Shown here: piece after piece, positions 1 to 64,000 of the stretch
How positions within the stretch are numbered: the stretch's first letter is position 1
How the letters are laid out: each line of letters opens with the position of its first letter
Assembly: GCA_027622715.1 (NCBI GenBank)
Contig: JAQBYN010000005.1
Location: forward strand, 1 to 64,000
Source: Pseudomonadota bacterium
GTDB taxonomy: Bacteria > Pseudomonadota > Alphaproteobacteria > SHVP01
Direction of reading: 5' to 3'
DNA length: 64,000 nt
Position numbers and translations under genes: made by a program
The notes under the pieces: generated by a model
Database searches by the model: none
What the model was told of the DNA's origin: nothing
Seen by the model: only the letters and a program-made list of their open reading frames with translations

Positions 1-720
1 GCCGAACATCATACCTCGGTCGCCAAGATGACGCGCGTCCAAGTCGACCAATGCGCGCCGATAGATTTGTGTCAAATCGCGTTCGGCCATGCCGGCCCGT
101 CCACCTGCAATGACTTGGGCCAACGCCGCCGCGTTGATTTGCGCGCCACGCGTGAGCACATCGACTTCGTCCGGGGTCTTCACGACGCGGACGCGCCGCA
201 TATCTTGGACGACGTCGGCGATGCCCTGATTCCCGCCAAGACCACTATCTTCGAGCATGCGCGCCAGACGCGCGTCGTCACACCCAATCCGTGCCGCGGC
301 CAACCCGCGATCGCGCAACGTCTTTGTCACCGCATCTAGAAATGTTGGTTGCTGGATGGCGGCCAGCGCATCACGCACAGTCTTCAGTCGTTGGCGCAGC
401 GGCGTATCGAGGTGGCGCTCCAGCGTTTCACCCATGAATGTGCCCACCGTACTCCACGGGGTCCCGAACGGCCGGATGTCATCAATCCAGGTGCCGGCCT
501 CCACCAAGAACGGCAGGTCGAACTCCGGCAGCACCAGCGCGGGGGCAGAAGCGGGATCGCCCGGCAAGATCACTGCCGACGTGTAGTCCTCAAAATGTCC
601 CAGCATGAATTCGGACGCGAGACCGCTGCCGTACAGGACATTGGCCGGAGTCGCCAGGACCACAGCATCGAGCCCTTGCTCAGCCATGATGGCGCGTGCG
701 CGTGATAGATTAAGAAGCAT
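1..720 (-). CDS. M24-family Xaa-Pro peptidase/creatinase-like protein, C-terminus cut by window edge
   Basis: Reading the minus strand from an ATG at 720 gives 240 codons with no stop before base 1, so the gene is cut at its 3' end. The start is well marked: GGAGGA lies about 4 bases upstream. The N-terminus begins MLLNLSRARAIMAEQGLDAV and continues with the creatinase N-terminal fold (about residues 5-145, with the LYGSG and VLPEFDLPF segments). After that comes the linker typical of M24 enzymes, about residues 170-240, containing MRRVRVVKTPDEV. The metal-binding pita-bread domain would lie beyond the edge, so catalytic residues cannot be checked. Prolidase, aminopeptidase P and creatinase-like activities are all possible. 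It is divergent from the next gene. Confidence 0.85.
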   Translation of the reverse strand, partial: MLLNLSRARAIMAEQGLDAVVLATPANVLYGSGLASEFMLGHFEDYTSAVILPGDPASAPALVLPEFDLPFLVEAGTWIDDIRPFGTPWSTVGTFMGETLERHLDTPLRQRLKTVRDALAAIQQPTFLDAVTKTLRDRGLAAARIGCDDARLARMLEDSGLGGNQGIADVVQDMRRVRVVKTPDEVDVLTRGAQINAAALAQVIAGGRAGMAERDLTQIYRRALVDLDARHLGDRGMMFG

Positions 721-852
721 TATTTCCTCCCGCGCGCGCCCAAGGAACCGCGCCCACCCCGTTACTCTACCCAAGCGCGTTGGACCTGGCGACACCGGCT
801 CGAGCCTTGCTGAGGGCCAAAATCTGGGCTACCAAGGTTGGGATTGGGGACT

Positions 853-873
853 AAGCGGGCGTTGACCCCGCTT
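853..873. other. 7-bp perfect hairpin in a 264-bp gap
   Basis: AAGCGGG (853-859) and CCCGCTT (867-873) form an inverted repeat around a 7-base loop in the gap between two divergent genes. There is no T tract long enough for a clear terminator. Its role is unknown; nothing else convincing is seen between 731 and 984. Confidence 0.3.
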
Positions 874-984
874 TGAGCAGGCGCGCTGGGGGCTGCCGGA
901 ACTCCCCCTGCTGGCGTACTTGATCGTCTCGACTACGGCGCAGGCGCGTTCGTAGCTTTCGGGCGATGGCAGGATGGGTGCGGT

Positions 985-1635
985 ATGGCGACGACGAAAG
1001 ATGTCCTGGCAGCGGTCGAACGTAAGCGCGGCTACTTGCTGACCTACCACCGCATGATCGGGTCCTCCGACCCGGATCTGCTGGCGGCCTACGACAACTT
1101 CTACGAGCATCTGACCCTCGCGCCGCGCGCTTTCACGCCGCAGCAGCGCGAGCTGGTCTGGGCGGCCCTTCAAGTGGCGGCCGACGAAGAACATGGTCAC
1201 ATCCATATGCGCCGGGCCATCAAGGCGGGACTCGGCGAGGGCATCCTAACTGATTCGATCGCGCTGGCTGGCGCTGCGGAGGCGCACCGCGCGCTGTGGT
1301 TCGGCTCGCATCACTGGAACGAGTGGATATCGGTCGATGCCGCGACGGTCCGTTACTTGAAGATATGCGAGGTAGCGCGCGGCGAGGTCGAACCCGCGCT
1401 AGCGGAAATCATTCTGGCCGTTTGCCACGGCGCACGGCGCACCTATGACGCCATGCGCATCCATCTCAAACGCGCATTCGAAGCCGGCGCCACGGTTGCC
1501 CAGATGTCAGAAGCGCTGAGCTATATGTTGCTGCCGTGCGGCGGGCCAACCTTGATCGACGCGGTGGAGATTTGGGAGCAAGAAGGCGCGGCCGGTAATT
1601 GTCCGTCGCCCTACGCAGCGGACGCAGCGCCATGA
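985..1635 (+). CDS. carboxymuconolactone decarboxylase/AhpD-like two-domain protein
   Basis: The 216-residue protein looks like two tandem alpha-helical AhpD-like repeats. The first is around residues 35-85 (ELVWAALQVAADEEHGHIHM, then RRAIKAG) and the second around 135-200 (EIILAVCHGARRTYDAM ... AFEAGATVAQMSEAL). The peroxidase-type CXXC of AhpD is absent from the first repeat, where the equivalent segment reads EEHGHIHM, so a decarboxylase-like or non-redox role fits better than a thiol peroxidase. Family members often act on small aromatic or lactone substrates, but the substrate here is unknown. It lies 78 bases upstream of an FAD-dependent dehydrogenase on the same strand, which suggests a shared catabolic unit. 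Confidence 0.7.
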   Translation: MATTKDVLAAVERKRGYLLTYHRMIGSSDPDLLAAYDNFYEHLTLAPRAFTPQQRELVWAALQVAADEEHGHIHMRRAIKAGLGEGILTDSIALAGAAEAHRALWFGSHHWNEWISVDAATVRYLKICEVARGEVEPALAEIILAVCHGARRTYDAMRIHLKRAFEAGATVAQMSEALSYMLLPCGGPTLIDAVEIWEQEGAAGNCPSPYAADAAP

Positions 1636-1713
1636 TCGATCGTGCCGCATACCGATTGACCCCCACGCGCAATGGGAGGCTTTGTCGTTTGTTGACGGCG
1701 CTTTGGTAATCCG

Positions 1714-3159
1714 ATGAGCACACAGTATGACGTTATCGTCGTTGGCGCCGGAACCGCCGGCATCCCGTGCGCGGCCGCCGTTGCGGCGCGCGGCGGACGG
1801 GTCTTGCTGGTTGAGCAAAACGACGATGTCGGCGGCTCGCTCCACCTTTCAGCGGGGCAGATGAGCGGCGCTGGAACGCAGCTTCAAAAAGAACGCGGCA
1901 TTGAAGACCACCCGCGCCTGCACTTCAGCGACGCGATGCGCATCAGCAAGAACACGGCCGACCCGCAATTGGTTAACCTGGCTGTCAACCTGGCACCCGA
2001 TGTCATCGATTGGCTGATGGTCGAAGGTTTCGCCATGGACCCCGAGTGTCCGAAGATTTTCTATGGCCACGAAGCCTATAGTGTTGCGCGCACCTACTGG
2101 GGCGTCGACGGCGGCATCTCCATTCTCGAGGTACTTCGCCGGGTACTGACACGCCAACTCCGGCGCGGGCGGTTGGAGCTGCGCATCAACACCAGCATGG
2201 TGGGCCTGGTTCAGGACTCGCGCTATGCGCCAGTCACCGGCGTGAAGCTGCGCGGTCCCGACGGAAAAGTCCAAACCGTGCTGGCCAAGAACGTCGTGTT
2301 GACGACGGGCGGTTATGCCGGCAACGGACGCCTGTTTTCGCGACTGACCGACGGCCACCCGCTGTTCTCCGCCGGCATGCCGACGTCCAACGGGACCGGT
2401 ATTTTGTTGGGTTCTGCCGCGGGCGGCGCGATCCGCAATGGCGATAAATTCCTACCGACTTTCGCCGGTATCACGATCAACGGCCAATCGAACCGGGTCG
2501 ATTTTTACCGCATGCCATCACTGACACCGCAGGTGCGGCCGCCCTGGGAGATTTTCGTCAATCTCCATGGTCGCCGCTTTGTCGCCGAGGATCACCCGAG
2601 TGTCGACGAGCGCGAGAACCGGCTGCTGGAACAGCCCGAGATGTCCTTCTGGATCGTCTTCGACGATCGTATTCTCAAAGAGGCGCCAGCACTGCTCGGC
2701 CAAGGTGGCGGCCTCGCGGGCGGCGACTGGACACCCGAAGCCGTGCGCGAAGCCTACGCGACGCACCCCTCCTTCAAGACAGCCGACACCGTTGCCGGCC
2801 TCGCAGAAGCGTGCGGTTTGCGTGCCAGCGCGCTCACCGAGACCGTCGCCGATTACAACAACGCGGTGGACAGCGGCACCGACTCTTTAGGCCGTAAGCA
2901 TCTGCCGGCCAAGATCGAGACCGGCCCGTTCCATGCGATCAAGGCACACGGTGCCGTCCTGAAAACGCCCGCCGGGTTAAGCGTCAACACCGACCTTCAA
3001 GTCGTTAACCGCAAGGGGCAGGTCGTGCCCAATCTGTACGCCGCGGGCGAAGCGCTCGGCGGCGGCACGCTGTCGGGCAAAAGTTTCGTCGGCGGCATGA
3101 GCGTCACACCGGCGCTGGCCTTTGGCCGCTATCTAGGTAGCAACCTTCTGAAGTGGTAG
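1714..3159 (+). CDS. FAD-dependent oxidoreductase, fumarate reductase/tricarballylate dehydrogenase-like flavoprotein
   Basis: The 481-residue protein starts with a classical FAD-binding Rossmann motif (VVGAGTAGIPCAAAVAA, residues about 10-26), followed by LLVEQNDDVGGS. Near the C-terminus is the second FAD contact, LYAAGEALGGGTLSGKS, about residues 440-456. This order is that of the FAD_binding_2 family (fumarate reductase flavoprotein subunits, 3-ketosteroid dehydrogenases, TcuA). No signal peptide or haem motif is seen, so it is probably a soluble cytoplasmic dehydrogenase with an unknown partner. The start has only a weak ribosome site. It probably works with the CMD-like protein just upstream; the substrate cannot be deduced. 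Confidence 0.8.
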   Translation: MSTQYDVIVVGAGTAGIPCAAAVAARGGRVLLVEQNDDVGGSLHLSAGQMSGAGTQLQKERGIEDHPRLHFSDAMRISKNTADPQLVNLAVNLAPDVIDWLMVEGFAMDPECPKIFYGHEAYSVARTYWGVDGGISILEVLRRVLTRQLRRGRLELRINTSMVGLVQDSRYAPVTGVKLRGPDGKVQTVLAKNVVLTTGGYAGNGRLFSRLTDGHPLFSAGMPTSNGTGILLGSAAGGAIRNGDKFLPTFAGITINGQSNRVDFYRMPSLTPQVRPPWEIFVNLHGRRFVAEDHPSVDERENRLLEQPEMSFWIVFDDRILKEAPALLGQGGGLAGGDWTPEAVREAYATHPSFKTADTVAGLAEACGLRASALTETVADYNNAVDSGTDSLGRKHLPAKIETGPFHAIKAHGAVLKTPAGLSVNTDLQVVNRKGQVVPNLYAAGEALGGGTLSGKSFVGGMSVTPALAFGRYLGSNLLKW

Positions 3160-3169
3160 GACGGCGCCG

Positions 3170-3448
3170 CTAAGCCTGCCGCCGCGCCACAGCCCGGCTG
3201 GTCACCACCGTTTCAACATTGATGATCCGACGCAGGCACTCGGCCAAATAAGACTCCAAGTGTGCGTCGGTGTCGTCGAGATGGAACTCGATGTCCAACA
3301 TTTGAGCGGTGGTGATCTCAGAATGCCAATACGCGGGCACCATGTTGCGTTTGGCGAGGAGGTCGAGACAACGCGGCAAAACGTCCGGCGCTGCTGTCGC
3401 GCGGAGGTGGAAGCGCGTGTAGTGCGGATTATCGAATGATGATGACAT
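3170..3448 (-). CDS. small ACT-domain protein (IlvM-like), copy 1
   Basis: The 92-residue protein is essentially one ACT domain: an opening strand TRFHLRATAAPDVLPRCLDL, the helix LAKRNMVPAYW, then DIEFHLDD and the closing LRRIINVETVVTS. The fold and size resemble small regulatory subunits such as IlvM, whose ACT domains bind amino acids, but no acetolactate synthase large subunit is adjacent, so a regulatory role is inferred only. The ATG at 3448 is preferred over the upstream TTG at 3484 because that TTG falls inside the folded leader at 3474-3535. It is a clear paralogue of the gene at 4473-4760, with the same layout and the same kind of leader. Confidence 0.7.
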   Translation of the reverse strand: MSSSFDNPHYTRFHLRATAAPDVLPRCLDLLAKRNMVPAYWHSEITTAQMLDIEFHLDDTDAHLESYLAECLRRIINVETVVTSRAVARRQA

Positions 3449-3473
3449 GGCCTGCAGACTTTCGTGATGCGAT

Positions 3474-3535
3474 GGATTCGGCAACGGACAAAGCCCGACT
3501 TCCCAGGGAAGCCGGGTCCGTAATTCGCCAAATCC
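3474..3535 (-). promoter_or_regulatory. folded 5' leader motif upstream of ACT gene copy 1 (candidate riboswitch-like element)
   Basis: Read on the minus strand this 62-base segment folds as three nested stems. The outer stem is GGATTTGGC with GCCGAATCC (9 bp, one G-T). An asymmetric internal loop, GAATT against T, comes next. The middle stem is ACGGAC with GTCCGT (6 bp), and the terminal hairpin is CCGGCTTCC with GGAAGTCGG (9 bp, one G-T) around the loop CTG. It ends 25 bases before the ATG at 3448. The same architecture and the GARTTACGGRCCCGG core recur before the paralogous ACT gene. No known family could be assigned by eye. Confidence 0.6.
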
Positions 3536-3647
3536 GCATCTGCAGGTTCATGATCGGTGCAAAATGCGCGTGACCTCGGACGCAGTCAACAAAAAGATCT
3601 GTGTGGTCCGGACATTTAGCCGGCGCACTGCCTATGGCCCCGCGCCT

Positions 3648-4253
3648 TTAGAAGCCCAACGTAACGCTGTAAGTGCCGGTATAGGTACCGTCAGCATAAC
3701 CGCCGGATTCCGAGCCCGCGCCCGCCTGTACCCGGGTCGTCAGGGTACCGCCGACCATCACGTTCAGGACGCCAGCGCCGTCTGTTACCGGGTTGAAATC
3801 CATCGCCACGGCGGCCGGGGTGAAGTCAAACTGCGTTGCGACCGCGTCTGCAGGGTTAACCAGCTGCACCGTACCGCCAGACGTAATGGTAATCGTTGTG
3901 TTCGGCGGCGCGTTGGAAATCATGATCTTGCCCGGGGCCGGCGGCGCGATCACCAGTAAACGCGATTGCGAACCGGCGGAACCCGCTGTAATCGTCGTTG
4001 CGCCGCCGATCGGCTGCATAACGATCTGCGCCTGCGTCCCCGCGGTCGGCGATGCGACGGCAGCGACGGTGCCGAAAGTCACATTTTCCCAACCGCCCAC
4101 GCTGAACGTGTTCTGAACGACAACGGATGCGGAATAGTTGACCGTCTGACTTTGCGCTTGCGCCTGGTGTGCGACGAGCATTGTCGCGATCATCAGCCCG
4201 ACAAATGCCAGCACAACGTGACAACGTAAAAATGCGATTCGTGCCGTGCGCAT
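3648..4253 (-). CDS. secreted DUF4402 domain protein
   Basis: The 201-residue protein has a typical Sec signal peptide: a basic start (MRTARIAFLRC), a hydrophobic core and a cleavage-like AHQAQAQS near residue 34. The mature part is a low-complexity beta-sandwich with many T, G, V and A residues and ends in YTGTYSVTLGF, the usual C-terminal signature of DUF4402 proteins. The family is thought to be surface-exposed or periplasmic beta-rich protein related to pilin-like folds, but has no defined function. A GGGAGAG ribosome site precedes the ATG at 4253. It is transcribed as its own unit between the two ACT genes. Confidence 0.75.
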   Translation of the reverse strand: MRTARIAFLRCHVVLAFVGLMIATMLVAHQAQAQSQTVNYSASVVVQNTFSVGGWENVTFGTVAAVASPTAGTQAQIVMQPIGGATTITAGSAGSQSRLLVIAPPAPGKIMISNAPPNTTITITSGGTVQLVNPADAVATQFDFTPAAVAMDFNPVTDGAGVLNVMVGGTLTTRVQAGAGSESGGYADGTYTGTYSVTLGF

Positions 4254-4472
4254 ACTGCTCTCTCCCGGCGGGGCACTGACTTGCGCCTGTTAACGTTTGC
4301 GCTTCTGCGCACAACTCTTCCAGGGCATACGAAGCAAGGAGCGCGCCAAGGCGCAGCGCGGCGTTGCGGAAAAAAGGTTCCGCAATTCAGCCGTTCGGTA
4401 ACGACTTGTTAAGGTTAACGGAGTGGGAAGCGTCTGCCTGTCGGCACGATTTGCCCGGCAGTTTCTTCCCCG

Positions 4473-4760
4473 TCACGCGCGCCGTGCCGAAAGCGCGCGC
4501 GAGTCGGTCACGACCGTTTCAACGCAGAGGATTCGGCGTAGCCCATTCGCCAAAGCGCGGGCCTCCCCCGCCGCCAACCCGTCAAACTCCAAAGTCAGGT
4601 GGAGATTGGCGTCACTTTCATGCGCATTGCCGACCCACCGGCTCGGCACCAGTCCATGTTTGGCGAAGAGGTCGATAACGCGTGGCAGCGCGCTGGGATC
4701 AGCGGCGGCTTGGATCGCAAAAACGGCGGTCGATTGGGTGGTTCGGTCAGGAAAAGACAT
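4473..4760 (-). CDS. small ACT-domain protein (IlvM-like), copy 2
   Basis: This 95-residue protein parallels copy 1 along its length: AVFAIQAAADPSALPRVIDL, FAKHGLVPSRW, LHLTLEFDGL and LRRILCVETVVTDS. It is again a lone ACT domain of IlvM size. The ATG at 4760 is chosen because CCGGAG lies about 11 bases upstream and because the longer start at 4802 falls inside the folded leader element at 4788-4843. Its leader carries two tandem copies of the motif, compared with one for copy 1. A likely role is amino-acid-dependent regulation of an enzyme encoded elsewhere, which is inference from the fold only. Confidence 0.7.
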   Translation of the reverse strand: MSFPDRTTQSTAVFAIQAAADPSALPRVIDLFAKHGLVPSRWVGNAHESDANLHLTLEFDGLAAGEARALANGLRRILCVETVVTDSRALSARRA

Positions 4761-4787
4761 CGCACAAAGACTCCGGTAACAGCGAAT

Positions 4788-4843
4788 GGCGCAAACGGGC
4801 ATCGTCCCGGCTCCTCAGGGGAACCGGGCCCGTAACTCGCGCC
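4788..4843 (-). promoter_or_regulatory. folded 5' leader motif upstream of ACT gene copy 2, proximal element
   Basis: On the minus strand the element has the same plan as the one at 3474-3535. The outer stem is GGCGC/GCGCC, followed by the internal loop GAGTT opposite TT. The middle stem is ACGGGC/GCCCGT and the terminal hairpin is CCGGTTCC/GGAGCCGG with loop CCTGA. Relative to copy 1, the middle stem shows a compensatory A-T to G-C change and the outer stem differs in sequence but still pairs. It ends 27 bases before the ATG at 4760, almost the same spacing as in copy 1. Confidence 0.6.
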
Positions 4844-4846
4844 CAC

Positions 4847-4888
4847 GCGACTGCCTGGTCCGCCTGAAGGGCCGGGCCTGTAAGTCGC
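4847..4888 (-). promoter_or_regulatory. second, degenerate copy of the leader motif (distal element)
   Basis: Three bases upstream of the proximal element lies another copy of the 5' core, reading GACTTACAGGCCCGG on the minus strand. It is enclosed by GCGACT (RNA 5' end) and AGTCGC (RNA 3' end), which pair perfectly. The inner hairpin GCC-CTTCA-GGC can form, but the middle stem of the other copies is not preserved. It may be a decayed or alternative-fold partner in a tandem arrangement. Confidence 0.4.
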
Positions 4889-4953
4889 TGCTGTTGAGTC
4901 CTCGTGGTCATCGCGCGGAAAAATGGCGAAAACGCGCCCGCCTGTCAACCGCC

Positions 4954-6426
4954 TCAGACCGGTTCGAGCCGACCCGCCAACTCGTTTTTTAGAACTTTGC
5001 CAAACCCGTTCCTGGGCAAAGCACCGACCAGGAATATGGCGCGTGGCACCTTGTAACGTGCGAGGTGGGCCCGGCAATGCTGCAACAAAACCGCTTCCGG
5101 CGCAGGTTCGGACGCGACGACAAACGCCGCGATTTCTTCACCCATGTCACGCGACGGCCAAGCGACAACGGCCGCGTCGCCGACCAACGGGTGCTGCAGC
5201 AGCACTTGCTCAATCTCAGCTGGGTAAATGTTGACGCCACCACGGATGATCATGTCTTTGGCTCGACCAACCAGGTAGAGCCGGCCTTCGCCATCGAATT
5301 TGCCGAGATCGCCAGGGTAAAACCAACCATCCCGGAACGACTCTTTGGTCGCATCGGGGTCGTTGTAGAACGACGTGGCACAAGCCGCGCCGCGGTAACG
5401 CACCCGACCAACTTCGCCAGCCGGCAACGGCATGTGATCCTCGCCGACCACCTGCGCTTCGGCATTATTGACCGCGCGTCCGACCGACCGCGCCGCATCG
5501 CCGCTGTCAGTGGGCAACAGCACCGAGAGCCCGCCGCCTTCGGTCGAGCCGTAGTAGTTGTGCAAGTTCGGCGTGACGTGACGCAGCACCGCCTCCCGTT
5601 CATCGGGATGAAGGATCGCGCCTGTGGTGAACACGAGGCGCGGGCCCGGCAACAAGTGGCCGCGTTCCGGTGCAATCGTGACCAACCGGCGCAACAGCGT
5701 CGGCACCAACAGCGTGACCGAGATATTCTCCCGCGCGATCATCACGACGAGGTCTGGCGGCTCATACGGCAGGCCCATCATCACGACGGTTGCCCCGTGG
5801 TAGAGCATGCCCATGACAAAACTACGGCCGGCACCGAAATAGATCGGTAAGGCGCTCAGGAAGCGATCGCTCTCGACGAATCCCAACGTGATCGTTTGGG
5901 TCGCAAAACGCGCGTGCATTTGCTTGTGGCTATGCATCGGCCCCTTGGGCGTGCCCGTCGTGCCCGACGACAGCGACAACACCAGCCCATGCGCGTCGTC
6001 GCTGGGGAAATCGCGGTCGGGATCGGCGGCGCCGACCGCTGCCCACCAATCGTCCGCGACTTGGGCTTGATTGAGAGCGGGCGCAACACGCTCACCTGGC
6101 TCGGTCAGAACCAATTTCGCGCCGAAGAACCCCGCGATGCGGTCGCGTTCCTCGGCCGTCCAACGCACGTCCATCGGCAAGATCGCCGCGCCGGCACGCG
6201 CGACCCCGTAGAGCAGCGCCAAGTGCGCCGCGGTGTCGCGCAGACACACGCCAACGATATCGCCGGGGCCGATCCCACGATCGATCAGGTGGCCACCGAT
6301 TCGGCGCACCAAGTCGGCAAGATCGTTGTACGTGATCGTTCGCCCGCCGCCGACGATGGCCGGATGGTTGGGCCGAGTCCGCGCAAAATCATCGAGGCGA
6401 TCGGCAATATTTCCGGAGGTTTTCAT
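4954..6426 (-). CDS. class I adenylate-forming enzyme (acyl-CoA synthetase/AMP-dependent ligase)
   Basis: The 490-residue protein belongs to the ANL superfamily. It shows the AMP-binding P-loop-like motif LSLSSGTTGTPKGPMHSH (about residue 150), the A5-type motif NYYGSTEGG, the adenylate-binding YPGDLGKFDGEGRLYLVGR region, and near the C-terminus RNGFGKVLKNEL with the catalytic lysine. These enzymes activate a carboxylic acid to an acyl-AMP and then usually form a CoA thioester; the acid is not predictable here. The enzyme is probably cytoplasmic. It lies upstream of the ACT gene copy 2 and downstream of a cysteine hydrolase on the same strand, but the gaps argue against tight coupling. Confidence 0.85.
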   Translation of the reverse strand: MKTSGNIADRLDDFARTRPNHPAIVGGGRTITYNDLADLVRRIGGHLIDRGIGPGDIVGVCLRDTAAHLALLYGVARAGAAILPMDVRWTAEERDRIAGFFGAKLVLTEPGERVAPALNQAQVADDWWAAVGAADPDRDFPSDDAHGLVLSLSSGTTGTPKGPMHSHKQMHARFATQTITLGFVESDRFLSALPIYFGAGRSFVMGMLYHGATVVMMGLPYEPPDLVVMIARENISVTLLVPTLLRRLVTIAPERGHLLPGPRLVFTTGAILHPDEREAVLRHVTPNLHNYYGSTEGGGLSVLLPTDSGDAARSVGRAVNNAEAQVVGEDHMPLPAGEVGRVRYRGAACATSFYNDPDATKESFRDGWFYPGDLGKFDGEGRLYLVGRAKDMIIRGGVNIYPAEIEQVLLQHPLVGDAAVVAWPSRDMGEEIAAFVVASEPAPEAVLLQHCRAHLARYKVPRAIFLVGALPRNGFGKVLKNELAGRLEPV

Positions 6427-6480
6427 CGGTTCGGTTATAGGCGTTCGCTCTCCATCCCGGAAGGGCGCGCCCTGTTGTTG

Positions 6481-7101
6481 CTAGAAATCGGCCTCGCCGG
6501 CATCCAGCGCCGCGAACGCTTCGTTACCGGAAATCACGCGGCCGAAGCCAAAGGCGATCGCATCAAGCGCGGCATCGTGGCGGGCCTGGGCAAAGTCGCC
6601 GCACGCATCGCGCACGACAAAGGTACGGTAGTCACGCTGGCCGGCATCGCGCGCCGTAGACTCGACACACATCGAGGTCGTCACACCGCCCATCAACAGG
6701 CAACGCACATCCAATGCGTGGAGCAGTGACTCCAAGCTCGACGAAAAGAATGCTGAGTTGCGCGGCTTGTCGATGACGAAATCCCCTGGCGCGACCACCG
6801 CCTCTGCAATCAGCGCGGCGTCGTCGGTCCCGGCTTTGATGCCCCCGGCTTCCTTCAGGCCGGGGCGGATCTCATGAATCATCAGCCCCCCGTCGGCGTA
6901 ATCCGGGCGCAACGCAATTTTGGTCCAAATCACGGGGATGCCGTTGCGCCGCGCGGCGTCTGCCAATTCGATACAGCGCAACGCCGCATCGCGGCACGGG
7001 GTGATGTCACGCCCTTGGCGCGCCACCGAGCCCGTACCGGTACAAAATGCCTGCTGTAGATCGATGGCCAGAAACGCGGCCCGTGATGCGTCGAACTTCA
7101 T
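6481..7101 (-). CDS. isochorismatase-family cysteine hydrolase (1 of 3)
   Basis: The 206-residue alpha/beta hydrolase has the expected catalytic triad: D14 (FLAIDLQQAF), K112 (VIDKPRNSAFF) and C145 (VTTSMCVEST, with the usual preceding cis-peptide region). The family cleaves isochorismate or amide bonds (nicotinamidase, N-carbamoylsarcosine amidase, biuret hydrolase); the specific substrate is not evident. The ATG at 7101 is chosen over an upstream TTG because GGAGGA sits about 9 bases before it. It ends about 55 bases before the acyl-CoA synthetase on the same strand, so co-transcription is possible. Two further members of the family occur in this window. Confidence 0.85.
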   Translation of the reverse strand: MKFDASRAAFLAIDLQQAFCTGTGSVARQGRDITPCRDAALRCIELADAARRNGIPVIWTKIALRPDYADGGLMIHEIRPGLKEAGGIKAGTDDAALIAEAVVAPGDFVIDKPRNSAFFSSSLESLLHALDVRCLLMGGVTTSMCVESTARDAGQRDYRTFVVRDACGDFAQARHDAALDAIAFGFGRVISGNEAFAALDAGEADF

Positions 7102-7228
7102 AGCGTCAAATTCCTCCAATCGGCATATCCAGGTAGGCGCTTACGCGCGCCCAATCAACCTCCCGGGGCGGCACCGACGCCATCAACGGCATTGAGCGCC
7201 GGCAACCGAATGCCTAGGGTCATCCCCG

Positions 7229-7852
7229 ATGAACACCGACCTGCGCCAACACGCCCCTGCCAGCGAGCGCAACCGAGAACCGATTTTGGCTGTCCTCAAT
7301 CGTTTTTTGCCTGCGGCCGGAGCCGGGCTTGTGCTCGAGGTCGCCAGTGGGACCGGTCAGCACACCGCGTGGTTTGCCTTGGCGTTTCCCCACCTGACCT
7401 GGCAACCTAGCGACGCTCACGAACCGGCGCACGAGAGTATCCGGGCGTGGATCACCCACGAAGCCGTAACCAACGCGCGTCCGCCGATCCATCTCGACGC
7501 GGCAGCACCGCATTTGCCGGATATCGAGACGGATACCCCGGTTGTGGCCATGCTCAATGTCAACATGATCCACATCTCCCCCTGGGCCGCTTGCGAGGGA
7601 CTGATGGCCAAAGCCGGCGATCTACTCCCACCGGGCGGCCATCTGATTATGTATGGCCCGTACGCCATAGGCGGCGCCCATACCGCGCCAAGCAACGCCG
7701 CATTCGACGACTCGCTGCGCGCCCGAAACCCGGCGTGGGGTATCCGCAACCTCGAAGACGTCATCGCCTGCGCCGCGGCCAATGCCCTCAATCACGTGGA
7801 CACCATCGAAATGCCCGCCAACAATCTCTCGGTGGTCTACCAGCGACGCTAG
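7229..7852 (+). CDS. DUF938 SAM-dependent methyltransferase-like protein
   Basis: The 207-residue protein matches the DUF938 family of class I methyltransferases. It begins with the typical HAPASERNREPILAVL segment, then motif I LEVASGTGQHTAWFA (about residues 36-50), the conserved WQPSDAHEPA, NVNMIHISPWAACEGLM, and LPPGGHLIMYGPY. The methyl acceptor of the family is not established. It stands alone on the plus strand, 70 bases before a small hypothetical gene and the first of the larger methyltransferases, so it may be part of the same transcription unit. Confidence 0.85.
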   Translation: MNTDLRQHAPASERNREPILAVLNRFLPAAGAGLVLEVASGTGQHTAWFALAFPHLTWQPSDAHEPAHESIRAWITHEAVTNARPPIHLDAAAPHLPDIETDTPVVAMLNVNMIHISPWAACEGLMAKAGDLLPPGGHLIMYGPYAIGGAHTAPSNAAFDDSLRARNPAWGIRNLEDVIACAAANALNHVDTIEMPANNLSVVYQRR

Positions 7853-7922
7853 GCGCGCCCTCGATTGCCATTGATGCGAAGCACGCGGCGGCGCGCTACC
7901 ATGCCTCAGCGAGGGAGAGCCC

Positions 7923-8279
7923 ATGACCGAAAAAACCGACGGCACCAAGCGGTACAAGGCCGTCCTTACGGGACCGGTCACCACGACTGAGCCGGAATTC
8001 CTCCACGACATCGGCATGGACCGCATGGTTGGCGCCTTCGTTGCGCTCGCCTCAGAGGTTTACATTCTGCGCGATCGCCTCGCCGCCCTCGAAACCGTGC
8101 TTGAAAACAACCAGACTCTGGCCCAAGACGCTATTGAGTCGCTTGAGGAAACGCCCGAACAATCCAAGGAACGTCAGGCCGATGCGCAACACTTCGCCAC
8201 CCGCGTGTTGGGCGAACTGCACCGCTCGGATGTGCCGATCAGCCACATCGGCCGCAAGGTCCGCGAGATGACCGAATGA
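7923..8279 (+). CDS. hypothetical helical protein coupled to methyltransferase
   Basis: The 118-residue protein is not recognised. It has no signal peptide or membrane segment. Residues about 35-85 look strongly helical and heptad-like (ASEVYILRDRLAALETVLEN and following), suggesting a short coiled coil or dimerisation helix, with an acidic C-terminal part. A GGGAGAG ribosome site precedes the ATG at 7923. Its TGA overlaps the ATG of the next gene (ATGA, 8276-8279), so it is translationally coupled to the methyltransferase and may be an accessory subunit of it. This is inference from arrangement only. Confidence 0.75.
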   Translation: MTEKTDGTKRYKAVLTGPVTTTEPEFLHDIGMDRMVGAFVALASEVYILRDRLAALETVLENNQTLAQDAIESLEETPEQSKERQADAQHFATRVLGELHRSDVPISHIGRKVREMTE

Positions 8280-9382
8280 CCGCCGAGCGCACCAACGCAC
8301 CCTTTGGCTTTGAGCCGTCGCGCGAATTCCGCGCCTTCCACACTTTCCTCGCCGCCGCGCGCAACCACCGCATGGGCCCACTCTACGAGCAGACCCACGC
8401 CGACTACCGCCGCGCCGGCGGCAACGGCGGCAACGGCGGCAGCGCTAAAGATGTTCTGGGCGTGATCGACAACCAGCCGTCTTACCAACTCTACGCCTGG
8501 GCAATGCGTCATCTGCAGCAGTTCAAGTATGACCACGCGGACTTCGGCGTGGTCCCGGCCATCGGCGCGCGCAAAAGCTACTTGCGCCAACGCCTACGCG
8601 ATCTCTCCGACGAGGGTATTGGTACCGGCGAACTAACCCTCGACCCCGATCTCGACCTGCCCGATTACTTCACGATGACCGACTTCCACCAGCATCCCGG
8701 CGGCGTTGCCGGCAACCCGTTGGCGGGACTGGCTTACGAGATGTCGCGCGCCATACGGTTCAAACCGGGCGCGGATTCGAACGACCTCTACCGCAACATC
8801 TTTTCTTATCTGCCCGCTGACCGCGACTACCGGCGCATGCTCGACTGGGGTACCAGTTTCGGCGCCGGCGTGCGCACGTGGCTCGAAGCGCATCCCGGCA
8901 CAGAAGCCCACGGCGTCGATCTCTCCGAGCCTTGTCTACGCCTCGCCTACGTGCGGGCGCGCGAACGCAACATGACGGCGCAGTGGCGTCAACAAGATGT
9001 CGAGCATTTGTCCTATCCGGACGGCACCTTCGATGTCGCGCTGTTCGCCTTCATGCTGCACGAGTTCCCCGCCGCCCGCTTTCCCGCGTTATTCAAAGAG
9101 GCCGCCCGCGTCTTGAGTGAGCGCGGCGTCTTCGTCGGTTTTGAACTCGCCTATGTGGCAGGCAGCGCCTTTCAAAACACGCTGCAGGACCAAGAAGGCT
9201 GGCTCAACGACGAACCGTTCATGCCCGCGTGCTTCAAGAGCGATTTCCAAACGCTGTTTCGCGAGGCCGGTTTTTCCAAGGTGACAATCCGCCGCTTCGA
9301 TCAAATGGCCGACAACGTTACGCATTCGTCGCCCGATATTCCCAAGCGCCAGACCTGGAACATTTACGTGGCGGAGAAGTAG
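8276..9382 (+). CDS. class I SAM-dependent methyltransferase with conserved N-terminal extension (paralogue 1 of 3)
   Basis: The 368-residue protein has about 180 N-terminal residues followed by a methyltransferase core with motif I MLDWGTSFGAG near residue 189, HGVDLSEPCL for the acidic strand-2 residue, and FAFMLHEFPAARF. The extension holds YQLYAWAMRHLQQFKYD and DFHQHPGGV, both shared with the gene at 11493-12608, so this is a defined two-domain family. A glycine/asparagine-rich loop near residue 46 is encoded by a 9-base unit repeated about three times and is absent from the paralogue. The substrate is unknown. The start overlaps the preceding hypothetical gene by 4 bases. Confidence 0.8.
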   Translation: MTAERTNAPFGFEPSREFRAFHTFLAAARNHRMGPLYEQTHADYRRAGGNGGNGGSAKDVLGVIDNQPSYQLYAWAMRHLQQFKYDHADFGVVPAIGARKSYLRQRLRDLSDEGIGTGELTLDPDLDLPDYFTMTDFHQHPGGVAGNPLAGLAYEMSRAIRFKPGADSNDLYRNIFSYLPADRDYRRMLDWGTSFGAGVRTWLEAHPGTEAHGVDLSEPCLRLAYVRARERNMTAQWRQQDVEHLSYPDGTFDVALFAFMLHEFPAARFPALFKEAARVLSERGVFVGFELAYVAGSAFQNTLQDQEGWLNDEPFMPACFKSDFQTLFREAGFSKVTIRRFDQMADNVTHSSPDIPKRQTWNIYVAEK

Positions 9383-9390
9383 CGGCGGGC

Positions 9391-9732
9391 CTACGCCGCC
9401 CGAACGACGAAGTCGACGTGCACCTCGTCGTACGGAAAGACGATCCGGCCGCCTTCGTCGCGGTCCAGCACCCCCGCCCTAAGCAACGCCTGAACGTCGC
9501 CGTGCACCGACTTCACGTCACGCGCGACGCGGCGGGACACTTCTCGAATCGAAACAGGCCCCGCGCCTGTCATAACCCGGATGATCTCCCACCTCTTGGG
9601 CGTCACGATTTTCCACAGCAGGTCGACGCTGGCGAAACTGATGTAGTTGCCCTGCGCCTCGCCCGAGAATGCACGACGCAGACGGCTCTCTGCATCATGC
9701 GGCGATTCCACGTTGATGGTCACCCTGCTCAT
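9391..9732 (-). CDS. HVO_A0114-type winged-helix antitoxin/regulator
   Basis: The 113-residue protein has a winged helix at about residues 45-100: TPKRWEIIRVMTGAGPVSIR, then EVSRRVARDVKSVHGDVQAL, LLRAGVLDRDEGGRIVFPYD. This is the pattern of the HVO_A0114 group of DNA-binding proteins, commonly the partner of DUF6516/TumE-type toxins. Its ATG directly follows the TAA of the toxin gene (bases 9733/9732), so the two are one operon with the toxin first. It probably autoregulates the operon by binding the inverted repeat at 10015-10032. Antitoxin function is inferred from the pairing. Confidence 0.75.
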   Translation of the reverse strand: MSRVTINVESPHDAESRLRRAFSGEAQGNYISFASVDLLWKIVTPKRWEIIRVMTGAGPVSIREVSRRVARDVKSVHGDVQALLRAGVLDRDEGGRIVFPYDEVHVDFVVRAA

Positions 9733-10005
9733 TTATGGTCTCCAATCCAAGACCGCCTGCCTGAAATCGACAAGAAGATCATCTGTCGCTCTAAAATCGT
9801 AAGGGATCTCGACACCCTCGATATGCATGTGGTCGCCCGTGCCGGCCTCGTTGTCGAAACGCACGATACACACCTCATCCACGACAAACGCGAGCCGGTA
9901 CTTGTATGCGTGCCTGCTCCCCAGCAGTCCTTCTGGTAGGCGCCAAACGACGAGGTCGGCGAAACGATTTTCGTCGAGAACCACCCGCTCCTTGAGAAGC
10001 AGCAC
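9733..10005 (-). CDS. TumE/DUF6516-like toxin
   Basis: The 90-residue protein matches the DUF6516 (TumE-like) pattern: LLLKERVVLDENRFADLVVW, RLPEGLLGSRHAYKYRLAFV, VRFDNEAGTGDHMHIEG and the terminal DDLLVDFRQAV. The mechanism of such toxins is not settled in what I can state from sequence. A GTG at 10005 is the only possible start, because an in-frame TAG lies two codons upstream. No clear Shine-Dalgarno site precedes it, so translation may be leaderless or the N-terminus slightly shortened. It is followed without a gap by its presumed antitoxin. Confidence 0.7.
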   Translation of the reverse strand: MLLLKERVVLDENRFADLVVWRLPEGLLGSRHAYKYRLAFVVDEVCIVRFDNEAGTGDHMHIEGVEIPYDFRATDDLLVDFRQAVLDWRP

Positions 10006-10014
10006 CGGCTACGT

Positions 10015-10032
10015 GTTGGTGTCTATACCAAC
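10015..10032. promoter_or_regulatory. candidate operator of the TumE-type toxin-antitoxin operon
   Basis: GTTGGT (10015-10020) and ACCAAC (10027-10032) form a perfect 6-bp inverted repeat with a 6-base spacer, 9 bases upstream of the toxin start. On the minus strand the spacer region contains TATAGA, a plausible -10 hexamer, so a bound repressor would cover the promoter. Confidence 0.45.
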
Positions 10033-10232
10033 GCCCGTGCAGGGGGGTCAAAGCGAGAGCATTCCCGGGGTGCCATTCCCTGACCTCCGGACGGGTGTCG
10101 CGCCTTTTTGCTGCGGCTCCAGCTCGGCGAAGACGAACCCAATCCGCTTCAAAGCAGTCGCCGTCGCACCAAGAACCCGCCAAACCTATCCATAGCGCGA
10201 CACGACGGGCCCTTTCGGTGAGGAATTCATTA

Positions 10233-10249
10233 TGATATCATTGCTATCA
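10233..10249. promoter_or_regulatory. candidate VapB operator
   Basis: TGATA (10233-10237) and TATCA (10245-10249) form an inverted repeat with a 7-base spacer, about 25 bases upstream of the antitoxin ATG at 10274. A second, embedded palindrome, TGATATCA, starts at the same base. The location fits autoregulation by a ribbon-helix-helix VapB/FitA dimer. Confidence 0.45.
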
Positions 10250-10273
10250 ACGCAATCATCTGGAGTGGGGCCC

Positions 10274-10510
10274 ATGGGGGCGATCAGCGTTCGCAATCTC
10301 GACAACGACCTCCTCGCGCGGCTCAAGCGCCGGGCCGCCCGCCATGGCCGCTCTGTGGAGGCCGAAGTGCGGGAGGTCTTGCGCCAGGCGTTAAGCGATG
10401 AGGCCGATGTCGGGTTCGACGACTTGGCGGCTGAATTGCGGCGGCTCACCGCCGGGCGTCATCACACGCCGGCCGAGGACTTGCTGCGCGAGGGCCGCGA
10501 CGAGCGATGA
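10274..10510 (+). CDS. vapB: FitA/VapB-type ribbon-helix-helix antitoxin
   Basis: The 78-residue protein opens with a ribbon-helix-helix DNA-binding fold, MGAISVRNLDNDLLARLKRR followed by AARHGRSVEAEVREVLRQAL, the pattern of FitA-like plasmid-stability antitoxins. The acidic and basic C-terminal tail (about residues 50-78) would contact the toxin. The ATG at 10274 is preferred over an upstream in-frame ATG at 10232 because GGAG lies about 9 bases before it and because the longer version would start inside the operator. The TGA overlaps the toxin ATG (ATGA at 10507-10510), giving the usual translational coupling of vapBC operons. Confidence 0.85.
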   Translation: MGAISVRNLDNDLLARLKRRAARHGRSVEAEVREVLRQALSDEADVGFDDLAAELRRLTAGRHHTPAEDLLREGRDER

Positions 10511-10929
10511 CCAGCCTTGTGATCGATGCCAGCGTCGCCATCAAATGGGTCGTTGGCGAGACGGGAACCGATGACGCGCTTAGTCTTCGCCGTCACAACC
10601 TCTACGCACCCGATCTTTTGGTATCGGAATGCGCCAACGTCTTGTGGAAGAAAGTGCGCCGCGGCGAACTGCACCCCGACGAAGCCCAAGCTGCTGCTCA
10701 ATTGCTGGAACGCGCCGATCTACACCTCGAACCGAGCCGCCGCCTGATGCGCCGCACGACCGAACTCGCGATCACGCTCGACCATCCGGCATACGATTGC
10801 CTGTATCTCGCGCTAGCCGAGTCGCTCCGGTGCGACTTCGTGACGGCGGATGAACGACTGCGACGCCGTGTGGCGGATGCAGGCCTTGTCCAGAACACGC
10901 TTTCGCCGGCACAAGCCGCGGCGCTCTAG
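10507..10929 (+). CDS. vapC: VapC-type PIN-domain ribonuclease toxin
   Basis: The 140-residue protein is a PIN domain. It has the first acidic residue in LVIDASVAIKWVVGE (D7), a conserved glutamate in LVSECANVLWKK, and the last acidic cluster in HPAYDCLYLALAE and CDFVTADERL. PIN-domain VapC toxins are magnesium-dependent RNases, often acting on tRNA or rRNA. All four acidic positions expected for activity appear to be present, so the toxin is probably intact. It overlaps the antitoxin gene by 4 bases. This pair stands immediately beside the TumE-type pair but is oriented the other way. Confidence 0.9.
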   Translation: MTSLVIDASVAIKWVVGETGTDDALSLRRHNLYAPDLLVSECANVLWKKVRRGELHPDEAQAAAQLLERADLHLEPSRRLMRRTTELAITLDHPAYDCLYLALAESLRCDFVTADERLRRRVADAGLVQNTLSPAQAAAL

Positions 10930-11164
10930 CCGTCGACGCACCAGAGGACATTGGGTGACGTAGTCCCGCCCGTTCACAATTTCCGGTCCCCACATTGACG
11001 GCGGGTAAAGACGAACCACATGCGTTCAGACCCGACCGTGACCGCATCGGGCGAGCGGGCATGGCCCGGGTGCTCGAGAGATCGGGCCAGGGGTCGATCG
11101 GGGCGTTTGGTGGCCGGTCATCCTCGACTGGCGCGCTCGCGACGCATGGGAAATGTCCGGACCG

Positions 11165-11399
11165 TTGGGTTCGTTCGTATTATCCGCAGATGGGCTGTTG
11201 ATTTTGAACGCTTTTTTGGCTTCGTTTGGTAAAATAATTCCGGATCGAGGGGTCGGCCAACGCCGAACGGCGGGTGGTCGGGGGACACGACGAGAACCGG
11301 TACGTGGCGCAAACCACTGATTCCAAATAGTTTTTTGGCTTCGTTCGTCGTTCTAAAACCTAAGCCACTGTTACAGCGCGTTTTTTTGGCTTCGTTTGG
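11165..11399 (+). repeat. four spaced copies of a T-rich GGCTTCGTT repeat in a 560-bp gene-free region
   Basis: The stretch 10930-11492 holds no convincing gene. Within it TTTTTTGGCTTCGTTTGG occurs at 11212-11229, with close copies at 11331-11347 (ending in CGTTCG) and 11381-11399 (one extra T). A diverged copy, TTGGGTTCGTTCG, lies at 11165-11177. The first and third T-rich copies also share flanking sequence, an AARAWAAT-like run followed by TCCG. All copies are in the same orientation and are spaced irregularly (about 50 to 120 bases). An open frame on the minus strand through them repeats NEAKK- and TKPKK-like strings but has no credible start. Confidence 0.65.
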
Positions 11400-11492
11400 C
11401 AAGAAAATATCCGCGCTGTCGCCGCAAGCACACCGTTCACCGGCCTGCCAACGATCCGCTATCATCACGCCAACACTGCCAGGAAGGCCGCT

Positions 11493-12608
11493 ATGCGATC
11501 GAACCAGCCCGCAGACGTCACCGACGTTCTTGAGGACCGCTCGTTCCGTGCTTTTCAGAGTTTCGTTCGGGCGAGCCGCGCGTATATGGACACGGTGGTC
11601 TACGAGGACACCTGGCACAGCTATCGCCGCGCGTTGACCGACCGTGGTGAGGGCAACGGCGCCGTGCCGCAGGACGCCGATGCGGCGTTCGACGTGCTAG
11701 ATGCCCTACCCGCCTACCAGCTCTACGCCTGGATGTACCGCCACCTGCAACGCTTCAAGTACAGCTACCCCGACTACGGCATTCACCCTAAGGCCGAGAG
11801 CGAAGCTGCACACATCGCGCGAGAACTCGACACGGCGGCGGAAACCGCCATCGCGGCCGGCACGCTGCGCCTCAACCCCGACATTGCCTACCCGGACTAT
11901 TACCGCCTGACCGATTTCCACCAGCATCCGGGTGGCGTGTGGAGCGACGACATCGACGGTCTGGTTTACGAGTTGGGGCGGCGCACCACGCGGCCGCACG
12001 AGGACGACGCCAACGACCTCTACCGCCTCGCGTTTTCCTACTTACCCAAACGCGACTATGCGCGCGTGCTCGACTGGGGTACCGGCCAAGGCGGGTTTGC
12101 CCTGACCTGGTTGGAATCACACCCGGACTCCGAGGTCCACGGCGTGGATATCGCGGCACCGTGCCTAAAGCTGGTGAACAAGCGAGCGATGGAGCGGGGC
12201 GTGACCGTGCACCTGTCACAGCAAGCGGTCGAGGCAATGGACTATCCCGACGACCATTTCGATCTGATCCTCTCGTGTTTCATGTTCCACGAGATTCCGC
12301 CCGGCCCCACCCCAGGAATCCTGGCCGAGATCGCCCGTGTCCTGAAACCCGGTGGGGTTTTTGCGGGTATCGAATTTCTCCCCAAAGAGGACAGCCCATT
12401 CCAGGAGGCGATGATGCTAACCACCGCCTACACCAACAACGAGCCATTCGCGCCCGCCTCATACACCTATCCTTATGCCGACCAAGCTAAAGAGGCCGGA
12501 TTCGCCAAGGCCGAGATCGTGTGGTTCGACAAGATCATGGCGCCTGCCAGCGACAACCCCGCGGTGCCCCCACGAACTCGTTACCCGATTTACCTGTTCG
12601 AGAAGTAA
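11493..12608 (+). CDS. class I SAM-dependent methyltransferase with conserved N-terminal extension (paralogue 2 of 3)
   Basis: The 371-residue protein is clearly homologous to the gene at 8276-9382. The N-terminal extension carries YQLYAWMYRHLQRFKYS and TDFHQHPGGVWSDDIDGLVY. The methyltransferase core has VLDWGTGQGGFALTW near residue 192, VHGVDIAAPCLKL, and LILSCFMFHEIPPGPTPGIL, then LKPGGVFAGIEF. An AGGAAGG ribosome site lies just before the ATG at 11493. It is a single-gene unit downstream of the repeat-rich gap. The acceptor substrate is unknown; the shared HQHPGG segment outside the SAM site may mark the acceptor or a metal site. Confidence 0.8.
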   Translation: MRSNQPADVTDVLEDRSFRAFQSFVRASRAYMDTVVYEDTWHSYRRALTDRGEGNGAVPQDADAAFDVLDALPAYQLYAWMYRHLQRFKYSYPDYGIHPKAESEAAHIARELDTAAETAIAAGTLRLNPDIAYPDYYRLTDFHQHPGGVWSDDIDGLVYELGRRTTRPHEDDANDLYRLAFSYLPKRDYARVLDWGTGQGGFALTWLESHPDSEVHGVDIAAPCLKLVNKRAMERGVTVHLSQQAVEAMDYPDDHFDLILSCFMFHEIPPGPTPGILAEIARVLKPGGVFAGIEFLPKEDSPFQEAMMLTTAYTNNEPFAPASYTYPYADQAKEAGFAKAEIVWFDKIMAPASDNPAVPPRTRYPIYLFEK

Positions 12609-12792
12609 CCAGTCGCGTCGGCGCTTTGCCAGAGCATCCCAGCTAATCTGTTGATCTTAATAGAAGTTTTGTAGACCTCGAGGATCAACCCTCTGGGGGG
12701 ACCGCACGCCGCTACGTAAACTCCCGGATTGTCCTTTTACCGCTTTCCCGGTAGCAACTTAAACGCGAGTACTGGGTCTTCCGGAGATGATG

Positions 12793-14601
12793 ATGTCGAC
12801 TCTAAGCACGGCCGAAACGATGCCCCCGAAGACCGGGCTCGATCTCGACGCACCGGCAAAGCGAGGCCTTATGTCCGGTACCCGTTGGGCCGGCGTGGTC
12901 CTCGTCGTCATGCTTGTGATAACGGTCGCCTCGTACGTCTCGGTCCAGTCAAGTGCCCGTCAGAGCGGCCAACTCCGGCTCGATCTGCGCGCCGAGGAGA
13001 TCGAGGCCGCGACTGGCGCCCGAATGGCCGCCTATATCGAGGTCTTGCGCGGCGGCTTGGGCTTGTTCAATGCATCCGACTCGGTCAGCCGCGACGAGTG
13101 GCGCACCTATGTCGACACATTGGAAATCGACACGGTGCTTCCCGGTATCCAGGGAATCGGCTACACCGAATTCGTTCGTCCCGAAAACCGCGCGCGCTAC
13201 GAGCAATCCATTCAAGACGAGGGATTTGCTGGCTTTCACATCCGCCCGGTGGGCGACCGACAGATTTACTCATCGATCACATTCCTCGAACCGTTCGACG
13301 AGCGCAACCGTCAGGCCTTCGGCTTCGACATGTATCAGCAAGAAACGCGCCGCGACGCAATGGACCGGGCCCGCGATACCGGTCAGGCTGCGATTTCCGG
13401 CAGAGTCACGTTGGTTCAAGAAATCAGCGAAGACGTGCAGGCCGGCTTCCTGATGTACTTGCCTTACTACGGCCGTGGCGGCGACCCACAAGATGTCGAC
13501 GCCCGCCGCCAAGCGATCGTCGGTTTCGTCTATAGCCCGTTTCGCGCGGGCAATCTTATGAACGGAATTCTTGGCATCGGCCCGGACGACGTTCGGCTTG
13601 AAATATTTGACGGCGCGACCACCTCCTCCCAGGAATTGCTCTATGACAGCGCCGGATCGAAGGCCCCGTCCGCTGAACCGAAATTCGCTGCAACGCGCGT
13701 CTTGACGACCGGTCGGCGCCAGTGGGCCCTCAGGGTAACAAGCCTTCCTTCGTTCGAAGCGTCGACGCGCGCGGACGAAACGGAAATGGTGGTGCTGTTC
13801 GGTGGAACTCTTCTCAGTTTTCTGGTTTTCGGCATCCTGTGGTCCTTCGCAAGCACCCGTGAGCGGGCGCGCGAATTGGCCAACACAATGACCATGAGGC
13901 TTCAGGCCAATACCACGGAGCTACAACGCTCGAACGCCGAACTCGAACTCTTCGCTTACGTCGCTTCCCATGATCTTAAAGCGCCACTGCGCGGTATCGA
14001 TCATCTCGCGTCATGGATCGAAAACGACCTCGGGGACGCGTTGACCGGCGAACCGAAACACAACATGGGCCTCCTGAAAGGCCGGATCAAACGGCTGGAT
14101 GCCTTGCTGAGCGATCTCCTTGATTACTCACGAGCCAGTCGCCATGAAGCGGATCCGGAACCGATTTCGATCGGGTCGAGTTTGCGCGAGTGGTTCGACG
14201 TCCTGAACATCGACGGGCGCTTCACTTTGCATCAAACAATCAACGTTCCTACAGTGACCATCGCGGCCGTCCGGTTTGAGCAGGTGTTGACCAACCTTTT
14301 CACCAACACGATGAAACATCACGGTGGAGAACGCGGAAATATCTACGTCAAAGTACTCGAAACGCCGGAATTCTACGAGATTCACTACGAAGATGACGGC
14401 GTTGGCATCCCGGCCGATCAACGCGAGCGCGCTTTTCAGATGTTCCAGACCCTGCAACCCCGCGACAAGGTCGAGGGGAGCGGCATGGGCATGGCCATCA
14501 TCCGTAAGATTGTCGAGCGTGCGGGTGGTTCCGTCGAGTGCATGGATCGACCGGCCGGGCAGAACGGCGTGTTTTTCCGAATTCTTTGGAAGAAAGTTTA
14601 A
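12793..14601 (+). CDS. CHASE-domain sensor histidine kinase
   Basis: The 602-residue membrane kinase has a first membrane helix at about residues 30-52 (GVVLVVMLVITVASYVSV). An extracytoplasmic CHASE domain follows, about 70-260, with GIQGIGYTEFV and SSITFLEPFDERNRQAFGFD. A second membrane helix is at about 325-345. The HisKA domain has the phospho-acceptor H393 in YVASHDLKAPLRGID, and the HATPase has EDDGVGIP and SGMGMAI boxes. CHASE domains sense small extracellular ligands. Of three consecutive ATGs (12787, 12790, 12793), the third is best spaced from GGAG. The linker between the second helix and HisKA is short, without PAS or GAF. It is followed by two response-regulator genes. Confidence 0.9.
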   Translation: MSTLSTAETMPPKTGLDLDAPAKRGLMSGTRWAGVVLVVMLVITVASYVSVQSSARQSGQLRLDLRAEEIEAATGARMAAYIEVLRGGLGLFNASDSVSRDEWRTYVDTLEIDTVLPGIQGIGYTEFVRPENRARYEQSIQDEGFAGFHIRPVGDRQIYSSITFLEPFDERNRQAFGFDMYQQETRRDAMDRARDTGQAAISGRVTLVQEISEDVQAGFLMYLPYYGRGGDPQDVDARRQAIVGFVYSPFRAGNLMNGILGIGPDDVRLEIFDGATTSSQELLYDSAGSKAPSAEPKFAATRVLTTGRRQWALRVTSLPSFEASTRADETEMVVLFGGTLLSFLVFGILWSFASTRERARELANTMTMRLQANTTELQRSNAELELFAYVASHDLKAPLRGIDHLASWIENDLGDALTGEPKHNMGLLKGRIKRLDALLSDLLDYSRASRHEADPEPISIGSSLREWFDVLNIDGRFTLHQTINVPTVTIAAVRFEQVLTNLFTNTMKHHGGERGNIYVKVLETPEFYEIHYEDDGVGIPADQRERAFQMFQTLQPRDKVEGSGMGMAIIRKIVERAGGSVECMDRPAGQNGVFFRILWKKV

Positions 14602-14604
14602 GGT

Positions 14605-15039
14605 ATGACCACAGATCGAAAGCTGGAAATTCTCCTGGTCGAGGACGACGAGGTCGATCGCATGGCCGTACGTCGGGCGTTCAAGGAACTCGGTGTGTCG
14701 CCTAAGATTATAGAAACAAGGGATGGCGAAGAGGCCATCTCCCTCCTTGAGGGACGGACCGACGCCCCGCGGCCGGTCTCGCCGTATCTCATTCTGCTCG
14801 ATATCAACATGCCGAGAATGACCGGCCACGAGTTCATGGAGCAACTGCGCGCCAGCAAGGACCCCACTGTCGCCAACGCCGTTGTTTTCGTTCTGAGCAC
14901 ATCCGCAGCCGAAAAAGATATCAAAGAAGCCTATGCGCGAAATGTCGCCGGGTATCTCGTCAAATCCGACTATCTCGACGGGCTGAAGCCCGTCGTTCAG
15001 ATGATCAAGACGTTCGGGGAGGTTGTGCAGTTCCCATGA
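14605..15039 (+). CDS. Rcp1-like single-domain response regulator
   Basis: The 144-residue protein is a lone receiver domain. It shows the acidic pocket LVEDDEVDRM, the phospho-acceptor D66 in LILLDINMPRMTGHEF, the TS/ST position FVLSTSAAEKDI, and the lysine in GYLVKSDYLDGL. Its insertions resemble Rcp1, the receiver partner of bacteriophytochromes and CHASE/GAF kinases. It starts 3 bases after the kinase stop codon and overlaps the next gene by 4 bases (ATGA), so kinase, receiver and output protein form one operon. It probably relays phosphate or acts as a diffusible partner. Confidence 0.9.
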   Translation: MTTDRKLEILLVEDDEVDRMAVRRAFKELGVSPKIIETRDGEEAISLLEGRTDAPRPVSPYLILLDINMPRMTGHEFMEQLRASKDPTVANAVVFVLSTSAAEKDIKEAYARNVAGYLVKSDYLDGLKPVVQMIKTFGEVVQFP

Positions 15040-16445
15040 ACGAACGTAGTCCGCTCCAATTGCTGCTCGTCGAAGACGACGAGGTTGACCGCCAAATGGT
15101 CCGGCGCTTGGTCGCGCGGTCGGGCCTGCGGTCGGTTATTCAGGAAACCAATACCGCGCAGGAATGCCTGGGACTCGTGCGCGATCGAAAGATCGACTGC
15201 CTTATTCTCGACTACCGGCTTCCTGACGGCGATGGCGTCGATCTCACAAAAAAACTGGTCGAAGAACACGGCCTGCAGACACCACCCATCGTTATGCTGA
15301 CAGGCGCGGGCAGCGAACGCCTCGCCGTCGCCGCGCTGCGGACCGGAGTTTACGATTACCTGGTCAAGGAAGCGGCCACACCCGAGGACCTGGAAAACGC
15401 CATTCTTGGGGCGATTCGGGCGACGGCCGACGCCCGGCGCGAGCACGAAGAATCCCTCACGCTCGAACGGCAATCCTTGACCGACCAACTAACGGACATC
15501 GGCAACCGGCGGCGCTTTGACGAAGAATTCTCTGCCGCCCTCGACCTAGCGACCAAGACCGAAACGTCCGTTGCCGTCCTGGTCATCGACCTCGATGGGT
15601 TTAAATCGGTGAACGACCGTCTCGGGCATGGCGCCGGCGACGAGGTGCTCCGAGAGGTCGGCCGGCGTCTGCGCAAAACGGTGCGCGACGGGGATATACC
15701 GGTGCGGCTCGGCGGCGATGAATTCGGGGTCATCATGACGTCCGACGTCAACCAAACCTCGGCCTCGCGTCTGGCCAACCGCGTTGCCGCGGAAATCGCG
15801 AAGCCTTACGATTTGATCGACACGGCCGTTTCAATCGGCGCCAGCATCGGCGTCGCCCTAGCGCCCGAGGACGGCCTCGATTGCGCCTGTCTGCTGCGGG
15901 TTGCCGATCGCCGGATGTATGACAACAAGTTGGCGACCAAAAGGGTTCCCGTACCGTCCGGCGAGGCGGAACGACTCCTGGATTTGCACAGCTACGATAT
16001 TCTCGATACGCCAGCGGAGGAGGCGTTCGACCAAATCACGCGCCTCGCCAGCACGGTTTTCGGCGCGCCGATTGCGTTGGTTTCCCTGGTGGACGCGCGC
16101 CGGCAGTGGTTCAAATCGAAGGTCGGCATAGATGCGAATGAAACAGGACGCGACATCGCTTTTTGCGCCCACGCGATCTCTGGGGACGAGATCATGGTGG
16201 TCGAGGACACACTTCTAGACGAACGGTTCAACACCAACCCGCTCGTCACCGATGACCCGAGCCTCCGCTTTTACGCCGGCGCACCCCTAAAATCCGCCGC
16301 CGGCCACAATCTCGGCACACTCTGTGTGGCGGACCGGGTGCCGCGCGCCTTGAGCGAACAACAGAAGCGAACGCTTGCTGATCTTGCAGACCTTGTTGTC
16401 CGAGAGTTGGAATTCCGCAAAACCAACGCCGACGGCAAGCATTGA
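15036..16445 (+). CDS. response regulator with REC-GGDEF-GAF architecture (diguanylate cyclase)
   Basis: The 469-residue protein has three domains: a receiver (about 8-125, phospho-acceptor D59 in CLILDYRLPDGDG), a GGDEF diguanylate cyclase (about 145-300) and a C-terminal GAF domain (about 310-460). The catalytic signature GGDEF at 226-230 is intact, and RDGD at 217-220 sits exactly five residues before it, which is the canonical allosteric I-site for product inhibition. It should therefore make cyclic di-GMP from two GTP molecules in response to phosphorylation and to a GAF ligand. A GAF domain after the GGDEF domain is the less common order. It is the last gene of the kinase operon. Confidence 0.9.
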   Translation: MNERSPLQLLLVEDDEVDRQMVRRLVARSGLRSVIQETNTAQECLGLVRDRKIDCLILDYRLPDGDGVDLTKKLVEEHGLQTPPIVMLTGAGSERLAVAALRTGVYDYLVKEAATPEDLENAILGAIRATADARREHEESLTLERQSLTDQLTDIGNRRRFDEEFSAALDLATKTETSVAVLVIDLDGFKSVNDRLGHGAGDEVLREVGRRLRKTVRDGDIPVRLGGDEFGVIMTSDVNQTSASRLANRVAAEIAKPYDLIDTAVSIGASIGVALAPEDGLDCACLLRVADRRMYDNKLATKRVPVPSGEAERLLDLHSYDILDTPAEEAFDQITRLASTVFGAPIALVSLVDARRQWFKSKVGIDANETGRDIAFCAHAISGDEIMVVEDTLLDERFNTNPLVTDDPSLRFYAGAPLKSAAGHNLGTLCVADRVPRALSEQQKRTLADLADLVVRELEFRKTNADGKH

Positions 16446-16669
16446 TCTCCGGAAGCGCCGCCGGGTACGCATGCCACCCGTGCCACCATTGACATCCTGA
16501 TCAGCCTCACCTACCTAAGCGCCAACGGGCGAAGGTCCCGGCCGCTCGCAGGCGCAAGCCACGGTGAAACCTTTCAGACGACCCCGATCCGCCCCTAGGT
16601 GTCATGCGGACCGATGGCAACGCGAGCCCCATCTTCCTCCCGCATGCAGACACTTTTGTGAGGCATGTC

Positions 16670-17110
16670 ATGGTCGACCCTTCATCCCTACCTCCTATCG
16701 AAGACCTTAAGGCGCAAGCCAAACGTTTGCGCGCAGAACTCGAATCCAGTGGTACACCCGTGGGTCACGCGCGCGCGCTGGAACGGCTGGCCCATCAACA
16801 CGGCTACAAGGACTGGAACACGTTGCACGCTGCCGTTGGCAACCGCCCGCCGCCTAGCCCCATCATGCTCGGTCAGCGGCTCAGCGGCAGCTACCTCGGG
16901 CAACCCTTCGACGGCGAGGTAATCGCGGTGCGCGCGCTGGGTCAGAGTGAGCGCTTTCGCGTCACGCTGGTGTTCGACGAGCCGGTTGACGTCGTCACGT
17001 TCGACAGCTTCTCCGCGTTCCGTCGCCGGGTCACAGCCACGGTCGACCGGCGCGGCGTCACAGTCGAGAAGACCTCGAACGGACAACCGCACATGGTGCT
17101 CGCGCTTTAG
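16670..17110 (+). CDS. glyoxalase-superfamily-like small protein
   Basis: The 146-residue protein starts with an N-terminal helical segment typical of a conserved family found in alphaproteobacteria (LPPIEDLKAQAKRLRAEL, then HARALERLAHQHGYKDWNTL). This LERLAHQHGYKDWNTLHA pattern is widespread in proteins annotated as glyoxalase-superfamily members. A C-terminal beta-rich part follows, with FRVTLVFDEPVDVVTFDSFS. Its biochemical role is unknown. The ATG at 16670 is preferred to the upstream 16604 ATG because GAGG lies about 6 bases before it. It is monocistronic and convergent with the lutABC operon. Confidence 0.6.
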   Translation: MVDPSSLPPIEDLKAQAKRLRAELESSGTPVGHARALERLAHQHGYKDWNTLHAAVGNRPPPSPIMLGQRLSGSYLGQPFDGEVIAVRALGQSERFRVTLVFDEPVDVVTFDSFSAFRRRVTATVDRRGVTVEKTSNGQPHMVLAL

Positions 17111-17130
17111 GTCCGCGGCACACTCTCTGA

Positions 17131-17148
17131 GCAGGCCCTCGGGCCTGC
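17131..17148. terminator. hairpin between convergent genes
   Basis: GCAGGCCC and GGGCCTGC form a perfect 8-bp inverted repeat with a very small loop, 20 bases after the stop of the plus-strand gene and 30 bases from the end of lutC on the minus strand. There is no T tract, so this would be an atypical bidirectional terminator at best. Confidence 0.35.
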
Positions 17149-17177
17149 CAGGGGATGGCGGCGCTCGTCTGCGCGAC

Positions 17178-17849
17178 TTAGTCCTCGACCAGAACGATGT
17201 GCAATCGCCGGGGGCCATGCGCGCCGAGGTACATCGTCAATTCAATGTCCGCGGTGGACGATGGACCGGAGACGAACATGGCCGTGCGCGGCATCGCACT
17301 CGCAGCCGGCTTTTGCGCGGCCCGCAGGGCGTCCCAGGCGTCTTCCAACGTACCGGTGATCTGACTTCGGCGCAGCACGACCACGTGATTGTCCGGCAAC
17401 AGGTTCAGCGTGATCGGGCTACCAGCGCCCGAGGTCAGCATCAGCGTGCCTGTTTCTGCGATGGCGGCAAATGCGCCTGTCACACTAACCTGATCGCTTT
17501 CCAGCGGGACTCCGGTGCGGGTTTGCAACAGCGGGTGGCTCTCCCAACCGAGATCGGCGATATCTGGTGCCAGGACGGCCGCCGCCGGCAGGTTGTGTTG
17601 TTTCAGGAATGCGGCGACGGCTGCAGGCACCGCTGCCCCGTCGACCACGGTGGTGACCGTCGTGTGCGTCGCAGTGATTTGTTCGATGAACATCTGGGTT
17701 CGATGCGCATGATCGACGGCGCTACGCGCTGGGATCACATTCCGCTTGTGCGCCTTGAGGCGTGCCGCCACCGTGTCGCGCGCTTCAGCATCGTGGCGTG
17801 GACCGAGCGCACCGCGAATATCGGCCAGAATGGCGTCCCGCACGCTCAC
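17178..17849 (-). CDS. lutC: lactate utilization protein C (LUD domain)
   Basis: The 223-residue protein is a LUD-domain protein, with HAHRTQMFIEQITATHTTVT, LGWESHPLLQT, AETGTLMLTSG and DNHVVVLRRSQITGTLEDAW. LutC is a subunit of the LutABC complex that oxidises L-lactate to pyruvate. The GTG at 17849 is chosen because it overlaps the TGA of lutB (GTGA), the arrangement expected of this operon. A longer reading frame extends upstream but only as a shadow inside lutB. The protein is probably cytoplasmic and associates with the iron-sulfur subunits. Confidence 0.85.
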   Translation of the reverse strand: MSVRDAILADIRGALGPRHDAEARDTVAARLKAHKRNVIPARSAVDHAHRTQMFIEQITATHTTVTTVVDGAAVPAAVAAFLKQHNLPAAAVLAPDIADLGWESHPLLQTRTGVPLESDQVSVTGAFAAIAETGTLMLTSGAGSPITLNLLPDNHVVVLRRSQITGTLEDAWDALRAAQKPAASAMPRTAMFVSGPSSTADIELTMYLGAHGPRRLHIVLVED

Positions 17850-19273
17850 GGCCGCGCCCTTCGCTGCCGTGCCGCCCATTGTTCGCTGAAGGTCCGGCCC
17901 TGCGGCGCGGGCAGGTCGCGCGCTGCTGTCCACCCCTGCGCGAACGGCAAATCGTGCATCCGCCCCAGGGGGCGACCGCGCCATGCCAGATAGCGCACGG
18001 CGATGCGGCTTAACCGTTGGTACAACGCAGGCCGCTGTGCCAGCCACGCCCAAGTGCGTAGCGTCAACCGGTGTCGGCTGCCACCTAGTTTCTTGTCGAA
18101 CGCTTGCTCGCGCCAATGACGCATCATCTTGGGCAACGGAATCCGCATCGGACACACTGCCTCACAACGACCGCAAAAAGGTGTCGCACTCGGCAGATGA
18201 TGGGCTTCGTCGATGCCGATCATCGTCGGCGTTAGCACTGCCCCCATCGGCCCGGAATAGACCCAGCCATAGGCGTGGCCGCCAATCGACCCATAGACCG
18301 GACAATGGTTGAAACAGGCGCCGCACCGAATGCAGCGCAATATGTCCTGGAACTCGGTCCCCAGTAGCTTGCTGCGCCCGTTGTCCAGGAGCACGACGTG
18401 ATAGTTGTGGGGCCCATCAGGGTCATCCGCTCGCCGCGGCCCGGTTGAAAACGTCGTGTAGACCGACATCTGCTGACCGGTGGCCGAGCGCGCCAGAACG
18501 CGGAGCAACGTCGACGCATCCTCTAGCGTCGGCACGATCTTCTCCAGGCTCGCGATCACGATGTGGGTGCGCGGCAATTGCTGCGTCAGGTCGCCGTTTC
18601 CCTCGTTCGTGACAATGACCGAGGTGCCCGTTTCCGCGATGAGAAAGTTTGCGCCGGTGATGCCGACATCCGCCGCCAGATAGCGGGGGCGGAGTATCTC
18701 GCGCGCTTCGGCGACGAGATCGACCCCTTCAGTCAACCGTTGGGTCTTGCCGTATTGGCGGTGATGTTCGACGAAAAGGTCCGACACCTGTTCTTTGGTC
18801 TTGTGTATGGCCGGTCCGATGATGTGCGACGGCGGTTCGTCGGCAAGTTGGATGATGTATTCGCCGAGGTCGGTTTCGACCGGGGTAATGCCGTGCGCCT
18901 CCAGATAAGGATTGAGCGCTATTTCCTCGGCGATCATCGACTTGCCCTTGGTGACCGTCCGCGCACCGGCGGACTGGCAAAGGTCCAGAATGATCCGCTT
19001 CGCATCGTCTGGCGTGGCCGCCCAATGGACGTGTCCACCATTCGCCACCACCTTTTCCTCGAATTTCTCGAGGTAGAGATCTAGATGCGCGAGCGTGTGG
19101 TCCTTGATCCGCACGGCATCGTCGCGCAGCGCGTCGAACTCTGGCAGCGCCGTCACGGCGGCAGTCCGTCGCGAAGTAAAGTTCTTATCGACCCGGTACA
19201 GAGCCGTCTGCAAATCGGTGTCGAGGAGCGCCTTACTGACGTTTTCCCTGAACAAAAAACTGGTCGGCTGCAC
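17846..19273 (-). CDS. lutB: lactate utilization iron-sulfur protein B
   Basis: The 475-residue protein has an N-terminal LUD-like domain (about 60-300, including AETGTSVIVTNEGNGD) and two ferredoxin-type clusters, CIRCGACFNHCPVYG and FCGRCEAVCPMRIP (about 300-390). A C-terminal DUF3390-like tail follows. This is the LutB architecture of the lactate-oxidising LutABC complex. The GTG at 19273, giving MQPTSFLFRENVSKALLDTD, matches the usual LutB start. It lies 2 bases after the lutA stop; the in-frame extension further upstream overlaps lutA and is not credible. Confidence 0.9.
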   Translation of the reverse strand: MQPTSFLFRENVSKALLDTDLQTALYRVDKNFTSRRTAAVTALPEFDALRDDAVRIKDHTLAHLDLYLEKFEEKVVANGGHVHWAATPDDAKRIILDLCQSAGARTVTKGKSMIAEEIALNPYLEAHGITPVETDLGEYIIQLADEPPSHIIGPAIHKTKEQVSDLFVEHHRQYGKTQRLTEGVDLVAEAREILRPRYLAADVGITGANFLIAETGTSVIVTNEGNGDLTQQLPRTHIVIASLEKIVPTLEDASTLLRVLARSATGQQMSVYTTFSTGPRRADDPDGPHNYHVVLLDNGRSKLLGTEFQDILRCIRCGACFNHCPVYGSIGGHAYGWVYSGPMGAVLTPTMIGIDEAHHLPSATPFCGRCEAVCPMRIPLPKMMRHWREQAFDKKLGGSRHRLTLRTWAWLAQRPALYQRLSRIAVRYLAWRGRPLGRMHDLPFAQGWTAARDLPAPQGRTFSEQWAARQRRARP

Positions 19274-19275
19274 TA

Positions 19276-20034
19276 TCAAGCCTCGCCAATGGCCGGATCG
19301 TCGGTCATCCCGGCCAGTATTTCGGCAACGTGGCGCACGGCAATTGTTGACCCGTCGCGCTTGAGTTTGCCGGCAATATTGAACAGACACCCGAGATCGC
19401 CAGCGACCAAAGTGTCAGCGCCAGTGTCGACAACGTTGCCAGCTTTCTTGCGCACGATTTCACCGGAAATATCACCGTATTTCACCGAGAACGTTCCACC
19501 GAAACCGCAACACACCTCGCCGTTCGGCACTTCGGCGAGGGTCAGGCCGGCAACCTGCGACAGCAACACCCGCGGTTGATCGCGCACACCCATTTCGCGC
19601 AACGCTGAACAAGAGTCGTGGTACGCCACGGTGCCGTCATAGCGCACCGGCAGCGCCGCCACTTTGAGAACGTCGACGAGAAAGGACGCGAGTTCCCAAG
19701 TCCGTCCGGCGAGATCGATTGCGTCGCGTTCCAGCACTGGGTCACCAGCGAAAATTCTCGGATAATGATGTTTGATCATGCCCGCACACGACCCCGACGG
19801 CGCGATGACATAGTCAAAGCCGGCGAACGCGCGCAGCACGTTCGCCGCGATCGCTCGTGCGTCTTTTCGGTCCCCCGCGTTATAGGCTGGCTGGCCGCAA
19901 CAGGTCTGCGCCACGGGCACCACAACCGTGCATCCGGCGTCCTCCAGCAGCTTGACGGCGGCAAAACCGACCGAGGGCCGGAACAAATCGACCAAGCATG
20001 TAACAAACAGAGCAACACGGGGGCCCGTGGTCAT
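19276..20034 (-). CDS. lutA: lactate utilization (Fe-S)-binding protein A
   Basis: The 252-residue protein has two cysteine-rich CCG domains of the GlpC/HdrB type. The first holds [21 protein letters not shown] and APSGSCAGM; the second holds [12 protein letters not shown] and [16 protein letters not shown]. LutA takes part in L-lactate oxidation with LutB and LutC. The ATG at 20034 overlaps the TGA of the upstream CoA-transferase-family gene by 4 bases, so the four genes are probably co-transcribed. No lutR or lactate permease gene is adjacent. Confidence 0.9.
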
Positions 20035-21185
20035 GGCGACGCCTCGTACACCACGCGCGCTGCGATTAGGGCGTCAACCTCCTGGGGCGTAAAGCCAGCG
20101 TTGCGCAGCACCGTGCGACTGTCGGCACCGTCGGCCACGGGCGGTGTTGGCCGCCCCGGCACCGTGTGGCTGAAGCGCGGCGCCGGCGCCGGCTGCGCCA
20201 GTCCATCGATTTCAATCAATGTCTGGCGCGCCGCTATGTGTGGATCGCTCGATACTTCGTCACGGTCCAACACCGGGGACACACAGGCGTCGGTGCCACC
20301 GAAAACGGTCGTCCATGCGTCGCGCGTCCGCGCGCGAAAGATGGCGGCAAAGCGCGCGCGCAACGTTGGCCACTGGCTTCGATCGTACTGGGCCGGTAGA
20401 TCCGCCGCGTCGAATCCTAACCCTTGAATCAGTTGCGCGTAAAATTTCGGCTCGATCGCCCCGACGGCCACGAAACGACCATCCTGTGTTTCGTATGTAT
20501 CGTAAAATGGTGCGCCGCCATCCAAGAGGTTATCCCCGCGCTGGCCCGGCCAACGCCCGGCTGCCGCTAGCGCGGTGAAAATCGTCATGAGCTGCGCGGC
20601 CCCGTCTACCATTGCTGCGTCCACCACCTGCCCCACTCCTGTCGTGCGCGCCGACAGGATCGCGGCGAGCATCCCAACGGCCAGGTACATAGCCCCGCCG
20701 CCATAATCGCCGATCAGATTAAGCGGCGGGACCGGTCGCTCGCCTGGGCGGCCGATGGCACCCAGCGCGCCGGCGACCGCGATATAGTTGATGTCGTGAC
20801 CCGCAGTCGACGACAGGGGCCCGTCCTGACCCCACCCGGTCACCCGGCCGTAAACCAACTTTGGAAAGCGGGCGAGGCAGATATCGGGTCCCAACCCGAG
20901 GCGTTCCATCACCCCGGGCCGCATCCCCTCGATCAGTCCATCCGCGCCGTCGAGCAAACGCAGAATGGTTTCGACCGCCGCCGGCTGCTTCAAATCCACG
21001 GCGATCGACGGCCGGCCCCGGTTGAGGAGTTCAAGGTGAGCGGGCGTCGCCAGCCCAAGGCCTGAATGGCGCGGTCGGTCGATCCGAATTACCTGCGCCC
21101 CAAGATCAGCCAGCACCATCGCGCAATAAGGCGCTGGACCGATGCCGGCAATTTCGATTATTCGGATTCCCGTGAGTGGCCCCAT
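20031..21185 (-). CDS. CoA-transferase family III protein, alpha-methylacyl-CoA racemase-like
   Basis: The 384-residue protein is a family III (CaiB/BaiF) member, and details point to alpha-methylacyl-CoA racemase: [20 protein letters not shown] at the start, [39 protein letters not shown] with the catalytic-type histidine, and [16 protein letters not shown] with the aspartate. Such racemases interconvert (R)- and (S)-2-methyl-branched acyl-CoAs so that they can enter beta-oxidation. The ATG at 21185 is the start matching the family; an upstream extension overlaps nothing homologous. Translation is coupled to lutA by a 4-base overlap, an unusual partnership. Confidence 0.85.
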
Positions 21186-21279
21186 CGGCCGAGAGTCACC
21201 CGTGACGGCCTGCTGTGCAAGCACCGCCCCGCCGTCTGGGGACGAAATATCGGTAATCCTGTGAGACGGGCCCTTGGCT

Positions 21280-22365
21280 TCAGGACTTGGCTGGCGCCAG
21301 CATGTCCTCAACGCGTTTGGTCGTGCGTAGGCCATCGAGCTCCTCGAGAAGATACTCCCAGCCTTTGGTCTTCTGATTGATCTCCAGCGCCTTTTGAGTT
21401 GCCTCGGCGCGACCGTCCTCGGGCGCGTCAGTGGCGATCTCCGCAGTCACGCGCGCCCACCGCGGCGGCTCGTCAAAGCGACTAGCGCCGTCGGGCTTGG
21501 GCAGCGTGATGACCTCGAACTTCAATACAAGTCCGTTGAAGAACTCGTATTCGGCAAAATACCGAGAGTCGGCGAGCGCATCGAAGTCCTGATGTGGCCC
21601 GGGCTCTACATCAGCAAATTCGAACCGCTCCACGACCAACGCCAATCGGTCGGCTTCGTTGTCGGTCTTGTAGGTGCGTTGTTCAGGAATGCCGGCGATC
21701 TCGACCTTCTCACCCGGGGTGACCCGCTGGCCGGTGACAACTTCGCCGTCCGGGTGTTTTAGCGTATAGCGCTTGACCAGTTTGGGATCGAGCTCAAAGA
21801 CGTTTCGATCCAGCCAATTCGCCGGCGCCCGTCCGAAGTTAACTTCCCCCTCCGCAAGCCACGACCGTTTGTCGCCTTCGCGGCGCAAGTAGGTCCCGCC
21901 GCGTCCATCTACGTATAGGAAGAACTTGCGGCGACCGATGACGCCTGCGCCCAATTGCTCCCCGTCGCGCGCCAAGAGCCGGATGCCGCGCGCCTCGGAG
22001 TCTTCCCCTTCCGGATCCTCGACTTGCAGATGCTTGTAGCGGTCGGCCAGCGCTGTCTTACCCTCGACCAACCTCAGGCTGGCGATCTCGAGCAAAAAGT
22101 TCCGGACCGTTTCCCTTTTCACGGGGTACCCATTCTTCTCCTCGATTCCCCAACCATCGCCCTCACCGGTGATCGTAAAACGGTGGTCTTTCGTGATGAT
22201 TTCGATTGCACCAACGTCGTTGATCCGTTCGACCAACTTGGGAAACGCGGGCTCTCTGTCGCCGACGACAGTGATCGGCGTGGAGTCCCGCGCGAGCGAG
22301 ACAATCGCCCCAATCACAGCAACGACTGTCAGCGCGGCCAATCCGATGAATGCACGGGAATTCAT
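21280..22365 (-). CDS. DUF4340 domain protein of a Gld-type ABC system
   Basis: The 361-residue protein has one N-terminal membrane anchor ([20 protein letters not shown]) followed by a large extracytoplasmic domain. That domain includes [40 protein letters not shown] and [19 protein letters not shown], typical of DUF4340. DUF4340 proteins occur almost always downstream of GldG-like genes and are thought to be periplasmic partners of that ABC complex. The ATG overlaps the gldG-like stop by 4 bases (22362-22365). It is the last gene of the four-gene ABC operon. Confidence 0.85.
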
Positions 22366-24308
22366 GACGCGCGCCCTCCGGTAACGGCCAACTCGCCGCG
22401 CGTATTGCGAATACGCCGACCGAATCTGGCACGACGCAAGAAGAACAAGACCAAGGCGACTAGCGCGATCAACAACGGAATAGCACCAATATTGATCACC
22501 TTTAGGCTAGCTTCCAGCTCGTCGATATCTTGCTGCAAGGCGTGCTGGACTTCACGCAGGTCGGCCCGCGAACGAACGATGTCGCGGCGAAAATCGCTAA
22601 TCGATTTCTGCTGGTCGGCCGAAAGGATGAACTGTCCCTCGTCGGTACGCTGCAGAGCCGCGATCCGCGCCTGGGTCTCTTCAATGTTTTGCAACAGTTC
22701 GCGTTCCTTCGAACGGAACTGGAGCTCGGCATCGCGTCGAATTTCTTCTACCAAGGTAAACGGGCGGGCGGAGAGCCCGCGCCCACGCAGGCCGATAAGG
22801 CTCGCCGAGCCGGCGAGGTTGTCCAGCATATTGACGAATAAATCGCCGTTCTGCGCCACCGGGACGGCTTGGGCGCCGCCGCCGCCTTGCATCCAAATCT
22901 GGTCTGCCAACATGTCCGCGTCGGCGACGACAATCGCACTGATCGGGCCATCAGACTCGGCCTTGTGCTCGGCAACGAGGTCCGGGTCTGGACCGGTCGC
23001 GGTCCGGTCGTCCTCGCGGTCGGGGGGACCATCCGGGAACGCCGACTTGGCAGCACCGGTGAACCGGCCAGCAATCGTAAATATTTCGCCCGACGCCTTG
23101 AAGTCCGTCAATATTTGGATCGGATTGGGGTTCGGGCGGACTTCGTCAATGTCGAGAATTTGTGACTGCTCGCTGGAGAACAGCAAAGGCGTCATCGTCA
23201 AGTCGGCGCCGTCCTTGACGCCAACTCGGCCGGCGGCGATGAGGTTGATTCGCTCCAAATCCTGGGTCACCACGTCATCGCGGTTAATACTGACCGGGCC
23301 AAGCGACAACCACGGCAGATACTCCGTGACGACACGACGCCCACCAGAGAGTGCTGCCACCCGCTGCGCCGAGATTCGATCGCCGACCACACCATTGGGA
23401 TCAGCCTGAATGCCCCAGGCATCAAGCAGTGGGCCCAATGCATGCCCCGTGGGCGGACGGTATTGCTCGCCCTGTTGCAGTTGCGGCGGCGGGTTCACCT
23501 CGACGTGCGGGTCTGCAAAGATCAGCGCTTTGCCGCCCCGCATCACGAACTGATCGATCGCGTACTGGGTTGTTGGACTTAGCGACGTTGGTTGAATCAG
23601 CAGGACGATATCGGTGTCGTCGCTAATTCGCTTAATGTTGCCGCCAATAATGCGAATGTCAAAAAACTGTTGGGCCTGCTCGTAGGCAACCCACGGCGCA
23701 AACCGTCGAGCCTGATCCGCGGCGATCGGGAGTGACGAAATCATCGCGATAACGGTCTTGCCAGGTTTGGATAGATTGAACACCAGCTTCGACAGATCGT
23801 ATTCGAGGAACGATTCGCGGCTAGGTGTAAAGAACGGAATGATGTCCTCGTCATCCGTCGAATTGGTCCCGGCGAGGCCGAAATACATGACCTCCCCGGC
23901 GCTGCTGATCGGCACACCCTGAATACCGAAGCCGACAGCTTGGTCTTCTTCAACCGAAAACTGCTCCGGCACGAATTTTTCGAGTTTGATTTTTCCGTCC
24001 GCCAGCCCCGCATACCGGTCGAGCAGCTCTTCGACACGGGTTGCATAGGCGGCGAGCGCCGGAATCTGCTGGACTTGTTCGGACCGATAAAACTTGAGCG
24101 TTACCGGCTCATTTAGGGTCGCAAGAATGTCTCGCGTCCCTTCGGTCACGGTGAACAACGAGTCGTTGGTCAGGTCGAGCTGCGCACTACGGAACACGCT
24201 GTTCGAGATAATGTTGACGGCCAAAAACAACACAATCGCCAACACGATCGACGCGATGGTCATGGTGTTGCGATCAAACTTCAACCCGGATTTCGGTTCT
24301 TGGGTCAT
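22362..24308 (-). CDS. GldG-family ABC-associated membrane protein
   Basis: The 648-residue protein has an N-terminal membrane helix (about 17-37, ASIVLAIVLFLAVNIISN) and a long periplasmic ABC_transp_aux domain (about 40-380, with VTLKFYRSEQVQQIPALAAY and GKALIFADPHVEVNPP). A coiled-coil stretch lies near residues 540-600 (RRDAELQFRSKERELLQNIE, then EETQARIAALQ), and a C-terminal membrane helix ends in a basic tail. In Bacteroidetes GldG belongs to the gliding machinery; in proteobacteria the homologous complex has no firm role, so motility should not be assumed. It lies 3 bases after the permease gene. Confidence 0.85.
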   Translation of the reverse strand: MTQEPKSGLKFDRNTMTIASIVLAIVLFLAVNIISNSVFRSAQLDLTNDSLFTVTEGTRDILATLNEPVTLKFYRSEQVQQIPALAAYATRVEELLDRYAGLADGKIKLEKFVPEQFSVEEDQAVGFGIQGVPISSAGEVMYFGLAGTNSTDDEDIIPFFTPSRESFLEYDLSKLVFNLSKPGKTVIAMISSLPIAADQARRFAPWVAYEQAQQFFDIRIIGGNIKRISDDTDIVLLIQPTSLSPTTQYAIDQFVMRGGKALIFADPHVEVNPPPQLQQGEQYRPPTGHALGPLLDAWGIQADPNGVVGDRISAQRVAALSGGRRVVTEYLPWLSLGPVSINRDDVVTQDLERINLIAAGRVGVKDGADLTMTPLLFSSEQSQILDIDEVRPNPNPIQILTDFKASGEIFTIAGRFTGAAKSAFPDGPPDREDDRTATGPDPDLVAEHKAESDGPISAIVVADADMLADQIWMQGGGGAQAVPVAQNGDLFVNMLDNLAGSASLIGLRGRGLSARPFTLVEEIRRDAELQFRSKERELLQNIEETQARIAALQRTDEGQFILSADQQKSISDFRRDIVRSRADLREVQHALQQDIDELEASLKVINIGAIPLLIALVALVLFFLRRARFGRRIRNTRGELAVTGGRAS

Positions 24309-24311
24309 CGC

Positions 24312-25046
24312 TCAGGCCGATTTCTTAAGATCGACGATTGCGGTGTTCGCGAACAAGAACACCCCAATCATCGTGACAAAAAATACGATCTCGCGCAGGT
24401 CTATGACACCTTTGGAGATCTGTTGGAAATTCGTCAGAAAGCTGAGCGAGGAGACCACGTCGACCACCCAATCCGGCGCCCACGACCTGAAGGCGCCGAG
24501 CACAATGTCGAGGCCGGCCATGAGGAACAAGAAACTGACCGCCGCACCCACAACGAACGCGATGATCTGGTTTTTCGTCAACGCCGACAAACAAGCGACC
24601 AAGGAAAGGAACGCACCGGCCATGAGCCAAGAGCCAAGGTAGCTCGCGACGACGACGCCGTTGTCGGGGTCGCCCAATATGTTGACCGTAATCCAAATGG
24701 GAAACGTCAGAACCAGGGCGAGCAGCGTAAACAACCAGGCGGCCAAGAATTTCCCGGTCACAACCTGGAAGGTCGAAACCGGCAGTGTCAGCAGTAACTC
24801 GATTGTCCCCGTCTTACGTTCTTCGGCCCACAGCCGCATCCCGATCGCCGGGATAAGAAAAAGGTAGAGCCATGGGTGAAACGTGAAGAAGGGTTGAAGG
24901 TCGGATTGGGAGCGCGAAAAGAACGATCCTAGATAGAACGTGAACGCGCCGATGGCCGCCAGGAAGATGACCAGGAACACATAGGCGACCGGCGTCGAGA
25001 AATAGGCCCCAAGTTCACGTTTGGTCACGATCAGCGTGTTGCGCAT
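24312..25046 (-). CDS. ABC-2 type permease (GldF-like)
   Basis: The 244-residue protein has about six membrane helices, the first beginning with VAYVFLVIFLAAIGAFTFYL. The cytoplasmic loop RLWAEERKTGTIELLLTLPV is the signature of ABC-2 exporters of the NosY/GldF type. The ATG at 25046 is used, giving MRNTLIVTKRELGAYFSTPV, the usual N-terminus; longer frames overlap the ATPase gene. It starts one base after the ATPase TAA and precedes the GldG-like gene, so the operon order is ATPase, permease, GldG, DUF4340. Confidence 0.9.
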   Translation of the reverse strand: MRNTLIVTKRELGAYFSTPVAYVFLVIFLAAIGAFTFYLGSFFSRSQSDLQPFFTFHPWLYLFLIPAIGMRLWAEERKTGTIELLLTLPVSTFQVVTGKFLAAWLFTLLALVLTFPIWITVNILGDPDNGVVVASYLGSWLMAGAFLSLVACLSALTKNQIIAFVVGAAVSFLFLMAGLDIVLGAFRSWAPDWVVDVVSSLSFLTNFQQISKGVIDLREIVFFVTMIGVFLFANTAIVDLKKSA

Positions 25047-25047
25047 A

Positions 25048-26004
25048 TTAGTGACCCGCCTGGCGTTGCGTAATCTCTCGGAACACGTCGTCGAGACTGC
25101 CGGGAATGGCGACAATCTGATCAACCGAGACGTTTTCGCGTTTCATCAAGTCTGACACCACGGCAAGAATATCGTCGTTTCCGTCCGGGGCCGCGGTCAC
25201 ATGGGCAATACCAGCGACTTTGCCGGTAATCTCGACAAACCCGACACCGGCAAGCGCGCGCAATTTGGTACGGATCTGCTCTGCCCCACCCACCGGTACC
25301 CGGATGGACAACGAACTGGGCGCCGATGACCGCGCGCGCAATTCCTCCGGCGTGCCGTCGGCAAGTAACTTGCCGTGGGCAATGATCAGCGCACGGGTAC
25401 ACACGGCGTCGACTTCTTCCAGAATGTGGGTCGAGATAACGATTGCCTTGGTGGGCGCCATCTTCTGCAAGAGTGTGCGCACTTCGTGCTTTTGATTGGG
25501 GTCGAGGCCATCGGTCGGTTCGTCGAGAATAAGGAGCTCCGGGTCGTGCAGAATTGCTTGCGCTAGTCCGACCCTGCGTTTGAACCCTTTTGACAACGTT
25601 TCGACGGGGCGAAAGATTACTTCTTCCAGGTGGACCTGCTCGATAACCTCTTCGATGCGGCGCTTGCGTTCGGGCTTTGAGAGGCCCCGTATTTCCGCCA
25701 CGAAGTTCAAGAGCGCCCGCGCCGTCATATCGCCATACAGCGGCGCGCCCTCGGGCAAATAGCCGATGCGGCTTTTGACCGCGATGGGGTCGGACGCGAC
25801 GTCAAAGCCTTTGACAACCGCGGTCCCTGCCGACGGCGACAAGAACCCGGTGATCATCTTCATGGTCGTGGATTTGCCGGCCCCGTTGGGACCCAAGAAT
25901 CCGAGAACCTCGCCCTTACGGACGTTGAATGAGACGTTGTCGACCGCCGTCAGCGGGCCGAACCGCTTGGTCAATCCTCGAACCTCTAGAACATCATCGG
26001 TCAT
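25048..26004 (-). CDS. ABC transporter ATP-binding protein (GldA-like)
   Basis: The 318-residue ATPase has Walker A GPNGAGKSTTMKMI (about 39-52), the Q-loop region, signature LSKGFKRRVGLAQA, Walker B LLILDEPTDGLDPNQ and the switch histidine in ISTHILEEV. The C-terminal ~90 residues are an accessory domain common in ABC-2 exporters. It energises the permease encoded next, with the GldG-like and DUF4340 proteins forming the outer part of the complex. The ATG at 26004 lacks a strong ribosome site. A 6-bp hairpin, GGCCCC/GGGGCC (26026-26041), lies just upstream in the region shared with the divergent Crp/Fnr gene. Confidence 0.9.
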   Translation of the reverse strand: MTDDVLEVRGLTKRFGPLTAVDNVSFNVRKGEVLGFLGPNGAGKSTTMKMITGFLSPSAGTAVVKGFDVASDPIAVKSRIGYLPEGAPLYGDMTARALLNFVAEIRGLSKPERKRRIEEVIEQVHLEEVIFRPVETLSKGFKRRVGLAQAILHDPELLILDEPTDGLDPNQKHEVRTLLQKMAPTKAIVISTHILEEVDAVCTRALIIAHGKLLADGTPEELRARSSAPSSLSIRVPVGGAEQIRTKLRALAGVGFVEITGKVAGIAHVTAAPDGNDDILAVVSDLMKRENVSVDQIVAIPGSLDDVFREITQRQAGH

Positions 26005-26312
26005 GGCTATTCGACGTCGCGCAGCGGCCCCTCATGGGGCCAAGCGAAGCTGGCGCTCCCTCCCGGATTGGGGCGCAATCTAGGGACCCAACGACGCCTG
26101 TTCAACTACATACCGCTAAGCCTCACAGATATTTGGCGCGGATTCCGCCACCAATCTTGAGTGGCCAGCAAGCCGGAGGTTGTGGGGGACAGGCGGGAAT
26201 CGTGTGCCTAACGTCGGAAATGCCAGGAGACCTGAGCCTCTGTGGCACCGCCCCATCCCGTCGTTTTGGTGGGTGTACCCCATTACACCAACAACGTGTA
26301 GGCTGGATCGCG

Positions 26313-26957
26313 ATGGGGGCATCTGAAAACAAGGTGGATCAGTCGGGCAATACTGCGCGCGCCGAGGGTGTTTCGCGCCCGATCCAGGTGCCGGCAAAAG
26401 AAACCATTTTCCTGGAAGGTGATGCGGCCCATCATCTTTACGAGGTCGTGGCCAGCGTGGGGAAAATCTACAAGATGATGCCCGACGGCCGGGTCATCAT
26501 CACCGGTTTCGCCTATCGTGGTGCGCTGCTCGGTATCGCCCGGGCAGGCATCTATTTCTACAACCTCGATGCCGTCACAGACATGTCGCTGAACGCGTAT
26601 TCGAAGGCTGCAACGGAGGCGCGATTGCGCGAGGATCCGGATTTCTTGCAGCATCTTTTCGAAGACACCAATGACGAACTCGCGCAGGCGCAAGAAAGAA
26701 TCCTCTTGCTCGGCCAAAAGACGCCGGTCGAAAAGGTCTCCTCGTTTCTACGACGTGTTCGAGTTTGGCAGCGCGAGGACCAACAGGTTCACCTTCCGAT
26801 GACCCGCCATGACATCGCCGACTATCTAGGTTTGACCACCGAGACCGTGAGCCGGACATTCACGCAGCTGCGCGATCAGAATGTGATTCGCTCGATGAAC
26901 CAACATGACGTCGAGATTCTGGATCTGCCCCAGCTGACGCACCTATCGGAGAATTAG
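26313..26957 (+). CDS. Crp/Fnr-family transcriptional regulator
   Basis: The 214-residue protein has a cyclic-nucleotide-binding-like beta-barrel (about 20-115, ETIFLEGDAAHHLYEVVASV) and a C-terminal winged helix (about 140-205). Its recognition helix reads TRHDIADYLGLTTETVSRTF, the ETVSR pattern of the Fnr/FixK subgroup that recognises TTGAT-type half sites. The N-terminal cysteines needed for an oxygen-sensing Fe-S cluster in Fnr are not present, so it is more like FixK. The ATG at 26313 gives the normal family length; the open frame continues far upstream without homology. It is divergent from the Gld-type ABC operon. Confidence 0.85.
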   Translation: MGASENKVDQSGNTARAEGVSRPIQVPAKETIFLEGDAAHHLYEVVASVGKIYKMMPDGRVIITGFAYRGALLGIARAGIYFYNLDAVTDMSLNAYSKAATEARLREDPDFLQHLFEDTNDELAQAQERILLLGQKTPVEKVSSFLRRVRVWQREDQQVHLPMTRHDIADYLGLTTETVSRTFTQLRDQNVIRSMNQHDVEILDLPQLTHLSEN

Positions 26958-26962
26958 GCGAC

Positions 26963-27445
26963 CTAGCCCACTTGGAGCGTGATCGCCTCATTTAACGTGT
27001 GCCAATCTTCGTCACCCGGACCACCATCCATATACATCAGAAGGCCAAAGGTCGCCGGACGATCGAGGCTGGTCAGCGGAAAGTGCCAGGTGCCCGCGTT
27101 GTAGTTGACGCCTGCATCTCCAGGCACAACGAAGGCACGTAGCGTTGCCAAGTCGGGCGGCCCGTCGGTGCCCTGCGGTTGCGCGACGATAACCAGATAG
27201 CGGTCGCAATCCAGCGGCAAGAATGCCTGCGAAGAGAGCGGGTGTCGCTCCATCTTCGTGATCCGGATCGGCAATGCGGCGGGCGGCATTGCCCGCACGA
27301 CGCCAAGATTGACCGCAATATCTGGGCGCCCGTTGGTCAGGCGCGCCGCATAGTCCGTCCGGTTGTTGGGACCGGGATCGGCCAACACCTGCCCGTACGG
27401 CTCGAATGCCGCGGCATTTAGCGGCTCAGCGACTAGTTCACGCAT
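26963..27445 (-). CDS. allA: ureidoglycolate lyase
   Basis: The 160-residue protein matches the AllA family along its whole length: LVAEPLNAAAFEPYGQVL, RITKMERHPLSSQAFLPL, FVVPGDAGVNYNAGTWHFPL and the C-terminal DEDWHTLNE. AllA splits ureidoglycolate into glyoxylate and urea in allantoin degradation, and related members act on other ureido acids. No other allantoin genes are adjacent, so the pathway assignment rests on this gene alone. A VOC-family gene ends 12 bases upstream on the same strand, so they are probably one operon. It converges with the Crp/Fnr gene, 5 bases apart. Confidence 0.85.
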   Translation of the reverse strand: MRELVAEPLNAAAFEPYGQVLADPGPNNRTDYAARLTNGRPDIAVNLGVVRAMPPAALPIRITKMERHPLSSQAFLPLDCDRYLVIVAQPQGTDGPPDLATLRAFVVPGDAGVNYNAGTWHFPLTSLDRPATFGLLMYMDGGPGDEDWHTLNEAITLQVG

Positions 27446-27457
27446 GTATTCTCTTTT

Positions 27458-28357
27458 CTAGGCTTGCTCGATGAGTTCAATCCACTCACCGGCCGAACCA
27501 ACAATCGTGGCGGCGCGCCGGCCGCGGTAAAGCGGTCCGTCGCGCTTGATGATATCGCCGCGAAACGGCAGCTTGAGGCCATCAAGCGAATCGATCTCGA
27601 GCGACAGCATCGAAATACCCGGCGGTAGTTCGCCGGGTCTAACCTCGCGGTGTTTCGCTTCCTTTGGAAAGTCGTCTAATTCCAGTGTCGCTTTCCCGGC
27701 AAGACGGATCGTCGACAACCGATGTTTGCTTTCTATCTCGAGGCCAAAGGCGACATTGAGTCCGGTGACTCGCATGTCGTGAACGTCGCCGAGCACGACA
27801 TCGAAATTGTCGCTGTAGAATTTCCGGCTGCCGTCAAAATCGTCACTGCCAAGAATGGTGATGAAGAGATGATCGACCAGCGTCGTCGCCTTCGGCAAAT
27901 AGCCGGTCTCGGGCGCCTCGTTGATCTGCGTCAGGTAGACCATTTCGTTGGCCACAGCGAGGGTTTGCATCGCGCGGATGGACCCGGACGGGTAGAGATT
28001 GCGCGGCATGCCGACAATCTTAAAGGGCGAACCTTCGAGTTTGGCCGGAAGGGCATCGACGTCAGTGGTCAATATCTCCAGCGCGTTCCACCCATAGGTG
28101 GTAAACGGCGCATAAGACCCGAGCGCCGCGCCTTCGACAAAGCGGATGATAGCGCCGGCGCCCGATTCGCTTTTCACCGACACGACCCGCCGGCCCGCCA
28201 TCGCCGGCGCTCCCCAGCTCGCCGCAATATCGCCCGGCACTGACGTGTCGATGACCTGCCGGTAGCCGAGATACTCAACGTAAGCGGCCGCCGCCGCCGC
28301 GGGGTCGGACGCCATCACCGTTGCCGCCGCGAACGGTCCGAGAATCGGTTTTGCCAT
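27458..28357 (-). CDS. VOC-superfamily (glyoxalase-like) protein
   Basis: The 299-residue protein has two vicinal-oxygen-chelate modules, about residues 8-130 and 145-295, with the second beginning LVDHLFITILGSDDFDGSRK, FYSDNFDVVLGD. Such tandem modules occur in extradiol dioxygenases, glyoxalases and related lyases. A metal-binding H and E can be pointed to (H in VDHLFIT; E in EWIELIE near the end), but the enzyme class is not certain. It shares the same broad family and length with the gene at 28811-29803, although the two differ strongly. It lies between a small secreted protein gene and allA on the same strand. Confidence 0.7.
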   Translation of the reverse strand: MAKPILGPFAAATVMASDPAAAAAAYVEYLGYRQVIDTSVPGDIAASWGAPAMAGRRVVSVKSESGAGAIIRFVEGAALGSYAPFTTYGWNALEILTTDVDALPAKLEGSPFKIVGMPRNLYPSGSIRAMQTLAVANEMVYLTQINEAPETGYLPKATTLVDHLFITILGSDDFDGSRKFYSDNFDVVLGDVHDMRVTGLNVAFGLEIESKHRLSTIRLAGKATLELDDFPKEAKHREVRPGELPPGISMLSLEIDSLDGLKLPFRGDIIKRDGPLYRGRRAATIVGSAGEWIELIEQA

Positions 28358-28373
28358 TTCGTCGCCCTTTTTT

Positions 28374-28700
28374 CTAGCTGATCCCGGGGCGGCAGCGGCG
28401 CCAGGTCTGAAGTTCAGTGGCGCCCTCGCCCACCGTCATTTGCATGGTGTTGTCATTCACCAACACCATGCGGACCTGTTTGCCTTCGTCGGGTTCTGCG
28501 GCGGGCACGGTGTAAATGAAGCCGTGGCGATCGTAGAGACCCTGAATCCTGCTTCCGCCCGGGGTATCAATCTGCGGTCCGTTGATAGCCAGTGTCTTGC
28601 CTTGTACCGAGCACCAGTCGCCGTCGATCGAATCGGCCCATGCCGCCGTCCCGCCCAGCAATACGCTCATCGCGCCGGCAGCAAGAAGAATACCTCGCAT
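28374..28700 (-). CDS. small secreted hypothetical protein
   Basis: The 108-residue protein has a Sec signal peptide (MRGILLAAGAMSVLLGGTAA, then AWADS, cleavage after about residue 22). The mature ~85 residues include GDWCSVQGKTLAINGPQIDT, GLYDRHGFIYTVP and a C-terminal WRRCRP, giving two cysteines that could form one disulfide. The ATG at 28700 is preferred over the one at 28712 because GGAG lies 6 bases before it. The domain resembles small periplasmic proteins of unknown function. It is co-oriented with the VOC gene and allA. Confidence 0.7.
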   Translation of the reverse strand: MRGILLAAGAMSVLLGGTAAWADSIDGDWCSVQGKTLAINGPQIDTPGGSRIQGLYDRHGFIYTVPAAEPDEGKQVRMVLVNDNTMQMTVGEGATELQTWRRCRPGIS

Positions 28701-28810
28701 GAAAATCTCCATGTTTGATCAGGGCAGCATAGCCGCACCGGAGGGCCACGCCCATCCAGTTCCCGCAGCTCGTTGGCCGTGCCAAACTGGATGCCCGAAC
28801 GGAGGGAATA

Positions 28811-29803
28811 ATGGCAGAAATTGTGGCACCCGAAGGCAGTCCGCTAAGCGTCGCCGTCCTCGGGACTGGCGATCTGGAGGCATCGCTCAGACTCTATCGA
28901 GACATGATCGGCCTGGATGTGGTCGAGCGGCGCACCTGGCACGGCCCAGACTTCGAGCGCCACTGGCATCTTCCACCGGGCTCTTCTGCAGAAGCCGTCT
29001 TTCTCCAGGCCGGCAAAACCGAAGTTGGGCGCATCCTGCTGCTCGATTGCTCGGCCAACGAGCGCAAGATTGTGCGCGCCGGCAAAGAGAGCTGGCACTA
29101 CGGGCTTTCTAACTTAAATTTCTATACCGCCGACATCCACGCGGCAGCGAAGGAATTCGCGAGCGCCGGCTTTGAATTCTGGAGCGAGCCGAAGGCGCAC
29201 GCGATGACGCCCGAAGTCGGCACACCGATCGAAGTTGTATTCGAAGGTCCCGACGGCGTCCTGATCAATTTGGTCGAACTCGCGACGACCGATCCAAAAA
29301 CCCGAATCGGCCAGATGCGGGCCTTCGTCGACGAGCATGGGCGTACCCGTACCGGTTTCACCCCGGTGGTGACCACAAATCACGTCTTGCAATCACGCGA
29401 ACTCGGCAAACGATTCTATGAGGAGGTCTTGTCGATGAGGCCGCTGATCGATGAAGAACTCTCAAGCGCTGAAGCGCGACATTTTCTGCGTCTCGGCGAG
29501 AACCGAATATGGACCATGTTTATGCAAGGCAACCATATGTTCGGCAAGATCGCGACCTCCACGCCGATCGACTTCTCGCCGCCTAACACGACGCCACGCG
29601 CGGTGCCACCGAACCAGGGCTATCTCGCCCAGACATTCGTCGTCACCGACTTTGAGAAAGCCAAAGCCAAGTGCAACGAGTTGGCGGTTGCGGAATTTAC
29701 GCCTGAAATGGAAATCGATCTGCCGGGGTTTGGCACCCGCCGGACGATGGTTGTCCGCAACCCAGGATCAGGTGCGTTGCAGGAGATTGTGGCCGCTACT
29801 TAG
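28811..29803 (+). CDS. VOC-superfamily (glyoxalase-like) protein
   Basis: The 330-residue protein has two VOC modules. The first (about 12-150) begins LSVAVLGTGDLEASLRLYRD. The second (about 190-325) begins TTNHVLQSRELGKRFYEEVL and ends RRTMVVRNPGSGALQEIVAA. A strong GGAGG site precedes the ATG at 28811. It is probably a metal-dependent lyase, isomerase or dioxygenase, but no substrate is indicated. Its last 8 bases overlap the 3' end of the convergent methyltransferase gene. Confidence 0.7.
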   Translation: MAEIVAPEGSPLSVAVLGTGDLEASLRLYRDMIGLDVVERRTWHGPDFERHWHLPPGSSAEAVFLQAGKTEVGRILLLDCSANERKIVRAGKESWHYGLSNLNFYTADIHAAAKEFASAGFEFWSEPKAHAMTPEVGTPIEVVFEGPDGVLINLVELATTDPKTRIGQMRAFVDEHGRTRTGFTPVVTTNHVLQSRELGKRFYEEVLSMRPLIDEELSSAEARHFLRLGENRIWTMFMQGNHMFGKIATSTPIDFSPPNTTPRAVPPNQGYLAQTFVVTDFEKAKAKCNELAVAEFTPEMEIDLPGFGTRRTMVVRNPGSGALQEIVAAT

Positions 29804-30905
29804 GGGCCCGCTGCGCACCCATCGCCCACCACTTGGCGCCGCTCGGCGTGGGGAAATACTTCTCCCAGACATCGTCGGAACGAAACCCGCCTTTGATCAT
29901 GGGGTCGATGACGTCCATGTCATGTAATTTTCCCCAAAACGGTTCGGCGTTGTAGTGCGTACTCCAGTCTCGATAGAACTGGAAATAGAGATCCTTAACG
30001 TCGCGATGGCGTAGCGCCACTTCCAGGTGCGCCATAACGCCGCCTGGCGACAACAAGCGATGACACTCACCGCACAAATTGTACATCGCCTTGAATGACA
30101 TCTCGTGTAGCAGTGTCCCGGACACGATGAGGTCGAAATAACCGTCCGGAAAATCGGTTCGTTCGCCGTTCTGCGTGGCAAAATGAACAGATACACCTTG
30201 GAGTTCGGCCCGGGCATGCGCGTAGCGCATGAGGCCGGCCCCAATGTCGATGCCGTGGACTTCAGCCTCCGGGAAATACGCTTTCGCCGCCAAGGTGCTG
30301 CCGCCGGTGTTGCAACCGATATCGAGGATGCGGCGGGGCTTCAGCTTCGGATAGGTCCGGCACAGATCCTCGAACAGGTAGTGAATGGCCTTGTTGCCTT
30401 TCGCTACAACGCCCTGCCCGCGTGCATAGATGCGGCCGGCGCCTTCACAATAAGCGCCGGCGGTGACGTCGTCGTCGGACAGATCCAGGTCGTAGCCGCC
30501 GGGTTGGCCATGAATGTGGACGTCAGCAACGTAACGCGGCGCCGCGAAATTCGGCACGATACGAAGGCTCCCGCGCGGTTTGCGCTTCGGCTTCGCCGCT
30601 AGGCGCAAGTCTTCGTCGAGGCGATCGATCTCATCCCCGATCGCGTCCCACATTAGGCCCTGCGACGTCGACCACAACGAAGCCCACGACTGCCACGTTG
30701 GTTCCTTCGTCATGGCTTTGCGAATTTCGTGACGATCTTTCGGGGGACGCCCAAGGTCTTTGTGGAGGCGTGGCGCCGCCTTGTGTTCATAAACGTCCCG
30801 AAGAGCCGGCCCGAGCCCGGTGTTGATATGCAGCTTCAACGCCAGAACAAAAGCCTCTCGCGACGCTTCGTCGTGAACAGTTTCGAGGTTTAGAAATCCA
30901 GGCAT
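29796..30905 (-). CDS. class I SAM-dependent methyltransferase with N-terminal extension (diverged paralogue 3 of 3)
   Basis: The 369-residue protein has the same two-part design as the genes at 8276 and 11493, but is more distant. The N-terminal ~185 residues hold a helical segment with FVLALKLHINTGLGPALRDV and DVHIHGQPGGYDLDL, the latter probably equivalent to the FHQHPGG segment of the others. The core has RILDIGCNTGGSTLAAKAY near residue 193, VHGIDIGAGLMRYAHARAE, and LIVSGTLLHEMSFKAMYNL. The substrate is unknown. It overlaps the convergent VOC gene by 8 bases. Confidence 0.75.
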   Translation of the reverse strand: MPGFLNLETVHDEASREAFVLALKLHINTGLGPALRDVYEHKAAPRLHKDLGRPPKDRHEIRKAMTKEPTWQSWASLWSTSQGLMWDAIGDEIDRLDEDLRLAAKPKRKPRGSLRIVPNFAAPRYVADVHIHGQPGGYDLDLSDDDVTAGAYCEGAGRIYARGQGVVAKGNKAIHYLFEDLCRTYPKLKPRRILDIGCNTGGSTLAAKAYFPEAEVHGIDIGAGLMRYAHARAELQGVSVHFATQNGERTDFPDGYFDLIVSGTLLHEMSFKAMYNLCGECHRLLSPGGVMAHLEVALRHRDVKDLYFQFYRDWSTHYNAEPFWGKLHDMDVIDPMIKGGFRSDDVWEKYFPTPSGAKWWAMGAQRAPK

Positions 30906-30975
30906 GGCGCCTTCCTACTAAGTCTGTGATGCGGACTATAGCGCCGCGCGAACCGCCGTGCTGAAGCGATTCGGG

Positions 30976-32112
30976 TTAGGTTGCGCACGGTAGGCGCACC
31001 GTAAATACGCTGCCGGGCGCGCCGGGTGCGTAGGAAATATCACCGCCCTGGGCCTCAATCAAACAGCGCGAGATATAAAGCCCTAAGCCAGTTCCGCCTA
31101 CACCGGGGAGGTGGCCCCGCGTAAACCGCGAGAACAGTTTTGGCGCCAAGTCCGGGAGAATACCGGGACCGAAATCTGCGACACGAAACTCAACCAAAGC
31201 GTCATTGGATCGAACCGAAAGCTCGATCGCGGCGCCATCCGAGAACTTGGCTGCGTTCGACAAAAGGTTTGTCAACGCCTGAACTAGCGCGTCGCGCTCG
31301 GCGAGCACTTGGTGTCCACCGGTACGGCCAACGATTGATGCCGATGCGTTGTGTCGATTTAGGAACGGTCGATTCAACTCGAGGGTTTCTTGGAGGATGG
31401 CATCGGCATCGTGCGGCGTAATTTCCAGCGACAAGCCGCCGCCTTCAATCGACTGAACGTCGAGAATGTCGGTTATGAGTCGGACCAGACGCTCGCTGTT
31501 GTTCGCCGCGATATCGATCAATTCCCGTTGTTTCACCGGGACCGGTCCGGCCATGCCGCTGGCTATCAGTGAGAGGGCACCGCTGATCGATGTGAGTGGC
31601 GTGCGCAATTCATGGCTGACCGTCGAGACGAATTCGTCTTTCATCACTTCGACTTGGTGTTTAGCCGTGATGTCCATGACTGCGACCTGGACTGCCGGCA
31701 CACCATCCCAAGTCGTCCGAGTAATGCGGCTTTCGATCCACACCAGCGACCCATCAATCCGAACCAAGGGGTGTTCAAATACGTTCGGCACATCGTCGCC
31801 AGCGAGGCGTCGACGATGCAAATCACGGACGCGCTCGCGGTTTTCGGGAACAAAAAACCCGAGGATCGAATCCAGCGTGAGTACTGCCGCGGGGGTCGCC
31901 AATCCTAAGAGGTCGGCAAATGCGCGATTCGCGTAGAGCGGCCTGCCCTCACTATGGACCACCATCCCCTGGATGGAGTCGTCGGCAAGGCGGCGAAACT
32001 GCGCGTCCGTCGGCGCCTGCGATCCGGCAACCGGTTCGTTGCCTATCGATCTGACCAAGGCAATTAGCTCTTCCCTGGTCAGTCGATCAAGATTGGCGTG
32101 ATCGTTGCTCAA
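30976..32112 (-). CDS. PAS-domain sensor histidine kinase
   Basis: The 378-residue protein is soluble (no membrane helix). It has a PAS domain at about 38-150 (QGMVVHSEGRPLYANRAFAD), HisKA with phospho-acceptor H167 in FVSTVSHELRTPLTSISGAL, and a HATPase with N box LTNLLSNAAKFSD, VADFGPGIL, and GTGLGLYISRCLIEAQGG. The start is a TTG at 32112; no ATG or GTG is available in frame near the N-terminus and AAGG sits about 11 bases upstream. No response-regulator gene is next to it, so it is an orphan kinase in this window. It is divergent from the cysteine hydrolase/FIST pair; the FIST protein could be a partner sensor. Confidence 0.85.
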   Translation of the reverse strand: MSNDHANLDRLTREELIALVRSIGNEPVAGSQAPTDAQFRRLADDSIQGMVVHSEGRPLYANRAFADLLGLATPAAVLTLDSILGFFVPENRERVRDLHRRRLAGDDVPNVFEHPLVRIDGSLVWIESRITRTTWDGVPAVQVAVMDITAKHQVEVMKDEFVSTVSHELRTPLTSISGALSLIASGMAGPVPVKQRELIDIAANNSERLVRLITDILDVQSIEGGGLSLEITPHDADAILQETLELNRPFLNRHNASASIVGRTGGHQVLAERDALVQALTNLLSNAAKFSDGAAIELSVRSNDALVEFRVADFGPGILPDLAPKLFSRFTRGHLPGVGGTGLGLYISRCLIEAQGGDISYAPGAPGSVFTVRLPCAT

Positions 32113-32218
32113 TGGGGGTGCACCCTTCTTCTTTTCTGATTTCTAACCCATTATGCGCTCGGGACCAACGACAACACGGCGCACCTCGATGCTGCGCAGT
32201 TCGGACGGAGAATTTAAG

Positions 32219-32851
32219 ATGGATGAGAGTGCGATCTACAAGAAACAGGGTATGGGCAATCCACTCGGTTTCGGCAAGAAGGCTGCTCTTGTCGTGGTGG
32301 ATTTCGTCAACGGGTTCAACGACCCCGAGGTCTTTGGCGGCGGCAATATTCCTCAGGCCATCGCCGCGACGAAAGTGCTGCTCGAGGCGGCACGCCGCAA
32401 CAATGTCCCGATCGCCTTCACGCGCATTATCTACCAAAAGGACGGTAGCGACGCGGGTGTATTTGCGGAAAAAGCGCCAAAACTAAAGACCCTGACGATC
32501 GACAATCCACTGAGTCAGGTTGTCCCGGACCTAGAACCGCGCGACGGCGAATTCATCGTCGACAAGACCGACGCTTCGTCATTCCATGGCACCGGGTTCG
32601 GCGCCTGGTTGACCTATCACCACGTTGACACGCTCATTGTCACGGGCGCGACGACGAGCGGATGCGTTCGCGCAACGGTAGTCGACGCCTGTGCGCACAA
32701 CTACCGCCCGATCGTGCCGCGTGACTGTGTCGGCGACCGGGCAATCGGCCCGCACGACGCGAGTCTGTTCGACATGGGCCAGAAATATGCCGATGTCCTC
32801 GCCAGCAACGAAATCATCGCCGAAATTGAGCGGCTTGGCGCGCAAAACTAA
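32219..32851 (+). CDS. isochorismatase-family cysteine hydrolase (2 of 3), N-carbamoylsarcosine amidase-like
   Basis: The 210-residue protein has the cysteine-hydrolase triad D28 (ALVVVDFVNGFND), K116 (FIVDKTDASSFHG) and C149 (TGATTSGCVRATVVDAC). The DFVNGF and TSGCVRAT details are those of N-carbamoylsarcosine amidase and maleamate amidohydrolase relatives, which hydrolyse a carbamoyl or amide bond. The ATG at 32219 is preferred because GGAG lies about 8 bases before it; the track of in-frame codons further upstream is not conserved. It lies 10 bases before a FIST-domain gene. Confidence 0.85.
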   Translation: MDESAIYKKQGMGNPLGFGKKAALVVVDFVNGFNDPEVFGGGNIPQAIAATKVLLEAARRNNVPIAFTRIIYQKDGSDAGVFAEKAPKLKTLTIDNPLSQVVPDLEPRDGEFIVDKTDASSFHGTGFGAWLTYHHVDTLIVTGATTSGCVRATVVDACAHNYRPIVPRDCVGDRAIGPHDASLFDMGQKYADVLASNEIIAEIERLGAQN

Positions 32852-32861
32852 AAGCGCGACT

Positions 32862-33968
32862 ATGTCGTCTTTCCTTGTCGGTCACGCAAACGGCGAACAC
32901 TGGCGCGCGGCCAGCCGTGAAGCGACCCGACTACTGGGCAAAATACCGCCCGACGCCAACTTGGGTTTCTTCTATGCCACTCAAGAGGCGGGCGCGAATA
33001 TGAGCGACATACTGCGCAACCTAATATTCGAGACCGGCATTCAACATTGGGTTGGCGCCTGCGGTATCGGGATTTGCGCGACCGACGGGGAGTATTTTGG
33101 CGAACCCGCCGTGGCGTTAATGGTTGGCGCGTTCGACGGCGACACATTCAAAATGTTCGACACTGAAAAGGACGACCCTGCCGGCTGGATCCCGCCCGGC
33201 GCAACGGACGCCCTGGGCGGCGGGTTCGCCGTCGTCCATGGCGATCCAGGCAGCCGCGAAATTCTGCGTATGCTTCCATTCTTCGCCGAAACGAGCGGGG
33301 CATTCCTAGCCGGTGGTCTCACCGCGCCCGACGTTGAGCAAAGCCAGGTCGCAGAATCAGTCACCGGCGGCGGGCTCTCTGGCATCCTATTCTCACCAAC
33401 GGTGGTGGTGGCGACAATGGTATCGCAGGGATGTATCCCGACCGGACCATTGCGCCATATCACCGAAAGTGTGCGCAACGTCGCTGTGACCATCGACAAT
33501 CGCCCGGCGCTCGAGGTGCTCTACGAGGACGCTGGTGAAGAATACCGCGGAAACCTTCAAGCAGCAGCAGGGCGCGTCTTTGTTGCATTCCCGGTCGAGG
33601 GTTCCGATTCCGGCGACTATGTCGTCCGAAATCTGGTCGGCGCTGACGAAGAACGCGGCTTGATCGGTATTGGCGCGCCGATAGCGCCGGACCAGCCGAT
33701 TCTGTTCTGCCGACGCGACTCTGATACTGCACGAGAAGACTTGCGCAACCGGCTGAACGATCTCAAGAAGCGGCTGCCCTCTAAGCCCCGCGGTGCAATC
33801 TATTGCTCGTGTGTCGCGCGCGGGCCCCACCTATTCGACGAAAATGAGGAAGTCGGCATTGTGCAAGAAGTCCTTGGCGATATCCCGCTAGTCGGGTTCT
33901 TCGGATCCGGCGAAATATCGAACGACCGCCTCTACACCCAAACGGGCGTGCTGAGCGTCTTCCTCTAA
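32862..33968 (+). CDS. FIST-domain sensory protein
   Basis: The 368-residue protein has a FIST N domain (about 30-215: LGFFYATQEAGANMSDILRN, CGIGICATDGEYFGEPAVAL, then ILFSPTVVVATMVSQGCIPT) and a FIST C domain (about 220-350). The latter contains AIYCSCVARGPHLFDENEEV and ends VPLVGFFGSGEI-like. FIST domains are regarded as small-ligand sensors, possibly for amino acids, in signalling pathways, and occur with kinases or cyclases. The ATG at 32862 gives the whole domain; longer starts overlap the upstream hydrolase. It is probably co-transcribed with that hydrolase and divergent from the PAS histidine kinase. Confidence 0.85.
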   Translation: MSSFLVGHANGEHWRAASREATRLLGKIPPDANLGFFYATQEAGANMSDILRNLIFETGIQHWVGACGIGICATDGEYFGEPAVALMVGAFDGDTFKMFDTEKDDPAGWIPPGATDALGGGFAVVHGDPGSREILRMLPFFAETSGAFLAGGLTAPDVEQSQVAESVTGGGLSGILFSPTVVVATMVSQGCIPTGPLRHITESVRNVAVTIDNRPALEVLYEDAGEEYRGNLQAAAGRVFVAFPVEGSDSGDYVVRNLVGADEERGLIGIGAPIAPDQPILFCRRDSDTAREDLRNRLNDLKKRLPSKPRGAIYCSCVARGPHLFDENEEVGIVQEVLGDIPLVGFFGSGEISNDRLYTQTGVLSVFL

Positions 33969-33969
33969 C

Positions 33970-34971
33970 TCAAGATACCTTCTCGTCAACCGCCGATGAT
34001 GTGACAAACATCGCCGCTTCGCGGATGACGCTTGATCCCGCGCCCCGGCGGGTGGCATTTTCTGCAAGGTACCGACGCCAGGCGCGAGCGCCCGAAACGC
34101 CTTGAAACAGCCCAATCAAGTGCCGCGCCAAATTGTTCAAGCGAACGCCATTGGCTAACTCGCGCTCGACGTATGGCAAAAACGCTTCGATCGCGGCAGG
34201 GATGTCGGCATCCTCGCACGCGTCGCCGAAAATTTGACGATCAACGCCGGCCAGAAGCGACAGGTTTTGGTAAGCGGCGCGGCCCATCATCACGCCATCG
34301 ACTTTGCCGAGGTGAAATAAACTCTCCTCGATTGACGCGATCCCGCCGTTGATAGTCACTTCGAGATCCGGCCGCTCCTCTTTGAGTCGGTACACATAAT
34401 CGTATTTCAATGGCGGTATTTCCCGATTCTCCTTTGGGCTGAGACCCTTCAGAACCGCTTTTCGCGCGTGGACGATGAACGTCTCGCATCCACCGCTAAA
34501 CGCCACGCGATCAACGAATGCGCGAAACGCCGCATAGTCGTCCTGGTCGTCGATGCCGATCCGGCATTTGACGGTGATTGGCAGCGCAACCCGGTCGCCC
34601 ATTGCCCTGACGCAGTCGGCGACCAATTGCGGTTCCGCCATCAGACATGCGCCAAAGCGCCCGTTCTGGACGCGGTCGCTTGGGCACCCGATGTTGAGAT
34701 TGATTTCGTCATATCCGTAGGCCGCGCCGATTTCCGCGCAGTCGGCCAACGCAACCGGATCGCTCCCACCGAGCTGAAGCGCCACCGGGTGCTCGTCGCG
34801 ATCAAACGCCAGATGGCGCTGTCGGTCGCCGAAGATGATTGCACCCGAGGTCACCATTTCGGTGTAGAGAAGCGTGCGGCGCGACAGGAGCCGCATAAAA
34901 TAACGGCAGTGGCGATCGGTACGCTCCATCATCGGCGCCACCGAGAATGTCCGATCGATGCGGGGCCTCAT
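33970..34971 (-). CDS. dusA: tRNA-dihydrouridine(20/20a) synthase DusA
   Basis: The 333-residue protein is a TIM-barrel flavoenzyme with the DusA hallmarks: RTFSVAPMMERTDRHCRYFM at the N-terminus, INLNIGCPSDRVQNGRFGAC with the catalytic cysteine, KCRIGIDDQDDY, FIVHARKAVLKGLSPKENRE and VEREL near the C-terminal domain. It reduces uridines 20/20a in the tRNA D-loop with FMN and NADPH. The ATG at 34971 is chosen since it starts right before the conserved PRIDRTF; it overlaps the upstream glycosylase gene by 4 bases. It is part of a minus-strand series with the Tag-like and SDR genes. Confidence 0.9.
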   Translation of the reverse strand: MRPRIDRTFSVAPMMERTDRHCRYFMRLLSRRTLLYTEMVTSGAIIFGDRQRHLAFDRDEHPVALQLGGSDPVALADCAEIGAAYGYDEINLNIGCPSDRVQNGRFGACLMAEPQLVADCVRAMGDRVALPITVKCRIGIDDQDDYAAFRAFVDRVAFSGGCETFIVHARKAVLKGLSPKENREIPPLKYDYVYRLKEERPDLEVTINGGIASIEESLFHLGKVDGVMMGRAAYQNLSLLAGVDRQIFGDACEDADIPAAIEAFLPYVERELANGVRLNNLARHLIGLFQGVSGARAWRRYLAENATRRGAGSSVIREAAMFVTSSAVDEKVS

Positions 34972-35642
34972 TGCACGCCCGCGTAGACCGCCAACGTCAT
35001 GCTGATTTGGCACAAAGGTTGGCTGCTCTCCGCTTTCCAAGCGTTGAACGCGTCTTGCGCGATCTTGCGGTCCTTCACGCCTTTGAATTCGCTCTTGGCA
35101 ACGCCGAGTTCATTCAGCGCGCGCACCACATCGGGGGATAGCATGAAAGTGTCCTTTCCGACCCAACGCAGAAACATCGGACCGGACGCGCCCCCCAGCT
35201 GAGAAAACCGCTTTTGCAAAACCGCCCACAGTCCGGTGATATCATCGACCGGCCAATCAGCTAGCCAACCGGCGAAACTCCCATGCTCGGCAGCAATTTC
35301 GGTCATGGCGATCGCATTTGTTCGTGTCGCCGAGATTTTACCCCAATGACGAATGATGCGGGCGTCCTTCATCAGCGCTTCGAGGCTTTCATCCGGAAAA
35401 GAACCCACGCGCTTTGGAACGAACCCCTGAAAGACCTCCTCGAAGACCGGCCATTTGTCGCGCACCATGCTGTGCCGCAGGCCCGCGGCGAAAACGCGCA
35501 GCGACATCGTCGACAGATACCGGTCGTCGCCCAATTTGCGCAGGGTATTGGGCGTTTCCGGACTGGGTAGACGCGCCTTTAGCGCAGCGGCGCCACCAGC
35601 GTTCTTCTCCGCCCGTTTGAGGATATCGGCAAAACGCTTCAC
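34968..35642 (-). CDS. DNA-3-methyladenine glycosylase I-like protein
   Basis: The 224-residue protein matches the Tag-like branch of the helix-hairpin-helix glycosylase superfamily: RYLSTMSLRVFAAGLRHSMV, DKWPVFEEVFQGFVPKRVGS, LMKDARIIRHWGKISATRTN and FLRWVGKDTFMLSPDVVRAL. Tag enzymes excise 3-methyladenine from DNA. Because several zinc and substrate positions cannot be verified by eye, activity is inferred. The GTG at 35642 overlaps the TAG of the upstream SDR gene by one base and gives the usual length. It is probably in one operon with dusA. Confidence 0.75.
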   Translation of the reverse strand: MKRFADILKRAEKNAGGAAALKARLPSPETPNTLRKLGDDRYLSTMSLRVFAAGLRHSMVRDKWPVFEEVFQGFVPKRVGSFPDESLEALMKDARIIRHWGKISATRTNAIAMTEIAAEHGSFAGWLADWPVDDITGLWAVLQKRFSQLGGASGPMFLRWVGKDTFMLSPDVVRALNELGVAKSEFKGVKDRKIAQDAFNAWKAESSQPLCQISMTLAVYAGVQ

Positions 35643-36481
35643 TAGCCGACCATCTCCATGCTGATGTCCCAAAGTCGATCCTGCGCCGCTTGATCGTAGC
35701 TCACTTGGTTCGATTTTACCGCTTGGCAGGCGTCGAAGTACTGACCGGTCCGACCCTCGACCGCCGGCGCGGTCGCCAAGTGCACACTGGTTTCCGCTCC
35801 TTGCGCGACCGTTATTGCGTTACCAAATCGCATCGCCAAACTCAGCGCCGTGCGCACCAGGACGCCATTGTTCTGACCGAAATGCGAGCGCACAAATCCT
35901 GGATGAAGGCAGTTCGCCGAAACCCCGGTATTCTCCAATCGCCGTGCAAGCCCATAAGTGAACATGATATTGGCAAGTTTCGAGCGGGCGTACGCCCGCC
36001 ACGCCCCGTAACTGTGTTTGAGTTCGAGGTCGCTAAAATCAAGCACCGCGCGACGATGCGCGATGGACGCGACATTGACGATCCGCGCCGGCGTACTTGC
36101 TTTCAACAGATCGAGAAGCTCGTGGGTCAGAAGGAAATAGCTGAGATGGTTGAGCCCAAACGTCATCTCGATGCCGTCGACCGTTTCCTGGCGCGAGAAT
36201 AGGATCGCGCCAGCGTTGTTGACCAACACGTCCAACCGTTGGGTCCGATCCCTGAGCGCGGCAGCAAGTTTACGCACCTCGGCCTGCGCCGAAAGGTCGG
36301 CTTGGAGGAATTCAACCTGCTGGTTCGCCGACCCCTCCTTGATGTCAGCGACGGCCGCGGCGCCCTTCTCCGGGTTGCGCCCGACAACGAACACGCGGGC
36401 ACCTCTTTCCGCAATGTGGCGGGCGGTTTCTTTGCCGATCCCATCCGTCGCGCCGGTGATCAACACTGTCTTGTCCTTCAT
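35642..36481 (-). CDS. short-chain dehydrogenase/reductase, retinol-dehydrogenase-like (1 of 2)
   Basis: The 279-residue protein is a classical SDR with TGATDGIGKETA (NADP-binding glycine motif), LNHLSYFLLTHELLDLLKAS, VNVASIAHRRAVL and the catalytic YARSKLANIMFTY (Y-x3-K). Its C-terminal part resembles RDH13/WWOX-like oxidoreductases, but the substrate is unknown. The start at 36481 overlaps the TGA of the upstream SDR gene by 4 bases. The neighbouring SDR is a clear paralogue of about the same length, so they arose by tandem duplication and probably have diverged specificities. Confidence 0.85.
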   Translation of the reverse strand: MKDKTVLITGATDGIGKETARHIAERGARVFVVGRNPEKGAAAVADIKEGSANQQVEFLQADLSAQAEVRKLAAALRDRTQRLDVLVNNAGAILFSRQETVDGIEMTFGLNHLSYFLLTHELLDLLKASTPARIVNVASIAHRRAVLDFSDLELKHSYGAWRAYARSKLANIMFTYGLARRLENTGVSANCLHPGFVRSHFGQNNGVLVRTALSLAMRFGNAITVAQGAETSVHLATAPAVEGRTGQYFDACQAVKSNQVSYDQAAQDRLWDISMEMVG

Positions 36482-37353
36482 GGCGCCGGGTCCTGGCCGA
36501 AGTTGATACCAGAGATTTCCGCACTCACGTCCCACAGGCGCTGCTGCAGTTGCCGGTCATGGCTTTGGCGCGACGACTTGGTCGGTCGAGACTTGCTGAA
36601 ATAGAGGCCGGATCTGTCCGCGAGTTCCGGCGCCGTCGCAACATGCACGCTGGTGGCGGCGCCAGCCTCAACACTAATTCCCGATAGGGCCTTGACGACA
36701 TCAAAAAGCAAACGGGTGCCCCAACCGTTGTTGTTGGCGAAATTCGACCGCACGACGCCCGGGTGCACAGCGTTGGCAACAACGCCTGTCCCGGCAAAAC
36801 GCGCTGCAAGCTCATAGGTGAACAGCACATTGCACAATTTTGATCGAGAATAGGCCTTGGTCCCGGAATAGCCGTGTCGGTACTGCAAATTTTCGAAGTC
36901 GAGCGCGCCCCAGCGATGCATTACCGAAGACACGTTGACCACGCGCGACGGCGCACCCGCGATGAGCAAATCCAACAGACGAAGCGTAAGTGAATAATAG
37001 CTCATATGATTGAGCGCGAAGGTCATCTCGAGACCGTCTACACTCTCCAGACGACTTGTAAACGTCGCGCCAGCGTTGTTGACCAAAATGTCCACGCGCT
37101 CAAACTCGCCTTGAACCCTGGCCGCCAAATCTTTGATGTCTTTCTGCGACGACAGATCGGCCCGTAGGAACTGAACGGAACTGCCGGGCGCCACACTAAC
37201 GATCCCCGAAACCGCAGAGGCGCCCTTTTCGTCATTGCGCCCTACCACGATCACTCTTGCGCCGCGCGACGCAAGTTCGCGGGCCGTGACTAACCCAATC
37301 CCGTCGGTCGCACCGGTCACCAACGCCACCCGCCCAGCCATCGATTCAGTCAC
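36478..37353 (-). CDS. short-chain dehydrogenase/reductase, retinol-dehydrogenase-like (2 of 2)
   Basis: The 291-residue protein is paralogous to the next downstream gene: TGATDGIGLVTAREL, LVNNAGATFTSRLESVDGLE, ALNHMSYYSLTLRLLDLLIA, VNVSSVMHRWGAL and the catalytic YSRSKLCNVLFTY. It is likely an NADP-dependent reductase or dehydrogenase of unknown substrate. The GTG at 37353 overlaps the end of the cyclase gene by 8 bases; an ATG four codons later (37341) is also possible. The chain of short overlaps suggests that cyclase, two SDRs, the Tag-like gene and dusA may be transcribed together. Confidence 0.85.
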   Translation of the reverse strand: MTESMAGRVALVTGATDGIGLVTARELASRGARVIVVGRNDEKGASAVSGIVSVAPGSSVQFLRADLSSQKDIKDLAARVQGEFERVDILVNNAGATFTSRLESVDGLEMTFALNHMSYYSLTLRLLDLLIAGAPSRVVNVSSVMHRWGALDFENLQYRHGYSGTKAYSRSKLCNVLFTYELAARFAGTGVVANAVHPGVVRSNFANNNGWGTRLLFDVVKALSGISVEAGAATSVHVATAPELADRSGLYFSKSRPTKSSRQSHDRQLQQRLWDVSAEISGINFGQDPAP

Positions 37354-40300
37354 GCGCAGCCGCTTTGTCGCGCATGAAATGGGCCGCTTGCACTTCCGCT
37401 CCCTCTTCGGTGCCGATCGTGGCGATCACCGAGTCGAGCGCTGCATGGGCCTCGCCTAGGCGGCCATTGGCGTCCAGCAAATTGGCGAGGCGTATCACGG
37501 CATGAAGGCGCTCGCCCGACGCGCCCTGCTCGGTCGCAACGGTTTCAGCGGCCCAATAGTCTTGCTCCGCGGCGGCGGCATCCCCCTTCAACAAACGCGC
37601 ATCGCCGCGTGCCACCAGCGCAACCGCGCGAAACTGCCCCTGAGGACCTGCATCAATTTGTGCCAACGCATCCGCGAGTACCGCCAAAGCCTCTTCGGCG
37701 CGGCCCGCGACAACCAAAGCCTCCGCGTGTCGCGCTTGGAACAGCGGGGCGGCCAAGCCGTAGCCCCCACCGGTCCACATCGCGATACCCTCTTTGAGGT
37801 CGATTAGACCGCCCTCGTGATCCCCCGTCATCGTCCTCGCCCAACCCCGGCTAAGTTGAGCGATCGCGAGGTAGGGCGCGAAGCCCTGTTCCCGGGCGAC
37901 GTCGACGGCTTCGACGGACCACGCCAACAATCCCTCGGGATCGCGTAAATAAAGGTAGGTAACTGCCCCCACGCCCAATGCGTGGGACAACGGAAACGGG
38001 TGGTTGAGCGCCCGCGCTAGCGCGACGGCACTGGTAACGTTCTGCTTTGCTTCGGCAAAACGGCCCATCGCGCCGGCGCAAAGTGCGCGGTAATTCCAGG
38101 CGCCTACGCCAAACTCGATGGCATAAGTGAGCGCCAATGCCGCGTGCTGACTCGGTTCGTAGGCAGCCAAGACCGCGTCGAGGTGTTTCAGGCACGCCTC
38201 GTTCTCGCCCAAGAAAAATTTGACGAGGCCGACAGCATAGTGAGCAACGACGAGAGATAACGCGTCGTCGGCGGCGCTCGCCTGGGCGAGTAGATCCTCC
38301 GCGCGGAGGGCGGCAGCGGCGATGTCTCCCCGCGCCCAAACCACCGCGAACAACCCGTAGAGCACGGGGAGCACATGTTCGTTGGCGCCGGTTTCGCGCA
38401 CCAACTCGAAAGCGCGCGTGTAATTATGCTCCACCTCGTTCGCGCCGAGTCCCTTGAGGGCGCGCAGTGGAAAGACCAAAGTCATGCGGAGCTCGAGCTC
38501 GATTTGAGCACGAAGCGCGGGGTCCTCTATTCTTGCGGCCGCTTGAAGGCCCCGCTCCAGCTGCGCCAAAGCCTCATGCATCGACGAACGCAGGGCGCTG
38601 ACGAGCCCGGCCTTTTGATAGTAGCGGGCGGACTGCGGAAAGAGGCTGGCCTCCATACAATGGCGTCCCAGTACACCAGGCTCCGCATCCGTAGTGTCGG
38701 GAAACTTCGTTTCCAGCGCCGATACGATGCGACTATGCAGGTGCTGCCGGCGACGCCGCAAAAGTGAGTCGTAGGCCGCATCCTGAACCAGGGCATGTTT
38801 GAACATGTACGACGATTTCGGCGGCGCGCCTTCGTCGAAGACAATCTCCGCGTCACGTAGCCGTGCTAGCGCGTCTTGGAGTTCGTCATCGGCAAGATCG
38901 GTCACCGCAGCAATCAGCTCATAGTCGAATTGACGGCCGATGGCGGCACCAATTTGGGCGATCTCCTTTGCTGTCGGCAGGCGGTCGAGCCGGGCCATCA
39001 ACGAATCGTTCAACGTTGTGGGTATCGCCAGCGGTGGCAACGGCCCGGTCAGATGAAATGCGCCGTCACGTTCCTCGAGGAGTCCGGACTCAACAATATT
39101 GCGTGTAAGTTCCTCGAGGAATAGCGGCACGCCATCCGCCTTCCCGACGATCGTGGTCACTATAATCTCCGGCAAACGCTTGCCGCCAGCGCAAGCCCCA
39201 ATTACCAGCTCCGCCTGATCGCGCGTGAGACGCTGAAGATTGAGGGCCGTTAAATAGTCAAGCCCGCGCCACGGCGCTTCGAATTCGGGTCGGCACGTCA
39301 CCACCACCAGCATGGCGCGCGACTTAACCGACCGCAAAGCCTGACCGAGTAGCTCAAGCGATGTCGGATCGGCCCAGTGGGCGTCGTCAAACACCAACAG
39401 CGCGGCAGCATCCGGTGCGGCAAACAGCAGATCGATCAGCGTTTCTAGCGTCCGCTGTTTGAGCGCCTGTGCGCTCAAACCATGCGGCGGATAACGGTCT
39501 CCAATGGGCACCGAAAACAACGCACCCATTATGGGGCCGACCGTTGCGGCATCGGCATTTTGCTGCGCGAGAAACCCGTCGATCTTGTCGAGTTTTTCCT
39601 CCGGGGAATCGCCCTCCACAAATCGCAAAAGCCGCGCCAATGATTCCGTGAAAGGGTAGAGCGGATGCTGCGTGTGATAGCTTGAGCACGATATGTGCGT
39701 GAGACGTGCGTCATCGTCCGCGGCGATGTCTTTAACCGCCTGGACAAGGCGAGACTTGCCGATACCGGCTTCGCCGGACACAAGAACGACTTGCCCGGCA
39801 CCCGCGACCGCGCGGCTCCACCGCTCACGAATCAAGCCGCACTCTTCGTCGCGACCGACCAAAGCGGGACGAACTTGGGCCGCAAACCGGTCGTCGGAGG
39901 CAACCGCCTGCGCAACCGTCCAAGCGTGGACCGGCTTCGCAATACCCTTGAGATCGTGTTCACCGAGATCACCGAAAACAAAACGGTCGCGCACCAATCG
40001 ACGGGTCTCGGGACTGATCACCATTGTGTTGGGCTGCGCCAACGATTGAAGACGTGCCGCTAGGTTGGGGGTCTCGCCGAGGACCGCACTTTCTTCAGAT
40101 GCGCCCTCACCAATGATATCGCCGACAATGACAACGCCGGTCGCGACGCCAATTCGGACCTCAAGATCCAATTCGGGCCGCGGCTTTAGCGCGCGCACGG
40201 CCCGAATAATATCGATCCCCGTATGAACCGCCCGATCACCATCATCCTCATGGGCCTTCGGATAACCGAAGTAGATCAAGATGCCGTCGCCCATATAGCG

Positions 40301-40705
40301 GGCGATAAAGCCATCGTACTCGGCAACCACGCCGCGACAGACATCTTGATACGCACTGATGACCTCGCGTAGGTCCTCGACATCCAGTTTCGTTGACAGT
40401 TCGGTCGAGCCGACCAAATCGCAAAACATGACAGTGAGCTGGCGTCGCTCGGCGCCGGCATTGGGATCTCGCACCGTTGAAGTCGATTCCGGACGGTGGC
40501 CCACGGCTTCGATGGCCTCGGACGACGCCGACACTGCCTTGAGAAACCTCTTGCGGTGTCCGAGGGTAAGCCCCAGTTCCTTCAGGTCATCGTCGCTAAG
40601 CTCGGGCGCCAGATCGAGATCGACGTCATTTTCCGAGAAGACATCTGCGTATTGACCGAGCCCGTTCGCATCGAGCCACTCTCGCATCGCCGAATCGACC
40701 GCCAT
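37346..40705 (-). CDS. adenylate/guanylate cyclase with SAM, AAA ATPase and TPR domains
   Basis: The 1119-residue multidomain protein begins with a SAM domain (about 5-65: MREWLDANGLGQYADVFSEN). A class III cyclase catalytic domain follows (about 90-255: TVMFCDLVGSTELSTKLDVE and FIARYMGDGILIYFGYPKAH). Next comes an ATPase of the AAA/STAND type with Walker A VSGEAGIGKSRLVQ (about 315) and Walker B LLVFDDAHWADPTSLELLGQ. The C-terminal ~450 residues are helical TPR-like repeats. The cyclase metal-binding aspartates appear intact. An ATG at 40705 lies one codon inside a GTG. It is likely a large cytoplasmic signal-integrating cyclase. Confidence 0.85.
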   Translation of the reverse strand: MAVDSAMREWLDANGLGQYADVFSENDVDLDLAPELSDDDLKELGLTLGHRKRFLKAVSASSEAIEAVGHRPESTSTVRDPNAGAERRQLTVMFCDLVGSTELSTKLDVEDLREVISAYQDVCRGVVAEYDGFIARYMGDGILIYFGYPKAHEDDGDRAVHTGIDIIRAVRALKPRPELDLEVRIGVATGVVIVGDIIGEGASEESAVLGETPNLAARLQSLAQPNTMVISPETRRLVRDRFVFGDLGEHDLKGIAKPVHAWTVAQAVASDDRFAAQVRPALVGRDEECGLIRERWSRAVAGAGQVVLVSGEAGIGKSRLVQAVKDIAADDDARLTHISCSSYHTQHPLYPFTESLARLLRFVEGDSPEEKLDKIDGFLAQQNADAATVGPIMGALFSVPIGDRYPPHGLSAQALKQRTLETLIDLLFAAPDAAALLVFDDAHWADPTSLELLGQALRSVKSRAMLVVVTCRPEFEAPWRGLDYLTALNLQRLTRDQAELVIGACAGGKRLPEIIVTTIVGKADGVPLFLEELTRNIVESGLLEERDGAFHLTGPLPPLAIPTTLNDSLMARLDRLPTAKEIAQIGAAIGRQFDYELIAAVTDLADDELQDALARLRDAEIVFDEGAPPKSSYMFKHALVQDAAYDSLLRRRRQHLHSRIVSALETKFPDTTDAEPGVLGRHCMEASLFPQSARYYQKAGLVSALRSSMHEALAQLERGLQAAARIEDPALRAQIELELRMTLVFPLRALKGLGANEVEHNYTRAFELVRETGANEHVLPVLYGLFAVVWARGDIAAAALRAEDLLAQASAADDALSLVVAHYAVGLVKFFLGENEACLKHLDAVLAAYEPSQHAALALTYAIEFGVGAWNYRALCAGAMGRFAEAKQNVTSAVALARALNHPFPLSHALGVGAVTYLYLRDPEGLLAWSVEAVDVAREQGFAPYLAIAQLSRGWARTMTGDHEGGLIDLKEGIAMWTGGGYGLAAPLFQARHAEALVVAGRAEEALAVLADALAQIDAGPQGQFRAVALVARGDARLLKGDAAAAEQDYWAAETVATEQGASGERLHAVIRLANLLDANGRLGEAHAALDSVIATIGTEEGAEVQAAHFMRDKAAARD

Positions 40706-40750
40706 CACGCGCCTACGCCGTTCATACCATCACCAATGCGTGGGAACCTA

Positions 40751-41875
40751 TCACAGGCCGCCAACGATGCGTACGCGCGCGCGCTCGACAACGTCCCGGG
40801 TCGCTGCACGAATTGGGCCTGGCCTCGGCTGATCTCGCAGAGTTGTGAACCAATGGTCTGGCGGCGTTCGGCCCGCCGCGCGGTTCCACGTGAGGGAACG
40901 CAGGAACACCTCGGCAGCGCCCTCAAGCACGACAGGTATCTCACTGCCGTTGAGCACCGCCCAAATGCCGGACCAGCACCGCGCGACGCTCCAAGGATTG
41001 TAGCCGCCACCGCCAACGATCAGAGTCCTCGGTGCTGATTTCCAAACCATTGAGACGAAATCCCATATCGCGTTGTTGGAGAGCTCCAGCTTGGAGAGCG
41101 GGTCTTCTGACAACGCGTCCGCACCGGTCTGCAGGAACAGGACCTGCGGTTCGAAGGCCTCTATCAATGGCGCGACCGCCTCGTCGCGCAAAAAGGCCAT
41201 TTCAGTATCGTTGAAACCCTGCTCCACCGGAAAATTGAACGCTGACCCGCCCGCCGTGTCATGGGCAGGGCCAGTGTTCGGCCAGCGGCCGGCCTCATGG
41301 ATCGAAACTGTCAGGACGCGGGGATCACCGTGGAACGCGTCCTGGACGCCGTCGCAATGGTGGGCGTCGACATCCAAATAGAGCACGCGCTCAAAGCCTT
41401 TTTCCAAGAACGCCAGTATGCCCAACACCGGATCGTTCAGATAACAAAAGCCACTTGCGTGTCCCGGCCGACCATGGTGCGTGCCGCCGGCTGGGCTATA
41501 GACCACACCTGGTTCAGCGGCGAGCATTTCAACCGCGGTCAATGTTGCGCCACAGGCTGTCGCGGGTCGGCTGAATATTTCCCCAAATATCGGGTTTCCG
41601 TTGAGGCCAATGTTATAGCGGCGGCGCTCGACGAGGGATGGCACCTCGCCCTGCTCGGCGCGAATAAGGGCATCGATATAGTCCGGGCGATGGAATGTCA
41701 GCAGCTCCGCCCGTGTCGCGATGCGGCTCTCGACGTAAGACGAATCGTCTAACCAGTTTAGCGCCCGGCACAGATCCATCACTGCCGATACTCTGGGAAT
41801 GGCGAGGGGGTGTTTGTCGCCATAGCGTGAGCGACGATAGATTTCGCTGCCAATAAAGGTCGGCGCGCGCGTCAT
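40751..41875 (-). CDS. histone-deacetylase-family protein, AcuC-like
   Basis: The 374-residue protein has the arginase/deacetylase fold. Its catalytic histidine pair is in GGTHHGRPGHASGFCYLNDP, zinc-binding residues lie in VLYLDVDAHHCDGVQDAFHG, and QTGADALSEDPLSKLELSN and GGGGYNPWSVARCWSGIWAV follow. All metal-binding residues appear present, so it should deacetylate a lysine or acetylated small molecule, as AcuC does for acetyl-CoA synthetase. No acetoin or acs gene is adjacent. It is upstream of the DUF1684 gene's direction partner and just downstream of the large cyclase, on the same strand. Confidence 0.8.
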   Translation of the reverse strand: MTRAPTFIGSEIYRRSRYGDKHPLAIPRVSAVMDLCRALNWLDDSSYVESRIATRAELLTFHRPDYIDALIRAEQGEVPSLVERRRYNIGLNGNPIFGEIFSRPATACGATLTAVEMLAAEPGVVYSPAGGTHHGRPGHASGFCYLNDPVLGILAFLEKGFERVLYLDVDAHHCDGVQDAFHGDPRVLTVSIHEAGRWPNTGPAHDTAGGSAFNFPVEQGFNDTEMAFLRDEAVAPLIEAFEPQVLFLQTGADALSEDPLSKLELSNNAIWDFVSMVWKSAPRTLIVGGGGYNPWSVARCWSGIWAVLNGSEIPVVLEGAAEVFLRSLTWNRAAGRTPPDHWFTTLRDQPRPGPIRAATRDVVERARVRIVGGL

Positions 41876-41929
41876 CGCGGTTTTCCGGAGCAGCGATGTT
41901 CGGATGCCGCTCGCGGATCGGCTAAGAAA

Positions 41930-42541
41930 TCAGGCAACCCGTTCTCCGGCGCGTACGCCGACCGCGAGGTGATTTTCGGGCGGCGCCAAAGGGCAAACCC
42001 AACGCGGTGAGTAAGAACACGACGGTTGGCAGGCAAAATTGAAGTCCAACACGACACCATCGTCAGATGCGCCGAGGTCCGCACCTTTGATCGTGTCCAA
42101 GAGATAACGGCCGCCGCCATACGTCTCCTGCCCACTCGTTGCATCGGTGAACGGAAGAAAAATGCCGCCGCCATACCCCTCGATTCCAAAAACCGTCAGT
42201 TCGCTGCCCCAAATATCGGCCAATCCAACGGTTCGCGAAAATGGGCGCAACCTTAGTATTCCGTCATCGCCAACAGGTATTTCCACCGTCGTGGAGTCCG
42301 GACATTCCTGGAGATCTACCACACGACGCATGCGCGGATCGTAGGGAAAGCAGTGAAACATCCAACTCGACCGAGCCCGACCTGCCGCAATCGGCGACTG
42401 GGGGTGTTGGCGAAAAAGTGCTTCTCTAGCTGCCAGCCAAGCCATGTGGGCCGCGCGTGGATCAGAGGTCGCGCGAATCTCGGCATAAAGGGCAAAGACC
42501 CGGCGGCGCCAATCTGCGATATCAAGTTCGGCGATCGGCAT
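41930..42541 (-). CDS. DUF1684 domain protein
   Basis: The 203-residue protein ends in the strong DUF1684 signature: LTVFGIEGYGGGIFLPFTDA, then ETYGGGRYLLDTIKGADLGA, DDGVVLDFNFACQPSCSYSP and RWVCPLAPPENHLAV. DUF1684 has no established function; members are found across bacteria, some with a signal peptide, but none is evident here. The ATG at 42541 is preceded by GGGAGG about 12 bases away; earlier in-frame ATGs exist. It is 54 bases upstream of the AcuC-like gene's start, and divergent from the third cysteine hydrolase. Confidence 0.75.
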   Translation of the reverse strand: MPIAELDIADWRRRVFALYAEIRATSDPRAAHMAWLAAREALFRQHPQSPIAAGRARSSWMFHCFPYDPRMRRVVDLQECPDSTTVEIPVGDDGILRLRPFSRTVGLADIWGSELTVFGIEGYGGGIFLPFTDATSGQETYGGGRYLLDTIKGADLGASDDGVVLDFNFACQPSCSYSPRWVCPLAPPENHLAVGVRAGERVA

Positions 42542-42615
42542 CGGCGGCTTTTGCCTCCCAAAAATTCGTGTCATAACCCGCGCTCGCAACACACGGCCTT
42601 CAGGTGGAGAAACAC

Positions 42616-43317
42616 ATGCCGACCCATGAAGAAGTTCGCAAAGCGCTAGAAGTTATTTTCGCAGCCGATTCCGAGATTTACCAGCAGCGCGGGTTTCAGC
42701 GGCGCATCGGCTTCGGCAAACGGCCCGCGCTAATCCATATCGATTTGGCGAACGGCTGGACGCGGCCCGGCAATCCTTTTTCGTGTGACGGCATGGATGT
42801 CATCATCCCGGCGGTGCAACGCCTCAACGTGGCTGCCCGTAAAAAGCGCGTACCGATCGTCTATACGACCACGGCCTACAACGTCACCGATTCGGTGAAC
42901 ACCGACATGGGCTTGTGGCATCTGAAAATTCCAACCGAGGTTCTCAACCTCGCGAACGCGGAAGATGTCGCCATCGACGATCGCATTGCCCCGCAACCCG
43001 GCGATCAGGTCATCGTCAAGAAACGGGCAAGTGGGTTTCACGGAACGTATCTTTCGAGCTTTCTCAAAGCCAACGGGATCGACACCGTAATCATTACCGG
43101 CGTCACCATGGCTGGCTGCGTTCGCCATACGACGGAGGATGCGATTGCGGAAGGATTTCGCCCGATCGTGGTGCGTGAAGCCGTCGGTGATCGTGTTCCG
43201 GGCGTGGTCGAGTGGAACCTGTTCGACATCGATTCGAAGTTTGGCGATGTCGAGTCGGTCGGCACCGTCGTCGAGTACCTCAACGGGATCGAGCCGTATC
43301 CGATTCCGAACGCTTAA
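42616..43317 (+). CDS. isochorismatase-family cysteine hydrolase (3 of 3), N-carbamoylsarcosine amidase-like
   Basis: The 233-residue protein has the triad D43 (PALIHIDLANGWTRPGNPFS), K136 (VIVKKRASGFHGTYL) and C168 (ITGVTMAGCVRHTTEDA). The N-terminal extension of ~25 residues before the core and the AGCVRHT motif resemble N-carbamoylsarcosine amidase rather than nicotinamidase. The ATG at 42616 has GGAG about 7 bases upstream. It is a single gene between the DUF1684 gene (divergent) and the mipA-like gene (convergent). The substrate is inferred only at the level of carbamoyl or amide compounds. Confidence 0.85.
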   Translation: MPTHEEVRKALEVIFAADSEIYQQRGFQRRIGFGKRPALIHIDLANGWTRPGNPFSCDGMDVIIPAVQRLNVAARKKRVPIVYTTTAYNVTDSVNTDMGLWHLKIPTEVLNLANAEDVAIDDRIAPQPGDQVIVKKRASGFHGTYLSSFLKANGIDTVIITGVTMAGCVRHTTEDAIAEGFRPIVVREAVGDRVPGVVEWNLFDIDSKFGDVESVGTVVEYLNGIEPYPIPNA

Positions 43318-43320
43318 CGC

Positions 43321-44235
43321 TTAAGGTTGCGCGCGGGCCTTGGACTGGTAGAGCGACCAAACGAGCGCTGCACCGGCGCCGAATGTCGCTTCTTCCTTGA
43401 ACAACGGGCTGGCGCTGTTCTCAGCGCCGCCATGGTATTCCGCGCGGAACGCCATCAGAAGGTTGAGCCTCGTCCCAAGCGCTTTGACCAGCGAGAGCTG
43501 CGTCTTAGCGCCGAGATAGCCGCCCTTGGCATCGAACGCCGGACGACCGGCGACCACGAAGCGCGGCTCAACCTCATAGAAATAATCCATCAGATCTTCG
43601 CTCGCGAAAGCCACGCCGACGGACACCTTCACCTCAAGGTCTTGTTGCAGAAAGTTTTCGTGCTGGTAGGCAATCTCCGGTTCAAAAATGTATCCGCGCG
43701 CTTCGATGCGGGAGAGGTCGGTCGAAAAAACCGCTCGGACCGGCAACTCAATATCGACTTTTGCCGAATGCACTGCCTTCGCGATGGTCCACTGGACCCG
43801 TGGCCCGACTTCCCCCAGCCAATCAAGGTCGGGCATGCCACGCCGCGCATCGTTCTTGTCGGAGTCCGACGAGAAAGCGCCATCAAGGCTGAGGTCGAAT
43901 TCGAAGCGGTCGGTCTTCACTAACCGGCTGCGCAACAATCCTTTTTCATCACTGCGCAGGATTTTGCCGCGATAGGCCACAAACGGGAGCACAGCCCCGT
44001 TTAAATGATTCTGACCCGCGGCTGGGTAGTCCGGCAGGAAGGCGCCACCCAATACCACACCCATTTCAAACAACGGCTTAGGCGCTTTAGGGGGAGCCGA
44101 TCGCGTGAGGTCGTGCCATTCTTTGCCAGCCTGCGCCGGTGCCGTGAATCCAACCAACAATAGGATTGCGGCGACGCTAATCCCGCGGAAAATTGCCAGC
44201 GAATCGCCGAGACTCTTAGTATGTTCCGTCATCAT
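43321..44235 (-). CDS. MipA/OmpV-family outer membrane protein
   Basis: The 304-residue protein has a Sec signal peptide (hydrophobic core ISVAAILLLVGFTAPAQA, cleavage near residue 36). A beta-rich body follows with repeated amphipathic strands: FEMGVVLGGAFLPDYPAAGQ, LPFVAYRGKILRSDEKG, ARGYIFEPEIAYQHENFLQQ and ending SLYQSKA. This is the MipA/OmpV family of outer-membrane scaffold or porin-like proteins. One of two adjacent ATGs at 44235 and 44232 is the start, judged by the signal peptide; earlier in-frame sequence lacks homology. Its exact role, in peptidoglycan synthesis scaffolding or otherwise, is not known here. Confidence 0.75.
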   Translation of the reverse strand: MMTEHTKSLGDSLAIFRGISVAAILLLVGFTAPAQAGKEWHDLTRSAPPKAPKPLFEMGVVLGGAFLPDYPAAGQNHLNGAVLPFVAYRGKILRSDEKGLLRSRLVKTDRFEFDLSLDGAFSSDSDKNDARRGMPDLDWLGEVGPRVQWTIAKAVHSAKVDIELPVRAVFSTDLSRIEARGYIFEPEIAYQHENFLQQDLEVKVSVGVAFASEDLMDYFYEVEPRFVVAGRPAFDAKGGYLGAKTQLSLVKALGTRLNLLMAFRAEYHGGAENSASPLFKEEATFGAGAALVWSLYQSKARAQP

Positions 44236-44427
44236 CGGGGAATGGATAGCACTTCCTGATCGACCGGGGTCAAGAACCTCAGATGTACGCCAGTTCAGCA
44301 AATCGGACGACGCAAGCTCTCGACTTTGCCAGTTATGACTTAAACGCGATGACTGCCGAGATCGCAAGAACTTCGCCTTGACCAAACTATCCCAATCGCG
44401 GCATTAGAACTCCTCCGAGGAGGCGCC

Positions 44428-44775
44428 ATGACCGTCACGATCTACCACAACCCGCGTTGCACCAAATCACGTCAGACTCTTGCGCTCCTCGAAGACAAAG
44501 GGTTGCGGCCGACAATTGTCGAGTACCTGAAGGCCCCGCCGAGCGCGAAGGAACTTGAGGCCATCTTGTCGAAACTCGGCATGGAGCCACGCCAACTGAT
44601 GCGAACGAAAGAAGAGCCCTATGCCGCCCTGGGCCTCGCCGATCTTGGCAAGTCCCGCGCCTCGCTGGTCAAAGCGATGGTGGAAAATCCAATCCTCATT
44701 GAGCGCCCCATCGTGCTCGCAAAAGACAAGGCTGCAATTGGTCGGCCGCCGGAAAACGTCCTCAAGATACTCTAG
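44428..44775 (+). CDS. arsC: arsenate reductase (glutaredoxin-type, ArsC-like)
   Basis: The 115-residue protein matches the ArsC/Spx-like thioredoxin fold: IYHNPRCTKSRQTLALLED with the nucleophile C11, KAPPSAKELEAILSKLGM, LMRTKEEPYAALGLAD and ENPILIERPIVLAKDKAAIG with the RP motif. Glutaredoxin-coupled ArsC reduces arsenate to arsenite. No ars operon neighbours (arsB, arsR) are seen, so it may serve a different redox role. GAGGAGG lies just before the ATG at 44428. Confidence 0.85.
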   Translation: MTVTIYHNPRCTKSRQTLALLEDKGLRPTIVEYLKAPPSAKELEAILSKLGMEPRQLMRTKEEPYAALGLADLGKSRASLVKAMVENPILIERPIVLAKDKAAIGRPPENVLKIL

Positions 44776-44814
44776 GGCAACCCGCTACTCGCCGGGGCGA
44801 ACGCGCGGGCGCGC

Positions 44815-45489
44815 CTATTCCCAAACCACACCCGGCAGCGCGCGCAGACGCGCTTCGGAGTCGGTTCGCTCGCGATAGGGTTTTGGGTTCGCGCGGCCCA
44901 GTCCTGACTTTGCGCCGGTCTTCTCGGATTCGGCGATGATTGCCTCGGCCTCGTCCTTGGGAAAAATGACGACACCATCGATATCGCCCAGCACGATATC
45001 GCCGGGGTTGACGATGACCCCACCGCAAGCGACTGGACAATTGAGCCAACCGGGCCGGTCCTGACCCGTCGTGATCGGCGCGGTTCCCCGTGCAAATACC
45101 GGAATGTTCTCACGCTCAATCAGGAGTTCGGCCGTCAGCGCCATGCCGTCCAAAACAATTCCGACACAGCCCCCCTCTTTGGCCGCGCCCGCCATCGATG
45201 CGCCCCAGCAGGCAACGTCAGTCCGCCCGCCACCGTCGACCACCAGCACGTCGCCGGGTTGGACGTATTTTGCGGCGACGTATCCCATCAAAAGATCTTC
45301 GCTAAATTCTGGACGCACGGTGAACGCAGGACCGCAAATTCGCCATTTACGGTCCAGCGGTTTGATAGCCGTGTCGACGATTTGACGCGGCCCGGCAAAA
45401 CCACCGGTCACCCCAACAAAGGTTTGCGATGCGCGGCGGATCAAATCGACCGAAGGGCGCTCAAAGTCGGTAATAACGCGATAAGTCAT
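44815..45489 (-). CDS. RraA-family protein (4-hydroxy-4-methyl-2-oxoglutarate aldolase-like)
   Basis: The 224-residue protein matches the RraA/HMG aldolase family: VTGGFAGPRQIVDTAIKPLD, WRICGPAFTVRPEF, YVQPGDVLVVDGGGRTDVAC and NPGDIVLGDIDGVVIFPKD. The active-site region reads GGGRTDVACWG instead of the common G-x-R-D spacing, so it belongs to a related subgroup and could act as an aldolase, an oxaloacetate decarboxylase or a binding protein. The ATG at 45489 has GGGGAG about 9 bases upstream. It is divergent from the remnant peptide transporter genes. Confidence 0.8.
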   Translation of the reverse strand: MTYRVITDFERPSVDLIRRASQTFVGVTGGFAGPRQIVDTAIKPLDRKWRICGPAFTVRPEFSEDLLMGYVAAKYVQPGDVLVVDGGGRTDVACWGASMAGAAKEGGCVGIVLDGMALTAELLIERENIPVFARGTAPITTGQDRPGWLNCPVACGGVIVNPGDIVLGDIDGVVIFPKDEAEAIIAESEKTGAKSGLGRANPKPYRERTDSEARLRALPGVVWE

Positions 45490-45680
45490 CGTGGTCTCCC
45501 CTGCGACCAATAATACATGAACGCCGATCTCTCGGTATGGACCCCGATCTACCCGGTCGGTAGGGTTGCCGGAAGGCTCGCGAGCCCTCGCCCAAGCCGG
45601 AAGGACACGCCGTCACCCCGCTTCTTGAAGTCGACAACCTCCGTGTCGAGTTCCCCACGCGCCGCGGGACCCTAACTGCG

Positions 45681-46598
45681 GTGGACGACATTTCATTCGC
45701 GATTGGGGTCGGCGAAATCCTCGGCGTCGTTGGCGAGTCGGGGGCCGGAAAGTCGATGACGGGTTACGCCGTGATCGGGCTCCTTGAACCGCCCGGTCGA
45801 ATCGCCGGCGGGACCATCAAGCTGTCGGGTCGTCGCATCGACAATCTCGCACCGGAGGAAATCAGACGGGTGCGCGGGCGGCAGATTGGCGCGATCTTTC
45901 AAGATCCACTGACCAGCCTTAACCCCCTGCTGCGTATTAGCGACCAACTCGTCGAGACAATCCGAACCCACCTAGACCTCACCGAACGTCAGGCCCGCAA
46001 CCGGGCCTTGGAACTTCTCAATGAGGTTGGGATACCGGCGGCCGAGGAGCGCATCGACCAATACCCGCACCAATTCTCCGGGGGTATGAGACAACGGATC
46101 GTCATCGCGCTGGCACTTTGCGCGAACCCACAGTTGATCGTTGCAGATGAGCCAACCACCGCACTCGATGTTTCAATCCAGGCGCAGATCATACGCCTGC
46201 TAAAGCGCCTCTGCCGCGACCACGGCACATCGGTCATGCTGATCACCCACGACATGGGCGTCATTGCCGAGACCGCGGACCGCGTCGCCGTTATGTACGC
46301 CGGGCGCATCGTCGAGATCGGCCCGGTACGGGAAGTGGTCAAGAACGCACGGCACCCCTACACCCGTGGGCTCATGGCCTCCATTCCGTCGATTGGAAAG
46401 CGCAACGAAGATCTTGCGCAGATACCCGGATCGATGCCCCGCCTGTCCGAGATCCCACCCGGATGCGCGTTTAGTTCGCGGTGCAGCGAAACGATGGAGC
46501 GATGCGAGCGCGAGCGACCGGATTTGGTCGCCGTTGGCCCCTCATCGACCGCGTGCTGGCTCTATGACCCCGCCTCCGTCGAGCCCGCCAATGCCTGA
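45681..46598 (+). CDS. peptide ABC transporter ATP-binding protein (DppD-like), start codon apparently lost
   Basis: The 305-residue product, from GTG 45681, is a DppD/OppD ATPase: Walker A GESGAGKSMTGYAVI, Q-loop FQDPLTSLNPLLR, signature FSGGMRQRIVIALAL, Walker B LIVADEPTTALDVS, and the C-terminal oligopeptide domain GCAFSSRCSETMERC with its Fe-S/zinc-like cysteines. Homology begins earlier, at about 45612: the frame upstream encodes TPLLEVDNLRVEFPTRRGTL. There a GGAAGGA ribosome site (45599-45605) is followed by GTC where GTG or ATG is expected. So the true start seems mutated, and the internal GTG gives a protein missing about 23 residues. It overlaps the next gene by 8 bases. Confidence 0.75.
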   Translation: MDDISFAIGVGEILGVVGESGAGKSMTGYAVIGLLEPPGRIAGGTIKLSGRRIDNLAPEEIRRVRGRQIGAIFQDPLTSLNPLLRISDQLVETIRTHLDLTERQARNRALELLNEVGIPAAEERIDQYPHQFSGGMRQRIVIALALCANPQLIVADEPTTALDVSIQAQIIRLLKRLCRDHGTSVMLITHDMGVIAETADRVAVMYAGRIVEIGPVREVVKNARHPYTRGLMASIPSIGKRNEDLAQIPGSMPRLSEIPPGCAFSSRCSETMERCERERPDLVAVGPSSTACWLYDPASVEPANA

Positions 46599-47481
46599 TG
46601 ATTTTGTGGCGGAGCGCGGCACGGAAATCCATGTCGAGGCACGCAACCTCTCTCGCTTCTTCGATGTTTCTGCACCCCTTCTCAATCGCGTTGTGGAGGG
46701 GAAGCCGCGCCAGATCGTCCGAGCCGTCGACGATGTGAGTTTCACGGTGAAGCGCGGCACGACGTTTTCCCTCGTCGGTGAGTCGGGGTGCGGAAAATCC
46801 ACGGTCGCGCGCCTGATGGTTGGCCTGTACGAGCCTACTGCCGGTTCAATCGTCTACGACGGGATTGATCTCGCGACACTCCATGGCCGCGCAGCGAGAG
46901 CGGTTCAGGGGCGCATGCAAATGGTATTTCAGGATCCCTACGCATCCCTCAATCCACGTTGGCGCGTCGCCGACATTGTCGCCGAACCAATTCGTCTTAT
47001 CAACGGTGTCGCCCGCGTCGTGTTGCCGCGCGCCTCGATGGAAGACCTCGCGGTTCCGGTCTTGATTCTCTCGATCGGGCTTTCGGGCTGGGTGAATTTC
47101 GCGCGCACCGTTCGCGGCTCAACAATGGTTGAAAAGGGCAAGGAATACGTCCTGGCAGCGCGGGTAATTGGGCGACCCACATCGTTCATCATGCTGCGCC
47201 ACGTCTTGCCGAACGTGACGGGCCCAATTTTGGTCATCGCGACCATCAGTCTTGCGGTTGCGATCTTGGCCGAGGCGACGCTCTCCTTTTTGGGAGTCGG
47301 CGTTCCACCGACCCAGCCGTCGCTCGGCACGCTCGTCAATGTTGGAAACAATTTCTTGTTCTCAGGCGAGTGGTGGATGGTTATTTTCCCCGGCGCCACC
47401 CTGGCGATCCTGGTCCTCGCGGTAAACCTGCTGGGCGATTGGTTGCGCGATGCCCTTAATCCGAGGCTGCAGTTGATCTAG
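46591..47481 (+). CDS. hybrid: N-terminal half of a DppF-like ATPase fused to C-terminal half of a DppC-like permease
   Basis: The 296-residue open frame has two unrelated halves. Residues 1 to about 137 are a DppF-like ATPase with Walker A (GESGCGKSTVARL) and Q-loop (MVFQDPYASLNPRWRVADIV), ending before the LSGGQ signature and Walker B. From about 140 on it is the C-terminal half of an oligopeptide permease: SIGLSGWVNFARTVRG, the EAA-loop-like EYVLAARVIGRPTSFIMLRH and GDWLRDALNPRLQ. The junction lies near 46999-47015. Such a protein could not hydrolyse ATP. The simplest explanation is a deletion within a tandem or permuted peptide-transport operon; an assembly misjoin is the alternative. Confidence 0.8.
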   Translation: MPDDFVAERGTEIHVEARNLSRFFDVSAPLLNRVVEGKPRQIVRAVDDVSFTVKRGTTFSLVGESGCGKSTVARLMVGLYEPTAGSIVYDGIDLATLHGRAARAVQGRMQMVFQDPYASLNPRWRVADIVAEPIRLINGVARVVLPRASMEDLAVPVLILSIGLSGWVNFARTVRGSTMVEKGKEYVLAARVIGRPTSFIMLRHVLPNVTGPILVIATISLAVAILAEATLSFLGVGVPPTQPSLGTLVNVGNNFLFSGEWWMVIFPGATLAILVLAVNLLGDWLRDALNPRLQLI

Positions 47482-49232
47482 CGGCGGCCGATCATTGTGG
47501 CGGCGGTTGCGCCGCGGGGGCCCACCCGAACGTCGATCACGCAAGTGCCGCCTTCGCGCAGCACGGCCACGCCTTTCATAACGCCAGTCGCTAGTTGACC
47601 AATGGTTTTGACCGGGCCTATCCCGGTAAGTCCCTGCGCCTCTGCCAGTTTCGCGAGATCTAGATCGGGATCGCTGATTTTTTGACCGATCCAGCGGTTC
47701 TCAGGATTGCGGGATCGAATCCGTGCGACGCGGTCCTGGTGCATCTCGTCGTTAAAGTAGGACTGGTTGTTGGCCACGATCGTCAGCAGCGGAATGCGAT
47801 AATGCGCGGCGGTCCAAAACGCGTTGACGCTCATTAGGAAATCACCGTCGCCAATGACCGCGATCGCCAACCGGTCTGAATCCTTCAAAGCAAGGGCGGC
47901 GCCGATTGCCATGCCGGGGCCCGACCCGATTCCGCCGCCGCCATCATAGCCAAGAAAGTCGAGGGGACCGTCAAACGGCCATCGCTCTCCCGGCCATCCT
48001 CCGGGGAGGCGCACCAGCGACACCGGGCTGTCGCCCACCGCTTCTTTGAGCGCCGCGGCAATATGATCCAACGTCAATTTGCTGTCAGGATCCGGATCCT
48101 CAAGGTCAGTTCGCTCCGCCGGGACCGCAGCTGGGCGGGTCGAGCGCAATGCTTCGGTCAGCAAAGGCACCGCCGCATCCGCCTCGCTCAGCAATGTGAC
48201 GTCGACTGGCGGCAGTCCTTGATGGTCCATGCTCCAACCATTGTGAACATATTGGTCGATCGACGCATGAATGATGCTCGCGCTGACATTGCCATCGGGC
48301 CACGCCTGACCCAGCGTGCCCGCGAGATCGGTCCAATCGAGGCTAAGGATCACGTCGCATGACTGCAGCGCCTGTTTTTGGCTCTCGCCCAAGAACTGCA
48401 TAGTTCCCCCGTGGAGGGGATGCTCGGTTGGAAACGTCGCGCCGGCTTTGAAATCAGTAAAAACCACAGCGCCCAGTTTCTCAGCCAACCGGATCCGCGC
48501 ATCCCATGCGGCCTGCGTTCGGGCGAAGCGGCCCGACAAGATCGCCGGACGGCGCGCGTTGTCCAGAAGGGCCGCAGCCTCTGCGATCGCTTCATCGCTG
48601 GGTCGTTGCGGCTTGGCCGCCGCATACCGCCGCGCATCGGGCGGTAGGATCAGTGTATCGAGCTTACGTTCTTGTAGATCGGCGTCGAGACAAACATAGA
48701 CCGGACCGCGAGGCGCGGTTCGGGCGATCTGATTCGCGCGGTAGATCGACTCGATAGCGGCTTCGACCGACGCGGGTTGATCGTCCCATTTGATGAAGTT
48801 TCGAATCAGTCCGCCCTGATCCTGCGCAGTGTGGATCCAGTCGATCCACGGCCTGCGTTTTGCGGCATCGACGGGGCCCGTGGCGCCGAAGATGATCACT
48901 GGCACTCGGTCGCAAAACGCGTTGAAAATACCCATCGAGCCGTGCATCAGACCGACATTGCTGTGCAGCACTACGCCCATCGGCTCGCCGGCTACCTTGG
49001 CGTAACCATGCGCAATCGACACTGCATGGTCCTCGTGCAGGCAAAGGATCATCTGCGGGTCTCGGTTACCGAGAAAATTGACCAGGCTGTCGTGGAAGCC
49101 ACGAAAACTCGCGCCGGGGTTCAATGCGACGTATTTGAGCCCCAGGTTGCGCACGGCCAGCGCCATTGTGTCGCTACCCCAGCCAGGCTCGGCATTGCCG
49201 GACAGTCCGTCCGGCTTCTCGATTTCATTCAT
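47478..49232 (-). CDS. thiamine-pyrophosphate-requiring enzyme, acetolactate synthase/benzoylformate decarboxylase-like
   Basis: The 584-residue protein has three TPP-enzyme domains. The N-terminal PYR domain carries the catalytic glutamate in ILCLHEDHAVSIAHGYAKVA. The central domain has RRPAILSGRFARTQAA. The C-terminal PP domain has the TPP/magnesium motif IGDGDFLMSVNAFW ... IVANNQSYF. The family includes acetolactate synthase, glyoxylate carboligase and benzoylformate decarboxylase. The substrate is not assignable; adjacency to no ilv gene argues against branched-chain synthesis. The ATG at 49232 matches family starts; a GTG two codons earlier is possible. It converges with the hybrid gene by a 4-base overlap. 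Confidence 0.8.
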   Translation of the reverse strand: MNEIEKPDGLSGNAEPGWGSDTMALAVRNLGLKYVALNPGASFRGFHDSLVNFLGNRDPQMILCLHEDHAVSIAHGYAKVAGEPMGVVLHSNVGLMHGSMGIFNAFCDRVPVIIFGATGPVDAAKRRPWIDWIHTAQDQGGLIRNFIKWDDQPASVEAAIESIYRANQIARTAPRGPVYVCLDADLQERKLDTLILPPDARRYAAAKPQRPSDEAIAEAAALLDNARRPAILSGRFARTQAAWDARIRLAEKLGAVVFTDFKAGATFPTEHPLHGGTMQFLGESQKQALQSCDVILSLDWTDLAGTLGQAWPDGNVSASIIHASIDQYVHNGWSMDHQGLPPVDVTLLSEADAAVPLLTEALRSTRPAAVPAERTDLEDPDPDSKLTLDHIAAALKEAVGDSPVSLVRLPGGWPGERWPFDGPLDFLGYDGGGGIGSGPGMAIGAALALKDSDRLAIAVIGDGDFLMSVNAFWTAAHYRIPLLTIVANNQSYFNDEMHQDRVARIRSRNPENRWIGQKISDPDLDLAKLAEAQGLTGIGPVKTIGQLATGVMKGVAVLREGGTCVIDVRVGPRGATAATMIGRR

Positions 49233-49240
49233 GGCCACAC

Positions 49241-50056
49241 TCAGAAGGTGTCGAAGTTGAAACGGTTTCCGCGAAACTGCCGCATGATCTGTTCACCAAT
49301 GTCGCACGGTGGGGGCGTGTAACCTTGCGCGCGGTGAATATTGTCCGGCTGGCGGCCAGCAATCTCGAGAATTAGTTTGCGCCGAATCGCGCTACCGAAA
49401 TCCTCGAAACCTTCGGCAACCACGACGAAGGCACCGGGTCCGGCAATGACGCAATGCTCAAAGTAGATATCGAGGTCTTTGAGTTGAGGTAGGCCAAAGG
49501 GATTGAGCCGGTCATTAATGATCGGCAATCCGTTGACGGTGACACCCGCCATTGCCGCAACATCGCGGGCTTGGTCGACCAGGGTGCCATTGTTGTTGGG
49601 TCCGTCACCGGAGATATCAATGACCCGCCTATTCCCTACAAAAGCATTCTGGTCGAACATTGGCAGCGCAAATTCGATGGCGCCGCTGATCGACGTAAAG
49701 CGCCCTCGGTGTAGCGGCGCGTCCTCCAGGGCCGCGACAAAGGTCTCGGCGGCCGCCGGTCCATCGATGATCATCCAGTCAACGGTCATCGCCCGACTGA
49801 AGGCGCCCGACCACTCGACATAAGTCACAGCGATCCGGCCCAGCGGACCTGAAATTATGGCGCTGAGCACAACCGGGTCGAGAAACGCGGCCATGTAGCC
49901 TTGTCGTTGAAGTCGGGCTTCTTCAAAATCGATACTGCCGGAAACGTCAACGGCGAGTACCAGCTCCAGGTCGACCGCCTGCGCCTCCGCACGCGGCGCC
50001 AGCGCCAAAAGTACGACAAGACCGTAAGCTGCCAACAACACTGGAAATATTCTCAC
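49241..50056 (-). CDS. DUF1194 secreted von Willebrand-like protein
   Basis: The 271-residue protein has a signal peptide (RIFPVLLAAYGLVVLLALAP, then RAEAQ) and a mature vWA-like domain. Its MIDAS-type start is VLAVDVSGSIDFEEA with DxSxS, followed by VTYVEWSGAF, RFTSISGAIEFALPMFDQNA and VIDISGDGPNNNGT. DUF1194 is an uncharacterised exported vWA family of proteobacteria. The GTG at 50056 overlaps the TGA of the upstream glycosylase gene (GTGA). It may bind metal and partner proteins in the periplasm; the function is unknown. Confidence 0.8.
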   Translation of the reverse strand: MRIFPVLLAAYGLVVLLALAPRAEAQAVDLELVLAVDVSGSIDFEEARLQRQGYMAAFLDPVVLSAIISGPLGRIAVTYVEWSGAFSRAMTVDWMIIDGPAAAETFVAALEDAPLHRGRFTSISGAIEFALPMFDQNAFVGNRRVIDISGDGPNNNGTLVDQARDVAAMAGVTVNGLPIINDRLNPFGLPQLKDLDIYFEHCVIAGPGAFVVVAEGFEDFGSAIRRKLILEIAGRQPDNIHRAQGYTPPPCDIGEQIMRQFRGNRFNFDTF

Positions 50057-50697
50057 GGCGACGCCCTTTCTACGTTCGGCACCCCAGGGTGGGCGTAGTA
50101 ATGCCAGAGGAATCGCGCAGCAGCGCTCCGGTAAGGTCGCCACGCCTCGGCAATCTTGCGCATCCGCTTCTCGTCGGGCCTGCTGCGAAGGCGCTTCAAA
50201 CGTTGCGCCGCGACGCACACCGCGAGATCGCCGCCAGGCATGATATCAGGGCGACCCAAAGCGAAGAGCAGGTAAATCTCGGCGGTCCAGCGACCGATGC
50301 CCCTGACCTCGGTTAGCGCATCGATAGCGGCATCGTCATTCATGCGGTGTAGACGCCTGAACTCCAGAGACCCGCTGGTGACGGCCGTGGCGAGCTCGCG
50401 CGCGTAGCCAATCTTCTGACGACTTAGTCCCAACGCGCGAAGATCAGGATCGGAAGCCGCGGCCAGTCGTTCTGGCTCGCACCCGGTCGCCTCATCCAGG
50501 CGACCGATGATCGCCCGCGCGGCATGCACGGACAATTGCTGCGCCATGACGATCCGCAATAGGCCAGAAAAACCCCGAGGCTGATTGCGACGAGGGGGCA
50601 ATCCGAACGTGTCAAAGGCGGCGCCGATGTGTCGGTCGCGGCGCGCCAATTCGTCAAGCGCCGGCGCGAGCGAGGTATCAGGACGGCCTTGGACCAT
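50053..50697 (-). CDS. AlkA-like DNA-3-methyladenine glycosylase II
   Basis: The 214-residue protein is a helix-hairpin-helix GPD glycosylase: GLLRIVMAQQLSVHAARAII, the HhH element LTEVRGIGRWTAEIYLLFAL and the catalytic aspartate in RPDIMPGGDLAVCVAA. Such enzymes excise alkylated bases such as 3-methyladenine. The length fits the AlkA-like group lacking an Ada fusion. It is the first gene of a two-gene minus-strand operon with the DUF1194 gene, and is divergent from the ribokinase gene. The DNA repair assignment is independent of context. Confidence 0.85.
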   Translation of the reverse strand: MVQGRPDTSLAPALDELARRDRHIGAAFDTFGLPPRRNQPRGFSGLLRIVMAQQLSVHAARAIIGRLDEATGCEPERLAAASDPDLRALGLSRQKIGYARELATAVTSGSLEFRRLHRMNDDAAIDALTEVRGIGRWTAEIYLLFALGRPDIMPGGDLAVCVAAQRLKRLRSRPDEKRMRKIAEAWRPYRSAAARFLWHYYAHPGVPNVERASP

Positions 50698-50759
50698 GAG
50701 CGACTCTAGCCCGGCCTTGCCGGTCCGCGCGAAGGCTTTATGCTCTCGCTGGCGTCCAA

Positions 50760-51692
50760 ATGGCTCATCGTGTTTGCATCCTCGGTATTTTCGTGGCGGA
50801 CCTCACCTTCGTGGCGCCAGGCGCGCTGCCACGTCCGGGAGAAACCGTTCTGGGTCATGATTTCCGGATCGGCCCCGGCGGCAAAGGCTCGAATCAAGCC
50901 ATTGCTGCCCGACGCGCGGGCGCCGATGTCACCCTGATTGCGAAAATCGGCGCCGACACTTTCGGCGACATGGCCCATGACCTCTATGCCGCAGAAGGCG
51001 TTTCGGACCGCGGCCTCATCGATAGCAAGACCCACCCGACCGGGGCCGCCGGGATCTACCTGAGTGAGGCCACAGGCGAAAACGCCATCGTCGTCACCCC
51101 GGGTGCAGCAGGAGCGATCACCGTGTCGGAGGTCGAAGCTGCGAAGGACCACATCTCATCAGCGGCCGTCTTTGTGACTCAGTTTGAAATCCCTCTTGCC
51201 GTCGCCGAGACAGGCCTGCGCCTCGCAAAGACGCTTGGGGTAAAAACAATCTTGAACCCGGCGCCCGCTGCTCAAATTGACCCGACAATCTGGACCTACG
51301 TCGACGTTGTGACTCCCAACGAAAGCGAGGCCGAAGCGCTGACCGGGTGCAAAGTCTCGGGACCGGACGATGCAGCCATTGCGGCGCAGAAATTTCTGGA
51401 CCTCGGCGTCGGCGCGGTCGTGATTACCTTGGGGGCGAACGGCGCCTTTCTCATGACGAGCGAACGCTCCCTCCACGTACCGGCACTCAGCGCCGGTCAG
51501 GTGGTCGAGACCACCGGTGCCGGCGACTCATTTAACGGCGCCATGGCCGCCGCTCTCGCCGAGGGGCAGGGCCTGGAGGACGCGGTTCGATTTGGCAACG
51601 CGGCGGCGGCAATTTCGGTGACCCGACCCGGGACGGCGCCGTCGATGCCGCATCGGGCCGAGATCGATCGATTGCTCAAACAACAGACCTAG
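50760..51692 (+). CDS. rbsK: ribokinase
   Basis: The 310-residue PfkB-family kinase has RVCILGIFVADLTF at the N-terminus, the substrate-binding GPGGKGSNQAIAARRAGADV, LNPAPAAQIDPTIW, VTPNESEAEALTG and the C-terminal catalytic motif VVETTGAGDSFNGAMAAALA with the anion hole and base. It phosphorylates ribose to ribose 5-phosphate with ATP. It is followed 12 bases later by a nucleoside hydrolase gene, so the pair should salvage the sugar of nucleosides. It is divergent from the AlkA-like gene. Confidence 0.85.
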   Translation: MAHRVCILGIFVADLTFVAPGALPRPGETVLGHDFRIGPGGKGSNQAIAARRAGADVTLIAKIGADTFGDMAHDLYAAEGVSDRGLIDSKTHPTGAAGIYLSEATGENAIVVTPGAAGAITVSEVEAAKDHISSAAVFVTQFEIPLAVAETGLRLAKTLGVKTILNPAPAAQIDPTIWTYVDVVTPNESEAEALTGCKVSGPDDAAIAAQKFLDLGVGAVVITLGANGAFLMTSERSLHVPALSAGQVVETTGAGDSFNGAMAAALAEGQGLEDAVRFGNAAAAISVTRPGTAPSMPHRAEIDRLLKQQT

Positions 51693-51704
51693 GACGAATC
51701 CCAG

Positions 51705-52649
51705 ATGGCCCGCAAAACCATTCTTATTGACTGCGATCCCGGCCAAGACGACGCCGTCATGCTATTGCTCGCGTTTGGCGCGCGCGACGAACTCGACATT
51801 CTGGGTATCACGACAGTCGCCGGCAACGTGCCGTTAGCCAAAACCCAGCGCAATGCCCGAATCATTTGCGAACTCGGCGGCGTAACCGACATTCCGGTCT
51901 TTGCTGGATGCGATCGGCCGATGATGCGTCACCTGGTGACAGCCGAGCACGTGCATGGCCGCGAAGGGATCGATGGGACCGCGATCTACGACCCCACCCT
52001 CCCGCTCCAAACGCAGCACGCCGTTGATTTCATCGTCGACGCCTTGATGAAAGCCGCCGACGATTCAATCACCCTGGTGCCGACTGGCCCGCTGACAAAT
52101 ATCGGTATGGCGATCGTGCGCGAGCCGCGCATCCTGCCCAAGATTCGGGAGATCGTCTTGATGGGAGGCGCGATGCGTGAGGGCGGCAATACAACACCGT
52201 CGGCCGAGTTCAATATTTATGTCGACCCGCACGCCGCCAATATCGTCTTTCGCTGCGGGCGTCCCATCGTCGTGATGCCGCTCGATGTCACCCACCAGGT
52301 CATTACGACCGGTGCACGCGTGGAGAGCTTCGCCAACATCGGCAATGTGACCGGCAACGCGGTCAAAGCGATGATGGAATTCTACAACCGGTTCGACGAG
52401 GACAAATACGGCACCGACGGCGGCCCGTTACACGATCCCTGCACGATTGCCTACCTGCTTGCGCCCGACCTATTTAGCGGGAAGGCCGTCAACGTCACGG
52501 TCGAGACCCAATCGGAACTGACCATGGGTGCGACGGTTACCGACTTCTGGCGCGTCACCGAGCGCGGGCACAACGCGACATGGATTCACGGCGTCAATGC
52601 CGATGGATTCTTCGATCTGCTCAATCAGCGGATCGCGCGTCTGCCTTAG
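51705..52649 (+). CDS. inosine-uridine preferring nucleoside hydrolase
   Basis: The 314-residue protein has the calcium-binding DCDPGQDDAVMLLLAFGARD motif of IunH-type enzymes at the N-terminus, followed by AGNVPLAKTQRNARIICEL, VHGREGIDGT, VPTGPLTNIGMAIVREPRIL, ILMGGAMREGGN-like and the late active-site HDPCTIAYLL (H in LHDPC). It cleaves the N-glycosidic bond of ribonucleosides to base and ribose, which the preceding ribokinase can phosphorylate. All metal-binding aspartates appear present. A weak ribosome site lies before ATG 51705. Confidence 0.9.
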   Translation: MARKTILIDCDPGQDDAVMLLLAFGARDELDILGITTVAGNVPLAKTQRNARIICELGGVTDIPVFAGCDRPMMRHLVTAEHVHGREGIDGTAIYDPTLPLQTQHAVDFIVDALMKAADDSITLVPTGPLTNIGMAIVREPRILPKIREIVLMGGAMREGGNTTPSAEFNIYVDPHAANIVFRCGRPIVVMPLDVTHQVITTGARVESFANIGNVTGNAVKAMMEFYNRFDEDKYGTDGGPLHDPCTIAYLLAPDLFSGKAVNVTVETQSELTMGATVTDFWRVTERGHNATWIHGVNADGFFDLLNQRIARLP

Positions 52650-53066
52650 TTACCACTCGCCAACGTTGGCCATGGATGACCAGGGCTCCGCCGGCGGCAA
52701 CGCCTCGCCTTTTTGCAACAGTTCGACTGAAATGTTGTCGGGCGAGCGGACAAAGGCCATACGCCCATCGCGTGGCGGGCGATTGATCGTCACACCGCCG
52801 TCCATCAACCGCTGGCAGGCCGCGTAAATGTCATCGACCTGATAGGCAAGATGGCCAAAGTTCCGGCCCCCGTCATAGGGCTCGGGGTCCCAGTTGTAGG
52901 TCAACTCGACCTGGGCTTCCTCATCACCAGGTGCGGCAAGAAAGATAAGCGAAAACCGCCCCTCATCGTGGTCGATCCGGCGCACCTGGCGCAGCCCAAG
53001 TTTGCCGTAGAATTCCAGCGACGCATCGACATCAGTGACGCGGACCATGGTGTGCAAATACTTCAC
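52650..53066 (-). CDS. gloA: lactoylglutathione lyase-like VOC protein (glyoxalase I)
   Basis: The 138-residue protein matches glyoxalase I: MKYLHTMVRVTDVDASLEFY, then GKLGLRQVRRIDHDEGRFS, QVELTYNWDPEPYDGGRNFG and HLAYQVDDIYAAC, ending IELLQKGEAL-like. It isomerises the hemithioacetal of methylglyoxal and glutathione to lactoylglutathione. Metal-binding residues correspond to H6, E55-type, H72-type and E114-type positions. It is monocistronic and converges immediately (no gap) with the nucleoside hydrolase gene. Confidence 0.85.
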   Translation of the reverse strand: MKYLHTMVRVTDVDASLEFYGKLGLRQVRRIDHDEGRFSLIFLAAPGDEEAQVELTYNWDPEPYDGGRNFGHLAYQVDDIYAACQRLMDGGVTINRPPRDGRMAFVRSPDNISVELLQKGEALPPAEPWSSMANVGEW

Positions 53067-53168
53067 GGGTGGGTGGCTCCATTAAGCTGCGAATGGGCGA
53101 TCATTATGACGCCTGGGCGGCCCACCTCAAAGGCGGAGAAGCGCTCAACAGCACGCCCCACAGGTCAC

Positions 53169-53567
53169 CTAAGCACCAAGGTCGCGAAACTTGCGCTTGA
53201 GGTCGAACTCACTCGATGTCACGTGCGTCTCCATTGCGCCCAAGCGGCGTTCGATCTCGCGAAATTTGTGGCGCAGATCATGCGCCGTGCCGCTGGGCTC
53301 GCGCCGAACTTCTTTCCAGAATTGCGCTTCCTCGCTCGAGACCGGATTTTCGTCCACAGGCGCATCTTCGAGTATCCAAGCCGCTAGAAAATAAACAACG
53401 AGCGAAGGCAACCAGAAGGGCGTGATCAAACTCACTGCGAGGATCACGCGAAGTGGCGTCGGGCTGATGCCCAAGTAATCGGCAACGCCTGCGCAAACAC
53501 CCGAAACCTTCCCCTTCCGACGATTCTTGTACAACCGTGTACGGTTGCTGCGGACCTCGCTATTCAT
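53169..53567 (-). CDS. pspC: phage shock protein C (PspC domain)
   Basis: The 132-residue protein has the PspC domain at about 8-65: TRLYKNRRKGKVSGVCAGVA, then DYLGISPTPLRV, with a membrane helix (VILAVSLITPFWLPSLVVYF). The C-terminal cytoplasmic part, about residues 70-132, looks coiled-coil-like (REIERRLGAMETHVTSSEFD). PspC and PspB sense inner membrane stress and recruit PspA. The ATG at 53567 has GGAGGG about 7 bases upstream; it overlaps the pspB stop by 8 bases. It is the last gene of the psp operon. Confidence 0.9.
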   Translation of the reverse strand: MNSEVRSNRTRLYKNRRKGKVSGVCAGVADYLGISPTPLRVILAVSLITPFWLPSLVVYFLAAWILEDAPVDENPVSSEEAQFWKEVRREPSGTAHDLRHKFREIERRLGAMETHVTSSEFDLKRKFRDLGA

Positions 53568-53790
53568 CACGTGCCCTCCGCCATTCCGGCGAGTCGGCAT
53601 CGAGAATCTTTTCCAGACTGTGGAGGCGCTTCTCGATCTTGTCCGCGCTCCGCCAAAGATCCTGCAGCAGTTTCTCGTCCTCGCCAGAGATCGTTTTTGT
53701 GCCGCGCCACCGTGTCAGGTAGTGGAAGACGATCCATGTCGGCACGACCACGCCGAGCGCCAAGATGACGGCGATCATTCCGGTGTCCAT
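53560..53790 (-). CDS. pspB: phage shock protein B
   Basis: The 76-residue protein has one N-terminal membrane helix (MIAVILALGVVVPTWIVFHY) and a cytoplasmic leucine-zipper-like helix containing EDEKLLQDLWRSADKIEKRL, then HSLEKILD, typical of PspB. It acts with PspC in sensing membrane stress and freeing PspF from PspA. Usual length for the family (about 75). It lies 45 bases after pspA and overlaps pspC. Transcription probably comes from the sigma-54 promoter at 54919-54933. Confidence 0.9.
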   Translation of the reverse strand: MDTGMIAVILALGVVVPTWIVFHYLTRWRGTKTISGEDEKLLQDLWRSADKIEKRLHSLEKILDADSPEWRRARDE

Positions 53791-53835
53791 TGTCCCTCCG
53801 CTGTTGCTTTTCTAACCAAGTAGCCGCGTCCGCAT

Positions 53836-54507
53836 CTAGGACTTAGGGGCGCTCGCCACTCGGGCCTTGAGGGCATCAAGTTCCTCTTGGATTGAATTCT
53901 CGGCTTCCAGTTCCGCGATCTCGTCCGAGAGGGACCGCCGTTGGCCCAGATCATAGGACTCGATCTCACCTTCGGTCGCGTCGATTCTCTTCTCGATCTT
54001 TTCAAATCGAGCGAAGGCATCATCGACCCGCGGATCGTGCAATTGACGGCGGACCTTGAGCCGCGCGTCGACCGTATCCTTACGCGACCGGATCGTCTTT
54101 TGCTTGGCCTTGGCTTCAGTCAGTTTTATCTCGAGCCTTGCGACGTCGGAGTCGTTCTTGGCCAACGAGTCGTCAAGTAGTGCGAGCTCCGCTTCCAGCG
54201 CCCGCGCCGAATCCGACAGTTTGGATTTCTCGAGTAAGGCCCCTTTCGCAAGGTCATCGCGACCGCGCGAGATGGCGAATTCTGCCTTGCGCTCCCACTC
54301 GCTTGCCGAATCGGCCAGACGGTCCAGCTGGCGGTTGATCCCCTTCTTCTCAGCAATCGTTCGGGCCGCGGTCGATCGGACCTCGACCAACGTGTCTTCC
54401 ATCTCCTGAATGATCAGCCTAATCATCTTCTCGGGATCTTCGGCACGGTCCAACATCGCCGTGAGATTAGAATTGATAATGTCGGTAAGACGGGAAAAAA
54501 CGCCCAT
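53836..54507 (-). CDS. pspA: phage shock protein A
   Basis: The 223-residue protein is almost entirely coiled coil, as in PspA/IM30: an N-terminal amphipathic helix (MGVFSRLTDIINSNLTAMLD) that binds stressed membranes, then RAEDPEKMIRLIIQEMEDTL and a long helical hairpin. PspA binds and inhibits PspF and, under stress, polymerises on the inner membrane to limit proton leakage. A GGAGA-type site lies just before the ATG at 54507. It follows two small genes at the operon head rather than being first, which is less usual. Confidence 0.95.
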   Translation of the reverse strand: MGVFSRLTDIINSNLTAMLDRAEDPEKMIRLIIQEMEDTLVEVRSTAARTIAEKKGINRQLDRLADSASEWERKAEFAISRGRDDLAKGALLEKSKLSDSARALEAELALLDDSLAKNDSDVARLEIKLTEAKAKQKTIRSRKDTVDARLKVRRQLHDPRVDDAFARFEKIEKRIDATEGEIESYDLGQRRSLSDEIAELEAENSIQEELDALKARVASAPKS

Positions 54508-54530
54508 GTTCGATCTCCTCTGATTCTAAC

Positions 54531-54671
54531 TTATGCCAGGAAGGCGCCAACCACAGCGCCGGCAAAAAACATGATCCACTGGTCCGTCGTTCGGGTTCGG
54601 ACGAACCGAAGAATGCGCGCGCGCAACCGGACCCAGTTGGTCTCGTCGCGCCCGTAAAGCCGCTCACTCAC
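54531..54671 (-). CDS. 46-residue single-pass membrane protein in the psp operon
   Basis: A short frame from GTG 54671 gives MSERLYGRDETNWVRLRARI followed by a basic stretch, then a hydrophobic segment WIMFFAGAVVGAFLA directly before TAA. It thus has one C-terminal membrane helix. The GTG overlaps the TGA of the preceding small gene (GTGA), so translational coupling supports it as real, although it is below usual size cut-offs. It sits 23 bases before pspA. It is not recognised; a small membrane-stress accessory is a reasonable inference from position. Confidence 0.65.
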   Translation of the reverse strand: MSERLYGRDETNWVRLRARILRFVRTRTTDQWIMFFAGAVVGAFLA

Positions 54672-54880
54672 ATCGGCCTCCCAGTTTCGATTTCGAAACG
54701 CGTAAGGCCCATCCGGTCCAAGTCGCGCCCGCTCACCCGAAACAGCTCGCGGCGGGTCCGGGCCCGACGGCGGTGAATAGCGATCTGCAGCGCCATCCAG
54801 GACGGCACTTCGCCGTCACCGATCCCGGCAGGTTCAACGCCGGCAGCCGGCCCCTGGGTGTCGCCGATCAGCCTTTTCAT
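54668..54880 (-). CDS. DUF1127-like small protein, first gene of the psp operon
   Basis: The 70-residue protein has a C-terminal motif RRARTRRELFRVSGRDLDRM, then GLTRFEIETGRPM, that resembles DUF1127 (YjiS) small proteins, in which an arginine-rich helix is followed by LxDRxLxDIGL. The AGAGGAGG ribosome site just before ATG 54880 is strong, and the gene lies about 27 bases after the predicted sigma-54 start site. It is the first gene transcribed in the stress operon. DUF1127 proteins are implicated in RNA or phosphate regulation in other bacteria; here the role is unknown. Confidence 0.7.
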   Translation of the reverse strand: MKRLIGDTQGPAAGVEPAGIGDGEVPSWMALQIAIHRRRARTRRELFRVSGRDLDRMGLTRFEIETGRPM

Positions 54881-54918
54881 GTGATGTCCTCCTCTAAGCG
54901 ATTACCTTGTTGTATAGA

Positions 54919-54933
54919 GCAGGATACGTGCCA
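54919..54933 (-). promoter_or_regulatory. sigma-54 promoter of the psp operon
   Basis: On the minus strand TGGCACGTATCCTGC has the GG and GC dinucleotides separated by exactly 10 bases, the defining -24/-12 spacing of sigma-54 promoters. Transcription should start near 54907, ahead of the first psp gene at 54880. Activation would be by PspF, encoded divergently at 55056. Confidence 0.8.
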
Positions 54934-54949
54934 ACCAACAGATCGCCTG

Positions 54950-54962
54950 TAAGCCATTGATA
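54950..54962 (-). promoter_or_regulatory. IHF-type binding site upstream of the psp promoter
   Basis: The minus-strand sequence TATCAATGGCTTA fits the consensus WATCAANNNNTTR for integration host factor. It lies about 17 bases upstream of the -24 element, between the promoter and the presumed PspF-binding region, where IHF bending is required in other psp operons. Confidence 0.6.
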
Positions 54963-55055
54963 TTTATAAGTTTTCAGACGGGACGCCCTCTGCATAGGGA
55001 GGCTATTTTTCACTATTTTTGTCATTTTTGAATAAATAGCACTATATTCCAACAC

Positions 55056-56090
55056 ATGACTGTGCCGTCTGAACTGCCCCCGCTCATTGGCCAATCGGCT
55101 AGCTTTCTCCTTCTTGGCGAGCAGATATCGCGACTGGCTGCCCTCGACCGATCGGTCCTGGTCATCGGCGAACGCGGGACGGGCAAGGAATTGGTTGCCT
55201 CGCGCCTCCACTTTCTGTCGCCCCGATGGGAGCGTCCCTACGCGAAGCTCAATTGTGCGGCGCTGGCCGAAAGCCTGCTGGAGAGTGAGTTGTTCGGCCA
55301 CGAAGCGGGCGCCTTCACTGGTGCGACGCGGCGGCGGGCCGGTCGTTTCGAGATCGCGAACGGCGGTAGTCTTTTTCTCGATGAAATCGCCAACGCGAGT
55401 CTTTCCGTTCAGGAGAAGATTCTAAGAACGGTCGAGTACGGAGAATTCGAACGCGTCGGCGGTAACACCACGATCGGCGTCGACGTTCGGGTCATTGGCG
55501 CGACCAATGTCGACCTGCCGAGCGCAGCAAATGACGGTCGTTTTCGCCACGACCTACTCGATCGCCTCAGCGTGGCTGTCATCACGATTCCACCCCTCCG
55601 GGCGCGCCTTGAAGATATCCCGCTGCTCGCCACCCATTTTGGTCGCGCCATCGCGCAGGAAATTGGCTGGTCCGTGTTCCGCGGCTTTGATCGGGGCGCC
55701 CTAAAGCTACTGTGCGACTATCCGTGGCCAGGAAATGTGCGGGAGCTCAAAAACGTCGTGGAACGGGCAGTGTTCGCCGCCGATGCCGACCAGCCCGTCA
55801 ACGAGATCGTCTTCGACCCATTTGACTCGCCGTACCGGCCCCGCAGCGCGCCGAGTGCCACACCACGCGGCGAGCCACACGATGGGTCGCTCTCAGAGCC
55901 GCTCGATCTTGGCACTCCTTTCGGCCTTCGGGAGCGCGTCGCCACGTATGAGAAAAACCTGCTCGAGCAGGCTCTCATCGCCAACCGGCACAACCAGCGT
56001 GCAACGGCGGGCCACCTCGGCCTCACCTACAACCAGTTGCGCAACGACCTGCGGAAGCACGGATTGTTGCACGCCGCGACACCGAGATAG
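55056..56090 (+). CDS. pspF: psp operon transcriptional activator PspF
   Basis: The 344-residue protein is a sigma-54 activator without an N-terminal receiver or sensor domain. Its AAA+ domain starts at about residue 10 with Walker A VIGERGTGKELVASRL, sigma-54 contact GHEAGAFTGATRRRAGRFEI (GAFTGA loop), Walker B GGSLFLDEIANASL and the arginine-finger region. A C-terminal Fis-type HTH follows (LGLTYNQLRNDLRKHG). This matches PspF, which is held inactive by PspA and drives the divergent psp operon under membrane stress. The shared region 54881-55055 carries the sigma-54 promoter, an IHF site and AT-rich sequence. Confidence 0.95.
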   Translation: MTVPSELPPLIGQSASFLLLGEQISRLAALDRSVLVIGERGTGKELVASRLHFLSPRWERPYAKLNCAALAESLLESELFGHEAGAFTGATRRRAGRFEIANGGSLFLDEIANASLSVQEKILRTVEYGEFERVGGNTTIGVDVRVIGATNVDLPSAANDGRFRHDLLDRLSVAVITIPPLRARLEDIPLLATHFGRAIAQEIGWSVFRGFDRGALKLLCDYPWPGNVRELKNVVERAVFAADADQPVNEIVFDPFDSPYRPRSAPSATPRGEPHDGSLSEPLDLGTPFGLRERVATYEKNLLEQALIANRHNQRATAGHLGLTYNQLRNDLRKHGLLHAATPR

Positions 56091-56168
56091 CGCACGCGTT
56101 GATCACCCCGCCGGGAGCGCGTATGTCTCACCACGACAGCCCCGTTCACAATCGCTTCAAGGCGCCAT

Positions 56169-57182
56169 TTGCCCCCGACGATCAAACTCTCGGTTCTGGA
56201 TCAATCGCCGATCCGTAGCGGCGCGACACCAGCCGACGCCATCCGTGAGACCGTCGAGCTAGCCCAGGCCGCCGACCGCTTCGGTTACGCGCGCTATTGG
56301 CTCGCCGAACATCATGCTTCCAGCGGCCTCGCCGGCTCCGCCCCGGAAATTCTTGTTGGCCGGGTGGCCGGTGCCACCGAACGGATAAGAGTGGGCTCCG
56401 GCGGCGTGATGCTTAGTCACTACAGCCCGTTGAAGGTCGCCGAGACGTTCAAACTTCTTGAGACGATGTATCCCGGCCGCATCGATCTTGGAATTGGACG
56501 GGCACCCGGAAGCGATGGCCTAACCGCCGCCGCTCTCGCCTATGGATCGCAAGTCGGCATCGAGTATTTCCCGGCGCGCATCGCCGATCTGCAGGCTTTT
56601 CTCACCGACTCGACCCCGGCCACGCCGGCTTTCGCGCGGGTCAAGGCAACACCACGCACTGACACCGTGCCCGAGCTTTGGCTGCTCGGCTCCAGCGACG
56701 GGAGTGCCAAGCTCGCCGCACATTTCGGCGCCGCATTCTCGTTCGCCTACTTCATTAATCCGTATGGCGGCGAGGCGATCATGGACATGTACCGGGATGA
56801 GTTCCAACCGTCGACAGAACTAGAGAAGCCCGCCGGTAGTTTGTGCGTGTTTGTGGTTTGCGCCGACACCGAAGACCGCGCGGCGTACCTTGCCAAGAGC
56901 CGCAATCTTTGGCGCATCCAATTGGAGAAAGGCGAACTTGGCCCCTACCCCACGCCGGAGGATGCCGAGGCCTATCCCTACTCCGACTCTGAGCGTCTAC
57001 GAATCGCCGAGCGCAGCGCGACCAACATTGTAGGTACACCGGACCAGGTTAAGCCGCAGATTGAGGCACTTGCCGACCGGTTCGGCGTCGACGAAATCAT
57101 GGTGTTGACGATCACCCACGACTTTGCTGCCCGCATTCGCTCCTACGAGTTGGTCGCTAAGGCTTTCGACCTCGCGATTTAG
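56169..57182 (+). CDS. LLM-class flavin-dependent oxidoreductase
   Basis: The 337-residue protein has the luciferase-like TIM barrel: KLSVLDQSPIRSGATPADAI, YARYWLAEHHASSGLAGSAP, VGSGGVMLSHYSPLKVAETF, LLETMYPGRIDLGIGRAPGS and WLLGSSDGSAKLAAHFGAAF. It belongs to the MsnO8-type group of FMN-dependent monooxygenases or dehydrogenases with unknown substrate. Translation is likely to start at the TTG at 56169; no closer ATG or GTG is in frame, and the upstream ATG at 56123 is in another frame that ends in a short peptide. It is monocistronic and follows pspF. Confidence 0.85.
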   Translation: MPPTIKLSVLDQSPIRSGATPADAIRETVELAQAADRFGYARYWLAEHHASSGLAGSAPEILVGRVAGATERIRVGSGGVMLSHYSPLKVAETFKLLETMYPGRIDLGIGRAPGSDGLTAAALAYGSQVGIEYFPARIADLQAFLTDSTPATPAFARVKATPRTDTVPELWLLGSSDGSAKLAAHFGAAFSFAYFINPYGGEAIMDMYRDEFQPSTELEKPAGSLCVFVVCADTEDRAAYLAKSRNLWRIQLEKGELGPYPTPEDAEAYPYSDSERLRIAERSATNIVGTPDQVKPQIEALADRFGVDEIMVLTITHDFAARIRSYELVAKAFDLAI

Positions 57183-57185
57183 CGC

Positions 57186-58007
57186 CTATTTTTCGTAGAC
57201 CGCGAATTCGACAAGACCCGTATTGCCGCCGCTGCTCTCGACAACATCGAGGCGAAGTATCTTTGACTCCACATCGACTGCAAAGCGATAGGGCTTGCTT
57301 GCATCGGGCAACTCGAACGGGCCCAGCTTGCGACCGTCATCAGTGGTTAGCGTGAACTTGTAGGTCTGCGCGGTGCCATCGCTCATCGAGCGCGTCCACA
57401 CCTCGACCTCGCCTATTCGTGCTCGTTTCGGCAGCTCGACGACGATAAACGCCCCATCGCCGTCACCGTTCGACGACCACGCGGAACCGCGTTGTCCATC
57501 GATCGCGTTGTTGGCGCCGAACGACCCATCGTTGGGCTGATTGGACCAGTTGCTCGATACCGCGGCGACACGCGCACCTTCCCGAAGTGACGCCAAATTG
57601 GCGCGGATGTCGCGGGGCGCGGCGGCAGTGCGAAAGGTCTGGGTTTCTCCAACGAAAACGCGGCCGTCGGCGGCGACTCCTTGAACCCGAAAGTGATACT
57701 CCCGATCCGGCAACAGATTAGTCATGAGAGGATGGTGGTACTCGTGCGCGCCGCCATCCATATCCTGATCCACGGCGATCTGACCGAAGGCTTCTGTTTC
57801 GCCGTATACGACGGAGCAGGCCAGTGGAACGCTGGAGCGGAACAAAAGCACCGCATCCCGGTGCGTGATTTCGGTGACCGCAGGCGGAGCGCCCGCGGCA
57901 ACCTCGGCAATCGAACGCACGCCGAATGAGCGTTCTTGACTGAACGCCTGGGGTGCCTCTGCCGCAAAAACAAAAACCGCAATGAGCAGCGTGCTAAAAC
58001 GCACCAT
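57186..58007 (-). CDS. secreted protein with fibronectin type III-like and discoidin (F5/8 type C-like) domains
   Basis: The 273-residue protein has a Sec signal peptide (MVRFSTLLIAVFVFAAEAPQ, then AFSQ). A fibronectin type III/purple-acid-phosphatase-N-like domain follows, about 45-145 (TEITHRDAVLLFRSSVPLAC and LMTNLLPDREYHFRVQG). A C-terminal F5/8 type C-like domain, about 155-273, has ANNAIDGQRGSAWSSNGDGD and AFIVVELPKRARIGEVEVWT. Such domains bind carbohydrates or surfaces. The ATG at 58007 is preceded by AGGAG. Longer frames upstream are not plausible. It is convergent with the LLM gene. Confidence 0.75.
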   Translation of the reverse strand: MVRFSTLLIAVFVFAAEAPQAFSQERSFGVRSIAEVAAGAPPAVTEITHRDAVLLFRSSVPLACSVVYGETEAFGQIAVDQDMDGGAHEYHHPLMTNLLPDREYHFRVQGVAADGRVFVGETQTFRTAAAPRDIRANLASLREGARVAAVSSNWSNQPNDGSFGANNAIDGQRGSAWSSNGDGDGAFIVVELPKRARIGEVEVWTRSMSDGTAQTYKFTLTTDDGRKLGPFELPDASKPYRFAVDVESKILRLDVVESSGGNTGLVEFAVYEK

Positions 58008-58118
58008 GAAGACACTCCTGTGAACAGCGTCCGCTTCGAATACGGGGCGTGTGCTTCCTTTGCAAGGCCGCATCATTGTAGGCATGTTCAACTCTCCTTG
58101 ACTGATCGGGATACCCCT

Positions 58119-59384
58119 ATGACAAACCCGGGCCTCATCAACATTGCGACCGCCGTCTTCACGCTCGCCGCAGTGTTTGGCTACATCAATCACCGCTGGC
58201 TCAAATTGCCGACGACGATTGGCCTCGTTGTCATCGCGATGATGTCGTCGCTTTGCGTTATCGCCCTGGATAGTGCGTTTCCTGAATTGAATTTGCGTGA
58301 CACCGCGCGCGCCGCATTTCTGCAGATCGATTTTCACGAAACGCTCATGCAGGGTTTGTTGAGTTTTCTGCTGTTTGCCGGCGCGCTGCACGTCAATCTC
58401 GACGACTTGATCGCCCGCAAATGGGCAATTGGGTCGTTGGCGACGGCGGGCGTGTTGATCTCGACCGCCCTCAATGCGATCGGGGTCTACTATCTTGCGC
58501 GCGTTTTAGGGATCGACATTCCTTTCGCTTGGGCCCTGGTGTTCGGGGCCCTGATCTCGCCCACCGATCCGGTCGCGGTGTTGGGCATTCTTAAGACCGT
58601 GCCCGGTGTGCCCGATAGCCTGCGCGCCAAGATTGCCGGTGAGAGCCTCTTCAACGACGGCGTCGGCGTTGTGGTCTTTGCGATTCTGCTGGCCGTCGCG
58701 CTGGGCGGCGGCGCCCACGGCGGCGAGCCGATTGGTGCGTTGGGGATCGCCGAGCTCTTTGTCGTCGAAGCGCTCGGCGGTGCGCTTCTTGGGCTCGTCA
58801 CCGGACTGGTCGCGTTTTACGCCATTAAGTCGATAGACGAATACAACCTCGAAATCATGATCACGCTGTCACTTGTGATGTTGACTTACGGCATAGCGAC
58901 ATTGCTCCACCTTTCGGGACCAATCGCCGTCGTGATTGCCGGGTTGTTAATCGGCAATCACGGCACTCGTCTCGCTATGAGCGACAGATCCCGTGAACAC
59001 GTCGAGACCTTTTGGGCCCTACTGGACGAAATCTTGAACGCAGCCCTGTTCCTGCTTATTGGTTTCGAAGTGATTGCTCTGTCCTTCAGCGCACCCGAAT
59101 TACTCGGCATGCTACTTGCCATACCGCTCGCCGTGTTCGCGCGATTCGTATCAGTATCGATTCCCATTGCCGTCCTAGGCCTGCGCCAGACTTTCACCAA
59201 GGGCGCGATTCCCGTTCTCACCTGGGGCGGGCTTAAGGGCGGGATTTCGGTCGCTCTGGCCCTCTCGCTGCCGGATTTTCCAGCGCGAGAACCGATCCTC
59301 GCCATCACCTACGGCGTCGTGATCTTCTCGATCATCGTTCAGGGTCTGTCGATCCGACGGGTGGTGCGGATTGCGGTGCGCTGA
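58119..59384 (+). CDS. cation:proton antiporter (CPA1/NhaP family)
   Basis: The 421-residue protein has about 12 membrane helices and the CPA1 hallmark GALISPTDPVAVLGIL (helix 5), followed by GESLFNDGVGVVVFAILLAV with the ND pair that carries cations. It is of the short-tail NhaP/NhaK-like type, exchanging Na+ or K+ for protons in the inner membrane. The ATG at 58119 starts just before the first helix; earlier frames overlap the divergent secreted-protein gene. Its 3' end overlaps the ATP-grasp gene on the other strand by 53 bases. Confidence 0.9.
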   Translation: MTNPGLINIATAVFTLAAVFGYINHRWLKLPTTIGLVVIAMMSSLCVIALDSAFPELNLRDTARAAFLQIDFHETLMQGLLSFLLFAGALHVNLDDLIARKWAIGSLATAGVLISTALNAIGVYYLARVLGIDIPFAWALVFGALISPTDPVAVLGILKTVPGVPDSLRAKIAGESLFNDGVGVVVFAILLAVALGGGAHGGEPIGALGIAELFVVEALGGALLGLVTGLVAFYAIKSIDEYNLEIMITLSLVMLTYGIATLLHLSGPIAVVIAGLLIGNHGTRLAMSDRSREHVETFWALLDEILNAALFLLIGFEVIALSFSAPELLGMLLAIPLAVFARFVSVSIPIAVLGLRQTFTKGAIPVLTWGGLKGGISVALALSLPDFPAREPILAITYGVVIFSIIVQGLSIRRVVRIAVR

Positions 59385-60591
59385 TCCCGAACCGAAGGCA
59401 CCGATGCGCCGCGCGCAACGAGTCCTCTACCGCGTCGGGCGTATCGCCACGCGCAAGAATGAACCCGAGGTACCGGTTGCCTTCAGGCAGCGGCACGACA
59501 ATCTCACCGCGCGGAATACTGATCGTAACTTCGTGGATCCCGGGCGTGAACTGCGCCTCCGCCAAGCCATCGACATAATCGAGACAACCAGCGGCGGGGA
59601 TTGGAATCATCATCACGCCTGCCGCGCGATCTTCGCGGTTTGTTTCGACTGTCTGGCCGAGGGCATGGCGGACAATGATTTCTTCCAAACTCAAGCCGGT
59701 ACCGAAGCGTAGCGCGCGCCCACACAAGCCGCCGATTGACCGCGCTGCTACTTCCAGCACGTAAGCGTCGGTACCGTCGAGGCGAATCTCCGCATGGATT
59801 GGCCCGCTGTGCAGTCCCACAGCTGCAACGGCTTGGGCGGCAGCCCGCTGCACAACCTTTTGCTTCTCCTGATCCAGGCGTGAGGGCGTCACGTAGATCG
59901 TCTCTTCGAAATATGGACCATCAAGCGGGTCGGGCTTATCGAAAATCGCTAACGTCTTAAGCGTACCGTTGACCAGCAAACCTTCGAGCGCCACCTCGAC
60001 CCCCGGCACAAAAGACTCAACCAGGAGGGCCCGCGACGTTGGGCTGCGTAAGTTCGGATCTTCCGAACGCACGATCGCCGCTGTCCTGGAAAACGCGACT
60101 TCAAACGCCCGCTGATCGTCAGCACGAATGACCCCGCGACTGGCCGACATCGCGAGCGGCTTCACAACACAAGGAAACGCCACGCGGGTTCGGGCGGGAC
60201 CGTCAATCGGCAACACCTCGAACTGTGCCTGCGGCAATCCCGCAGCAGACAACACTTCCCTTAAGCGGCGCTTGTTGCCCGCGGCCTCAATTGAATCCGG
60301 TTTGTTGTGCGCCAGCCCCAGTGCTTGGCTGGCCCGCGCCGCGAGCAACGTGGGCCCTTCGTCCACGGCCACAATCGCGTCAAGCGGATGCAATACCGCA
60401 TAGTCCGCGATCTGGGTTACGCCGACGTTGTGATTGGAAAAATCGACTGAGAATGCACCGTCCCCCGGTAGCGCGGTGCCGGCCCCTTTGCCGACGCCCA
60501 CGACAACTTCGGCACCGGTGGCTTGGGCCGCTTTGAGAAAATCGCCGATCCGATAGGACGACGTCGGCACGAGCAGCAGAAGCCGAGGCAT
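59332..60591 (-). CDS. ATP-grasp ligase-like protein, partner of CCAEP-tail radical SAM gene
   Basis: The 419-residue protein has a preATP-grasp N-terminal Rossmann region (MPRLLLLVPTSSYRIGDFLK), an ATP-grasp domain from about 105 to 305 (including FPCVVKPLAMSASRGVIRAD, LLVESFVPGVEVALEGLLVN and GPIHAEIRLDGTDAYVLEVA with E and N-type magnesium ligands in EVAARSIGG), and a C-terminal tail. ATP-grasp enzymes form amide or ester-type bonds from carboxylate and amine via acyl phosphate. It starts 4 bases after the radical SAM stop, so is co-expressed with it, and overlaps the antiporter gene on the other strand by 53 bases. Confidence 0.85.
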   Translation of the reverse strand: MPRLLLLVPTSSYRIGDFLKAAQATGAEVVVGVGKGAGTALPGDGAFSVDFSNHNVGVTQIADYAVLHPLDAIVAVDEGPTLLAARASQALGLAHNKPDSIEAAGNKRRLREVLSAAGLPQAQFEVLPIDGPARTRVAFPCVVKPLAMSASRGVIRADDQRAFEVAFSRTAAIVRSEDPNLRSPTSRALLVESFVPGVEVALEGLLVNGTLKTLAIFDKPDPLDGPYFEETIYVTPSRLDQEKQKVVQRAAAQAVAAVGLHSGPIHAEIRLDGTDAYVLEVAARSIGGLCGRALRFGTGLSLEEIIVRHALGQTVETNREDRAAGVMMIPIPAAGCLDYVDGLAEAQFTPGIHEVTISIPRGEIVVPLPEGNRYLGFILARGDTPDAVEDSLRAAHRCLRFGISAPQSAPPVGSTDPER

Positions 60592-60595
60592 AGTT

Positions 60596-61981
60596 TTAGA
60601 TCGCGGCGCGCTGGAGGTCCGTTGGTTCGGCACAGCAGTACCAGGGCTCGCTCATGCGGGGTACCGTCGCGCCGATTTTCGCGACTGGCAGCGCTCGAGA
60701 TAGCCCCGCGGCGGCATGGGCAATGTCCCACAGGCGGCCAAATACCGCGCTTCTCGTATCGCCTGCGGCGTCGCCCGCTTCAACGGCCCGCTGAATGTCG
60801 CGCTGCAGTTCATCGACTCGCTGATCGACATGGCGCCAACCGTAGCTGAGGGCTTCGGCATCGAACGGGCCAATGGCGCTCGCCATCGCCGCGTGGCCGA
60901 CCAGCAAGGATCCCCTCGGCACGAGCAACCGAATCGCGAGCTGGACCGGTGCGACATGCTCAACCAGGTCAAGATCGGCAATGTCTTGAAGCAGCGCCGC
61001 GTAACTCGCCAAGCTGGTCCAGGGGGCGAAAGCGACAAACGTCGGCGATAGCGTGAGTCCGACTTGGCGCGCGAGTGCCAAGGCCTCGATGAAATCCCCC
61101 CGCGTGTGTCCTTTGTCCAGGATATCGAGGCTGTCGTCGTCCAGGGCCTCGACAGCGGTCGTCACAAACAGACAGCCGGTCTCAACAAGCGTTGGCAACA
61201 AATCGCGGTGTCGCAAGAGGTGCTCCACTTTGATGGTCACGTCGTATGTCAGATCGGGGAATCGCTCGTGAAGCGCGCTGACAACGCCGATACCGTGGCT
61301 CGGTCCGTTGAAGAAATCGGGATCGCCAAAGCTAATGTGCTGGGCACCGGCGGCCACTTGTTGTGCGATGTCAGCGACGACGATATCGCGTTGGACAATG
61401 CGAAACGCGCCGTCGTAAACCGGGACCACAGGACAATGCCGACACCGGTGCTTGCACCCCCGGCTTGCTTCGACGTAGCCCGCAACGCACTCCGCCCCAT
61501 CAGCCATGATGAGTTTTCCATATGACTCGAGCGGCGGCAGGCCGCTGCGATCGGGTACACGAAACTGTAGTTTTTCCAAGTGGATTGTCGCGCCGTTCCC
61601 GTTGATCTGGCGATCGGCGACTAGGTCGTCCAATACCTCGACGAGGGCTGCTTCGTATTCGCCGCCAATCACGCTCCCTACACCAAGCGATCGCAGATGC
61701 GCTTCATTCACTGGCGCATAGAGCCCGAAGGCGACGATATGAGCTTTCGGGTTGAGCGCCCTTACGCGCGGAATAATCTCGGACGCCAATCGAGTGGCGG
61801 TGTGCATCGGCACATGGAAAGCGACAAGTCCTGCGCGCCCGATTTCGGCCTCGTCGAGGCGATCAAGCGATAGGTCGAGGCAGGTCACCGTTGCGCCGGC
61901 CTCCCGCAGCCAAGCGGCGGGCGATGCCAGCCCCAGGGGCTGGTGTCCGAGGTCGTATGTCGAAACAAGTACGGCGTGCAT
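60596..61981 (-). CDS. CUAEP/CCAEP-tail radical SAM protein (Cys-Cys form)
   Basis: The 461-residue protein has a B12-binding-like N-terminal domain (about 1-120), then a radical SAM barrel with CxxxCxxC in EASRGCKHRCRHCPV (C176, C180, C183) for the 4Fe-4S cluster and SAM. The far C-terminus reads EPWYCCAEPTDLQRAAI with C449 (TGC) and C450 (TGT). The CCAEP tail is the hallmark of a family whose other members have selenocysteine at the second position. Here both are cysteine, with no TGA. The reaction is unknown; ATG 61981 is preferred, 61996 possible. It lies between a NifU-type gene and an ATP-grasp gene. Confidence 0.85.
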   Translation of the reverse strand: MHAVLVSTYDLGHQPLGLASPAAWLREAGATVTCLDLSLDRLDEAEIGRAGLVAFHVPMHTATRLASEIIPRVRALNPKAHIVAFGLYAPVNEAHLRSLGVGSVIGGEYEAALVEVLDDLVADRQINGNGATIHLEKLQFRVPDRSGLPPLESYGKLIMADGAECVAGYVEASRGCKHRCRHCPVVPVYDGAFRIVQRDIVVADIAQQVAAGAQHISFGDPDFFNGPSHGIGVVSALHERFPDLTYDVTIKVEHLLRHRDLLPTLVETGCLFVTTAVEALDDDSLDILDKGHTRGDFIEALALARQVGLTLSPTFVAFAPWTSLASYAALLQDIADLDLVEHVAPVQLAIRLLVPRGSLLVGHAAMASAIGPFDAEALSYGWRHVDQRVDELQRDIQRAVEAGDAAGDTRSAVFGRLWDIAHAAAGLSRALPVAKIGATVPRMSEPWYCCAEPTDLQRAAI

Positions 61982-62001
61982 GGGTACGTTCCGCATTCGT
62001 A

Positions 62002-62853
62002 CTAGTACGCTTCCATGCCCCCTTTTCCAGCCTGGAAATACGGGTTTTGCCCCCCGGCATGGTCGGTCGAATCCAATACGGCATTGATCGAGGGGACGGC
62101 CTGTTTGATCGCGACTTCCACACCTTGCTTGAGCGTAACGTCCGCCATGCCGCAGCCCTGGCAACCACCCTCCAACCGGATATAGACAGTGTCGCCCTGG
62201 ACATCGACGAGCGCGATGTGCCCGCCGTGTGACGCTACCGACGGGTTGATCTGTTCGTCCAAGACCCTCCTGACCGCCAGCCCTTCTGGCGTATCGAGAC
62301 CGGGTTTGGGAATGGCGTCGAGATGATCGACGACGCGCTCAACCTCGGGCACGAAATGGCGAATCATGTTTTCGATTCCGCCGATCAAGCTTCGCGCCGA
62401 GCCCTTCAACTCCAAAATGACGTCGCCGTCCTCGTAGCCGACAAATATCACCTCACCGCCGTCGCGGCTGACGACCGGCATCACGCGCTCTTCAATGATC
62501 TCGCGAATCCGCGCGCTCACAGGGTCGTCCGCGCCTGCAGTTGGGGCAATCGAGACACCGTCGTCGTTCATGATCGGATGACCGAGCGTCAGGTGATCCA
62601 TGATCGCAACGAGCATGGCCGGCTTGAGTGCCGCCCAATCGGACTGGGGCTGTTTCTCAATCACGATCGTGGTCTGAAGAAGTGTGACCCGTGAAATGTC
62701 TCCCGCCTCAAACAGGCGCGCCGCCAACGGGGAAGCCGTTTTGGCCTCGTCGTGACTGACGTAGGTCACTTCGCCGCCACCCGCTAGAACTTCGCGGCCT
62801 GGATTGAATCGAAGCTGGGACGGATCCTCAAGCTGCTCGGTTTGAATGAACAT
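62002..62853 (-). CDS. NifU/Nfu-type iron-sulfur carrier with degenerate second NifU domain
   Basis: The 283-residue protein has an N-terminal Nfu_N-like domain (about 1-90, FIQTEQLEDPSQLRFNPGRE). Two NifU-like domains follow. The first (about 108-170) lacks its cysteines: the equivalent loop reads LKGSARSLIGG. The second (about 188-255) has the functional C-x2-C in LEGGCQGCGMADVTLKQGVE. It should bind and deliver one Fe-S cluster per dimer. Three domains is unusual; most Nfu proteins have one NifU domain. It heads an operon with the radical SAM and ATP-grasp genes (20-base and 4-base gaps) and would supply clusters to the radical SAM enzyme. Confidence 0.85.
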   Translation of the reverse strand: MFIQTEQLEDPSQLRFNPGREVLAGGGEVTYVSHDEAKTASPLAARLFEAGDISRVTLLQTTIVIEKQPQSDWAALKPAMLVAIMDHLTLGHPIMNDDGVSIAPTAGADDPVSARIREIIEERVMPVVSRDGGEVIFVGYEDGDVILELKGSARSLIGGIENMIRHFVPEVERVVDHLDAIPKPGLDTPEGLAVRRVLDEQINPSVASHGGHIALVDVQGDTVYIRLEGGCQGCGMADVTLKQGVEVAIKQAVPSINAVLDSTDHAGGQNPYFQAGKGGMEAY

Positions 62854-62858
62854 ATTTA

Positions 62859-62882
62859 ATCCTGACTAATTCAGTCGATTAT
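62859..62882 (-). promoter_or_regulatory. candidate IscR-type operator upstream of the NifU-radical SAM operon
   Basis: On the minus strand ATAATCGACTGAATTAGTCAGG, an imperfect palindrome centred on GACT-GAATT-AGTC, starts 5 bases upstream of the ATG at 62853. It fits the type 1 IscR motif ATASYYGACTRWWWYAGTC and following bases at nearly all informative positions. Its AGGA also serves as ribosome site, so IscR binding could affect transcription just at the start. This is a motif match only. Confidence 0.5.
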
Positions 62883-63073
62883 TGCGCAATGTACGCATTT
62901 GCGGCCAGCAATCAAGGGCGGCTGCGGCCGGCTCAATGCGGCCTCACAACCCCGCGACTACAGAAACGTACGCATTGAAATCGAACCGCGCGTAGCCTAA
63001 ATTGGTGAGTATTCGCAACGGCGGCCGCCGACTTTCTCTACAATATTACCGTTGTTTCTTATTATGAACAAAG

Positions 63074-64000
63074 GTGTTTGATCTCCGCGACCCGGTTGGC
63101 TGCCGGATAGGGGGAACTATCCCTGAGGCCCAAACGGCGCGAGCCGAACCGGGTAGCCGCCTCGCCTTGGCCGAGCGGTTCCATCGATGCCGTGCGCTCA
63201 CCGAGCATCTCGCCGCCCATTTGGCGCCCGAAGACCAAGTGCCCCAGTCGATGCCGGATGCCAGCCCGACCAAGTGGCACCGGGCCCACACGACCTGGTT
63301 CTTCGACACGTTTCTCCTACAACCCCATTTGCCCGGCTACGCCTCGCCGAACCCGACATACGGCTATTTGTTTAATTCGTACTACGAAGCCTCGGGCGCC
63401 CGGCATCCGCGACCGCAACGGGGTTTGCTATCCCGGCCGACGGTGGCCGAGGTCGGGGATTACCGTCGGGTCGTCGACGAGGCCATGGCACGGCTGATCG
63501 AGTCCGCCGACGACCAACAATGGGCCGCGATCGCCCCGCTGATTGAGCTCGGCATTGCCCATGAAGAGCAGCATGACGAACTGATCCTGATGGATGTTCT
63601 TCACCTTTTTTCGCATAACGCCCTGCGCCCTGCGTTTGCGCCTTTCCGCCCAGCGGGCGCGGGCCAAGCCATGCCGCCTGAGTGGATCTTTTTTGATGGC
63701 GGCATTGTTGAGGTTGGCCACGACGGCGAAGGCTTCGCCTTTGATTGTGAGGGCCCGCGCCACCAGGCATTGCTGCGGCCGTTTCGCCTCGCATCGCGTC
63801 TGGTTACCAACGGCGAGTGGCGGGCGTTCATGGCCGACGGCGGCTATGAGCGGGCCGATATTTGGCTGTCGGACGGTTGGGCCACGGTCAAACAGGAACA
63901 ATGGCGCGCACCGCTCTACTGGGAACAGATTGACGGCGCCTGGCAGGCGATGACGTTGTCGGGCATGCACCCGATTGAGGATGCCGCGCCGGTCTGCCAT
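63074..64000 (+). CDS. egtB: ergothioneine biosynthesis protein EgtB, C-terminus cut by window edge
   Basis: The frame from GTG 63074 runs 309 codons to the window edge without a stop. It has the DinB-like domain of EgtB with metal-binding histidines in SPTKWHRAHTTWFFDTFLLQ and LGIAHEEQHDELILMDVLHL (HxxxH and H-x3-x-E type), followed by the start of the sulfatase-modifying-factor-like domain FFDGGIVEVGHDGEGFAFDC. EgtB is the non-haem iron sulfoxide synthase that joins trimethylhistidine and a thiol in ergothioneine synthesis. A later TTG at 63167 is an alternative start. It is divergent from the NifU operon across a 220-base gap. Confidence 0.9.
   Translation, partial: MFDLRDPVGCRIGGTIPEAQTARAEPGSRLALAERFHRCRALTEHLAAHLAPEDQVPQSMPDASPTKWHRAHTTWFFDTFLLQPHLPGYASPNPTYGYLFNSYYEASGARHPRPQRGLLSRPTVAEVGDYRRVVDEAMARLIESADDQQWAAIAPLIELGIAHEEQHDELILMDVLHLFSHNALRPAFAPFRPAGAGQAMPPEWIFFDGGIVEVGHDGEGFAFDCEGPRHQALLRPFRLASRLVTNGEWRAFMADGGYERADIWLSDGWATVKQEQWRAPLYWEQIDGAWQAMTLSGMHPIEDAAPVCH

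Follow-up and report, generated by a model that had tools for sequence, protein, structure and literature searches.

ArsL, the radical SAM enzyme of arsinothricin biosynthesis encoded within arsQML of B. gladioli, yields hydroxyarsinothricin, a reaction predicted to proceed via 3-amino-3-carboxypropyl transfer (PMC8552651). Cys-Sec (CU) pairs are present in HgcA, SaoC and SaoL, organometallic selenoproteins tied to soft-metal chemistry (PMC13188914). Here, we describe an alphaproteobacterial locus (GCA_027622715.1, contig JAQBYN010000005.1; the entire 64,000-nucleotide stretch analyzed is hereafter 'the window') that includes a radical SAM gene whose product ends in a similar Cys-Cys-Ala-Glu-Pro tail, although HgcA, SaoC and SaoL belong to other families and the likeness is one of motif only.

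The tail already figures in the name of NCBIfam model NF040546 (rSAM_CUAEP, CUAEP/CCAEP-tail), which the protein matches over its full length. We found no assigned function for this family in the literature, where some of the points made here may have been mentioned earlier, and the term 'CUAEP' did not occur in the literature searched. Work by Haft and Gwadz from 2023 and by Haft and Tolstoy from 2025 probably deals with the family. The 119-entry table of PMC13188914 holds no entry for it. What we add to the NF040546 description, whose name covers CU and CC, are UC and UU forms of the tail, a partnership with an ATP-grasp enzyme and a downstream hairpin.

Results

A three-gene unit encodes an Nfu protein, a CUAEP radical SAM protein and an ATP-grasp ligase

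The genes had been proposed to form a unit; all three open reading frames are present, and the gaps between them measure 20 and 4 bases, as first stated (Table 1). A mechanical ORF caller reported longer frames for the radical SAM and ATP-grasp genes from upstream TTG or GTG starts; the ATG starts used here, at 61981 and 60591, are those conserved in relatives. The same gene order is repeated in two congeneric species, at 73–82% identity, and also occurs in Alphaproteobacteria and on one Nitrospira-labelled contig. Scans of the unit for sigma-70 promoters and terminators gave no excess over shuffled sequences, and a search with a single protein as query found no relatives on viral contigs.

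Table 1. Features of the locus, in window coordinates.
Feature	Position	Strand	Evidence or remark
Nfu-type Fe-S carrier, 283 aa	62002..62853	-	Nfu_N, degenerate NifU, NifU with CxxC (C231/C234)
CUAEP/CCAEP-tail radical SAM protein, 461 aa	60596..61981	-	NF040546 613.6 bits (cut-off 500); AlphaFold2 pLDDT 93.7
Radical SAM motif C176-x3-C180-x2-C183	61433..61456	-	invariant in 42- and 46-row alignments
CCAEP tail (C449, C450)	60623..60637	-	site of CC, CU, UC or UU in relatives
ATP-grasp, L-amino-acid ligase type, 419 aa, invariant C290	59332..60591	-	ATP-grasp_4 100.5 bits (cut-off 27); LAL_C2 52.5 bits (cut-off 29.4); 3vot 147 bits over residues 63-382
Putative IscR type-1-like site, just upstream of Nfu start	62858..62882	-	22/25 consensus positions
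Divergent egtB, not counted in the system	63074..64000, on to ~64396 past the window, then egtD	+	EgtB 577.8 (cut-off 360)

The third protein shares its two Pfam domains, ATP-grasp_4 and LAL_C2, with BacD and with BL00235 (PDB 3vot), the closest solved structure, and by these domains it is of the L-amino-acid ligase type; dipeptide formation is its putative activity. It differs from both in an invariant cysteine, C290, within an IGGLC signature that both lack.

The radical SAM and ATP-grasp genes are near-obligate partners

A lack of clustering of the families in other genomes had been set beforehand as what would refute the initial annotation; the radical SAM and ATP-grasp genes clearly do cluster. 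The ATP-grasp gene lies directly downstream of the radical SAM gene, on the same strand, in 39 of 78 loci (median gap 21 bases), and 28 of the 36 other radical SAM genomes encode an orthologue-grade ATP-grasp protein (E ≤1e-72) elsewhere. Across 199 Acidobacteriota, 30 genomes carry both genes, 2 only the radical SAM gene, 2 only the ATP-grasp gene and 165 neither (Fisher p=7e-31). Among 298 sampled Pseudomonadota, none besides the window's own genome has the ATP-grasp protein at E 1e-40, and none passes the CUAEP cut-off either. Distance matrices of the two proteins are correlated (r=0.83, reached in 0 of 1000 permutations), a value from which shared species history was not removed. The true unit is thus the radical SAM and ATP-grasp pair. 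Some CUAEP genomes (those of loci L052, L057, L064 and L073) have DUF169 near the CUAEP gene and lack the ATP-grasp gene, and the product may therefore differ between clades.

The C-terminal tail carries Cys or Sec at both positions of a vicinal pair

The tail itself is real (...EPWYCCAEPTDLQRAAI; C449, C450, A451, E452, P453). With in-frame UGA read as Sec, every one of the 81 relatives with a covered tail has a two-residue Cys/Sec pair followed by AEP: CC in 50, CU in 25, and UC and UU in 3 each. The window copy reads TGC TGT, Cys-Cys without Sec, and its genome gave no tRNA-Sec match above cut-off (best 46.6 versus 47 bits).

A SECIS-type hairpin follows the UGA forms only: pairing downstream is 79% in UGA forms versus 39% in Cys forms, with a difference in stem length at p=1e-11. 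Of the 30 UGA genomes, 25 have a tRNA-Sec scoring over 60 bits, among them all three with UU. The relatives with an in-frame UGA qualify as selenoproteins by this combination of downstream hairpin and genomic tRNA-Sec. A strict correlation between Sec tails and tRNA-Sec did not hold up; there is only a trend (25/30 versus 11/18, p=0.10), because many Cys-tail genomes also carry tRNA-Sec.

ArsL is the sister family of the CUAEP proteins

The best other NCBIfam match of the radical SAM protein is ArsL (NF040542; 280.4 bits, below the cut-off of 450). CUAEP and ArsL-type proteins are ~29–35% identical, with homology over ~400 residues, and share the CX3CX2C motif, an FxDxDFFN-type motif and C-terminal vicinal cysteines, the CC of the tail aligning with the CC of ArsL RCCLKC. 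They differ in that ArsL has three tail cysteines where CUAEP has two, ArsL-type proteins lack a Cys at the position of CUAEP C270, CUAEP genes have no ars genes nearby, and CUAEP forms a separate clade at 100/100. On sequence grounds, ArsL is the sister family and the nearest studied relative.

Six ArsL-type loci were read, and five of them, from Alicyclobacillus, two Priestia, Pantoea and Klebsiella, also contain ATP-grasp genes; the Pseudomonas amygdali locus has none. Since the ATP-grasp protein described here and that of one ArsL-type cluster share only 26% identity, this pairing could be convergent.

A proposed two-step pathway

We propose that the radical SAM and ATP-grasp enzymes together probably make a small, unusual dipeptide. 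In the first step, the radical SAM enzyme would cleave SAM and transfer a carbon fragment in the manner of ArsL, whose predicted acceptor is arsenite; by analogy with ArsL alone, this would most likely be 3-amino-3-carboxypropyl. The acceptor would be a nucleophile or a thiophilic element held on the vicinal Cys/Sec pair of the tail, with the invariant C270 as a possible further ligand. In the second step, the ATP-grasp enzyme would link the unusual amino acid so formed to another one. Nfu would provide or repair Fe-S clusters, and IscR may couple expression to Fe-S status in this genus, as the match to its binding site suggests. This full reading, a two-enzyme small-molecule module of ArsL-like transfer and dipeptide ligation riding on a housekeeping Nfu unit, we favor tentatively, at somewhat short of an even chance.

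The fold of the radical SAM protein bears on a different first step, in which a cobalamin-dependent radical methylase, or another non-transferring enzyme such as a dehydratase or epimerase, acts on a small molecule before amide ligation, the vicinal pair serving as a redox or resting-state disulfide. Besides a Pfam radical SAM match above cut-off (44.9 bits), the protein has a B12-binding-like N-terminal domain (PF02310, 31.1 bits, just below the cut-off of 32.1), and its best matches among solved folds lie close together: AprD4 (Z 27.8), OxsB (27.6), TsrM (25.8) and MgmA (25.7). OxsB and TsrM are cobalamin binders that lack the classical motif and AprD4 binds none, and enzymes of either kind are about equally good fold matches. 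However, no DxHxxG-like motif is found among the conserved N-terminal positions of CUAEP proteins, ArsL is the closest relative by sequence that has been studied, and we know of no radical methylase with a Cys/Sec tail of the CUAEP kind. We consider such an enzyme rather unlikely.

The Nfu protein is more likely a general Fe-S carrier

As proposed, the Nfu protein has three domains: Nfu_N, a first NifU without CxxC and a second in which CxxC is intact. It shares Nfu_N, NifU and the conserved CxxC with NfuA/NFU1-type carriers and differs from them in the extra NifU domain; the NfuA equivalog model scores 98.5 bits against a cut-off of 269.35. Because it is the sole Nfu of the genome, and because in family member G003 it adjoins egtB without the radical SAM/ATP-grasp pair, it more likely serves as a general Fe-S carrier than belongs specifically to the pathway. 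Of the cluster supply, radical chemistry and bond formation that the initial annotation saw in the unit, the last two fit, whereas a dedicated role of Nfu is weakened.

The putative IscR-type site upstream of Nfu is the only one in the window that scores at least 19 against the 25-base IscR type-1 consensus. It is identical in G001 and G002 and kept across three species; no site scoring this high lies upstream of Nfu in G003, G005, G007 or G009. RirA-type boxes upstream of Alphaproteobacterial operons numbered 2 of 25, with 1 expected.

NfuA rebuilds the cluster of lipoyl synthase, and the CUAEP enzyme might similarly insert sulfur (or selenium), consuming a cluster or tail-bound persulfide that Nfu rebuilds. 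The IscR-type site is consistent with this, as are the Nfu gene immediately upstream at 26 of 77 loci (recurring in Alphaproteobacteria and others), a gene for a YggX-like Fe-trafficking protein close to the ATP-grasp gene in Acidobacteriota and Chloroflexota, and fold likeness to MiaB and RimO (Z 22–25). Yet the only conserved cysteines are the three of the radical SAM motif, C270 and the tail pair, fewer than a classical MiaB-type auxiliary cluster would need, and in Acidobacteriota and Chloroflexota Nfu is mostly missing beside the pair. Sulfur insertion appears unlikely.

Neighboring genes

An organometallic pathway specific to mercury or arsenic would suit the vicinal Cys/Sec pairs and the kinship to the arsenic enzyme ArsL. 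At two Acidobacteriota loci, L052 and L057, moreover, genes for DUF169, a CpaM-type methyltransferase and an HgcAB-like fusion come after the CUAEP gene; the fusion scores 332 and 329 bits against a cut-off of 285. Across 199 Acidobacteriota, however, HgcAB-like proteins are not associated with CUAEP (2/6 versus 30/193, p=0.25), nor is ArsM (19/32 radical SAM genomes versus 86/167 others, p=0.45), and no ars or mer genes recur beside CUAEP genes. Such a specific pathway we regard as unlikely, and a little less probable than sulfur insertion.

The divergent egtB had made a thiol- or histidine-derived product conceivable, as speculation. This link looks incidental: the gene and its neighbor encode ordinary EgtB and EgtD (394.4 for EgtD, cut-off 290.9), egtB stands beside Nfu without the pair in G003, and egt genes are not recurrent neighbors. 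A selenoneine connection was rejected, as the SenA model scored 339.8 on 63074–64000, below its cut-off of 420.

Modification of a ribosomal peptide or protein by both enzymes is very improbable: radical SAM and ATP-grasp enzymes are both found in such pathways and a terminus could be an ATP-grasp target, but no substrate gene is visible, as first noted, and the gaps within the unit are too small for one. Among ORFs of at least 70 aa, moreover, the only recurrent small ones are YggX and, in a single marine clade, an Lrp-type ligand-binding ORF, and the ATP-grasp protein belongs to the type that ligates free amino acids.

Discussion

A near-obligate amino-acid ligase partner turns an orphan radical SAM family named by NCBI into a testable two-step pathway, a view strengthened by the ATP-grasp genes that usually accompany its sister family ArsL in arsenic-antibiotic clusters. 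The CC, CU, UC and UU series at one site is an unusual natural experiment on the role of selenium in the tail.

Beyond the favored pathway of ArsL-like transfer and dipeptide ligation lies a bolder proposal, which we rate as somewhat unlikely: that CUAEP loci from Alphaproteobacteria to Acidobacteriota and Chloroflexota make a widespread, undescribed class of small dipeptides bearing either a soft element or a carbon-element bond of a new kind, formed by SAM radical transfer with the Cys/Sec tail, including its Sec-Sec form, as element holder. If the product does bear a soft element, the organo-element chemistry of nature would gain a new branch, in bacteria that are very common in soil and sea.

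Architecture of the Nfu, radical SAM and ATP-grasp unit

The initial annotation had described an Nfu gene, a radical SAM gene and an ATP-grasp gene as an operon suggestive of a biosynthetic or modification pathway. Re-reading the open reading frames and gaps confirmed the unit and its place, with 20 bases separating the Nfu and radical SAM genes and 4 bases separating the radical SAM and ATP-grasp genes. Divergent from Nfu lies egtB, followed beyond the window by egtD, both ordinary ergothioneine genes by score.

The three-gene unit and its convergent neighbor
Feature	Position	Strand	Arrangement
Nfu	62002-62853	minus	
Radical SAM protein	60596-61981	minus	
ATP-grasp protein	59332-60591	minus	
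Antiporter-like ORF	57936-59384		convergent with ATP-grasp gene; ends overlap by 53 bases

The radical SAM protein qualifies in full for NCBIfam family NF040546 (CUAEP/CCAEP-tail radical SAM (seleno)protein), which has a name but no explained role; its next best family, the arsinothricin enzyme ArsL, scored below the ArsL cut-off. Its AlphaFold2 model is confident (mean pLDDT 93.7, with 72 for the linker at 431-440 and 82-87 for the tail at 441-461), and the predicted fold resembles AprD4, OxsB, TsrM, MgmA and MiaB-type enzymes. The ATP-grasp protein combines ATP-grasp_4 and LAL_C2 domains, as in L-amino-acid ligases, and BL00235 is its closest solved structure. Its C290 is invariant and missing from solved relatives; this residue is compatible with a thiophilic substrate, but could also be a trait of a wider subfamily. 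Nfu comprises Nfu_N and a pair of NifU domains, of which the first lacks CxxC.

The radical SAM and ATP-grasp genes are retained together

A scan of GTDB species returned at least 557 relatives of the radical SAM protein, and we read the best 80. Their contigs were labeled Alphaproteobacteria, Acidobacteriota, Chloroflexota, Thermomicrobiota, Actinomycetota, SAR324, Calditrichota and a few others, mostly from metagenome assemblies, such that single labels (e.g. Bifidobacterium breve, Nitrospira) may be wrong. An ATP-grasp homologue lies directly downstream on the same strand in 39 of the 78 loci with enough downstream DNA. In a further 36 genomes, picked mostly for having no directly adjacent copy seen, 28 carry a homologue (E 1e-72 or better) elsewhere or otherwise oriented. 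Among 199 Acidobacteriota, 30 have both genes, 2 the radical SAM gene alone (one a fragment, one of the DUF169 type), 2 the ATP-grasp gene alone and 165 neither (p=7e-31). In a set of 299 genomes from the phylum to which the window belongs, the genome carrying the window was alone in passing the CUAEP cut-off and in having the ATP-grasp protein at E 1e-40. All these counts are uncorrected for shared ancestry, but the pair has been repeatedly split in the genome, yet kept together. Where the radical SAM gene is elsewhere, the Alphaproteobacterial ATP-grasp gene still sits behind Nfu, and the Chloroflexota one can adjoin a gene that reads as YggX-like. The proposed co-occurrence of all three families holds strongly for two of them, radical SAM and ATP-grasp.

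The ATP-grasp gene is missing from some genomes, among them L052, L057, L064 and L073, and these four have a DUF169 gene close to the radical SAM gene. In two of these (L057:10363-14675 and L052 ~11100-13903), the genes after the CUAEP gene encode a DUF169 protein, a CpaM-type methyltransferase and an HgcAB-like fusion protein; the HgcAB-like neighbors represent a local variant. Another B12-type radical SAM gene is present in L057.

Two related Pseudomonadota (L081:4311-5420 and L094), with ATP-grasp elsewhere, have a penicillin-acyltransferase-like (AAT) gene ahead of the radical SAM gene. In Chloroflexus (L113:305-3728, also L103 and L109), three genes upstream of the radical SAM gene resemble, by our reading, a set made up of a circularly permuted ATP-grasp, an alpha-E and a transglutaminase gene.

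Cysteine and selenocysteine interchange in the tail

With UGA read as selenocysteine (U), the pair in front of AEP reads CC in 50 proteins, CU in 25, UC in 3 (L056, L058, L080) and UU in 3. The UU forms, Chloroflexota radical SAM proteins (L048, L067, L089), have two adjacent in-frame UGA codons. Past the UGA, the sequence keeps to the shared AEP and EQ[FLV]A pattern, and ~16 bases downstream of UGA forms lies a conserved hairpin, which retains 79% of the named pairs against 39% in Cys forms (p=1e-11 for stem length). Some stems, including those of L084 and L034, are compensated in a shifted register. Of the 30 UGA genomes searched, 25, all three UU genomes among them, have a tRNA-Sec scoring above 60 bits, as do 11/18 Cys genomes.

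In an ArsL-rooted tree, the window copy is a long branch within a clade of 29 (support 98/90) that is CC throughout and nearly all Pseudomonadota. The UC forms make up one clade, with UU forms around it, and at least six or seven switches between the CC and CU labels are required by well-supported branches. Either residue can thus stand at either position, as would suit a redox pair or a pair of ligands. We know of no earlier description of UC or UU forms in the literature covered here.

Nfu precedes the pair

The same three genes occur in the same order in two congeneric genomes, and a radical SAM match is absent from seven other genomes of the window's family. Nfu is the sole NifU-domain protein in the 3.15 Mb genome carrying the window. 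Because family members without the pair retain Nfu (59% identical), adjoining egtB in one (G003), Nfu is probably a general carrier with the pair sitting behind it. In the draft genome G007 (L186), Nfu is followed by a 52%-identical ATP-grasp gene, and no radical SAM gene was detected.

A candidate IscR type-1-like site occupies the stretch 5-29 bases ahead of the Nfu start codon; it is the best match to the consensus in the window (22/25) and is identical in the two sister species. No such site was found upstream of Nfu in four other family members (G003, G005, G007, G009), suggesting that in this genus Fe-S-responsive control arrived together with the pair or later. A RirA iron box-like TGA-N9-TCA ~50 bases upstream of Nfu, in L072 and L111, was rejected, as 2/25 loci is about chance expectation.

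Relation to ArsL and a pathway model

ArsL has been reported to make hydroxyarsinothricin, with a predicted 3-amino-3-carboxypropyl transfer (PMC8552651). The CC of the CUAEP tail aligns with that of the ArsL C-terminus, RCCLKC, an alignment of short tails that is partly forced by position; C270 is invariant in CUAEP proteins but not Cys in ArsL-type proteins. ATP-grasp genes also occur in ArsL-type plasmid loci of Alicyclobacillus, Priestia (two), Pantoea and Klebsiella, and not in that of Pseudomonas amygdali; the Alicyclobacillus protein is 26% identical to the window's. In the RCCLKC plasmid loci L035, L117, L118, L119 and L120, ATP-grasp lies beside arsM, MFS or aquaporin genes, which suggests peptide forms of arsinothricin-like compounds. 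Beside CUAEP genes, arsenic genes did not recur, and ArsM showed no association with the CUAEP radical SAM gene.

By analogy with ArsL, the radical SAM enzyme would move a fragment of SAM to something held at the tail, and the ATP-grasp enzyme would afterwards ligate the product to a second amino acid. To a named family, these results add its partner, the full range of its Cys/Sec pairs and a model of the pathway specific enough to be tested.
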